The notes below the pieces were generated by a model. It did not search any database and had not been told where the DNA came from. It saw nothing but the letters and a program-made list of their open reading frames with translations. The translations under genes and the position numbers were made by a program. Below are positions 1-43,803 of a stretch of 43,803 nt of DNA, piece after piece. Positions within the stretch are counted from its first letter, which is position 1, and each line of letters starts with the position of its first letter. Where the stretch lies: the NCBI GenBank assembly GCA_016793045.1, contig JAEUKZ010000015.1:1-43803 (forward strand), read 5' to 3'. Source of the DNA: Alphaproteobacteria bacterium (GTDB lineage: Bacteria; Pseudomonadota; Alphaproteobacteria; CACIAM-22H2).

Positions 1-2359
<2,359 letters not shown>

Positions 2360-2390
2360 CACGCCCTCTGCGGCGGCACGCGCCGCTTGG

Positions 2391-3191
2391 TCAGTTGAAC
2401 AGCCGGCGAATGAAACCCGGTTGATCGCGGTTCGGCAACCGTCCGGTTTCGATCAGCGAGAACGAATCCTCGTACCAGTCGCTGCCCGGATAGTTGTGAC
2501 CGAGAACCGAGGCCGTTCGCCGCGCCTCGTCGACGAGGCCGAGCGCCAGATAACACTCGACGAGGCGGTGGAGTGCTTCTGGCACGTGGCTGGTCGTCTG
2601 GTACCGGTCGATGACGATGCGGTAGCGGTTGATCGCGCCGAGGAACTGGCGCTGGCGCTGGTAGAAGCGCGCGACTTCCATTTCCTTGCCCGCGAGATGG
2701 TCGTGCGCCAGCTCGATCTTGAGCCGCGCGTCGCGCGCAAAGACCGAGTTGGGGAAGCGGTTGACGACCTCGGTCAGCGAGGCGAGGGCGAGTTCGGTCA
2801 TCCGCGCGTCGCGCTGCACGTCGGAGATCTGCTCGTAGTAGCAGAGCGCCTTCAGATAATACGCATAGGCGACGTCGCGGTTGGCGGGGTTCAGCTGGAT
2901 GAAGCGATCCAGCGCGCTGATCGCCTCGTCGTACTTGCTGTCCATGTAGAACGCATAGGCGGCCATCAGCTGCGAGCGCGTCGCCCACACGGAGTAGGGG
3001 TGCTGGCGTTCGACCTCGTCGAACTGCCGCGCGGCGGCGGCGTAGTTCTCCGTCATCAGCGAATTGACCGCGATGTTGTAGAGGTCGTCGACCGGCCGTT
3101 CGACCTGCGGTTCTTCCTGCGAGCGGCAGGCGCCCAGCGCGATCGCAGCGGCGAAGATGATAACGGTCAGGCGATTCGTGCGACGTTTCAT
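2391..3191 (-). CDS. bamD: Outer membrane protein assembly lipoprotein BamD
   Basis: BamD is the essential lipoprotein of the BAM complex that inserts beta-barrel proteins in the outer membrane. The 266-residue product starts with a positively charged N region, a hydrophobic stretch and a lipobox ending LGAC, giving lipidated Cys22. The rest is alpha-helical TPR-like repeat sequence with the family's ENYxxAxxxFxxVExxHPYS region near residue 48. The start is fixed because an in-frame TAA lies 12 bases upstream of the ATG. No Shine-Dalgarno sequence is visible, and a CTATAA element lies nine bases before the ATG (see findings). The gene lies between lpxC and recN, which is usual in alphaproteobacteria. 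Confidence 0.95.
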   Translation of the reverse strand: MKRRTNRLTVIIFAAAIALGACRSQEEPQVERPVDDLYNIAVNSLMTENYAAAARQFDEVERQHPYSVWATRSQLMAAYAFYMDSKYDEAISALDRFIQLNPANRDVAYAYYLKALCYYEQISDVQRDARMTELALASLTEVVNRFPNSVFARDARLKIELAHDHLAGKEMEVARFYQRQRQFLGAINRYRIVIDRYQTTSHVPEALHRLVECYLALGLVDEARRTASVLGHNYPGSDWYEDSFSLIETGRLPNRDQPGFIRRLFN

Positions 3192-3258
3192 GGGCGCGAC
3201 TTATAGCCCAGCCGCCCGTGCGGTTTCCAGGACGTGCTGAATGCGGAAGCCGGCGGGG

Positions 3259-4200
3259 TCAGTCGCCCGCGGCGCGCAGCCCTTCGCGACGGCCGGCGAC
3301 GCCATACGTCGTCGTCATCTCGACCATCCGCCAGGCGCCCGGCTGCTCGAACAGTGCGCGCAGCAGGCGGTAATTGAGCGCGTGGCCGACGCGGACCGCT
3401 TCGACATGGCCGAGAATCGGCGCCCCTGCGAGGTAGAGGTCGCCCACGCAGTCGAGCACCTTGTGACGGACGAATTCGTCGGCGAAGCGAAGGCCCTCGG
3501 CGTTGAGGATGCGGTCCTTGCCGATCACCACCGCGTTGTCGAGCGAGCCGCCGCGGGCAAGCCCCGCCGCGCGCAGCCGGTCGATCTCGGCGGCGAAGCC
3601 GAAGGTGCGCGCGCGGCTGATCTCGGTGCGGAACGTCGCCGGCTCGAGATCGAGGGCGAAGTGCTGGCGAGCGACGATCGCGCTTTCGAAGTCGATCTCG
3701 CAAGTGATGGTCAGCCCGACGCCAGGCCGCAGCACCGCGCGGCGCGAACCGTCCTCGACGGCGATCGGCCGCAGCACTTGAATGGCGCGACGCGGCTCGT
3801 CGAGTTCGCGCACGCCCGCGCATTCGATGAGGAAGACGAACGGTGCCGCGGATCCGTCCATGATCGGCAGCTCGGGGCCGCTGACCTCGACCAGGGCGTT
3901 GTCGATCTCGCAGCCGTAGAAGGCGGCCATCAGATGCTCGACGGTCGACACCGTGGTGCGCGCGGCATTGCCCAGCGTGGTGCAGAGGCGCGAATCGACG
4001 ACGCTGCGCCAATCGGCCTGGATCAGCGCGTCGGCAGGCTGGGCCGCGCTGCGCGCCACATCGCTGCGACGAAAGACGATGCCGTGATTGGCCGGTGCGG
4101 GGTGCAGCACCATCTGCACCCGCTGGCCGCTATGGACCCCGATGCCGCTACAGCTGATCGCACTCTTAAGCGTCTTTTGCGGAACGATGGCCACGGGCAT
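3259..4200 (-). CDS. lpxC: UDP-3-O-acyl-N-acetylglucosamine deacetylase LpxC
   Basis: LpxC is the zinc enzyme that removes the acetyl group from UDP-3-O-acyl-GlcNAc, the committed step of lipid A synthesis. The 313-residue protein shows the zinc ligands and catalytic residues of the family: Glu88-His89 in VEHLMA, His246 and Asp250 in HKVLD, and His265 in GHVEA. Length and spacing match E. coli LpxC. The ATG is preceded by GGGGGAG with a ten-base spacer. It follows ftsZ after a strong terminator, so it probably has its own promoter in the 318-bp gap. It is followed by bamD after 67 bp. Confidence 0.97.
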   Translation of the reverse strand: MPVAIVPQKTLKSAISCSGIGVHSGQRVQMVLHPAPANHGIVFRRSDVARSAAQPADALIQADWRSVVDSRLCTTLGNAARTTVSTVEHLMAAFYGCEIDNALVEVSGPELPIMDGSAAPFVFLIECAGVRELDEPRRAIQVLRPIAVEDGSRRAVLRPGVGLTITCEIDFESAIVARQHFALDLEPATFRTEISRARTFGFAAEIDRLRAAGLARGGSLDNAVVIGKDRILNAEGLRFADEFVRHKVLDCVGDLYLAGAPILGHVEAVRVGHALNYRLLRALFEQPGAWRMVEMTTTYGVAGRREGLRAAGD

Positions 4201-4448
4201 CTGTGCCGGACTCCCCCAAACCGCTCACTTCAACGCACGGCGCATCTCGGTCGTTCGGCGGCGGGCGTGATCACGCAATCCTGCAGCAACTGCCCTGGGG
4301 CCGATCGATTCCGAAATCCCTTTGTAGTGCAATCTGTTAGCAGTCAGGCTCGCGATCGCTCAAATCACTTATTGTTTCGATTTGTTACCGCAGCGGCGCC
4401 CGCCGGCCTCCGGCGGTCCGAAAATCATCAAGAGAAATCAGTGACTTG
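4201..4448. other. Intergenic region upstream of lpxC
   Basis: No gene is supported here. The middle of the stretch, about 4310-4400, is clearly richer in A and T than the surrounding coding DNA, as expected of a promoter for lpxC. No convincing pair of -35 and -10 hexamers was found. A TTGAGC on the minus strand has a poor partner (CTAACA) 17 bases on. The ftsZ terminator lies just to the right, so lpxC needs a start signal in this stretch or must rely on read-through. Confidence 0.4.
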
Positions 4449-4502
4449 CGAAAACCAAACCGGGGGATGGCGAGGTCATGGTTAACCCCGCCACCCCCCG
4501 GT
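4449..4502 (-). terminator. Rho-independent terminator after ftsZ
   Basis: On the minus strand, arms at 4502-4489 and 4472-4459 pair over 14 positions (ACCGGGGG... with ...CCCCCGGT) with one G-U-type position. A T-rich tail TTTGGTTTT follows at 4460-4451. The hairpin begins 17 bases beyond the ftsZ stop codon. It therefore marks the end of the mraZ-ftsZ transcription unit and separates it from lpxC. Confidence 0.75.
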
Positions 4503-4518
4503 CGGGAGCATCTGCGCC

Positions 4519-6303
4519 TCAGTTGGCTTGGCGGCGCAGGAAGGCCGGGATGTCCAGCAGGTCGTCCTCCGGCCGCGAGGTCGGAATCCGGTCGGTCGGG
4601 TCGAGACCGCCCAGCCGCGTCTGCTGCGGCGCCGGAGCCGGAGCAGGCGCCGGCGCCGGCATCGGGGCGCTGGCAGCCGGCTGTTCCGGACGCGGAGCGA
4701 CCAGCGGCGCCGCCTGGGCCGGGGCCGGACGCTGCTCGCGCGCCCGCCCGGTGCCGGTCACGCGTTCGAACAGGCTGGGGCCACGGCGGCGCTCGTCGCG
4801 CTTCTCTTCCGGCTGCGCGGCACGCGGTGCAGGCTCGGCCGCCGGGGCGGCGTAGGCCTCCGCCTGCGGCCGCAGATCCGCGCGCACCATCGCCGGTTCG
4901 CGCGCCGCCTCGATCGGACGCGGCGCGATGAACGACGTCGCCTGCGCCGGCTGCTGCGGAGGCGCCGCCTGCTGAACCGGCTGCGGCGCCGGCGCGACCG
5001 ACATGTAGCTCTGCGGTGCCGGCGCCGGGCGGTACTGCGGCTGCGGTGCTGCCGGCGCGGTCCGGGCGACGGCCGGTTGCGGTTGCGGCTGGACCACGGG
5101 GGCGGCCGGCTGCGGCGCCGGCGCCTGGGCATAGGCCTGCGCTGGCGCGTGCATCGTCACCGACTGCGGCTGGCGGGCGACCACGGGCTCGGCCGTCATC
5201 GGGATCGCCTGGTTGGCGTCGATCTTCAGCGCCGCGGAGCCTTCCGCGCGCGCCGCCTGCTGCTGCGGGCGCTGGGAAGCGGCCTGGCGCGACTGCGCGA
5301 GGCTGATCACCGTCGGCTTCGGCTCGACCATCGCCTGCGCGTCGATCCCGGTCGCGACGACCGAGATGCGGACCTTGCCGGCGAGGGTTTCGTCGAAGGT
5401 CGAGCCGAAGATGATGTTCGCCTCGGGGTCGACCTCGTCGCGGATGCGGTTGGCGGCCTCGTCGACCTCGAACAGCGTCATGTCGGGGCCGCCGGTGATG
5501 TTGATCAGCACGCCGCGCGCACCCTTCATCGACACGTCGTCGAGCAGCGGGTTCGAGATCGCCTTCTGCGCCGCGTCGATCGCGCGATTGTCGCCCTCGG
5601 CCTCGCCGGTGCCCATCATCGCCTTGCCCATCTCGCTCATCACCGTGCGGATGTCGGCGAAGTCGAGATTGATCAGGCCGGGCATCACCATCAGGTCGGT
5701 GACGCCGCGCACGCCAGAGTAGAGCACATCGTCCGCCATCTTGAAGGCGTCGGCGAACGTCGTGCGCTCGTTGGCGACGCGGAACAGGTTCTGGTTCGGG
5801 ATGATGATCAGCGTATCGACGTGGCGCTGGAGCTCTTCGATGCCCTGCTCGGCGATCTTCATGCGGTGCGCGCCCTCGAAGTGGAAGGGCTTGGTGACGA
5901 CGCCGACGGTGAGGATGCCCTGTTCACGCGCCGCCCGCGCGATCACGGGAGCCGCCCCGGTGCCGGTGCCGCCGCCCATGCCGGCGGCGATGAAAGCCAT
6001 GTGCGAGCCCGCGAGATGCTCGAGGATCTCGTGCAGCGTCTCCTCGGCGGAGGCGCGGCCGACGTCGGGCCGCGCGCCGGCGCCGAGGCCCTGGGTGATG
6101 CCGACGCCGAGTTGTACGCGCCGCTCGGCGAGCGACAGCTGGAGCGCCTGCGCGTCGGTGTTGGCGACGACGAAGTCGACCCCCTGGAGCTGCGCGCGGA
6201 TCATGTTGTTGACCGCGTTGCCACCGGCGCCGCCGCAGCCGATGACCGTGATACGCGGCTTGAGCTCGTGCTCTCCGCGCGGCATCGAGATGTTTATCGT
6301 CAT
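4519..6303 (-). CDS. ftsZ: Cell division GTPase FtsZ
   Basis: FtsZ is the tubulin-like GTPase that polymerises into the Z ring. The product has 594 residues. The GTPase core spans about residues 15-330, with [10 protein letters not shown] near residue 22, the tubulin signature GGGTGTG at 110-116 and the T7-loop catalytic segment NLDFAD at 212-217. A very long Pro/Ala/Gln-rich linker follows (about 330-575), then the conserved C-terminal peptide with DIPAFLRRQ that binds FtsA and other partners. E. coli FtsZ has 383 residues; the excess is almost all linker, which is common in alphaproteobacteria. The start is fixed by an AGGAGG Shine-Dalgarno sequence before the ATG. It is the last gene of the dcw unit and ends at a terminator. 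Confidence 0.98.
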
Positions 6304-6371
6304 CTTCTGGTTCCTCCTCTTTCCGATCAGCGATCCACCCGGCGATCCCTCCGGGCGAAACGGGTTGGTGG

Positions 6372-7622
6372 TCAGGTAAGAAAGTGCTCTTTGACCCAGC
6401 GCAGCATGCCGAACGGTCCCGCGCCGGGCTTGGCCGCGGCGGCTGCGGGAAGCAGCGCCTCGACGTTCCGGTTGAGCGCGTAGCCGATCAGGCCCGCGCA
6501 GGTCGAGAAAGCGGGTCCGCCCGTCTGGTCGGACAGCCCTGCGATACGCAGCGGCTTGCCCATGCGGACCTGCTTGTCGAGGATGAGCGCCGCCAGGTCG
6601 CGCACGCCCTGGAGCTGGCTCGCGCCGCCGGTCAGCACGACGCGGCGGCCGGCAACCTTGTCGAAGCCGCTCGCCTCGAGGCGCGCGCGCACCAGTTCGA
6701 ACGTCTCTTCGAGTCGCGGCCGGATGATCCCGGTCAGTATCGACTTCGGCACGTGGTTCGGCTGCGCCTGGTCTTCCTCGCCGACCAGCGGCACGTCGAT
6801 CACCTCGCGCTCGTCGGCCGACGAGACGGTCGCGGTGCCGTAGAGCGTCTTCATCCGCTCGGCATGTGCGACCGGCGTCGACAGTCCGCGCGCAATGTCG
6901 TTGGTGACGTGCGCGCCGCCGACCGCGACCGAATCGGTGTGGACGAGATGCCCGTCCGCGAACACCGCGAAGGTCGTCGTGCCGCCGCCCATGTCGATCA
7001 CGGTGACGCCGAGGTCCATTTCGTCGTCGACCAGGCAGGCGAGGCCGGACGCGTACGGCGCCACGACCATGCCGTCGACGTTGAGGTGGCAGCGGCCGAT
7101 CACCGTCTCGAGATTGCGGATGGCGCCGGTATGGCCGGTCACGACGTGCATGAGGCCGCCGAGGCGCTGGCCGCACATGCCGCGCGGGTCGCGGATGCCG
7201 CGGCTGCCGTCGATCGAATAGCCGGTCGGGATGGCGTGGAGCAGGCGCCGTTCGGGCGTGGTGTCGGCGTTGCGGCCGAGTTCGGTCACGCGGCGAATGT
7301 CGTGGTCGCCGATCTCGTGGCCGTTGATCGCGACTTCGACGCTGACCGTCCGCGACACCGGCTGGGCGCCGGAAATGTTGACGATGACGTCGCGCAGCGC
7401 CTCGCCCGCCATCCGTTCGGCGGCGGTGACGGCGGTGAGGATCGCCGCCTCCGCCGCGTCCATGTCGACGAGGCTGCCGTTGCGCACGCCGCGTGAAACC
7501 TGATGCCCAATCCCCACGACGTGCGCCGCCGTGCCGTCGGCCTTGGCGACGAAGCAGGCGATCTTGGTCGATCCGACGTCGAGGGCGGCGATCAGGTCGC
7601 TGCGGGGCTTCTTCTTCAACAT
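6372..7622 (-). CDS. ftsA: Cell division protein FtsA
   Basis: FtsA is the actin-fold ATPase that tethers FtsZ to the membrane and activates septal synthesis. The 416-residue product begins MLKKKPRSD, followed by the phosphate-1 motif ALDVGSTK near residues 13-20. The phosphate-2 motif DMGGGTTTF lies near the middle. The protein ends in an amphipathic membrane-targeting helix with [11 protein letters not shown]. The reading frame stays open upstream, but only this ATG has an AGGA ribosome site close by and gives the family N terminus; the upstream extension is an artificial Arg-rich run. It starts 22 bp after ftsQ and is followed by ftsZ after 68 bp. Confidence 0.97.
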
Positions 7623-7644
7623 GATCCTGACGGACTCCTGCCGC

Positions 7645-8562
7645 TCACGTTTGCCGGTTGGCCGTCGCCGGCCGGACCGGGCGCGCTGGCCCCGCCGGCG
7701 TCGGCGCCGGCGGCGCATCGCGTACCACCCGAAGGATCATCCGGTCGGGCAACCGCATGTCGATCGTCTGGACGTTGCGCTGGAAGAGACCGCCCGCACG
7801 CTCGGCATCGGCGAGCCGCAGCCACGCCGCAGCGGGATTTTCCTCCGGCAGCTGCACCTCGACCGCCGCGCCGGGCTGCGGCTCGAGCCGAAGATTCCAG
7901 CGCCGGCTGCCGACACGGACCGCGTGGGTGATCTTCTGGGCGAGCGCCGGTTCGCTGGCGAGGATCGTCAGCAGGTCGGCGGTGTGGCGCGGCGCGCCTT
8001 CGCCGACGACGATCTTCAGCGCCGGCCAGCGGCCGGGATCGGCGCCTTCGATGACGGCGCCGCTGCGGTCGATCACGACCATGCGCCCGGCGTGCTGCCA
8101 CAGCGCCAGCGGCTCGCGTTCCTCGATGCGCACGAAGATCGTCTCCGGCATGCGGCGCTCGACCGTCGCGCTGCGGATCCAGGGCAGGCGCAGCAGCGCG
8201 GCTCGCGCGGCGGCGGGATTGAAGGCGAGAATCGGTTCGCCGCGGCGGACGCCGAGCGCGCTCATCAGTTCGTCGACGCGCGTCTCCGTGCGGCCCTCGA
8301 CGAGAACCTCGCCGACGGCGAAACCGAGATTCGAGGTGCCGGCGAGTGCCAGCTGGCCGATGCCGGAGGCGGCATTGCCGATGAGCGAAGGCGGTCCCTC
8401 GCGCCACAGCTTCAGCGAGCCCCAGGCAAGCGTGCCGGCGAGCAGCGCACCGCCGCCCCACAGCAGCGCGGGACGCAGCGAGCCGCGCGGCACGAAGCGC
8501 TGCAGGCGCGCGCGCAGCACGCGGCGCTGCGGCTTCGGCGGCTTGCGGCGCCACCACATCAT
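7645..8562 (-). CDS. ftsQ: Cell division protein FtsQ
   Basis: FtsQ is a bitopic divisome protein linking early cytoplasmic and late periplasmic division proteins. The 305-residue product has a basic cytoplasmic N terminus of about 30 residues and one membrane segment at about 31-53. A periplasmic POTRA-type region follows (EVLVEGRTET onward), then the FtsQ/DivIB beta domain with WPALKIV. The tail is Pro/Ala-rich and probably disordered. The start ATG overlaps the ddl stop codon (ATGA). The order ddl-ftsQ-ftsA-ftsZ is the classical end of the dcw cluster. Confidence 0.95.
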   Translation of the reverse strand: MMWWRRKPPKPQRRVLRARLQRFVPRGSLRPALLWGGGALLAGTLAWGSLKLWREGPPSLIGNAASGIGQLALAGTSNLGFAVGEVLVEGRTETRVDELMSALGVRRGEPILAFNPAAARAALLRLPWIRSATVERRMPETIFVRIEEREPLALWQHAGRMVVIDRSGAVIEGADPGRWPALKIVVGEGAPRHTADLLTILASEPALAQKITHAVRVGSRRWNLRLEPQPGAAVEVQLPEENPAAAWLRLADAERAGGLFQRNVQTIDMRLPDRMILRVVRDAPPAPTPAGPARPVRPATANRQT

Positions 8563-9518
8563 GACGGCCTCCGTTCACAGGCGGCGTTTTCGACCATCCA
8601 GCTCACCAGATCCTGGAAGGAGATGCCGCAGGCCTTGGCGATCTCGGGCACCAGCGACAGCGGCGTCATCCCGGGCTGGGTGTTGATTTCGAGCAGGTAG
8701 AGCCGCCCGGGTTCGTTCGCCGGCACGGCGGTGTCGTCGTAGCGGAAATCCGCGCGCGTGACCCCGCGGCAGCCGAGCGTGCGGTGGGCGAGCAGGGCGT
8801 AGCGCTTGGCATCCGCCTCCGCCGCCGGGGGAATCGGCGCCGGCATCAGATGCTGCGTGCGGCCGTCGGTGTACTTGTGCTCGTAGTCGTAGAACCCGTC
8901 GAGAGGGCGCAGCTCGACCACGCCGAGCGCGCGATCGCCCATCACCGCGACCGACAACTCGCGGCCGGGGATGTAGCGCTCGACCAGCACGTCGGGCTCG
9001 AACGGCCAGGGCTGGCGCTTGAAGTCTTCGAGGTCGGCGTCGCTCAGCACGATCTTGACGCCGACCGACGAGCCTTCGCGCGTCGGCTTGACGACGTAGG
9101 GCGGGTCCATGACGCGGCGGCGGAACAGCTCGTCGCGCTGCACGACTTGGCCTTCGACCACCGGGATGCCCGCGGCGGCGAAGAGGCGCTTGGCCATTGG
9201 CTTGTCCATCGCGAGCGCCGAGGCGAGCAGGCCGGAATGCGTGTAGGGGATGCCCTGCAGGTCGAGCAGGCCCTGGATCGCGCCGTCCTCGCCGAAACGG
9301 CCGTGCAGCGCGTTGAACACCACCTCGGGCTTCGCCTCGCCGAGTGCCGCCAGCAGCTTGGCGAGATCGGGGCCGACGTCGATCGTCGCGGTCTGGTAGC
9401 CGGCATCGCCGAGCGCGCGCGCGCAGGCCGCGCCGGAGGCGAGCGACACCTCGCGCTCAGCCGAGATGCCGCCGACCAGCACCGCGACGCGCTTGCGGGT
9501 GTTGCGCAGCATTGTCAT
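8559..9518 (-). CDS. ddl: D-alanine--D-alanine ligase
   Basis: Ddl joins two D-alanines with ATP to give the dipeptide that MurF adds to the muropeptide. The 319-residue ATP-grasp protein shows GGxSAEREVSLAS near the N terminus, a PYTHSG segment with an AMDK ATP-site entry, VKPTREGSSVGV, the YDYEHKYTDG loop and the metal site EINTQPGMT near the C terminus. The first ATG overlaps the murB stop codon (ATGA); a second ATG two codons on is a weaker alternative. Cytoplasmic, and translationally coupled to murB and ftsQ. Confidence 0.97.
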   Translation of the reverse strand: MTMLRNTRKRVAVLVGGISAEREVSLASGAACARALGDAGYQTATIDVGPDLAKLLAALGEAKPEVVFNALHGRFGEDGAIQGLLDLQGIPYTHSGLLASALAMDKPMAKRLFAAAGIPVVEGQVVQRDELFRRRVMDPPYVVKPTREGSSVGVKIVLSDADLEDFKRQPWPFEPDVLVERYIPGRELSVAVMGDRALGVVELRPLDGFYDYEHKYTDGRTQHLMPAPIPPAAEADAKRYALLAHRTLGCRGVTRADFRYDDTAVPANEPGRLYLLEINTQPGMTPLSLVPEIAKACGISFQDLVSWMVENAACERRPS

Positions 9519-10468
9519 GCGCGCGCCCCCGAAGGACCCGCCACGCCGATGCGGCGGATCTCCCATTCGAGCGTCACGCCGAAGCGTTCGCGCACGCGCC
9601 GGCGGAGTTCCTCGCCCAGCGCCTCGATGTCGGCTGCGGTCGCGCTGCCGGTGTTGATCAGGAAGTTGCAGTGCTTCTCCGACACCGCTGCGCCGCCGAT
9701 CGTCAGGCCGCGACCGCCGACGGCGTCGATGAGCTGCCACGCCTTGCGGCCCTCGGCGCGGGGATCGGACGGGTTGGCGAAGGTCGAGCCGCCGGTACGC
9801 GTGCGCAAAGGCTGGCTCGCCTCGCGCGCGGCATCGATCTCCGACATGCGGCGCTGGATCGACAGCGTGTCGTCGCGCGTGCCGGCCATCTCGGCCGACG
9901 TGAAGATGACGTCCTCGGCCGCGGCCGAGTGGCGATAGCCGAACCCGAGTTCCGCCGGGCCGAGCGCGAGTCGGCGGCCCTTGCCGTCGACCGCGCGGGC
10001 GGAGACGACGACGTCCTTGAATTCGCGGCCGTAGGCGCCTGCGTTCATGCGCAGGCCGCCGCCGATCGTGCCCGGCACGCCGACGAGGAACTCGAGACCG
10101 GCGATGCCGGCGTCGCGCGCGGTCATCGCGACGTTGAGGTCGAGCGCTCCGGCGCCGCAGACGACGCGCGTGCCTTCGGCCGCGATCTCGACGAAGCCGC
10201 GGCCGAGGCGGATGACCACGCCGGGCACGCCGCCGTCGCGCACGAGCAGGTTGGAGCCGACGCCGATCACCGTAACCGGCACGTCGTCGGGCTTGCCGGC
10301 GAGAAACTGCGCGAGATCATCTTCGTCGGCCGGGCGGAACATGATCTCGGCGGCGCCGCCGACACGGAACCAGGTGATGCCGGCGAGCGGCGCGTTCTCG
10401 CTGATGCGGCCGCGCACCGCGGGCAGACGGTCGATCAGGCGCGGAGCGCGCGAGGCGGCGGCCATCAT
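9515..10468 (-). CDS. murB: UDP-N-acetylenolpyruvoylglucosamine reductase MurB
   Basis: MurB is the FAD/NADPH enzyme that reduces UDP-GlcNAc-enolpyruvate to UDP-MurNAc. The 317-residue protein has the N-terminal segment [10 protein letters not shown], the FAD-site run [16 protein letters not shown], and the Ser-bearing GGSTFANP motif. The catalytic Glu is in LEWEIRRIG at the C terminus. The start ATG overlaps the murC stop (ATGA). It sits between murC and ddl as is usual in alphaproteobacteria. murA is not in the window and is normally encoded elsewhere. Confidence 0.97.
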
Positions 10469-11904
10469 CGCTGGCCTCCCGAGCCGAGTGCCACCGTGTT
10501 GCCGGCGAGCTGTGCGATCTCCTGCGGCAGGGCATAGGCCCAGGCGGTGATGTTGCCGGCGCCGAGGCAGACCACGAGGTCGCCGGCGCGCGCGGTCTCG
10601 AGCACGAGGCCCGCAAGCTGCTTGGGATCCTCGAGCGACAGCACGCGGCGATGGCCGTGCGCGCGCAGGCCGGCGACCAGCGCCTCGCGGTCGACGCCTT
10701 CGATCGGCGTCTCGCCGGCCGAGTAGACGTCGGCCACGATCACCGCATCGGCGTCGTTGAAGCAGGTGCAGAAGTCCTCGAACAGGTTGTGCAGGCGGGT
10801 GTAGCGGTGCGGCTGGACGACTGCGACGACGCCGCGCTTGGTGGCGCTGCGCGCGGCCTTGAGCACCGCGGCGATCTCCACCGGGTGGTGGCCGTAGTCG
10901 TCGATGACGGTGAGGCCGGCGGCCTCGCCGGTCTTGGTGAAGCGGCGCTTTACGCCCTTGATCGAGCCAAGCGCCTTGGCGATCTGCGCGTCGGCGATGC
11001 CCATCTCCGCCGCCACCGCGATTGCGGCGAGCGAATTCTGGACGTTGTGGATACCGACCAGAGGCAGGCGCAGGCCGGCGATGCGCCGCTCCGGCCCGAG
11101 GCGGCCGCCGAGCACGGCGTCGAACTGGCCGCCGTCGGCCGACAGCTTCACGTTGACGGCGCGCACGTCGGCCTGCGGCGACAGCCCGTAGGTGACAAGC
11201 TTGCGGTCCGCCACCAGCGGGATCATCGCCTGCACTTCGGGATGGTCGATGCACAGGGTCGCGAAGCCGTAGAACGGGATGTTGGCGACGAAGGCCTGGA
11301 ACGCCTTCTTGAGCGCGTCGAAATTGCCCCAATAGTCGAGGTGCTCGGGGTCGATGTTGGTGACGACCGCGATCGTCGCGGGCAGACGGTTGAAGCTGCC
11401 GTCGCTCTCGTCGGCCTCGACGACGATCCAGTCGCCGGCGCCGAGCCGCGCGTTGGTGCCGTAGGCATTGATGATGCCACCGTTGATGACGGTCGGGTCG
11501 AGGCCGGCGGAATCGAGCATCGCGGCGACGAGCGAGGTCGTCGTCGTCTTGCCGTGCGTGCCGGCGACCGCGACCGCCCATTTGAGCCGCATCAGCTCGG
11601 CCAGCATCTCGGCGCGGCGGACGACGGGGATCATGCGCTCGCGCGCGGCGCGGACTTCGGGATTGTCGGCCTTGACCGCCGTCGACACCACGACGACCTC
11701 GGCCTTGCCGAGATTCTCGGCGCGATGGCCGATCATGACGGGGATGCCGACGCCGGTCAGGCGCTTGACGTTGGCGCCGTCGGCGACGTCGGAACCCTGC
11801 ACCTTGTAGCCGAGGTTGTGCAGGATTTCGGCGATGCCGGACATGCCGATGCCGCCGATGCCGACGAAGTGCATCACGCCGATGGTGAGGGGCATCTCTC
11901 TCAT
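10465..11904 (-). CDS. murC: UDP-N-acetylmuramate--L-alanine ligase MurC
   Basis: MurC adds L-alanine to UDP-MurNAc, the first amino acid of the stem peptide. The 479-residue protein shows the N-terminal Rossmann-like GIGGIGMSG, the Mur-ligase P-loop [10 protein letters not shown] at about 114-123, EADESDGSF, the conserved NIDPEHLD, and the C-terminal YGHHP and QPHRYTR segments. The first ATG overlaps the murG stop (ATGA) and is preferred over the ATG three codons later. Cytoplasmic. Confidence 0.97.
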
Positions 11905-13007
11905 GCGGCGCGCTCCGTGTGGCCGTTGGCGCCGGCGAGGGACGCGACGAGGTCGGCAAGGCGTGCGGCCGCATCGGGGCGGCCGAACGAACGGGCGGCG
12001 GACGCGGCCGTCGCGAGATCGCGCGGGGCGTCGGCGAGGCGCGCGAGTCGTTGCGCGAGCTCGGCCGGCGTGAAGGCGTCGTTGGCGACCTGCCAGCCGC
12101 CGCCGGCCGCGGCAAAGGCGCGGGCGTTGTCGGTCTGGTGATCGTCGGCGGCGAACGGGTACGGCACGAGGATTGCCGGCCGGCCGACGACCGCGAGTTC
12201 GGCGACCGTCGAGGCGCCCGAGCGGCAGATCACGAGATGCGCGGCGCCGAGCCGTTCGGGCAGGTCGGCGAAGAACGGCGCCAGCGTGGCGCTGACGCCG
12301 GACTGCGCACAGGCTGCGCGCACGGCGTGGATATCCTCGGCGCGGGTCTGCTGGACGAGTTCGACGCGCGCACGCACCGCATCGGGCAGCGCCGCGAGCG
12401 CCGCCGGCACGACCTTGGCGAAAACCGATGCGCCCTGGCTGCCGCCGGTGACGAGGATCGACAGGCGCTCCGCCGGCGCCTGATAGATCCGGTCGCGCAG
12501 CGCGATCACCGCGTCGCGCACCGGATTGCCGGTCAGCCTCGCGCCCACGCCGCTCGGCATCAGCCGCACCTCCGGGAACGACGTCGCGACCGTGGCGACG
12601 CTGCGCGCGACCATGCGGTTGGCGCGGCCGAGCGCGGCGTTCTGCTCGTGGATCAGCGTCGGCAGGCCGAGGCGCGTCGCGGCGATCATCGGCGCCAGCG
12701 ACGGATAGCCGCCGAAGCCGACGACGACCTGCGGCGCGAGCCGTCGCAGCAGCCGGCGCGCCGCGAACACGCCGGCGACCAGCGACACGCCGCTGGCGAT
12801 CTTGCGGCCGAAGCCGCCCACCGGCGCCAGCACGCCGAGACGATGCGTCTCGATGTCGCCGAGCGCGCCGCGATAGGCCGTGCCGCGCCGGTCGGTGATG
12901 AGGGCGAGGCGGAAGCCGCGGCGCAGCAATTCGGTCGCCAGCGCCTCGGCGGGGAAGACATGGCCGCCGGTGCCGCCGGCGGCCAGGATGGCGAGGGGCT
13001 GGGTCAT
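11901..13007 (-). CDS. murG: Lipid II synthase MurG (GlcNAc transferase)
   Basis: MurG transfers GlcNAc from UDP-GlcNAc to lipid I, making lipid II on the inner face of the membrane. The 368-residue GT-B glycosyltransferase has the glycine-rich [10 protein letters not shown] at the N terminus, [12 protein letters not shown], the second-domain GGSQGA loop, the [10 protein letters not shown] donor-site region and [15 protein letters not shown]. The start ATG overlaps the ftsW stop (ATGA). Neighbours ftsW (lipid II polymerase) and murC fit the pathway order. Confidence 0.97.
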
Positions 13008-14128
13008 GCGGCCTCGCCCGCGCCGAAGCGCTTGCGGCCGAGCGCCAGCATCATGCCCATGGCGAGCGACACCGCGAGCAGCGACGAGCCGCCATACGAG
13101 ATGAACGGCAGCGTCATGCCCTTGGTCGGCATGAGATGCAGCGTCGAGCCCATGTTGATCAGCGCCTGCAGGCCGAACTGGGTGAGCAGGCCGGACACCG
13201 CCAGCATCACGAACAGGTCGTTCTCCTGCAGCATGCGCGCGAAGCCGCGCAGCACGACGAAGGTGAACAGCCCGACGATGATCAGGCACAGGATCAGCCC
13301 GAACTCCTCGCCCGCGACGGCGAACACGAAGTCGCTGTGCGCGTCGGGCAGCACCGACTTGACCGTGCCTTCGCCCGGGCCGCGGCCGAACAGCCCGCCG
13401 TTCGAGAACGCGTCCTGCGCGCGGTTGACCTGATAGGTGTCGCCGGAATTCGGATCGAGGAACCGGTTGATGCGGCTGGCGACATGCGGGAACACGTAGT
13501 ACGCGCCGACCCCGCCGGCGATGCCGACGGCCGCCAGCAGCGTGACCCAGAACATGCGCAAGCCGGCGAGAAAGTATTGCGCCATGAAGACAACGGTGAT
13601 CACCAGCGCCATCCCGACATCGGGCTGGCGCAGCACCAGCGCGATCACGCCGGCGAATAGCGCGAGCGCGATCGCGTCGCCGTGGAATCCCGGGTGGCGG
13701 CGCTGGCGCGCGAACAGCCATGCCGCGAGCACGGCGAATGTCGGCTTGACGAATTCGGAGGGCTGCAGCGAGAAGCCGCCGAGATTGATCCAGCGCCGCG
13801 CGCCCTTGATCTCGACACCGATGAAGAAGGTCAGCGCCAGCATCGCGACGGCGGCGAGGAAACCGAACAGGGCCAGCACGCGGACCTGCTTGGGCGTCAG
13901 CATCGATACCGCGATCAGGCTCAGGGCCGCTACCGGCAGCAGTGCGAACTGGCGGCGCACGAAGTAGAACGGGTCGAGCCCCAGCCGTTCGGCGATCGCC
14001 GGGGTCGACGCGAGGGCGAGCACGGCGCCGCAGGCGATCAGCAGGAACAGCGCGCTCAGGCTCCAGCGGTCGACGGTGAACCACCAGCGGCCAAGGACCG
14101 ACGTCTCGCTGCGCAGGGAGATCATCAT
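13004..14128 (-). CDS. ftsW: Septal peptidoglycan glycosyltransferase FtsW
   Basis: FtsW is the SEDS-family polymerase that works with FtsI to build septal glycan from lipid II. The 374-residue product is very hydrophobic, with about ten membrane segments. It shows the SEDS hallmarks [18 protein letters not shown] and the C-terminal [12 protein letters not shown]. The central extracytoplasmic loop carries SRINRFLDP. Of two consecutive ATGs the first overlaps the murD stop codon (ATGA) and is chosen. It lies between murD and murG. Confidence 0.97.
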
Positions 14129-15540
14129 GCGCGACCTCCTGGGCCGGCGGCGGCGGCTTCGGGCGCGCGCGCTGCGAGGTCGAGCACCAGGCGGCGGAAG
14201 GCGTCGCCGCGCGCTTCGAAGTTCTCGAACTGGTCGAACGAGGCGCAGGCCGGCGACAGCAGCACGACGGCGCTCTCGTTCGCGGCGGCTGCATCGGCGG
14301 CGGCGCCGGCGACGGCGGCCGCAAGCGTGCCCGCCGCGACGGTGTCGACCCGGCCGGCGAGGGTCGCGGCGAACTGCGGCGCGGCTTCGCCGATCAGGTA
14401 GGCACGTCGGATGCGCCCGAACCACGGCGCCAGCGATGCGATGCCGCCTTCCTTGGCCTTGCCGCCGGCGATCCAGTAGATCCGCTCATAGCTCGCCAGC
14501 GCCTTGGCGGCGGCGTCGGCGTTGGTCGCCTTGCTGTCGTTGACGAAGGCGACCTTGCCGATGCGCGCGATCAGCTCCTGCCGGTGGGCAAGGCCGGGGA
14601 AGGTCGACAACGCGCGCGCGGCCGCGTCGGCGTCGACGCCGACGGCACGCGCCGCGGCGAAGGCGGCGGCTGCGTTCTGCCAGTTGTGCGCTCCGGGCAG
14701 GGTCTGGATGCGGCGAAGATCGGCGACCGCGCGCGGGCCGGCGTCGATCGCGTCGTAGAGGATGCCGTCCGCCGCGAACACGCCGCGCGCCAGTGTCTGC
14801 GCAGCCGAAATCGCGACGACCCGGTGCCGCGCGTCGGCGGCGAGTTCATCGTGGATGGCACGGCAGATCTCGTCGTCGATGCCGATTACGGCCGTCTGCG
14901 GCGCCTTCTGACCCCGGAAGATCAGGCGCTTCGCGGCAACGTAACCGTCCATTCCGCCATGACGATCGAGATGGTCAGGCGTGACGTTGAGAAGGATGGC
15001 GACGTCGAACGTGATCGTGAACGTGATCTCCAGCTGGTAGGAGGACATTTCCAGCACGTAGCAGCCACCACGCCCGAGCGGAGCCAGGGCGAGGGCCGGC
15101 GTGCCGATATTTCCCCCGATCTCCACGCTCCGGCCGCACGCGGCCATGATGTGGCCGATCAATGCTGTCGTGGTGGACTTGCCGTTAGTGCCCGTTATTC
15201 CGATATACGTCGATTCGCGCTCGCTGCGTGCAAGTAATTCGATATCCCCGATGATTTCCCGCCCATGGAATCGCGCCCGGGCCGCGACCGGGTGGGGGGC
15301 GGGGTGGGTGTGGGGGATGCCGGGGCTGATCACCAGCGAATCGATCCCGGACCAGTCGGCCTGGGTTAAATCAACGATCGGCACCCCGGCCGCCGCCGCC
15401 GACTCGCGCCGCCTCGCGTCGTCGTCCCAGGCGGCGACCCGGGCGCCGCCTTTTGCCAGCGCCTGCGCGGCCGCCAGCCCGGACCTGGCGAGGCCGAGCA
15501 CCGCGAAACTGCGACCGGACTGGCTGCGGAGGTCGATCAT
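14125..15540 (-). CDS. murD: UDP-MurNAc-L-Ala--D-glutamate ligase MurD
   Basis: MurD adds D-glutamate to UDP-MurNAc-L-Ala. The 471-residue Mur ligase has the N-terminal VLGLARSG loop, ISPGIPH, the P-loop GITGTNGKST at about 114-123, the LEMSSYQLE segment, NVTPDHLDRH, and the third-domain motifs NDSKATN and SPACASFDQF. The ATG start is seven bases after the mraY stop. The 3' end overlaps the ftsW start. Cytoplasmic. Confidence 0.97.
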   Translation of the reverse strand: MIDLRSQSGRSFAVLGLARSGLAAAQALAKGGARVAAWDDDARRRESAAAAGVPIVDLTQADWSGIDSLVISPGIPHTHPAPHPVAARARFHGREIIGDIELLARSERESTYIGITGTNGKSTTTALIGHIMAACGRSVEIGGNIGTPALALAPLGRGGCYVLEMSSYQLEITFTITFDVAILLNVTPDHLDRHGGMDGYVAAKRLIFRGQKAPQTAVIGIDDEICRAIHDELAADARHRVVAISAAQTLARGVFAADGILYDAIDAGPRAVADLRRIQTLPGAHNWQNAAAAFAAARAVGVDADAAARALSTFPGLAHRQELIARIGKVAFVNDSKATNADAAAKALASYERIYWIAGGKAKEGGIASLAPWFGRIRRAYLIGEAAPQFAATLAGRVDTVAAGTLAAAVAGAAADAAAANESAVVLLSPACASFDQFENFEARGDAFRRLVLDLAARAPEAAAAGPGGRA

Positions 15541-15547
15541 CGGGCCG

Positions 15548-16630
15548 TCACCGCAGTTTCAACGTCGAGAGGCCGGCGAGGCCCAGGATCATCGCGATGA
15601 TCCAGAAGCGGATGACGATGGTCGGCTCCTGCCAGCCCTTCTTCTCGAAGTGGTGGTGCAGTGGGGCCATCATGAACACGCGCTTGCCGGTGAGCTTGAA
15701 CGAGATCACCTGGACGATCACCGACACCGCTTCGAGGACGAATAGCCCCCCGGTGAGTGCCAGGACGAGTTCGTTCTTGGTCACGACCGCGATCGTGCCG
15801 AGCGCGCCGCCGCAGGACAGCGAGCCGGTGTCGCCCATGAAGACCATCGCGGGCGGCGCGTTGAACCACAGGAAGCCGAGGCTCGCCCCCATCAGCGCGC
15901 CGCAGAACACGGCAAGCTCGCCCGATCCGGGCACATGCTGGATCAGCAGGTAGTTGGAGAAGAAGGCGTTGCCCACGAAGTAGGCAATGAAGGCGAATAC
16001 GGCGGCGACGATCATGACCGGCACGATGGCGAGGCCGTCGAGCCCGTCCGTCAGGTTGACCGCGTTCGACGAGCCGACGATGACGAAGACGGCGAACGGG
16101 AAGAAGAACCAGCCGAGATCGGGCAGCAGCGACTTGAAGAACGGCACGGCGAGCGACGTCGACAGCGGTTCGCGCGTCAGCCACACGATCCACAGCACCG
16201 CGGCAAGCGCCAGCGCGCTTTCCAGGCCGAGGCGCAGCCGGCCGGACAGGCCCTTGCTGTTGCGCTTGGTGAGCTTCATGTAGTCGTCCCAGAAGCCGAT
16301 CGCGCCGAAGCCGAGCGTGACCACCAGCACCGCCCAGACGTAGCCGTTGCGCAGATCGGCCCACAGCAGGGTCGAGATGCCGAGCGCCATCAGGATGAGG
16401 ACGCCGCCCATCGTCGGCGTGCCCTTCTTGAGCAGGTGGCGCTCGGGCGTGTCGGCGCGCAGCGGCGGCTCCTTCTGCTGGCTCTTGAGCCAGAGGATCA
16501 GCCGGTTGCCGAAGGCGAGGCTGATGATCAGCGCCGTCAGCATCGCGAACCCGGTCCGCGCCGTGATGTAGCGGAACAGATTGAGCGGCCCGAACTCGCC
16601 GGCGAGGGGGACAAGGAGGTGGTAGAGCAT
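15548..16630 (-). CDS. mraY: Phospho-MurNAc-pentapeptide transferase MraY
   Basis: MraY transfers phospho-MurNAc-pentapeptide to undecaprenyl phosphate, making lipid I. The 360-residue integral membrane protein has about ten hydrophobic helices. It shows the family motifs KKGTPTMGG (about 68-76), the catalytic aspartates D115-D116 in [20 protein letters not shown] at about 189-201, [10 protein letters not shown], and the C-terminal HHHFEKKGW. Nine bases separate it from murF and seven from murD. Confidence 0.98.
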
Positions 16631-16639
16631 CGGGACCCT

Positions 16640-18046
16640 TTACGAACCGGCCGGCGCTTCGGCGAGCGCCTTGAGCGCGGCAACGACCGGCGCCATGCGG
16701 CTGCCGAGCGAACCCTTGACCAGCACCACGTCGCCGGCGCGGATGGCGCCGCGGAGCAGCGGCGGAAGGCCGTCCGACGCCGGCGCGTGGCCGGCGCGGT
16801 GCTTCGCCGGCAGCGCCTCCGCGAGGCGGGCCATGTGCGGCCCGCAGGTGAAGACGAGGTCGACTCCCGCCGCGGCGATGTCGGGCGCCAGGCCGGCGTG
16901 GAGCGCATCGGCGTCGGGGCCGAGTTCGCGCATGTCGCCGAGCACCGCGATCCGCCGGCCGTTCGGCCCGGGGGCGGCGCCCGCGAGCACCGCAAGCGCC
17001 GCGCGCACCGAGGTCGGGTTGGCGTTGTAGCTGTCGTCGATCAGTTCGAAGCTGCCGCGGTCGAGGCGGACGGCATGGCGTTCGCCGCGACCCTTGGGCG
17101 GCGTCATCGCGGCGAGCGCCGCCGCGGCGCGGTGGACGTCGGCGCCGACCGCCTTGGCGGCGGCGAGCACGGCGAGCGAGTTCATCGCCCAGTGCCGCCC
17201 GGCCGTGCCGAGCCGGTATTGGATCCGCGCACCGTCGATCGACGCGACGATGTCGCTGTGCGCCGGCGCGAGACGCAGCTCGATCAGCCGCGCATCCGCG
17301 CGCTCATGCGCGCCGAAGCCGATGACCTGGCCGAAGCCCCTGGCGCGGGCCTTGGAGGCGAGCAGTTCGAAGAACGTGTTGTCGCGGTTGACGACCGCGA
17401 CCTCGCCGCCGGCGGCGAAGATCTCGGCCTTCTCCTCGGCGACGCCGAGGATGCCCTTGCCGGGGAAGAACTCGGTGTGCGCGGCCTCGACCGTGGTGAT
17501 CACCGCCACCGCCGGCGCCACCTGCCGGACCAGCGGCGCGATCTCGCCGGGATGGTTCATGCCGATCTCGAACACGCCGTAGACCGTGTCTTTTGGCATC
17601 CGCGCGAGCGACAGCGGGACGCCGACATGGTTGTTGTAGCTGGCGACGCTGGCATGGGTCGGGGCTTGCGCCGAAAGCACGAGACGCAGCGCCTCCTTGG
17701 TGCCGGTCTTGCCGACGCTGCCGGTGATGGCGATGCGGCGGGCCGGGCTGCGCCGGCGCGCGGCGGCGCCGAGCGCTTCGAGCCCGGCGAGCGTGTCGGC
17801 GACGGTGAGCAGCTTGTCGGCGGCCACGCCGGCGATGCCGCGCGCGACCATCGCCGCGACGGCGCCGTTCGCGAGCGCGCCGGCGACGTATTCGTGCCCG
17901 TCGGCCTGTTCGCCCTTGAGCGCGACAAAGAGATCGCCGTGCTCGACGGCGCGGCTGTCGGTCTGCACGCCCGACGCGATCCACGCGGCGGTGGCGATGC
18001 CGCCTGTCGCGGCGGCGGCCTCGGCGGCGCTCCACAGCGCGGTCAT
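16640..18046 (-). CDS. murF: UDP-MurNAc-tripeptide--D-Ala-D-Ala ligase MurF
   Basis: MurF adds D-Ala-D-Ala to complete UDP-MurNAc-pentapeptide. The 468-residue protein shows the DSRAVEHGDLFVALKG entry segment, the P-loop GSVGKTGTKE at about 109-118, EIGMNHPGEI, and the C-terminal DDSYNANPTSV and LGDMRELG. The start ATG overlaps the murE stop (ATGA); the longer open frame upstream encodes only an Arg-rich artefact. Cytoplasmic; substrates come from MurE and Ddl. Confidence 0.97.
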   Translation of the reverse strand: MTALWSAAEAAAATGGIATAAWIASGVQTDSRAVEHGDLFVALKGEQADGHEYVAGALANGAVAAMVARGIAGVAADKLLTVADTLAGLEALGAAARRRSPARRIAITGSVGKTGTKEALRLVLSAQAPTHASVASYNNHVGVPLSLARMPKDTVYGVFEIGMNHPGEIAPLVRQVAPAVAVITTVEAAHTEFFPGKGILGVAEEKAEIFAAGGEVAVVNRDNTFFELLASKARARGFGQVIGFGAHERADARLIELRLAPAHSDIVASIDGARIQYRLGTAGRHWAMNSLAVLAAAKAVGADVHRAAAALAAMTPPKGRGERHAVRLDRGSFELIDDSYNANPTSVRAALAVLAGAAPGPNGRRIAVLGDMRELGPDADALHAGLAPDIAAAGVDLVFTCGPHMARLAEALPAKHRAGHAPASDGLPPLLRGAIRAGDVVLVKGSLGSRMAPVVAALKALAEAPAGS

Positions 18047-19500
18047 CGCGCGCGCTCCGCGCCGTCGGCCGCGTCGACGGCGTTGCGGGCGACCGTCGCG
18101 TCGTCGAACGGGTGGACGGTGGCGCCGACGATCTGGCCCTGCTCGTGGCCCTTGCCGGCGATCACCAGCACGTCGCCGTCGCACAGTTCGGCGACCGCCG
18201 CGGCGATCGCCTGGCCACGGCCGCCGATCTCGCGCGCGCCCGGCGCCGCGGCCAGGATCGCGCGGCGGATCGCCGCCGGCTCCTCGCTGCGCGGGTTGTC
18301 GTCGGTGACGATGACGCGGTCGGCAAGCTTCGCCGCGATGGCCCCCATCATCGGGCGCTTGGCGGTGTCGCGGTCGCCGCCGCAGCCGAAGACGACGACG
18401 AGGCGGCCGCGCGCATGCGGGCGCAGCGCGGCGAGCACGGTCTCGAGCGCCAGCGGCTTGTGGGCGTAGTCGACATAGACGGCCGCACCGTTGCGCCGGC
18501 TGGCAACCAGCTCGATACGACCGCGCACGCCCCGCAGGCGCGGCACCATCGCGAGCGCGTCGTCCCAGGCCGCACCGCAGCCGACGACGAGCCCGAGGGC
18601 CGCGAGGACGTTCATCGCCTGGAAGTCGGCCACGAGGTTCAGCTCGACCGTCACGCTGCGCCCTTCGATCGACAGCGACAGCGTCTGGCCGTGGCCGTGC
18701 GGGGCGACGGCGGCGAGGCGGAGGACCCGGGCCGTGCGGCCGAAGTCGATCACGCGCTGGTCGCGCGCGCGGGCGATCGCGGCGAAATGTGCGAACTCGG
18801 GCGAGTCGGCGTTGAGCACGGCGGCGGCCCCGGCGGGCAGGAGCTCCGCAAAGAGCCGCGCCTTCGCGGCCCGGTACGCGCCCATCGTCGCGTGATAGTC
18901 GAGATGCTCGTGCGACAGGTTGGTGAAGGCGGCGGCGCGCAGCGCGATCCCGTCGAGCCGGTACTGGTCGAGGCCGTGGCTCGACGCTTCGATCGCCAGA
19001 TGTTCGATGCCGTCGCGCGCGAGTTGGGCAAGATCGTCGTGCAGCGCGATCGGGTCCGGGGTCGTCAGCGATCCCGGCCGCTCGCGCCCGGGCGCCACCA
19101 GGCCCAGCGTGCCGAGGCTCGCGGCCGGTCTGCCGAGCAGGGTCCAGATCTGGCGCGTGAAGCTCGCGACCGAGGTCTTGCCGTTGGTGCCGGTGATCGC
19201 GGCCACGACTTCCGGCTGGCGGCCGAAGAAGCGCGACGCCGCGAGCGCGAGCGCGCGGCGCGGATTGTCGGCCTCGATACGGGCGACGTGGCCGGGCACG
19301 GATAGGCCGGGCGGACCGAGCACGGCGCTCGCGCCGGCGGCGACGGCCTCGTCGACGAACTGCCTTCCGTCGACCCTGGTGCCGGGCAGGGCGGCGAAGA
19401 GATAGCCCGGCCGCACCGCCCGCGAATCCGCGGTCATGCCGACGATCTCGGCATCGGGACCGGAGAGCGTCGCGTCGCGGATCACGGACGACACGCGCAT
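18043..19500 (-). CDS. murE: UDP-MurNAc-tripeptide synthetase MurE (meso-DAP adding)
   Basis: MurE adds the third residue of the stem peptide. The 485-residue Mur ligase has TADSRAVRPGYLF, the P-loop ITGTNGKTSV at about 102-111, TTPDP, EASSHGLDQ, and the substrate-selecting motif DNPR at about 401-404. DNPR is characteristic of enzymes that add meso-diaminopimelate rather than lysine. GKGHEQGQ follows in the C-terminal domain. The ATG is 58 bp after the ftsI stop, one of the larger gaps in the cluster, and its 3' end overlaps murF. Confidence 0.97.
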   Translation of the reverse strand: MRVSSVIRDATLSGPDAEIVGMTADSRAVRPGYLFAALPGTRVDGRQFVDEAVAAGASAVLGPPGLSVPGHVARIEADNPRRALALAASRFFGRQPEVVAAITGTNGKTSVASFTRQIWTLLGRPAASLGTLGLVAPGRERPGSLTTPDPIALHDDLAQLARDGIEHLAIEASSHGLDQYRLDGIALRAAAFTNLSHEHLDYHATMGAYRAAKARLFAELLPAGAAAVLNADSPEFAHFAAIARARDQRVIDFGRTARVLRLAAVAPHGHGQTLSLSIEGRSVTVELNLVADFQAMNVLAALGLVVGCGAAWDDALAMVPRLRGVRGRIELVASRRNGAAVYVDYAHKPLALETVLAALRPHARGRLVVVFGCGGDRDTAKRPMMGAIAAKLADRVIVTDDNPRSEEPAAIRRAILAAAPGAREIGGRGQAIAAAVAELCDGDVLVIAGKGHEQGQIVGATVHPFDDATVARNAVDAADGAERAR

Positions 19501-19558
19501 GGCCCCCTGTCGGCCCGGTCGCGGGCGCTGCGATTGGGAAGGGTCGAGGCGCGGCGCG

Positions 19559-21265
19559 TCATCGGCTGAGCGCCGCGTTGACGAAGAGCTGCTGACGCAC
19601 CTGCGGCTGGGTTTCGTCCATCGGCGGCAGGCCCCACAGCGCCGCGAGCCGAGGCACCAGACGCGCGACCATCGGCGCCGCGACCCAGCCGCCGGTGGCG
19701 AACCCCTGGGTGCGTGCGGTCGCCTGCGGCTCGTCGAGGATGATCAGCATGCTGTAGCGCGGGGCGGTGATCGGGAAGGCGCCGGCGAACAGCGACATGC
19801 GCGCATTCTGGCGATAGCGGCCGCGCACGTTCTTCTCGGCGGTACCGGTCTTGCCGCCGACGAGATAGCCGGGCGCCGCGGCGGAACGGGCGGAGCCGCG
19901 CTCGACCACGAGCCGCAGCAGGCGGCGCATCTGCTCGGATGTCTGCGCGGTCATCACGCGCTCGCGCGGGAACTCGGCGCCCTCGGGGCGGCGCAACAGC
20001 GTCGGCCGTACCATCAGCCCGCCATTGACCGATGCGTTCACTGCGGCGATGAGCTGCAGTGGGCTCACCGCCATGCCGTGGCCGAAGGCGACCGTCATCA
20101 TGTTGATGTCGCGCCACGGGTTCGGGACGATCGGCGGCCCGATCTCCGGCAGCTCGAACTGCGCGGCGCGCGTCAGGCCGAGCCGCGACAGGAATTCGCG
20201 CTGGCGCTCGCGGCCGAACTGCATCGCCATGCGCACGGTGCCGATGTTCGACGAGTACATGAACACTTCCGGCATGGTCAGCCGGCGGTTCTGGCCGCGG
20301 AAATCGTGGATCGTGAAGCGGCCGATCTCGATCGGTCGGCTGGCGTCGTAGACCGCGTTGAAATTGGTCGTTCCGTACTCGAGCGCGGCGGCGAAGGTGA
20401 AGACCTTGAAGGTCGACCCCATCTCGTACACGCCGAGCGTGTTGCGGTTGAAGCGCGCCTCCGGGCTCGCCAGCGCCGGCGTGTTGGAATCGAAGTCGGG
20501 AAGCGAGACCATCGCCAGGATCTCGCCGTTGTTCGAATCCATCACCATCGCCGACCCCCCGATGGCGCGGAACTCCGCGACCTGGTGGGCCAGCTCCTCG
20601 CGCAGGATGTGCTGGGCGCGGATGTCGATCGCGAGCTGGACGGGTTCGTTGGAGCGGCGCAGGCGCTCGTCGAAATACTGCTCGGCGCCGGCGATGCCGC
20701 GGTTGTCGATATCGGTGAAGCCGGTGATGTGGCCGGCGATCTGGCCGTGCGGATAGATCCGCCGTTCCTCGCGCTGGAAGAACAGACCGGGGATGCCGAG
20801 GCGGTTGACCGCGGCCTGCTGGCGCGGGGTGAGGCTGCGCTTCACCCAAACGAAGGTGCGCTCCGAGCGGAAGCGCGCGAGCAACTCCGCCTCGTTGACG
20901 CCGGGCAGCGCGCGCGCGAGCCGGCGCGCCGCGTCCTCGGGATCGAGAAGCTGGCGCGGATTGGCGTAGAGCGAGCCAGTGCGCAGCGACGTCGCGAGCA
21001 GCACATCGTTGCGGTCGACGATGTCGGCGCGATCCATCTCGAGCGTCGTCAGGCGATGGGCGTTGGCGAGGCGCGGCTCGCGGCCCTCGTTGATCACCGT
21101 CAGGTCGACGACGCGGAAGCCGACGACCAGGAAGGCGAGCGCGAACATGATCCCGCCGACGAGCAAGCGGTTGCGCGCGACGTCGATCGTCTGCTTGGCA
21201 CTGCCTTCGATCTTCAGGCGCGCAGGCAGGAAGCTGAGGACGTCGCTGAGGCGCGTCGCCATCAT
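19559..21265 (-). CDS. ftsI: Septal transpeptidase FtsI (PBP3)
   Basis: FtsI is the class B penicillin-binding protein that cross-links septal peptidoglycan with FtsW. The 568-residue product has a cytoplasmic N terminus and one membrane segment (about 33-52), then the PBP dimerisation region. The transpeptidase motifs are S284-TF-K287, the SxN triad S338-S-N340, and the KTG box at 472-474. No PASTA repeats follow. Of two consecutive ATGs the first overlaps the ftsL stop (ATGA). It pairs with FtsW and FtsL in the same cluster. Confidence 0.97.
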   Translation of the reverse strand: MMATRLSDVLSFLPARLKIEGSAKQTIDVARNRLLVGGIMFALAFLVVGFRVVDLTVINEGREPRLANAHRLTTLEMDRADIVDRNDVLLATSLRTGSLYANPRQLLDPEDAARRLARALPGVNEAELLARFRSERTFVWVKRSLTPRQQAAVNRLGIPGLFFQREERRIYPHGQIAGHITGFTDIDNRGIAGAEQYFDERLRRSNEPVQLAIDIRAQHILREELAHQVAEFRAIGGSAMVMDSNNGEILAMVSLPDFDSNTPALASPEARFNRNTLGVYEMGSTFKVFTFAAALEYGTTNFNAVYDASRPIEIGRFTIHDFRGQNRRLTMPEVFMYSSNIGTVRMAMQFGRERQREFLSRLGLTRAAQFELPEIGPPIVPNPWRDINMMTVAFGHGMAVSPLQLIAAVNASVNGGLMVRPTLLRRPEGAEFPRERVMTAQTSEQMRRLLRLVVERGSARSAAAPGYLVGGKTGTAEKNVRGRYRQNARMSLFAGAFPITAPRYSMLIILDEPQATARTQGFATGGWVAAPMVARLVPRLAALWGLPPMDETQPQVRQQLFVNAALSR

Positions 21266-21951
21266 TCGCTCCGCGACGCAGGCGCGCCGGTGAGCGCGAC
21301 GTCGCCGCGTGCCGGTGCTTGCGCAGCGGGCATCCGTCTTGCGCCGGAGGCCGGCCCGCCGCCGGCATAGGGGTCGCCGGTCCTGTCGGCCGGCGGCGGG
21401 CGCATCGCGGCGAGGAGATCGGCGATCGACGGCTCACTGTTTGGACGCGGGGCGGGGCGGGCCGGCGCTGCGGCCGGGCGGCGCTCGCTCGCGGCGCGCG
21501 GCTCGGCAGGCGGGGCCGGATCGGCCGCGGGCGCCGTCTGCGGGGCTGGCCGCGGTTCGGCGGCGGGACGCACCAAGGCGGCGCGTGCCGGCGGTACGGG
21601 CGGCGGCGACGCGATCGGCGCAGCAGGCACCGGCACGGCAGCCATGACGGGGGCCGGCGGAGCGGCCGGCGGCGGCGGCCGGCGCGGCAGGTCGGCCACC
21701 TGGCCCATCTGCGTGGGCACCATCGCCTGCATGGCAAGATGGCGCTGCGCCAGCGCTTCAAGCCGCTGCGGCTGGTTTATGTAGGCCCATTCGGCCCGCA
21801 GCACGTGGATCGCGTCCTGCTCTGCGACGATCTGGCGATTGAGCCGGAAGAGATCGTCCTCGAGCGCCTGCACGCGGTGCTTGAGCTGGTAGGTACCGAC
21901 GCCGACCGCGCCGGCGAGACCGATCCACAGAAAGGTCGAGGCGCGGATCAT
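21262..21951 (-). CDS. ftsL: Cell division protein FtsL with long Pro/Ala-rich extension
   Basis: FtsL is a small bitopic protein that forms a complex with FtsB and FtsQ. Position between rsmH and ftsI, a single N-terminal membrane segment (about 5-20) and a following heptad-type coiled coil ([15 protein letters not shown]) with [15 protein letters not shown] identify it. The product has 229 residues, about twice the usual 90-130. The extra part is a Pro/Ala/Arg-rich tail from about residue 98 that should lie in the periplasm. Start and stop both overlap neighbours by four bases (ATGA), so the length is not an annotation artefact. Tail function is unknown. Confidence 0.88.
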
Positions 21952-22916
21952 TGCACGCTCTCCGTCGCCACGGCATCGGTGCGGATCGCCCAGCGCAGCT
22001 TGGCCGAGCGGGCGCGCGGGTTGGCGGCGCATTCCTGGGCCGACGGGCGGATCGCCTTTCGGCTGCCGTCGGTGAAGGTCGGGCGCGCCGCGCGCGTGGC
22101 CGGCAGATGACGCGACACGCCGGCATGGCCGCTGCGCCGCGCGAGGAACGTCTTCACCACGCGGTCTTCGAGCGAGTGGAAGGAGACGACGGCGAGGCGT
22201 CCGCCGGGCGCCAGCAGCCGCTCGGCCGCGGCGAGGCCGCGATCGAGCTCGTCGAGTTCGTCGTTGATGAACACGCGCAGCGCCTGGAAGGTCCGCGTCG
22301 CGGGATCGATCCCGTCGTTCGAGCGCGGCACGGCGCGGCGCACGACGTCGGCCAGCTGGAAGGTTCGCTGGAAGGGCCGGGCCCGGACGATTGCGCGCGC
22401 GACGGCGCGGGCGCGGCGTTCCTCGCCGAAGCGGAAGATGATGTCGGCGAGCTCGCCCTCGTCAGCGCCGTTGACGATGTCGGCAGCGGTCGGCCCGCGG
22501 CCTTCCATCCGCATGTCGAGCGGACCGTCCTGGCGGAACGAGAAGCCGCGATTGGGGTTGTCGATCTGCGGCGAGGAGACGCCGAGATCGAGCGCGATGC
22601 CGTCGACGCGGGTGATGCCGCGCTCCGCCATCAGCTGGTCCATCGCCCCGAAACGGCCTTCGATCACGGTCAGGCGGCCGGGGAAGTGCTTGGCGAGCGT
22701 GGCGCCCGCGGCGATCGCCTCGGGATCGCGGTCGATCCCCCAGACGCGGCATTCGGCTTTCTTCAAGATCGCCTCGGCATAGCCGCCGCGCCCGAACGTG
22801 CCGTCGACGTAGTCGGCGCCGTCGCGCGGCGCCAGAGCCGCCAGCACCTCATCGAGCAGCACCGGCGTGTGGCCGCGCTCGACGACCGGGGCGATGACGA
22901 CGAGTTCAGCCGCCAT
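21948..22916 (-). CDS. rsmH: 16S rRNA (cytosine-N4)-methyltransferase RsmH (MraW)
   Basis: RsmH methylates N4 of C1402 in 16S rRNA using S-adenosylmethionine. The 322-residue protein begins with the family segment [13 protein letters not shown], then the SAM-binding [14 protein letters not shown] at about 38-51, [23 protein letters not shown], and the C-terminal [13 protein letters not shown]. The chosen ATG overlaps the mraZ reading frame by 11 bases, typical of mraZ-rsmH. Its 3' end overlaps ftsL by four bases. Confidence 0.97.
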
Positions 22917-23355
22917 GGTCGCTCTCCGGCGCGCCGGCGCGCGCCGGCGGGCGCACGAGCGGATGCGCCGCGCGGAACGCGCCGAGTTCCCAGATCTCGA
23001 AGTAGCTGATGCGGCCGACCACCATCGCCTGGTCGACGATGCCCGCATAGTCGATCAGGTCCTTGGGCAATACGACGCGGCCCTCGCCGTCGAAGGGCAG
23101 GCGGACCATGTCGGCGACAGAGGCGAGGGTCGCGTCGGCCGGCTGCGTCGAAAATGCGGACATCGGATCGTTGTTGCGCGCGATCGCTTCCATCAGGTCG
23201 ACGCTGACGCAGCGGATCGCATTGGCAGCGGGCGACGGAAACGCGAGAATCCCGGCGAAGTTCGGCAGAGTCAGCGCCGCGCGGAATTCGGCGGGGACCG
23301 AGATGCGGCCCTTCCGATCCACCTTGAACGCATGCTTGCCGAAAAACTGGGCCAT
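22906..23355 (-). CDS. mraZ: Transcriptional regulator MraZ
   Basis: MraZ is the first gene of the dcw operon and in E. coli encodes an autorepressor of it. The 149-residue protein has two swapped-hairpin AbrB-like repeats, each with its signature: [13 protein letters not shown] near residue 13 and [12 protein letters not shown] near residue 89. A 12-bp palindrome of C/G (23361-23372) lies five bases before the start codon and may fold over the ribosome site. Four TGGG boxes lie 102-141 bp upstream of the start codon and are the likely operator. rsmH overlaps its end. Confidence 0.95.
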
Positions 23356-23456
23356 GGCGTCCCCGCGCGGGGCCTCTTCCGCGCCCAGGCCTTTGTGACG
23401 ATCGAAGAGTTGAGCCGAACCCCGATAACCCGCAGCGGCCCGGGCGGTCGTCGCTG

Positions 23457-23496
23457 TGGGATGTCATGGGATAACATGGGACTATATGGGCGTCAA
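23457..23496. promoter_or_regulatory. MraZ operator: four TGGG boxes at 10-bp spacing
   Basis: On the plus strand TGGG occurs at 23457, 23467, 23477 and 23487, exactly one helical turn apart. The first three are TGGGA and the last is TGGGC, each with a five-base spacer. MraZ of E. coli is known to bind TGGGN direct repeats with five-base spacers in front of its own operon. The boxes read on the strand opposite to mraZ transcription. They overlap plausible -10 sequences, so MraZ would block the promoter. This is the only such array noticed in the window. Confidence 0.8.
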
Positions 23497-23523
23497 ATGG
23501 ATTCCCTTGGGAAATCACGTCAA
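23468..23523 (-). promoter_or_regulatory. Candidate dcw (mraZ) promoter region
   Basis: The stretch 23356-23675 holds no gene and is AT-rich around 23500-23560. On the minus strand two TTGACG hexamers (23523-23518 and 23496-23491) resemble -35 boxes. The second has TATCCC 17 bases downstream (23473-23468). A better -10-like TATAGT lies at 23486-23481 but lacks a good -35. All overlap or adjoin the MraZ boxes. The exact start cannot be fixed by eye. Confidence 0.4.
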
Positions 23524-23531
23524 GACAGGTA

Positions 23532-23547
23532 TTTAGCAAATATTAAC
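23532..23547. promoter_or_regulatory. Near-consensus CtrA site upstream of mraZ
   Basis: The plus strand reads TTTA, seven bases, then TTAAC. This matches the CtrA recognition pattern TTAA-N7-TTAAC at all but one position. It lies about 177-192 bp upstream of the mraZ start, upstream of the candidate promoters and in an AT-rich stretch where chance matches are more likely. CtrA is the alphaproteobacterial cell-cycle regulator. Confidence 0.4.
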
Positions 23548-23675
23548 GACTTCACTTCTTGTGTTCTCTTTCTGTTCGGCGCGCACTTGTAGCGTGAGTT
23601 CAGCTGCACCACTGAGGAATGTGTTCGATTTTTGTTCCGGGTGCCGCAACCCGCCCGGGGCAGCGGCGGTGGAAA

Positions 23676-24079
23676 TGCCAGACGGCCTGTAAGCCGGGTT
23701 CTGTCCCCGCCCGCGAAGGCGGGGGATGACCATTCATCTGGGACGCCTGTCGCCAGGCGCCTCGCGCGACCGACCCGGGCAGCAACGCGGGAACGCGTCC
23801 GTCGGCCGAAGCCGACCTGCTGCCCCTATTTGGTCTTGCTCCGGGTGGGGTTTGCCGTGCCACTTCCGTTGCCGGAAGCGCGGTGGTCTCTTACACCGCC
23901 GTTTCACCCTTGCCACGCGCCCGCGGCCTCATCGGCCGCACGCCGTTCGGCGGTATGCTCTCTGTTGCACTGTCCCTGGGGTCGCCCCCGCCGGGCGTTA
24001 CCCGGCACCCTTTTCCCGTGGAGCCCGGACTTTCCTCGCCCGCCCCGTAGGACGTGCGCGGCCATCCGGCCGTCTGGCA
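23676..24079 (-). ncRNA. rnpB: RNase P RNA (class A)
   Basis: This RNA is the catalytic part of RNase P, which cuts tRNA 5' leaders. The ends pair as helix P1: TGCCAGACGG at the 5' end (24079-24070) with the complementary CCGTCTGGCA at the 3' end (23685-23676). Universally conserved blocks are present: GAGGAAAGTCCGGGC near the 5' end, ACAGAGAGCA with the GGTGAAACGG core, and ACAGAACCCGGCTTA near the 3' end. The length of about 404 nt is normal for the class. No T-tract terminator is visible after it. Location directly upstream of mraZ is also seen in other Proteobacteria such as Pseudomonas. Confidence 0.95.
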
Positions 24080-24085
24080 GAGGAA

Positions 24086-24114
24086 CAGGTAGGCATCGCC
24101 GGGACGCCGGTCAA
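24086..24114 (-). promoter_or_regulatory. Promoter of rnpB
   Basis: On the minus strand TTGACC (24114-24109) is followed after exactly 17 bases by TACCTG (24091-24086). Six bases then separate the -10 box from the P1 5' end of the RNA at 24079. The -35 box matches five of six consensus bases; the -10 box is weak. The correct spacing to an independently defined RNA start supports it. Confidence 0.55.
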
Positions 24115-24134
24115 CCGCGGCGTCACGACGGCGC

Positions 24135-25028
24135 TCAGTTCGCCGGCGGCCCACCCGAGGGCGGGACGGTTTCGGCCGGGACCGGCGGACTGCGGACGAG
24201 GATGATCGCGACGCCGGCGATGATCAGCAGGCCGCCGACGACGCGCTGCCAGGTGATCGGCTCGTCAAGGAAGAAGTGCCCGCCGAGCACGCCGAACAGC
24301 GGCACCAGCAGGGTATAGGGCATGGTCTGGCTGACCGAGTAGCGCGTCAACATGCGGAACCACACGACGTAGCCGATGATCACGACGCCGACCGCCTGAT
24401 AGACGATCGACGCCCACAGCCGCCAGTCGGCGCTGCGGATCGCTTCCACCTGGCCGTCCTCGATGAAAGCCGAGACGAGGATCAGCTGCGGAACCGCCAG
24501 CAGCGCGATCCAGGCATTGAGCGCCGTGCCGTTGACCGGGCCGAGCTTCTTGAGCTGGATCGTCGAGACCGCCCACATCAGCGAACCGGCGATGCACAGC
24601 ATCACCGCACCGATGTTCGACGCCGTGCCGGGCTCGCCTGCCAGAACGAAGATGCCTGCGAAGGCGACGACCTGCCCGAGCACGCCGCGCCAGCCGGGCC
24701 TGTCGCCGAATGCGGCCCAGGCGAGCAGGGCCGCGAACGGCACCTGGGTCTGCGACAGGATCGCCGCCAGCGCCGCGTCGGTGCCGTTGATCCCCGAGAA
24801 CATCAGGCTGAAATGCACCGTGCCGAGCGTGAAGGAGAGCAGCGCGATCGACCCCATGCGTCCGCGCGGAAATTTCGCAAAGGGCAGCAGCAGCGCGGCC
24901 GTGAGCGCGAAGCGCAGCGCGATCATCATGATCGGCGACATCTGCGCCATCGCGTATTTCGCGAAGGGCATGTTGAAGCCCCAAATGATCATGACGCCGA
25001 GCGCGACGAGGGCGTCGCGGACGTTCAT
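24135..25028 (-). CDS. EamA/DMT-family transporter
   Basis: The 297-residue protein has about ten hydrophobic helices in two EamA repeats. The first starts with IWGFNMPFAKYAM near residue 15 and the second with WAVSTIQLKKLG near 158. Repeat ends carry the family's GRPGWRGVLGQ-type (here GDRPGWRGVLGQ) and LDEPITWQR loops. It resembles the E. coli EamA amino-acid exporter branch in layout, but the substrate cannot be assigned. The start ATG overlaps the uup stop (ATGA), so the two are co-translated. rnpB follows 55 bp downstream on the same strand. Confidence 0.85.
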   Translation of the reverse strand: MNVRDALVALGVMIIWGFNMPFAKYAMAQMSPIMMIALRFALTAALLLPFAKFPRGRMGSIALLSFTLGTVHFSLMFSGINGTDAALAAILSQTQVPFAALLAWAAFGDRPGWRGVLGQVVAFAGIFVLAGEPGTASNIGAVMLCIAGSLMWAVSTIQLKKLGPVNGTALNAWIALLAVPQLILVSAFIEDGQVEAIRSADWRLWASIVYQAVGVVIIGYVVWFRMLTRYSVSQTMPYTLLVPLFGVLGGHFFLDEPITWQRVVGGLLIIAGVAIILVRSPPVPAETVPPSGGPPAN

Positions 25029-26872
25029 GACGCCGATCCGCGAGCGCGGCGGGCCTGGTCGAGTTCCTCGCGCCGCGCTTCGAGTTCGAGCCAGCGCTCC
25101 TCGGCGGCGGCGAGCGCGGCTTCGTCCGCCTTGAGCCGCGCGGTCGTCGCGGCGAGGCCGCCCGGGTCGCGGGTATAGAACGCCGGATCGGCGAGGGCCG
25201 CATGCGCCGCCGCGATGGCAGCAGTCAGCCGGTCGATCTCCGCCGGCAGGGCTTCGAGTTCGCGGGATTCCTTGTAGGTCAGTCGCAGCCGCTCCCCCGC
25301 CGGGCCCGCCGCCGTCGCGTCCGTGGCGCGGCGACGCTCGCGCGGACGCGCCTCGTCCGCCGCGGCCTCGCTGCGGCGTGCGTGCCAGTCGCTGTAGCCG
25401 CCGGGAAACTCCTCGATGCGGCCGCCGCCGCTGACGACGACGAGGCCATTGACCAGCCGGTCGAGGAAGTCGCGGTCGTGGCTCACGACAAGCAGTGTGC
25501 CGTCGTACTGGTCGAGCACGTCGATCAGCGTGTCGAGCGTGTCCATGTCGAGATCGTTGGTCGGCTCGTCGAGCACCAGCAGGTTGGTCGGATGGGCGAG
25601 CGTCAGCGCGAGCATCAGGCGATTGCGCTCGCCACCCGACAGGCTGCCGACCAGCGTCGTCGCCTGGCGGTCGTCGAACAGGAAGTCGCGCAGATACGAC
25701 ACGACGTGGCGCGGCTTGCCGCGCACGGAAACGTAGTCGCTGCCGTCCGGCGCCAGCGTGCGCCACACGGTGCGGTTCGGGTCGAGCGCCGCGCGGCGCT
25801 GGTCGAAATAGGTGGGCTCGATCGTCTTGGCGATCCGCACTTCGCCGGACTGGGGAGCGAGTTCGCCCGTGAGGATGCGGATCAGCGTCGTCTTGCCGGC
25901 GCCGTTCGGTCCGATGATGCCGATGCGGTCGCCGCGGGTGATCCGCATCGAGAAATCGTCGATGAGCACGCGGCCCGGGGTACCGTCGGACGGCGGCAGG
26001 GCGTAGCTGATCCCGTCCGCCTCGATCACAAGGCGCGAGCGGCCTTCGTCGGTGTCGACGGCGAGCCGCGCGCGGCCTTGCGGGCCGGTCCAGCTGGCGC
26101 GCTGGGCGCGCAACTCGAGCAGCCGGCGCTTGCGGCCCTCGTTGCGCTTGCGCCGCGCGGTGATCGAGCGGCCGAGCCACTGGGTCTCTGCCTCGATCCT
26201 GCGGTCGAGCTTGTGCTGGGCCTGGCTTTCCTCGGCGACGATCGCCTCCGCCCACGCGTCGAACTGCGCGTAGCCCGCATCGAGGGTGCGCAGCCGGCCG
26301 CGGTCGAGCCAGATGACGCGGCGCGACACCCGTTCCAGGAACGCGCGGTCGTGGCTGATCAGCAGCACGCCACCGGCAAAGTCGAGCAACGTGCGCTCGA
26401 GCCATTCGATCGTCGGCAGGTCGAGATGGTTGGTCGGCTCGTCGAGCAGCAGCATGTCGGGATCGCCGACCAGGGCGCGGGCGAGCGCGGCGCGCCGCGC
26501 CTCGCCGCCCGACAGCGTATCAAGGCGGCGCGTTCCGTCGAGCGACAGCCGGTCGAGGATCGCGTCGACGCGGTGCTGGTGATCGCCGCCGGGCTTGACA
26601 GCCGCGGCGACGTGCTCGGCGATCGTGGCGCTGGTGCGGAATTCGGCTTCCTGCGGCAGATAGGCCACGGTGGCGCCGGGCTGCACGAAGCGCTCGCCGC
26701 CGTCGAGGTCGACGAGGCCAGCGAGGACCTTGAGCAGCGTCGACTTGCCGCAGCCGTTGCGCCCGACCAGGCAGACGCGCTCGCCGCGCTCGATCCCGAG
26801 ATCGAGGCCGTCGAAGAGGGGCGGGCCGCCAAAATGCACCGTGGCGGATTTGAGTGCGAGGATGGGTGGCAT
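25025..26872 (-). CDS. uup: ABC-F family ATPase, Uup type
   Basis: This 615-residue soluble protein has two ABC ATPase domains and no membrane segments. ABC-F proteins act on the ribosome; Uup affects precise excision of transposons and recombination intermediates. Domain 1 has Walker A GRNGCGKST at about 37-45, LSGGE and LLLDEPTNHLD. A basic linker follows (ARRKRNEGRKRR). Domain 2 has GPNGAGKTT, LSGGERNRLMLA and LVLDEPTNDLD. The C-terminal 100 residues form a charged coiled-coil domain with TYKESRELEALP, diagnostic for Uup. It is divergent from the ABC importer at 27091 and co-translated with a DMT transporter. Confidence 0.92.
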   Translation of the reverse strand: MPPILALKSATVHFGGPPLFDGLDLGIERGERVCLVGRNGCGKSTLLKVLAGLVDLDGGERFVQPGATVAYLPQEAEFRTSATIAEHVAAAVKPGGDHQHRVDAILDRLSLDGTRRLDTLSGGEARRAALARALVGDPDMLLLDEPTNHLDLPTIEWLERTLLDFAGGVLLISHDRAFLERVSRRVIWLDRGRLRTLDAGYAQFDAWAEAIVAEESQAQHKLDRRIEAETQWLGRSITARRKRNEGRKRRLLELRAQRASWTGPQGRARLAVDTDEGRSRLVIEADGISYALPPSDGTPGRVLIDDFSMRITRGDRIGIIGPNGAGKTTLIRILTGELAPQSGEVRIAKTIEPTYFDQRRAALDPNRTVWRTLAPDGSDYVSVRGKPRHVVSYLRDFLFDDRQATTLVGSLSGGERNRLMLALTLAHPTNLLVLDEPTNDLDMDTLDTLIDVLDQYDGTLLVVSHDRDFLDRLVNGLVVVSGGGRIEEFPGGYSDWHARRSEAAADEARPRERRRATDATAAGPAGERLRLTYKESRELEALPAEIDRLTAAIAAAHAALADPAFYTRDPGGLAATTARLKADEAALAAAEERWLELEARREELDQARRARGSAS

Positions 26873-27090
26873 GCTGGGGCGGACCTTATGGAAATGTGCG
26901 GGCGCAGCAAAGCGCGGTCTGGCCCGTCACGCGCAACCCATGCATGCGCCCGGCGCGGGCGCCGAAAATAAGTGCAACCTCAACGGCGGCGCCCAATTTC
27001 GGGTTCCTATGCCCGCGGCATTCGGTCTAGAGTTTCGGCCATTCGAACGGGCGCCACACAAGAGCCCGATCGAGCAGGCGAGGAAATGGC

Positions 27091-29154
<2,064 letters not shown>

Positions 29155-29159
29155 CGCCG

Positions 29160-30113
29160 ATGCTCACCTACGTCGTCAACCGCGTGCTGCTGATGATCCC
29201 GACGCTGATCGGGGTCGCGGTGCTCACCTTCTTCATGCTGCGGGTGATTCCCGGCGACATCGTCGAGGTCAAGCTGCGCGCCGACGGCGGCTCGGTCACT
29301 CAGGCGCAGATCGAGACCGAGCGCGAGCGCCTCGGTCTCAACCGGCCGCTCGCGACCCAGTTCGCGGACTGGATGGTCGGCCTGGTGACGTTCGACTTCG
29401 GGCTGTCAATGTGGACCGGGCGGCCGGTCGCGGAGGAGATCGCGATCCGCCTTGAGCTGTCGATGCAGGTCGCGGTGATGGCGTCGATCATCGCGGTGAT
29501 CCTCGCCATACCGCTGGGCACGCTCTCGGCGCTGTTCAAGGATACGATCGTCGACTACGCGATCCGCCTGTTCACGATCGCGGGGCTGGCCGTTCCGTCG
29601 TTCTGGCTCGGCATGATCATCATCCTGTCGCTGCTGCTCTTCTTCAACTGGCTGCCGCCGATCACCTTCACGCCCTTCTACGTCGATCCGTGGGCGAATT
29701 TCACCCAGCTCATCTGGCCGTCGCTCGCCGTAGGCTGGCGCTATTCGGCCGTCGTCGCGCGCATGGTCCGTTCTTCGATCATCGAGGTGATGAAGGAGGA
29801 CTACATCCGCACGGCGCGCGCGAAGGGGGTCTACGAGCGGCTGGTGGTCATGCGCCACGCGATGCGCAACGCCCTGCTGCCGGCGATCACCGTGATCGGG
29901 CTCGAATTCGCGTTCCTGATCGGCGGTCTCGTCGTCACCGAGCAGGTGTTCAACCTCAACGGCATCGGCCGGCTCTTCGTCCAGGCGGTCGGCCGCAACG
30001 ACTTCACGCTGATCCAGACGATGGTGATGCTTGTCGCCAGCGTCTTCATCATCGTCAACCTCGCGGTCGACCTGCTCTACGCGGTGTTCGATCCGCGCAT
30101 CCGCTACGGTTGA
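29160..30113 (+). CDS. ABC peptide-type transporter permease 1 (DppB-like)
   Basis: This 317-residue inner-membrane permease has six predicted helices. It has the classic DppB N terminus (YVVNRVLLMIPTLIGVAVLTF) and the inner-membrane signature with the EAA loop region YIRTARAKGVYERLVVMRHAMRNALLP. The C terminus has DLLYAVFDPRIRYG, as in the family. The ATG starts five bases after the ATPase stop codon and is the only start that gives the family N terminus. It partners with the next permease and the fused ATPase. Confidence 0.95.
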   Translation: MLTYVVNRVLLMIPTLIGVAVLTFFMLRVIPGDIVEVKLRADGGSVTQAQIETERERLGLNRPLATQFADWMVGLVTFDFGLSMWTGRPVAEEIAIRLELSMQVAVMASIIAVILAIPLGTLSALFKDTIVDYAIRLFTIAGLAVPSFWLGMIIILSLLLFFNWLPPITFTPFYVDPWANFTQLIWPSLAVGWRYSAVVARMVRSSIIEVMKEDYIRTARAKGVYERLVVMRHAMRNALLPAITVIGLEFAFLIGGLVVTEQVFNLNGIGRLFVQAVGRNDFTLIQTMVMLVASVFIIVNLAVDLLYAVFDPRIRYG

Positions 30114-30127
30114 GGGGAGCGGAGATC

Positions 30128-31024
30128 ATGGCCACCACCCCGACCGCCCTGCGTCCCTACAAGCTGCCGAAACGCCGCCATTGGGCGGTCAGCTTTGCCC
30201 TGCGGCAGCCGCTCGGCGCCGCCGGGCTGCTGGTCATTCTCGTAATGGCCTTCGGCGGCATTTTCGCCGAGTTCGTCGCCCCCTACGACCCGCTCGACAT
30301 CGATTTCGGCGCGATGCTGGCGGCCCCCTCGATCGAGCATCCATTCGGCACCGACGCCTTCGGGCGCGACATCCTTTCGCGCGTCATCTACGGCGCGCGC
30401 ACCGCGCTGACGATCGGCTTCCTGTCGTCGTTCATCGGCTGCACGCTCGGCGCCGCGATCGGCATCGCCTCGGCCTTCTTCGGCGGGCGGACCGACATGA
30501 TCGTCCAGCGGTTCATCGATGTGCTGCTGTCGTTCCCGATCATCGTGCTGGCGCTCGTCGTCGTCGCGATGATCGGGCGCGCGCCGCTGTTCGGGATCGA
30601 CCTCAACCTGATCCTGGCGATCGCCATCCCCATCATGCCCAAGGTCGAGCGCGTGGTGCGCGCGGCGGCGCTGTCGATCCGCGAGATGGCCTACATCGAC
30701 GCGGCGCGCGCCGCGGGGTTCTCGAATGCGCGCATCATCTTCCGCCACATGGCGCCCAACGTCGCGGCGCCGTACCTCATCATGCTCACGGCATACATCG
30801 CGCAGGCGATCCTGCTCGAGGCGAGCCTGTCGTTCCTCGGCCTCGGCGTGACCGAGCCGACCGCGGCCTGGGGCCTGATGCTGTCGGGCAACGCGTCGGA
30901 TTTCTACCGCGAGGCGCCGTGGATGATCCTCTTCCCCGGCCTCGCGATCAGCGCCGCGGTGTTCGCCTTCAACCTGTTCGGCGACAGCCTGCGCGACTGG
31001 CTCGATCCCAAGCTGAAGGCGTGA
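30128..31024 (+). CDS. ABC peptide-type transporter permease 2 (DppC-like)
   Basis: This 298-residue permease has an N-terminal cytoplasmic tail, the LAPYDP-type motif (here FVAPYDPLDID), the family's HPFGTDAFGRDILSRVIYGARTAL segment, the EAA loop YIDAARAAGFSNARIIFRHMAPN, and the end LFGDSLRDWLDPKLK. It is 14 bases after permease 1 with GGGGAGCGGAG in front of the ATG. It completes the membrane part of the importer. No solute-binding protein gene follows; the next gene is on the opposite strand, six bases away. Confidence 0.95.
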   Translation: MATTPTALRPYKLPKRRHWAVSFALRQPLGAAGLLVILVMAFGGIFAEFVAPYDPLDIDFGAMLAAPSIEHPFGTDAFGRDILSRVIYGARTALTIGFLSSFIGCTLGAAIGIASAFFGGRTDMIVQRFIDVLLSFPIIVLALVVVAMIGRAPLFGIDLNLILAIAIPIMPKVERVVRAAALSIREMAYIDAARAAGFSNARIIFRHMAPNVAAPYLIMLTAYIAQAILLEASLSFLGLGVTEPTAAWGLMLSGNASDFYREAPWMILFPGLAISAAVFAFNLFGDSLRDWLDPKLKA

Positions 31025-31030
31025 CGCTGC

Positions 31031-31447
31031 TCAGCGCAGCGTCTGCAGATAGGCGACGACGTTCGCTCGCTCCTGGTCGTCGCGGATGCCGGCGAAGGAC
31101 ATCGTCGTGCCGACGATGAAAGCGCGCGGGTTCCGGAGGTATTCGTACAGGACCTCGGGCGTCCAGGTGACGTCGGCATTGCGGTTCGCCTGCGAATAGG
31201 TGAAGCCGCGGATCGTGCCGGAGTGGCGCCCGACGATGCCGAAGAGCGGCGGCCCGAGCCGGCGGGGACCTTCGGCGGTCGGGATGTGGCAGGCGGTGCA
31301 CAGACGGCGGAAGACCTGCTCGCCGGCCGCAGCGTCGCCGGCGGGCATCGGTGCCGGCGTCTGGGCCGCGGCGCGCCCAGGGGCGACGGTGACGAGCGCG
31401 CACGCGCCGCTCAGGGCGATCGCAAATAGACGTGCCGTGACAGACAT
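31031..31447 (-). CDS. Class I c-type cytochrome, secreted
   Basis: The 138-residue product has a Sec signal peptide (about 1-28, ending in an Ala-rich site) and one haem motif, CTACH at residues 50-54. A likely distal Met ligand lies in the segment GTTMSFAGI. The layout matches small periplasmic cytochrome c2/c-552 electron carriers. GGAGA precedes the ATG. The gene converges on the ABC permease operon and shares its 143-bp upstream region, with the CtrA box, with the DUF2336 gene. The redox partner cannot be inferred. Confidence 0.88.
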   Translation of the reverse strand: MSVTARLFAIALSGACALVTVAPGRAAAQTPAPMPAGDAAAGEQVFRRLCTACHIPTAEGPRRLGPPLFGIVGRHSGTIRGFTYSQANRNADVTWTPEVLYEYLRNPRAFIVGTTMSFAGIRDDQERANVVAYLQTLR

Positions 31448-31522
31448 TTAGATCTCCGCTGGCGACAGGATTGGCGGCCGGAGATACGGCAATTCGCGCT
31501 CCAGCGCAAGCGGGCCCGTCCC

Positions 31523-31537
31523 TTAAGCGTTTCTTAA
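31523..31537. promoter_or_regulatory. Perfect CtrA box TTAA-N7-TTAA
   Basis: The plus strand has TTAA at 31523-31526, seven bases, and TTAA at 31534-31537. This is the full core of the CtrA binding consensus. It lies in the 143-bp divergent gap, 53 bp before the GTG of the DUF2336 gene and 75 bp before the cytochrome c start. Given the roughly 70% GC background, a chance exact match in so short a gap is unlikely but possible. Confidence 0.6.
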
Positions 31538-31590
31538 TCGGGCGGCCTTAGCCTAACAGAATAGGCACAAAATCTTCTTGGCGAGCGCCC

Positions 31591-32724
31591 GTGGGAACCG
31601 TGACCAAACTCACCGTAGACGACGTCAGACGTTTGCTCGATGGCGCTTCCGCGGACAACCGCGCAGCGACCGCGCAGCGAGTGGCCCAGCAGATCGAAGA
31701 CGAAAGTCTCTCCGATTCGGAACGGCGGATGGCCGAGGATATCGTGCGCCAGTTCGCGCACGACGCCGAGGTCAAGGTGCGCCGAGCCCTCGCGGAGCAG
31801 GTCAAGGCATCCCACCGCCTGCCGCACGACGTGGCGCTCGACCTCGCGCGCGACGTCGAGCAGGTGGCGCTGCCGGTCGTGCGCTATTCGTCGGTCCTCA
31901 ACGACAACGACCTGATCGAGATCGTGCGCGGCGGCGACGCCGCCCGCCAGGGCGCGGTGGCGAGCCGTCCGACCGTTTCCGCAGCGGTCGCCGCGGAGAT
32001 CGTCGAGATCGGCCAGGAATCCGCAGTCGCCCAGCTCGCGGCGAACGAGGGCGCCGACATTGCCGACAGCTCATTCGACCGGATGCTGAAGCGCTTTCCC
32101 GGCGCCACGCCGGTTGCGCAGGCGCTGGTCGGGCGGGGCAGCCTTCCCGTGCGCATCGTCGAGCAGCTTTTCACGGCCGTCTCGGATTCGCTGCGCGAAG
32201 TCCTGCTCGCGCGCCGCGACGTGCCCGCCGAGACCCTCGACGAGATCATCCTTCACGGCCGCGAACGCGCGACGATCGGCTATATCGCGCTCGGCGCCGA
32301 AGCCGAGCAGGTCGAAGCGCTGGTCCGCCACCTGCACGAGCGCAAGCGGCTGACGCCGTCGATCGTCGTGCGCGCGATCATGATGGGCGACTATACGTTC
32401 TTCGCCGCCGCGATGGCGGTCCGCGCCGGCATTTCCGTGACCGCGGCGCAGATCCTGCTGAGCGATCCCGGCCCGCTCGGGCTGAGAGCTCTCTACGGCC
32501 GGGCCGGCATGCCCGACCGCTTCTACGAAGCGATCCGCGCCGCCGTCGCGGTGCTCGGCGAAGCGTCCTATGACGGCGAGGCGCATGATCGCGAGCGCTT
32601 CTGCCGGCGGATCGTCGAGCGCGTGCTGACCCAGGTCGACGATCTCGGCGACGACACGCTCGAGTTCCTCATGAACCGGCTGACGCGGCTGCAGTCGGAA
32701 ATCAACGCACCCGCCCACGCCTGA
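31591..32724 (+). CDS. DUF2336 domain protein
   Basis: The 377-residue protein is soluble and helical, with no signal peptide or membrane segment. It matches the alphaproteobacterial DUF2336 family: charged N-terminal helices, repeated HEAT-like segments (VRRALAEQVK; LPVRIVEQLF), and the conserved middle RKRLTPSIVVRAIMMGDYTFF. Function is not established. The GTG start gives the family N terminus GTVTKLT. The last helices carry DDTLEFLMNRLTRL. A perfect CtrA box lies just upstream, suggesting cell-cycle control. The next gene converges on it after 25 bp. Confidence 0.85.
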   Translation: MGTVTKLTVDDVRRLLDGASADNRAATAQRVAQQIEDESLSDSERRMAEDIVRQFAHDAEVKVRRALAEQVKASHRLPHDVALDLARDVEQVALPVVRYSSVLNDNDLIEIVRGGDAARQGAVASRPTVSAAVAAEIVEIGQESAVAQLAANEGADIADSSFDRMLKRFPGATPVAQALVGRGSLPVRIVEQLFTAVSDSLREVLLARRDVPAETLDEIILHGRERATIGYIALGAEAEQVEALVRHLHERKRLTPSIVVRAIMMGDYTFFAAAMAVRAGISVTAAQILLSDPGPLGLRALYGRAGMPDRFYEAIRAAVAVLGEASYDGEAHDRERFCRRIVERVLTQVDDLGDDTLEFLMNRLTRLQSEINAPAHA

Positions 32725-32749
32725 CCTGCGTGCCCCGGCGCAGGGCGCT

Positions 32750-33604
32750 TCAGCGCAGATTCATCAGCAGCAGGCCGGCGACGACGACGAGCGCTGCCGC
32801 GAGGCGCCGCGCGCCGAAGGATTCGCCGAGCAGCCGCGTGCCGATCAGCGTCGCGAACAGGACCGAGGTCTCGCGCAGCGCCGCGACGTGCGCCATCGCG
32901 CCGAGGCTGAGCGCCCAGATCGCGATGCCGTAGCCGAAGGTCGCGATCGTGCCCCCGATCGCGGCGCGCCCGGCGACCTTGCGCAGCGCCGGCATGATCC
33001 GCCAGCCGCGCTGCGCCAGGACGTAGATCAGGATCCCGGGCGATTCGAGCAGGTTCAACCAGACGATGTACGACAGCGGATTGCCGGCCGCGCGCGCGCC
33101 GAGTCCGTCGACCACGCTGTAGGCTGCGATGAGCGCACCGGTGATCAGCGCGAAGATCGTCGCCTTCAGGGGATCGCCGCCGCCGCTCGCCGACCGCCCG
33201 ATGGCGAGGCTGCCGATCCCGAGCGAGACCAGGCCGACGCCGGCGACCTCGCGCAGCGTCAGGAACTCACCCGCGACCACCGCCGAGATCACCGCGACGA
33301 GCGCAGGTGCGCTGCCGCGGGCAATCGGGTAGACGTGGCTGAGATCGCCGTGCGCGTAGGCGTTCAGCAGCGTGAAGTAATAGACGTAGTGGATGAGCGC
33401 CGAGGCGAGGAGGAAGGGCAGCGCGGCCGCGGCCGGGATCTCGACGAAGGGCAGGAAGAACAGCGCGAACACGCCGCCCGAGACCATGACGACCATGAAG
33501 GAGACGAGCCTGTCGGTCGTCTCCGCCTTGACGAGTCCGTTCCAGCTCGCGTGCAGCAGAGCCGAAATGAGCATCAGCGCGACGATATGGAGTTCGAGCT
33601 TCAT
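32750..33604 (-). CDS. EamA/DMT-family transporter
   Basis: This 284-residue integral membrane protein has about ten helices in two EamA halves. The N-terminal half carries ALLHASWNGLVKAE and HGDLSHVYPIARGSAP; the second carries the equivalent ATFGYGIAIWALSLG and a closing LGESFGARRLAAALVVVAG. It is unrelated in close detail to the DMT gene at 24135. The substrate is unknown. It converges with the DUF2336 gene and is divergent from the secreted protein gene at 33911 across a 306-bp gap. Confidence 0.85.
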   Translation of the reverse strand: MKLELHIVALMLISALLHASWNGLVKAETTDRLVSFMVVMVSGGVFALFFLPFVEIPAAAALPFLLASALIHYVYYFTLLNAYAHGDLSHVYPIARGSAPALVAVISAVVAGEFLTLREVAGVGLVSLGIGSLAIGRSASGGGDPLKATIFALITGALIAAYSVVDGLGARAAGNPLSYIVWLNLLESPGILIYVLAQRGWRIMPALRKVAGRAAIGGTIATFGYGIAIWALSLGAMAHVAALRETSVLFATLIGTRLLGESFGARRLAAALVVVAGLLLMNLR

Positions 33605-33684
33605 GGAACCGCCGACGCAACGGTGCTCGCCCGCGGAACCGCGGGCAGGGCGCGTTCTGTAACATATCGGTCACATTCGGACAG

Positions 33685-33775
33685 CGTCATTCGAGCGCGA
33701 AGGCTCGCAATGCCGCGGGGGCGAAGCGGATCGCGCCTGGGAGACGCATCGCAGGCGCCGCGCTTGCGCATGACG
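33685..33775. repeat. Possible degenerate palindromic intergenic repeat
   Basis: In the 306-bp divergent gap a 91-bp stretch begins CGTCAT and ends ATGACG. Its arms are partly complementary (a CGAGCGCGAAG-like left arm, CGCTTGCGC on the right) and its interior is Ser/Arg/Ala-coding-like noise. The layout recalls the small palindromic repeats ending in GTCATTGCGAGC that are scattered through many alphaproteobacterial genomes. Only one copy is in the window. The rest of the gap, apart from the promoter candidate, shows nothing recognisable. Confidence 0.3.
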
Positions 33776-33792
33776 GAGAGGCGGCCCTATAT
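33764..33792 (+). promoter_or_regulatory. Candidate promoter for the secreted protein/cyclase pair
   Basis: TTGCGC (33764-33769) is followed after 17 bases by CTATAT (33787-33792), close to the alphaproteobacterial pattern TTGAC-17-CTATAT. It lies about 118 bp before the ATG at 33911 and overlaps the right end of the possible repeat. The pairing is by eye only. Confidence 0.35.
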
Positions 33793-33910
33793 GGCGCGGC
33801 CTGCGCCCGCCGCGGTGCGGTCCCGGCCGGCCGGCGGCCGATCGGCCGCATTGAATCCGCTGCGGCGGACGCTAGGGTAGGACAGGAATAGCCTGGAGGG
33901 CGAAGGCGTT

Positions 33911-34585
33911 ATGTCGATCATGACAGGGTCGTTCGTTCGACTGCGCGGCGCCGGGGCGGCGCTTGCGGCCATCATCATCGCCTCGGGCATGGCATGGGCG
34001 GCGCCCGTCGCCGTGGTCGAGGACATCGCCGGGCCGCCTGCGGGCGTTCAATCGTTCGATTTTCTCGATGAAGGCCAGGTCATCCAGCTTCAGCCCGGCA
34101 ACACCCTGGTTCTCGGCTATCTCGGCTCGTGCTGGCGCGAATCGATCGTCGGCGGCACGGTCCGCGTCGGTGCCGAGCAGAGCACGGTGCAGGGCGGCCA
34201 GGTCGGCCGCGAACGGGTCGAGTGCGACGGCGGCCGCATGCGACTGACGTCGGAGCAGGCGTCGCGCAGCGGGGCGGTGGCGTTCCGCGGTCCACCGTCG
34301 GTGCCGGCGCAGGCCGAGGTCTTCGGCCTCAATCCGGTGTTCCAGCTTGGAGCGCCCGGCCGCCTGCTGATCGAGCGCCTCGACCGCGCCGCCAGCCGGA
34401 TCGACGTGACCGTGACCGCCCGCGACCTTAATCGCGGCCTTTTCGATCTCGCGCGGGCCAATATGAGCCTCGCCGCCGGCGGCACCTATCGCGCGCGTGC
34501 CGGCGAGCGCGAGATCGTGTTCCGCGTCAATGCCAATGCACGGCCCGGCGCCGTGCCGCTGGTCGCCCGCCTCATCCGGTTCTGA
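33911..34585 (+). CDS. Secreted protein of unknown function next to CHASE2 cyclase
   Basis: The 224-residue product has a Sec signal peptide (about 1-30, ending MAWAAP) and no other membrane segment, so it is probably periplasmic. The first half is beta-rich: VAVVEDIAG, then LDEGQVIQLQPGNTLVLGYL and GGTVRVG. This recalls FecR-type beta domains in layout but lacks clear family motifs. A Cys pair (near residues 74 and 104) could form a disulfide. The C-terminal half ends in YRARAGEREIVFRV. GGAGG lies upstream of the ATG; a second ATG three codons on is possible. The CHASE2 cyclase starts 25 bp downstream, so they are likely one operon. Function is not recognised. Confidence 0.7.
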   Translation: MSIMTGSFVRLRGAGAALAAIIIASGMAWAAPVAVVEDIAGPPAGVQSFDFLDEGQVIQLQPGNTLVLGYLGSCWRESIVGGTVRVGAEQSTVQGGQVGRERVECDGGRMRLTSEQASRSGAVAFRGPPSVPAQAEVFGLNPVFQLGAPGRLLIERLDRAASRIDVTVTARDLNRGLFDLARANMSLAAGGTYRARAGEREIVFRVNANARPGAVPLVARLIRF

Positions 34586-34610
34586 ATCCGCCGTTCCGCG
34601 GATTGCCGCG

Positions 34611-36749
34611 ATGCGGCGGCGCGATATCGCCTTCGCCCTGCTGGCGGCCTTGTGCGTGACGATCGCCGTCGGTGCGGCGGTGCTGCCGTGGCTTGCCGGC
34701 TACTCGCTCGACGTCGCGTTCTGGCTGCGCCACCACGCCTTCGGCCCGCGCCACGATCCGGCCGCCTCGCCCACCGTCGTCGTCGCGATCGACGAGGAGA
34801 GCTTCGGTGCCCGCGACCTGTTCGGCTACCGCTCGAAGGAGGCCTGGACGCCTGAGCTGGCAGAGGTGCTGCGCCGCATACTCGACAGCGGCGCGGCCGT
34901 CGTCGGCTTCGACATCGTGCTGACGACGTCGGTCCGCGAACTCGTCCCCAACTACGATCGCGACTTCCTCGTCGCCCTGCGCGACGGCGCGCGCGACGGC
35001 CGGATCGTGCTCGGGCGCGTCCAGCACAGTTCGCTCCCCATCGTTCCGACGCGCGAACAGAATTTCGCGGTCCAGGCCCAGCGCAACATCCGGGCGCTGA
35101 ACCTCTACAACGACCGCGACGAAGTGATCCGGCGCGTGCCGCTGACGATGATCGCGGAGGACGGCAGCGCGACCGGCGGCACGCGGACCGAACCGTCGTT
35201 TTCCGCCGAACTCGCGATGCGCGCCGCGAATGCCCGCATGCGGCCGGCGCCGGACGGCCGCATCGAATTCCGTGACCGCGCGATTCCAGGTTCCGAGACC
35301 AACAACCTGCTGCTCAACTTCGAGGCTGGGACGTCCGACATCCCGACCTACAGTTTCCACGATCTCGTCCGCTGCGCGCGCGCCGGCAACGACGCGTTTT
35401 TTCGCCGTCACTTCGAAGGCCGAACGGTGCTGCTGGGGGTCGTCGCCGATCTCGAGGACCGCAAGCTTACCTCGAAGCGGATGATGACCGGTCCGGAATC
35501 GGGCTATGTCGGCGCGCGCTGCGGCCCGCCGCCGGCGGCGGGCTACTATCGCGACGACGTGATCCGCAACGAAATCCCCGGCGTCTTCGTCCATGCGACG
35601 GCCGTCAACAACCTGCTGCGCGGCGACGCGCTGGCCGAGGCGGCGGTCCCCGTGCAATGGGCGATCGTGGGCGGCGTGTCGCTCGCCGCGGCGCTGTTGA
35701 CGATGCTGGCGCCGCTGCTCGCCGCGGCCGGCGGTCTCCTCGGCGCGGCGGCGCTGTGGGTCGGCGCCACGACGACGGCCCTGCAACACGGGCTCGTGCT
35801 GCCGTTGTTCGCGCCGCTGGTCGCCGGCGGCGCAGCGTTCGCGACTCTGCTCGCCTATCGTTTTCTCGTCGCGGATCGCGACAAACGGCTGTTGCGCAAG
35901 AGCTTCGCGCTGTACCTGGCGCCCTCGATCGTCGACCGCCTGGTGACGGCCGAACGCCCGCCCGAGCTCGGCGGCGAGGAGCGCGAGATCACGGTGTGGT
36001 TTTCCGACGTCGCCGGCTTCACCTCGATTTCGGAGAGCCTGCCGCCCGGCGAGCTGGTCTTGCTGATGAACGCCTACCTCTCGGCGATGACCGACATCGT
36101 CGAGGCGCATGGCGGCTTCGTCGACAAGTATATCGGCGACGCGATCGTGGCGGTGTTCGGCGCGCCGCTCGACGAACCCGATCACGCGCGTCAGGCCGTG
36201 GCCGCGGCTGTCGAGTGCCAGAGCCGGCTGGCCGAGCTCAACCGCAGCGAAGCGACGTTCCGCGGCCGTACCCTTGCGCAGCGCATCGGCATCAACACCG
36301 GGCGCGCGCTGGTCGGCAATATCGGCTCGCGGCGGCGTTTCAACTACACCGTGATGGGCGACACGGTGAACGTCGCGTCGCGCCTCGAAGGCACGAACAA
36401 GGTCTACGGCACGCAGATCCTGGTATCGGAGACGACCGTCGCCGCTGCCGGCGAGGGCATTCTGTGGCGCGAGGTCGACCGCGTGCGGGTCAAGGGCCGG
36501 GCGCACCCGATCAGCGTGTTCGAGCCGGTGGCGCTCGGCTCCGGCACGGCGGCGGATCGCACGCGCGTGGCGGCGCAGGCCGCGGCGCTGGCGGCGTGGC
36601 GGCGGCGCGACTTCGCGGCAGCGGCCGACCTGTTCGCGGCGATCTCCGACGATCCCGCTTCTGCACATTTTGCCGAACGCGCTCGGGCCTATGCGGCGAG
36701 TCCGCCCGGCCCGGCCTGGGAGCCGGTGACGACGCTCGACGCCAAGTAG
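34611..36749 (+). CDS. CHASE2-domain adenylate cyclase
   Basis: The 712-residue membrane protein has an N-terminal helix (about 7-29) and an extracytoplasmic CHASE2 sensor (about 33-335, with VVVAIDEESF and VVGFDIVLT). About three membrane helices follow (340-430), then a class III nucleotide cyclase (about 455-640). Metal aspartates are D466 (WFSDVAGF) and D510 (DKYIGDAIV). The adenine-selecting lysine is K506. The position taken by Asp in mammalian enzymes is Thr in NYTVMGD, as in CyaC-type bacterial adenylate cyclases. Transition-state Asn and Arg are present in TVNVASR. It should make cAMP in response to a periplasmic signal. The ATG is 25 bp after the secreted protein gene. Confidence 0.92.
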   Translation: MRRRDIAFALLAALCVTIAVGAAVLPWLAGYSLDVAFWLRHHAFGPRHDPAASPTVVVAIDEESFGARDLFGYRSKEAWTPELAEVLRRILDSGAAVVGFDIVLTTSVRELVPNYDRDFLVALRDGARDGRIVLGRVQHSSLPIVPTREQNFAVQAQRNIRALNLYNDRDEVIRRVPLTMIAEDGSATGGTRTEPSFSAELAMRAANARMRPAPDGRIEFRDRAIPGSETNNLLLNFEAGTSDIPTYSFHDLVRCARAGNDAFFRRHFEGRTVLLGVVADLEDRKLTSKRMMTGPESGYVGARCGPPPAAGYYRDDVIRNEIPGVFVHATAVNNLLRGDALAEAAVPVQWAIVGGVSLAAALLTMLAPLLAAAGGLLGAAALWVGATTTALQHGLVLPLFAPLVAGGAAFATLLAYRFLVADRDKRLLRKSFALYLAPSIVDRLVTAERPPELGGEEREITVWFSDVAGFTSISESLPPGELVLLMNAYLSAMTDIVEAHGGFVDKYIGDAIVAVFGAPLDEPDHARQAVAAAVECQSRLAELNRSEATFRGRTLAQRIGINTGRALVGNIGSRRRFNYTVMGDTVNVASRLEGTNKVYGTQILVSETTVAAAGEGILWREVDRVRVKGRAHPISVFEPVALGSGTAADRTRVAAQAAALAAWRRRDFAAAADLFAAISDDPASAHFAERARAYAASPPGPAWEPVTTLDAK

Positions 36750-36892
36750 CGGGCCGGGCGACAGTCGTCGCCGGCGGCCGCGACCTCCTCTCGATCGCGG
36801 GCCGCCCGTCACGCCGGAAGTCTATGGGGCGGTGCGCTTTTGGATTTCGCCGCCGGGTGCGTGTCGGGCGACCTCGGGCGCCGCGCCGACCG

Positions 36893-37357
36893 TTATTCGG
36901 CCGGCCGGACCAGATTGCGGAAGACCCAGAACGAGCCCTCCGTTCCGCGGACGGTCACCTCGATCCAGTCGCCCTGGATCTCGCCGGTTCCGACCAGAAC
37001 CTGGTCGCTGGTGACGCGCCGGACGACCGGGTGGTTGGTGCCCGGTCCGCTGCGCCCGTTGATGCCATTGCCCGTAAGGCGATAGGTCGGGCGCGGCGGG
37101 GCGACCACGACCGGCGGCGGCGGCGGCGGTGGCGGCGGCTCGGGCTCGGGCGGCCGGACTTCGACGGGCGGCGGCGGTGGCGGCGGCGCTTCGACGACGG
37201 GCGGCGGCGGCGGTGGCGGCGGCCGGCGCGTGGCGAGGCGGTCGACGATCTGCGTGCCGACGACATAGACGAGGCACAGCACCACGACCGCGCGGAACAC
37301 GTGAAAGGTCCAGCGCCAGCGTCGCTTCTCGAGATCGTAGTCGCGGGTGCTCGCCAT
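36893..37357 (-). CDS. Membrane-anchored bacterial SH3 domain protein with Pro-rich linker
   Basis: The 154-residue protein has a basic cytoplasmic N terminus and one membrane segment (about 21-38, FHVFRAVVVLCLVYVVGT). A long polyproline linker follows (about 45-83), then a C-terminal SH3-like domain (about 90-150) with the hallmark NGRSGPGTNHPVV and GDWIEVTV. The domain should lie in the periplasm and may bind peptidoglycan or protein partners. The reading frame is open upstream, but only the ATG at 37357 places the membrane segment near the N terminus. The linker's GGC/CCG-rich DNA is low complexity. The gene converges with the cyclase across 143 bp that contains no other gene. Confidence 0.8.
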   Translation of the reverse strand: MASTRDYDLEKRRWRWTFHVFRAVVVLCLVYVVGTQIVDRLATRRPPPPPPPPVVEAPPPPPPPVEVRPPEPEPPPPPPPPPVVVAPPRPTYRLTGNGINGRSGPGTNHPVVRRVTSDQVLVGTGEIQGDWIEVTVRGTEGSFWVFRNLVRPAE

Positions 37358-37566
37358 GGCTCCGATGATTCCTGCCCGGTCGCCTGCCGGGCGCTCTTCA
37401 TATGGGCAATCGCCCCTAGCGTGCCAGTTTTTTTGTGGTGCCCGCGTGCCAGTTCCGCCGGTGCGATTTCGCCTTGCGGCGCGCGCGTCACGCGGCGCTA
37501 TCATCCTGGCCTCGACGGCCGCGGCAACCGGGCCGCAGTCGTGCCGGGGCAGGGCAGGGGGAAACG

Positions 37567-38346
37567 ATGGGGGAGACGATCCTGGTTCGCCGCGACGGTG
37601 CGATCGCGACGGTCGTCCTCAATCGCCCGGACAAGCTGAACGCCTTCGACCTCGCGATGTGGACGGCGTTCGGGGCGGCAGTCCGTGCGCTCTCTGCCGA
37701 CGATCGGGTGCGCTGCGTCGTCATCGCCGGGGCGGGCGGGCGCGCCTTCAGCGCCGGGGCGGACATCGCCGAGTTCGAAGGCAGCCGCAGCAGCAAGGCG
37801 GCGGCGCGCGCCTATGGCGCGACGATGCACGGTGCCATGGGTGCGATCGGGGAATGCCGCCATCCGGTGGTGGCGACGATCGGCGGACTTTGCGTCGGCG
37901 GCGGGCTCGAGGTCGCAGCCTGCTGCGATCTGCGCATCTGCGGCGAAAGCGCGCGTTTCGGCATCCCGGTGAAGACGCTCGGCCTCGTCGTCGCCTATGC
38001 CGAACTGAAGCCGCTCGTTGCGCTCGTCGGGGCGGCGAAGGCGATGGAGATCCTGCTCGAGGGGCGGATCTTCGGCGCAGCGGAGGCCGGCTCGATGGGC
38101 CTCGTCAACCGGGTCGTTCCGGACGCCGCGCTGGAGGCGCAGACAGCGGCACTCGCCGGCGCCGTCGCCGAGGGCGCGCCGCTTGTCGCGCGCTGGCACA
38201 AGAAGTTCGTCCGGCGGCTCGCCGATCCGCGTGCCTTGAGCGAGGCGGAGTACGACGAGAGCTTCGATTGCTTCGACACCGCGGATTTCCGCGCCGGCCG
38301 CGACGCTTTCCTGGCCAGGGCCAAGCCCGTCTTCACCGGGCGCTGA
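37567..38346 (+). CDS. Crotonase-family protein (enoyl-CoA hydratase-like, atypical active site)
   Basis: The 259-residue protein has the crotonase fold signatures: NRPDKLNAFD near residue 19, the first oxyanion segment AFSAGADI at about 60, and GGLCVGGGLEVAACCD at about 105-120. Glu115 sits where the first catalytic Glu (E144 of rat crotonase) lies. The second catalytic Glu (E164) is Val135 here (FGIPVKTLG), and the usual PGAGG segment is replaced. It may therefore not hydrate enoyl-CoA. GGGGGAAACG precedes the ATG. A CoA-transferase starts 38 bp downstream, probably in the same operon. Confidence 0.85.
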   Translation: MGETILVRRDGAIATVVLNRPDKLNAFDLAMWTAFGAAVRALSADDRVRCVVIAGAGGRAFSAGADIAEFEGSRSSKAAARAYGATMHGAMGAIGECRHPVVATIGGLCVGGGLEVAACCDLRICGESARFGIPVKTLGLVVAYAELKPLVALVGAAKAMEILLEGRIFGAAEAGSMGLVNRVVPDAALEAQTAALAGAVAEGAPLVARWHKKFVRRLADPRALSEAEYDESFDCFDTADFRAGRDAFLARAKPVFTGR

Positions 38347-38384
38347 GCGGCGGCGGCCGCAAACCAACTTCGATCGAGGGCGTC

Positions 38385-39590
38385 ATGGGGCCGCTTGCCG
38401 GCGTTAAGGTGATCGACATGAGCCACATCATGGCGGGCCCGGCCTGCTGCCTGATGCTGGCCGACATGGGCGCCGACGTGATCAAGCTGGAGAAATTCCC
38501 GGGCGGCGACGACGTGCGCCGTTCGATCCCGCCGACGATCGCGGGCGAGCCGGCATCGTTCATGATGATGAATCGCAACAAGCGCGGCATCGCCGTCGAT
38601 CTCAAGAGCGACGGCGGCAAGGAGGTGCTGCGCCGCCTGATCGCGGGCACCGACGTCCTGGTGGAGAACTTCGCGCGCGGCGCGATGGAACGGCTGGGCT
38701 TCGGCTGGGAGACGTTGCAGCGCGGGCATCCCGCGCTGATCTATTGCGCCCTGACGGGCTTCGGCCGTACCGGACCTTATGCCGACCGGCGCGGCTTCGA
38801 CCTGATCGCCCAGGCGATGAGCGGCATCATGAGTGTCACCGGCGAGGGGCCGGGGCGACCCCCGGTGAAGACCGGGCCGCCGATCACCGACATCACCGCC
38901 GGCGTCCTCGCCGCGATGGGGATCCTCGCCGCCTATGTCCACCGCCTCAAGACCGGCCGCGGCCAACTCGTCGACACCTCGCTGCTCGAAGCCGGCATCG
39001 TCCAGACCTACTGGCAGTCGGCGATCGCCTTCGCGACCGGCGTCGCGCCGGAGGCGATGGGCTCCGCGCATCCGCTCAACGCGCCCTACCAGGCCTTCGA
39101 GACCGCCGATTCCTGGATCGTCGTCGGCGGTGCCACCCAGCCGAACTGGCTGCGGCTCGTCGAGGCGCTCGAGGCGCCGGCGCTCGCCGCCGATCCGCGC
39201 TTCCGCGAAAACAAGGACCGCATGGCGAACCTCGCCGCGCTGCAGGCGACGCTGACGCCCCACTTCAAGCGCCGCACGACCGCGCAGTGGCTGGACCTGC
39301 TGGAGCGCGTCGGCATTCCGGCAGGGCCGGTCAACACGCTCGACCAGATGCACGCCGACCCGCAGGTGCTCGCGCGCGAGATGGTCGTCGAGGTTGAGCA
39401 CCCGATCGCGGGGCGGATGAAGACGCTCGGCCTGCCGGTGAAGTTCTCGGAGACGCCGGGCGGAGTCGCCCGTGCGGCCCCGCTGCTCGGCCAGCACACA
39501 CGCGAGGTGCTGCGCGAACACGGCTTCGGCGACGCCGAAATCGATGCACTGGCGGCCGCCGGGGCGATCCACGAGGCCGGCGGGCGCTGA
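38385..39590 (+). CDS. Class III (CaiB/BaiF) CoA-transferase
   Basis: The 401-residue protein belongs to the CaiB/BaiF/Frc family, which moves CoA between carboxylic acids. It shows the N-terminal GVKVIDMSHIMAGPACCLMLADMGADVIKLE, NRNKRGIAVDLK near residue 63, GFGRTGPYADRRGFD, and Asp169 in PPITDITAG. Asp169 aligns with the nucleophilic aspartate of formyl-CoA transferase, and family length and end match. The ATG gives the standard N terminus. It follows the atypical crotonase in a likely operon; the next gene converges. Substrate unknown. Confidence 0.92.
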   Translation: MGPLAGVKVIDMSHIMAGPACCLMLADMGADVIKLEKFPGGDDVRRSIPPTIAGEPASFMMMNRNKRGIAVDLKSDGGKEVLRRLIAGTDVLVENFARGAMERLGFGWETLQRGHPALIYCALTGFGRTGPYADRRGFDLIAQAMSGIMSVTGEGPGRPPVKTGPPITDITAGVLAAMGILAAYVHRLKTGRGQLVDTSLLEAGIVQTYWQSAIAFATGVAPEAMGSAHPLNAPYQAFETADSWIVVGGATQPNWLRLVEALEAPALAADPRFRENKDRMANLAALQATLTPHFKRRTTAQWLDLLERVGIPAGPVNTLDQMHADPQVLAREMVVEVEHPIAGRMKTLGLPVKFSETPGGVARAAPLLGQHTREVLREHGFGDAEIDALAAAGAIHEAGGR

Positions 39591-39596
39591 AATGAT

Positions 39597-39905
39597 TTAT
39601 CGCGGGGTTGCCTTCAGGGCCGCTGCCAGTGCCGTCGCGGCTTCGGCCAGCGCCGGGCGATGGACGTCGTCGGCGGCGAGCGCCGCCTGCATCGCGCCGG
39701 CCATGCCGCTCAGCACGTCGGCCAGCAGGTAGTAGTGCAGATGGATCTGTACTTCGCGCTTCTCTCCGGCCGTGCTCTTGAGCTTGAGCGTGACGCCGTC
39801 GGCATCGCCGGTGACGTCAAAGCCGGCCTTCCTCCCGAAGCTGCCCATATAGGCCTTGTCGGGATAGTCGATGGAGACTTCGGCTTTGTCGACGATCGGC
39901 TTCAT
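39597..39905 (-). CDS. Small conserved-type protein of unknown function
   Basis: The 102-residue product is soluble with no signal peptide. The first half is beta-like (VSIDYPDKAYMGSFGRKAGFDV; VTLKLKSTAGEKREVQIHLHYYLL) and the second half is an Ala-rich helix (VLSGMAGAMQAALAA). The start at 39905 is chosen because GGAGG lies six bases before this ATG; a longer form starting seven codons earlier lacks this. It converges with the CoA-transferase (six bases apart) and is divergent from the SDR gene. I do not recognise the family. Confidence 0.65.
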   Translation of the reverse strand: MKPIVDKAEVSIDYPDKAYMGSFGRKAGFDVTGDADGVTLKLKSTAGEKREVQIHLHYYLLADVLSGMAGAMQAALAADDVHRPALAEAATALAAALKATPR

Positions 39906-39993
39906 GAGTCCTCCGTGCCAAGACAATTGCCAAGCACGTGGCGGGACGAATTAGCATGGATCAATCCTAACCGGACACGCGGGGGAGACGGCG

Positions 39994-40794
39994 ATGGCGT
40001 ATGACGGCCTCGATCTGAAAGGCAAGGCGGTGCTCGTCACCGGCGGCAACAGCGGAATCGGCCTCGGCATGGCGGACGCGATGGCCGCTGCCGGCGCCGA
40101 TGTCGCGATCTGGGGCATGAAGCCGGAGCGCAATGCGGAAGCGGCGGCGCGCCTGCAGCGCCACGGCCGCAAGGTCCACGCTGCGATCTGCGACGTCTCG
40201 GACGAGGCCGCCGTCGAGCGCGAAATGGCAGCGACGCTCAAGGCGCTGGGCCGCCTCGATGCCTGCTTCGCCAATGCCGGGGTCAGCGGGCGCGGCGGCC
40301 CGCACAAGATCTTCTCGGAGATGACGACCGCCGAGTGGCACCGCGTCACCCGCGTCCACATCGACGGCACGTTCTTCACCTTCCGCGCCGCGACGCGGAT
40401 CATGCTCAACCAGGGGAGCGGATCGCTGGTCGCGACGGGCAGCGCCTTCGGCATCTTCGGCCATCCCTGGGTCGAACACTACGCGGCGTCGAAGGCCGCG
40501 GTCGCGTCGCTGGCGCGCTGCCTCGCGGTCGAACTCGGGCCGCACGGCATCCGCGCCAACACGATCGTGCCCGGCTACGTCGATACGCCGCTGACGAATG
40601 CGCGCATCCATTCGGCCGAGTTCACAGCCGACATGATGCCGCGTCAGGCGGTGCCGCGCTGGGGCGTGCCGGAGGATTTCGGCGGCATCGCGGTCTACCT
40701 CGCGAGCGACGCCAGCCGCTGGACGACCGGGGCGACCTTCGTGATCGACGGCGGCTTCACGGTCGCGGCGAAGGTGGCGCCGCGGGAGGGCTAG
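39994..40794 (+). CDS. Short-chain dehydrogenase/reductase (SDR)
   Basis: The 266-residue classical SDR has the cofactor motif TGGNSGIG at 16-23, the NAG structural motif (FANAGVSG), and the catalytic Ser150, Tyr163 and Lys167 (YAASK). The C-terminal PGYVDTPLT and YLASDASRWTTGATFVIDGG segments match the family. It should oxidise or reduce an alcohol or ketone with NAD(P). GGGGGAGACGGCG precedes the ATG. It is the only gene in its direction until the PEP-CTERM gene. Substrate cannot be inferred. Confidence 0.92.
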   Translation: MAYDGLDLKGKAVLVTGGNSGIGLGMADAMAAAGADVAIWGMKPERNAEAAARLQRHGRKVHAAICDVSDEAAVEREMAATLKALGRLDACFANAGVSGRGGPHKIFSEMTTAEWHRVTRVHIDGTFFTFRAATRIMLNQGSGSLVATGSAFGIFGHPWVEHYAASKAAVASLARCLAVELGPHGIRANTIVPGYVDTPLTNARIHSAEFTADMMPRQAVPRWGVPEDFGGIAVYLASDASRWTTGATFVIDGGFTVAAKVAPREG

Positions 40795-40843
40795 GCTGGC
40801 GATCAAAGCGGCCCGTCATATCGGCCACGACCAGGGGAGCGAG

Positions 40844-40857
40844 CACGGTGCACCGTG
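40844..40857. repeat. Perfect 14-bp palindrome
   Basis: CACGGTG followed directly by CACCGTG gives a perfect 14-bp inverted repeat without a loop. It lies in the 238-bp gap after the SDR stop. No T-tract follows, so it is not a typical terminator. It could be an operator for a dimeric regulator of the PEP-CTERM gene. The remaining gap is AT-rich at 40893-41015, which suits a promoter, but no clear hexamers were seen. Confidence 0.3.
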
Positions 40858-41032
40858 GCCGCCGCATCGACGCTGCAATGCCGCCGTCGAGATATCTTAC
40901 ACAATTCAACAAATGACCCGACCGGCCGCGAAATACTCGAATGAAAACAGTGATGTGCCAGTACGGCCCAATTCTTGCTCAATATAACCATAACGCGCGA
41001 TCGGTCATAAATTAACGAAGTCGGGGGTGGCG

Positions 41033-41812
41033 ATGGACAACAACAATCGGGGGATCGCGCTTTCGTTGATGGCCGGTGCGGGGGCGTTCATCGCATGCGC
41101 GGGAACCGCTCAGGCCGACGTCGTCGTCGCCACGTCGCCCGATGGCGGCATCTTCAATACCGGCATTCTGGCGATCGCCGCCGGCGACCTCACGCGGGAC
41201 GAAACCGTATCGAGAACAGTCTCCTTCGACCAGTTCGACAGTTCGCTCGGCACGCTCACGAGCGTCACCTTCTCGCTGGACGGCTTCAACCTCACCGACC
41301 GCTTGCGGATTAGCATTACCGGCAGCGAGGGGTTCACCGGATCGGTGACGTCGACGGCGACGTTCAAGATCCTCGGACCCGGCCCAGCGACGCTCTTCGA
41401 GGGCAGCCCCACGCCTTCGCAGGTGACCGCAACGTGCAGCGGGAGCGGCGGGTCATGCGACAGCGGCAGCATATCGCTATCGCCGCTCCCGACCTTCACG
41501 ACGCCGGTCGTGATCGGGTCTGGTCTGTCGCCTTTCATCGGCGGCGCCACGTTCGACCTGACGGTCGAAATGAAGCTGAGCGTGCCCCTGGGAACTTCGG
41601 GTACCGGTTCTGGTTTCGTGTGCACGTCGATAACCGTCGCCCCGGCGGTTTGCGACGTATCGGCCAGTGCGTCATGGGCCGGCGGTCTGACCGTGACCTA
41701 TACCTATGACCCGGTTGTTGCGGCGGTGCCGGAACCGGCGGGGCTTGGACTCTTCGCGACGGGGCTCATCGCGGCTGGCATCCTCGTGCGCCGCCGCCGC
41801 CGGGTCGATTGA
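41033..41812 (+). CDS. PEP-CTERM sorted surface protein
   Basis: The 259-residue product has an N-terminal signal peptide (hydrophobic to about residue 28, cut after AQA) and a C-terminal PEP-CTERM signal. That signal is VPEPAG, then a hydrophobic segment (LGLFATGLIAAGILV) and the basic end RRRRR. Such tails are recognised by exosortases, which sort the protein to the cell surface or extracellular polymer. The body is beta-rich with Ser, Thr and Gly and has FDxxLGTLTSVTFSLDGFNL, reminiscent of choice-of-anchor domains. Four Cys residues could form two disulfides. A GTG two codons earlier (41027) is an alternative start. No exosortase is in the window. Confidence 0.85.
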   Translation: MDNNNRGIALSLMAGAGAFIACAGTAQADVVVATSPDGGIFNTGILAIAAGDLTRDETVSRTVSFDQFDSSLGTLTSVTFSLDGFNLTDRLRISITGSEGFTGSVTSTATFKILGPGPATLFEGSPTPSQVTATCSGSGGSCDSGSISLSPLPTFTTPVVIGSGLSPFIGGATFDLTVEMKLSVPLGTSGTGSGFVCTSITVAPAVCDVSASASWAGGLTVTYTYDPVVAAVPEPAGLGLFATGLIAAGILVRRRRRVD

Positions 41813-41831
41813 TTCTGGAACTGACGCACGC

Positions 41832-41851
41832 GCCGATCGCGCGGGATCGGC
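41832..41851 (+). terminator. Hairpin after PEP-CTERM gene (weak terminator candidate)
   Basis: GCCGATC and GATCGGC pair over seven bases around a six-base loop, 19 bases after the stop codon. No T-run follows directly, so termination may be inefficient. The PaaK-like gene starts 33 bp later. Confidence 0.3.
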
Positions 41852-41884
41852 TAGACTGACGTTCCCTTTCGGGAGCGATCCGTT

Positions 41885-43300
41885 TTGCCAGATCCGCGCG
41901 ACACTTTTGCCATGCCGGTGCCGCATTCCGGCATCGACGGCGTTCATTGGCCTGCCCTGCCGACCAATGCGTCGGCGCTGGTTCTCGCGGTCCTCCAGCA
42001 ACTCGAAGAGAGTCAGGGCATACCGCCGGACGTCCATCGTGACCGGCAGTTGCGCCAACTCGCCCGGCTCGTCGGCCATGCCGCACGTACTGTGCCGTAC
42101 TATCGCGATGCGTTGGCTGCGTTCGCCGGGGCAGGCGATACGCCGATCGCGCCCGCGCAGTGGGCGGCGCTGCCGACGCTGACGCGTCGCGACGTCCAGA
42201 ATGCCGGGACCGCGCTCCACAGTACCGCGGTGCCGCCGCAGCATGGCGCGGTCGTCAACGCCGCGACATCCGGGTCGACGGGCACGCCGCTGACCGTGCG
42301 CAAGACCGCCCTGGTGCAGCTCTTCTGGGATGCCTTCACGCTGCGCGAGGAACGTTGGCATCGTCGCGACCTGGGGGCGAAATTCGCGGCGATCCGCAAC
42401 GACGAACGGCGGCCGGCCGACTTCAATGGGCCGTTGGCCTCGCGCTTCGACGACTGGGGCCCTCCGGTCGCGTCGACCTATCCGACCGGGCCGGCGGTGA
42501 TGCTCGACGTGCGCTGCAGCCTGGCCGAGCAGATCGCGTGGCTGCAGCGTGAGACGCCGGCCTATCTGCTGAGCTTCGGCCTCAACCTTCTCTTCCTTGC
42601 CCGCCATAGCATCGAGCACGGGATCGCCCTGCCGTCGCTGCGCGGGGTGCGCAGCTCCGGCGAGGTCCTGCCCGACGAGGCTCGCGCTGCCTGCCGCGCG
42701 GCCTGGGGGGTCGAGATCTCCGACGTCTACAGTGCCGTCGAGGTCGGCCACATCGCGCTGCAATGTGCGGAATACGGCCGGCTCCACGTGCAGGCGGAGA
42801 ACCTCCTGGTCGAAATCCTCGACGGCGAGGGTCGACCCTGCGCGCCGGGCGAGGTCGGCCGCGTCGTGGTGACCGCGCTCCACAATTTCGCCATGCCGCT
42901 GATCCGCTACGAGATCGGCGACCTCGCCGAGGTCGGCAGCCCGTGCCCGTGCGGGCGGACGCTGCCGGTCATTGCGCGCGTCCTCGGCCGGACGCGCGCC
43001 CTGTTCTTCCTGCCGTCGGGCGAGCGGATCTACCCCTACTTCGCCCAGAAGATGCTCGCCGCAATGCCGTCGATCATCCAGCACCAGATCGTCCAGCGCA
43101 GCACGGAGGAGATCGAACTCCGCCTGGTCGCGCGCCGGCGGCTGACGGCGGAGGAGGAGGCGCGCATCCGCGATACGATGGTCGCCGGCTTCGGCCATCC
43201 GTTCCGGGTCGCATTCCGCTATTGCGACGACATCCCGCGCAATGCCAACGGCAAGTACGAGGACCTGCGCGTCGAATTGTCAGGCGCGCCGCCCCTGTGA
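41885..43300 (+). CDS. PaaK/CapK-like adenylate-forming ligase
   Basis: The 471-residue protein belongs to the phenylacetate-CoA ligase-like adenylating enzymes. It shows the ATP-binding loop TSGSTGTPL at 128-136, HAARTVPYYRD near residue 65, SSGEVLPDEAR, YSAVEVGHIALQC and the VRYEIGD-type LIRYEIGDLAEV. A Cys pair CPCGR follows and the C-terminal domain ends with NANGKYEDL. The start is TTG: GGGAG lies nine bases before it, whereas the ATG nine codons later has no ribosome site. Family members activate aryl or acyl acids, and some (CapK) act in polysaccharide loci. Its substrate is unknown. It follows the PEP-CTERM gene in the same direction. Confidence 0.85.
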   Translation: MPDPRDTFAMPVPHSGIDGVHWPALPTNASALVLAVLQQLEESQGIPPDVHRDRQLRQLARLVGHAARTVPYYRDALAAFAGAGDTPIAPAQWAALPTLTRRDVQNAGTALHSTAVPPQHGAVVNAATSGSTGTPLTVRKTALVQLFWDAFTLREERWHRRDLGAKFAAIRNDERRPADFNGPLASRFDDWGPPVASTYPTGPAVMLDVRCSLAEQIAWLQRETPAYLLSFGLNLLFLARHSIEHGIALPSLRGVRSSGEVLPDEARAACRAAWGVEISDVYSAVEVGHIALQCAEYGRLHVQAENLLVEILDGEGRPCAPGEVGRVVVTALHNFAMPLIRYEIGDLAEVGSPCPCGRTLPVIARVLGRTRALFFLPSGERIYPYFAQKMLAAMPSIIQHQIVQRSTEEIELRLVARRRLTAEEEARIRDTMVAGFGHPFRVAFRYCDDIPRNANGKYEDLRVELSGAPPL

Positions 43301-43312
43301 AAACCGGGGCGG
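43289..43312. terminator. GC hairpin between ligase gene and tRNA-Pro
   Basis: CCGCCCC and GGGGCGG pair over seven bases with a ten-base loop that contains the ligase stop codon. It lies between two convergent genes and could act on either strand, but neither side has a T-tract. Confidence 0.3.
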
Positions 43313-43335
43313 AACAGCGTGCAACATCAAGGAAA

Positions 43336-43412
43336 TGGTCGGAGTGAGAGGATTTGAACCTCCGGCCCCTAGCTCCCGAAGCTAGTGCTCTACCAGGCTG
43401 AGCTACACTCCG
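43336..43412 (-). tRNA. tRNA-Pro (anticodon CGG)
   Basis: The 77-nt minus-strand sequence folds as a cloverleaf. Acceptor stem CGGAGTG pairs with CACTCCG, the D arm has AGCTCAGCCTGGTAGAGC, and the anticodon stem CTAGC/GCTAG encloses the loop TTCGGGA with anticodon CGG. The T arm contains GGTTCAAATCC. The CCA end is encoded. It reads the proline codon CCG, expected to be heavily used in this GC-rich genome. Confidence 0.95.
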
Positions 43413-43503
43413 ACTGGACGGACCGGGGCGGCAGGCGCCCCGCGGGGCCATGCTTATAGCCCCGCGCTGGCGGCGCCGCAAGCGCAACCGGCGGGCGCGA
43501 CGT

Positions 43504-43803
43504 CTAATAGGCGCGATTGATCGCGAAGCTGATGAGGTCGGCCAGGACGCGCTTCTCCGGCCCGTCGGCGAACACGCCGAGCGCGTCGCGGGCGATGGCG
43601 CCGTAGTGGCGCGCGCGATCGACCGTGTCGCGCAGGCTGCCGTGCTTCTGCATCAGCTCGATCGCACGACCGAGATCGCCGTCGGCCTGTTCCTGTTCCT
43701 CGAGGGTGCGGCGCCAGAACTTGCGTTCGCTCTCATCGCCGCGCAGGAAGGCAAGGATGACCGGCAAGGTGATCTTGCCATCGCGGAAATCGTCACCGAC
43801 ACT
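43504..43803 (-). CDS. Polyprenyl diphosphate synthase (3' part only)
   Basis: Only the last 99 codons are in the window. The second aspartate-rich motif of trans-prenyl diphosphate synthases, GDDFRDGK, lies at the right edge, followed by ITLPVILAFLRGDESER and a helical C terminus ending INRAY. This fits octaprenyl or decaprenyl diphosphate synthase (IspB type), which makes the ubiquinone side chain. Chain length cannot be judged from this part. The stop is TAG. tRNA-Pro follows on the same strand. Confidence 0.88.
   Translation of the reverse strand, partial: SVGDDFRDGKITLPVILAFLRGDESERKFWRRTLEEQEQADGDLGRAIELMQKHGSLRDTVDRARHYGAIARDALGVFADGPEKRVLADLISFAINRAY

Follow-up and report, generated by a model that had tools for sequence, protein, structure and literature searches.

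At this locus, four copies of TGGG stand in front of mraZ on the strand opposite to the operon, which raises the questions of whether they form an operator for MraZ and whether their direction is peculiar to this genome. MraZ is among the most widely conserved regulators heading the cell-division genes, and its sites have been described in few groups. Within the window, i.e. the whole analysed stretch of 43,803 nucleotides, the words start at positions 23457, 23467, 23477 and 23487 of the + strand. They lie upstream of mraZ in exact 10-bp steps, just as an earlier interpretation made from the letters alone (the sequence-only reading) had described. The + strand from 23457 to 23490 reads TGGGATGTCATGGGATAACATGGGACTATATGGG. 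As mraZ occupies the - strand (23355-22906), the boxes read as CCCA in the direction of the gene, with box starts between 135 and 105 nt upstream of the ATG, and the opposite directions of array and operon claimed in that reading are borne out. The three-box pattern TGGGN6TGGGN6TGGG did not arise when the window was dinucleotide-shuffled 100 times, and the 5.34-Mb genome holds no second copy of it. When up to two mismatches were allowed, the four-box pattern otherwise returned three sites elsewhere in the genome and the same site shifted by one box. Beyond the four putative MraZ boxes, two weaker box-like words are found on the + strand (23498-23511), namely TGGA (23498-23501) and TGGG (23508-23511), at spacings of 11 and 10 bp. 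They are possible fifth and sixth boxes, and many relatives carry a full CCCA fifth box at the place of the TGGA.

The gene set around the array is that of the head of a dcw operon. The mraZ gene (22906-23355, - strand) encodes a protein of 149 amino acids (PF02381) that keeps both DxxGR motifs (D13-R17 and D89-R93). The protein scores below the TIGR00242 cut-off, as does every member of our sample of the class. The second gene of the operon, rsmH (mraW; 21948-22916, - strand; PF01795), probably starts at the internal methionine of MAAELVV, as judged from the open reading frame. The features by which we recognise a MraZ operator are all present: at least three direct TGG(G) repeats with a 10-bp period, here four exact TGGG words, a place before mraZ where the dcw operon begins, and a genome whose MraZ is intact and retains the two DxxGR motifs. 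The upstream neighbour of mraZ is rnpB, the RNase P RNA (23674-24077, - strand; RF00010, E 5e-93). A divergent promoter shared with an upstream gene was considered as the cause of the reversal and ruled out, since rnpB runs in the same direction as mraZ both here and in 14 of the 20 alphaproteobacterial loci scanned. The reversed boxes thus do not belong to a divergently transcribed neighbour, rnpB being co-oriented with mraZ. About 36 bp upstream of the predicted -35 element, the - strand carries TTAATATTTGCTAAA (23532-23546), which is one base off a CtrA-type TTAA-N7-TTAA motif; CtrA motifs have been reported before mraZ of S. meliloti (PMC3616915).

The array is interlocked with a predicted promoter of the form TTGACG-N17-TATCCC with an extended -10. 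Its -35 element TTGACG (23491-23496, - strand) falls inside the segment marked by the sequence-only reading, which ends at 23496. It is followed by the extended -10 TG (23475-23476, - strand; CCCATGnTATCCCA is conserved) and, after a spacer of 17 bp, by the -10 element TATCCC (23468-23473, - strand). The latter shares bases with the third box, counted in gene direction, and the suggestion that boxes and -10 overlap is supported. From the position of the -10, transcription of mraZ is predicted to start at about 23461 (23460-23462, - strand), giving a predicted leader of about 106 nt. A generic promoter scan built on the E. coli consensus found no promoter here, because TATCCC matches the E. coli -10 consensus poorly; the -10 of S. 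meliloti is likewise poorly conserved (PMC3616915). In most genomes with an array, the chain is locked to the promoter in the arrangement TTGAC(G)CCCAT....TCCCATGnTATCCCAT...GTCCCA. At a distance of 16 or 17 nt, TTGA precedes the second box, CCCATGNTA, in 52 of the 58 family representatives that have CCCATGNTA, and conservation extends to boxes that lie beyond the -35 and -10 elements. Of 289 alphaproteobacterial genomes, 139 contain the composite word CCCATGNTATCCCA and five contain the reversed control; in the genome of the window the word is present once, at the array. A few genomes hold extra copies of CCCATGNTATCCCA; these look like chance, as they mostly lie inside coding sequence and lack further boxes.

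The leader of S. meliloti provides an independent check of this promoter rule. Applied to the S. meliloti locus, and presuming that the start codon of MNRFLSH is in use, the rule predicts a leader of 170-172 nt, and the published length derived from sequencing data is 170 nt (PMC5089854). For a genome of probable Rhodobacteraceae type by its inferred taxon (G043), degenerate antisense boxes lead to a predicted leader of 266 nt; the measured leader of R. sphaeroides is 268 nt (PMC5089854).

We then compared mraZ upstream regions across the Alphaproteobacteria, using one genome for each of 95 families. CCCA chains at exactly 10 bp comprised at least three boxes in 58 families and at least two in 82, so that the loss of conservation in relatives, which would have spoken against an operator, was not what we observed. 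Sense TGGG chains of three were found in none of the 95 families and chains of two in four, and a CCCA chain of three arose in 1 of 4750 Markov shuffles. For comparing strands between groups we employed TGG, a shorter core that both groups share. With this core, chains of at least three boxes were antisense in 78 of the 95 alphaproteobacterial families and sense in one, an antisense chain of three being missing in 17. Among 30 gamma- and betaproteobacterial genomes, the corresponding numbers were 22 sense and no antisense. A further set of 29 loci from mostly other phyla (Bacillota, Actinomycetota, Chloroflexota, Planctomycetota, Verrucomicrobiota and Myxococcota, with a few betaproteobacteria) gave 16 sense and no antisense. 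In E. coli K-12, TGGG lies in sense at -43, -33 and -23. A pattern scan of named genomes gave the same division, apart from one antisense 'Nitrosomonas' genome treated below. Among the matches listed, up to 120 stretches, mraZ was present in at least 39; the alphaproteobacterial ones (Sinorhizobium, Rhizobium, Thalassospira, Acetobacteraceae and others) were antisense, and those of Bifidobacterium, Corynebacterium, an Anaerolineae, a Planctomycetaceae and a gammaproteobacterium were sense. These comparisons of sequence indicate that the strand reversal is real and a rule for the class Alphaproteobacteria. The sequence-only reading was thus right to point to the reversal, which is not special to this operon. 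The number of boxes, which it had also singled out, is ordinary, as it ranges from two to five across the Alphaproteobacteria and is four in B. cenocepacia (PMC7761207). In the open-licence papers searched, we found no description of the reversed array.

Several loci depart from the common pattern. The lone sense exception within the class (G034, loci L346 and L353) has GTGG-type boxes before a diverged mraZ; two relatives of its family (L354 and L355) show degenerate antisense CCC words and do not share the sense array. An antisense case assigned to the betaproteobacteria, the metagenome-assembled genome Nitrosomonas sp. OFTM190 (G274, locus L204), is probably contamination or a mixed assembly, since it holds three mraZ genes; one of these scores as low as the alphaproteobacterial ones. 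In one family of probable Rhodobacteraceae (f22, loci L339-L342), weakened antisense boxes are located near -290, at the expected start of the long UpsM leader. An Rfam search of these probable Rhodobacteraceae leaders matched no family.

The boxes also differ between the groups in their core. The base preceding TGGG is A in a fraction of 0.76 of the alphaproteobacterial boxes, versus G in 0.90 of the gammaproteobacterial ones, and G fills the fourth position of the word in 0.82 (TGG-chain set) versus 0.50. The resulting cores are ATGGGA in the Alphaproteobacteria and GTGG in the Gammaproteobacteria. The GTGG core on the sense strand is a usual, non-defining trait of the sampled gammaproteobacterial operators, and the array in the window carries ATGGGA in antisense instead. 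Moreover, the position differs, with the array following the -10 in gammaproteobacteria and reaching from the -35 to the start site here.

To examine the link between the boxes and MraZ, we read about 1 kb before rsmH in 18 alphaproteobacteria in which searches at class and phylum level had found no mraZ. Two of these (G206 and G247) turned out to have retained a diverged mraZ and were excluded. Of the other 16, none had two boxes in step before rsmH, compared to 82 of the 95 families in which mraZ is present (Fisher p about 8e-12, with families that are not fully independent, a mraZ-less set that includes small and draft genomes, and compared stretches of about 1 kb and 400 bp). The co-occurrence suggests a tie between the boxes and MraZ, short of proof of contact. 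Several alphaproteobacterial genomes (loci L304-L321) keep rsmH and show neither mraZ nor boxes before it, among them two large genomes of one family (G157 and G230, 7.5-8 Mb).

Direct repeats before mraZ are known from several systems. According to PMC8475190 and PMC7761207, which cite Eraso et al. 2014, MraZ of E. coli is a repressor of the operon that encodes it, and the E. coli operator, as read from the sequence, likewise consists of direct TGGG repeats in 10-bp steps. There, three boxes lie in sense, 43 to 20 nt before the ATG, whereas the window has four in antisense, over the -35/-10 core and more than 100 nt before the ATG. B. cenocepacia likewise has four repeats at the dcw promoter, each of 7 nt with a 3-nt spacer and hence a 10-bp period, and its MraZ bound the repeat-bearing fragment in a gel shift; unlike here, the repeats have a GTG core and lie downstream of the -10, over the start site (PMC7761207). 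In Burkholderia relatives, we found the chain in sense. Mollicute MraZ sites are also direct repeats in the mraZ promoter region, although with the sequence AAAGTG[T/G] (Fisunov et al. 2016, as summarised in PMC8475190). In M. genitalium, MraZ represses, and its loss raised the downstream dcw genes (PMC8475190). The UpsM/dcw leader of R. sphaeroides belongs to an alphaproteobacterial dcw promoter as well; it differs in being long, in containing a terminator and in the lack of a separate mraZ start site (PMC5089854), and the boxes of relatives of probable Rhodobacteraceae type are weakened in comparison to those of the window.

Could the four words have arisen without any regulator, by chance or as a by-product of promoter sequence alone? 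Some box letters do double as the -10. This account can nevertheless be excluded for practical purposes by the shuffles and the conservation, given that no shuffle of the window matched, that 58 of 95 families but just one in 4750 shuffled sequences have a CCCA chain of three, and that boxes beyond the promoter elements are kept too. It is somewhat less far-fetched, and still very unlikely, that the repeats control transcription by folding into a G-quadruplex on the template strand of mraZ. The formula does fit, since GGG-N7-GGG-N7-GGG-N7-GGG (23457-23490) offers four GGG runs with loops within the range of 1-7 nt, and in S. aureus a G-quadruplex of the mraZ promoter reportedly forms and reduces the expression of a reporter (PMC11796246). 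Many alphaproteobacterial arrays, though, have two or three boxes only, the third G is present in only about half of the gammaproteobacterial boxes, and the capacity for four runs is consequently not kept across homologous promoters. Folding is unlikely to be the conserved function, since many of the homologous arrays fall short of four GGG runs, and neither the exact 10-bp step nor the loss of the boxes alongside mraZ would be expected of a folding element. Any MraZ array of four full TGGG boxes fits the G-quadruplex formula through its 10-bp period, and the motifs reported for mraZ promoters (PMC11796246) may be MraZ boxes.

A different kind of alternative accepts the array as a protein-binding site and disputes the outcome, in that MraZ binds and activates, or that the main binder is a different protein, with MraZ as a bystander. 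The role of MraZ in mycoplasmas is described as different from that in E. coli in the account given by PMC7761207, the flipped geometry could alter contact with the polymerase, and CtrA motifs have been reported before S. meliloti mraZ (PMC3616915). Against this stand the location of the boxes between the -35 and the start, with bases common to the -10, which is typical of repression, their disappearance together with mraZ, and the rise of dcw genes upon loss of MraZ in M. genitalium (PMC8475190). We thus regard activation or a bystander role as improbable, albeit less so than folding.

Boxes, conservation, orientation, promoter register and co-occurrence with mraZ are direct observations. Together they make it quite likely that the array is a MraZ operator extending over the dcw promoter from -35 to +1 and repressing by occlusion, where binding and repression are what we infer from sequence. 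The operator interpretation of the sequence-only reading is in this sense supported by the comparison. In the proposed mechanism, TTGACG-N17-TATCCC and the extended -10 TG on the mraZ strand would serve as the recognition site of the housekeeping sigma factor, while the four boxes would occupy the DNA from just past the -35 to the start site and supply part of the -10 with their own letters. MraZ, an oligomeric AbrB-like protein with structures in the PDB (1n0e, 9qlr, 9sx6 and 9qlg), would contact the same side of the DNA at each box, the boxes being spaced by one helical turn; binding of MraZ to repeats with a 10-bp period has precedent in the gel-shifted Burkholderia fragment (PMC7761207). 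Bound MraZ would then block RNA polymerase, which would place mraZ, rsmH and the dcw genes after them under negative autoregulation. The strand flip would presumably alter the geometry and not the logic of this control. Since the strand of the boxes sets the facing of the MraZ ring, its polarity on the promoter should oppose that in E. coli. As for the origin of the arrangement, we give about even chances to a scenario in which, at or near the base of the Alphaproteobacteria, the operator moved to the other strand and from the start site to the promoter core and changed from GTGG to ATGGGA, together with a divergent MraZ.

If this reading is true, MraZ docks at the dcw promoter with opposite polarity in the entire class, and its encounter with RNA polymerase or with cell-cycle regulators may be altered as a result. 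The class-wide reversal and its interlock with the promoter provide precise sites for study in a class with well-studied cell-cycle models, and they open a way to study if repression depends on the direction in which MraZ sits on the DNA.
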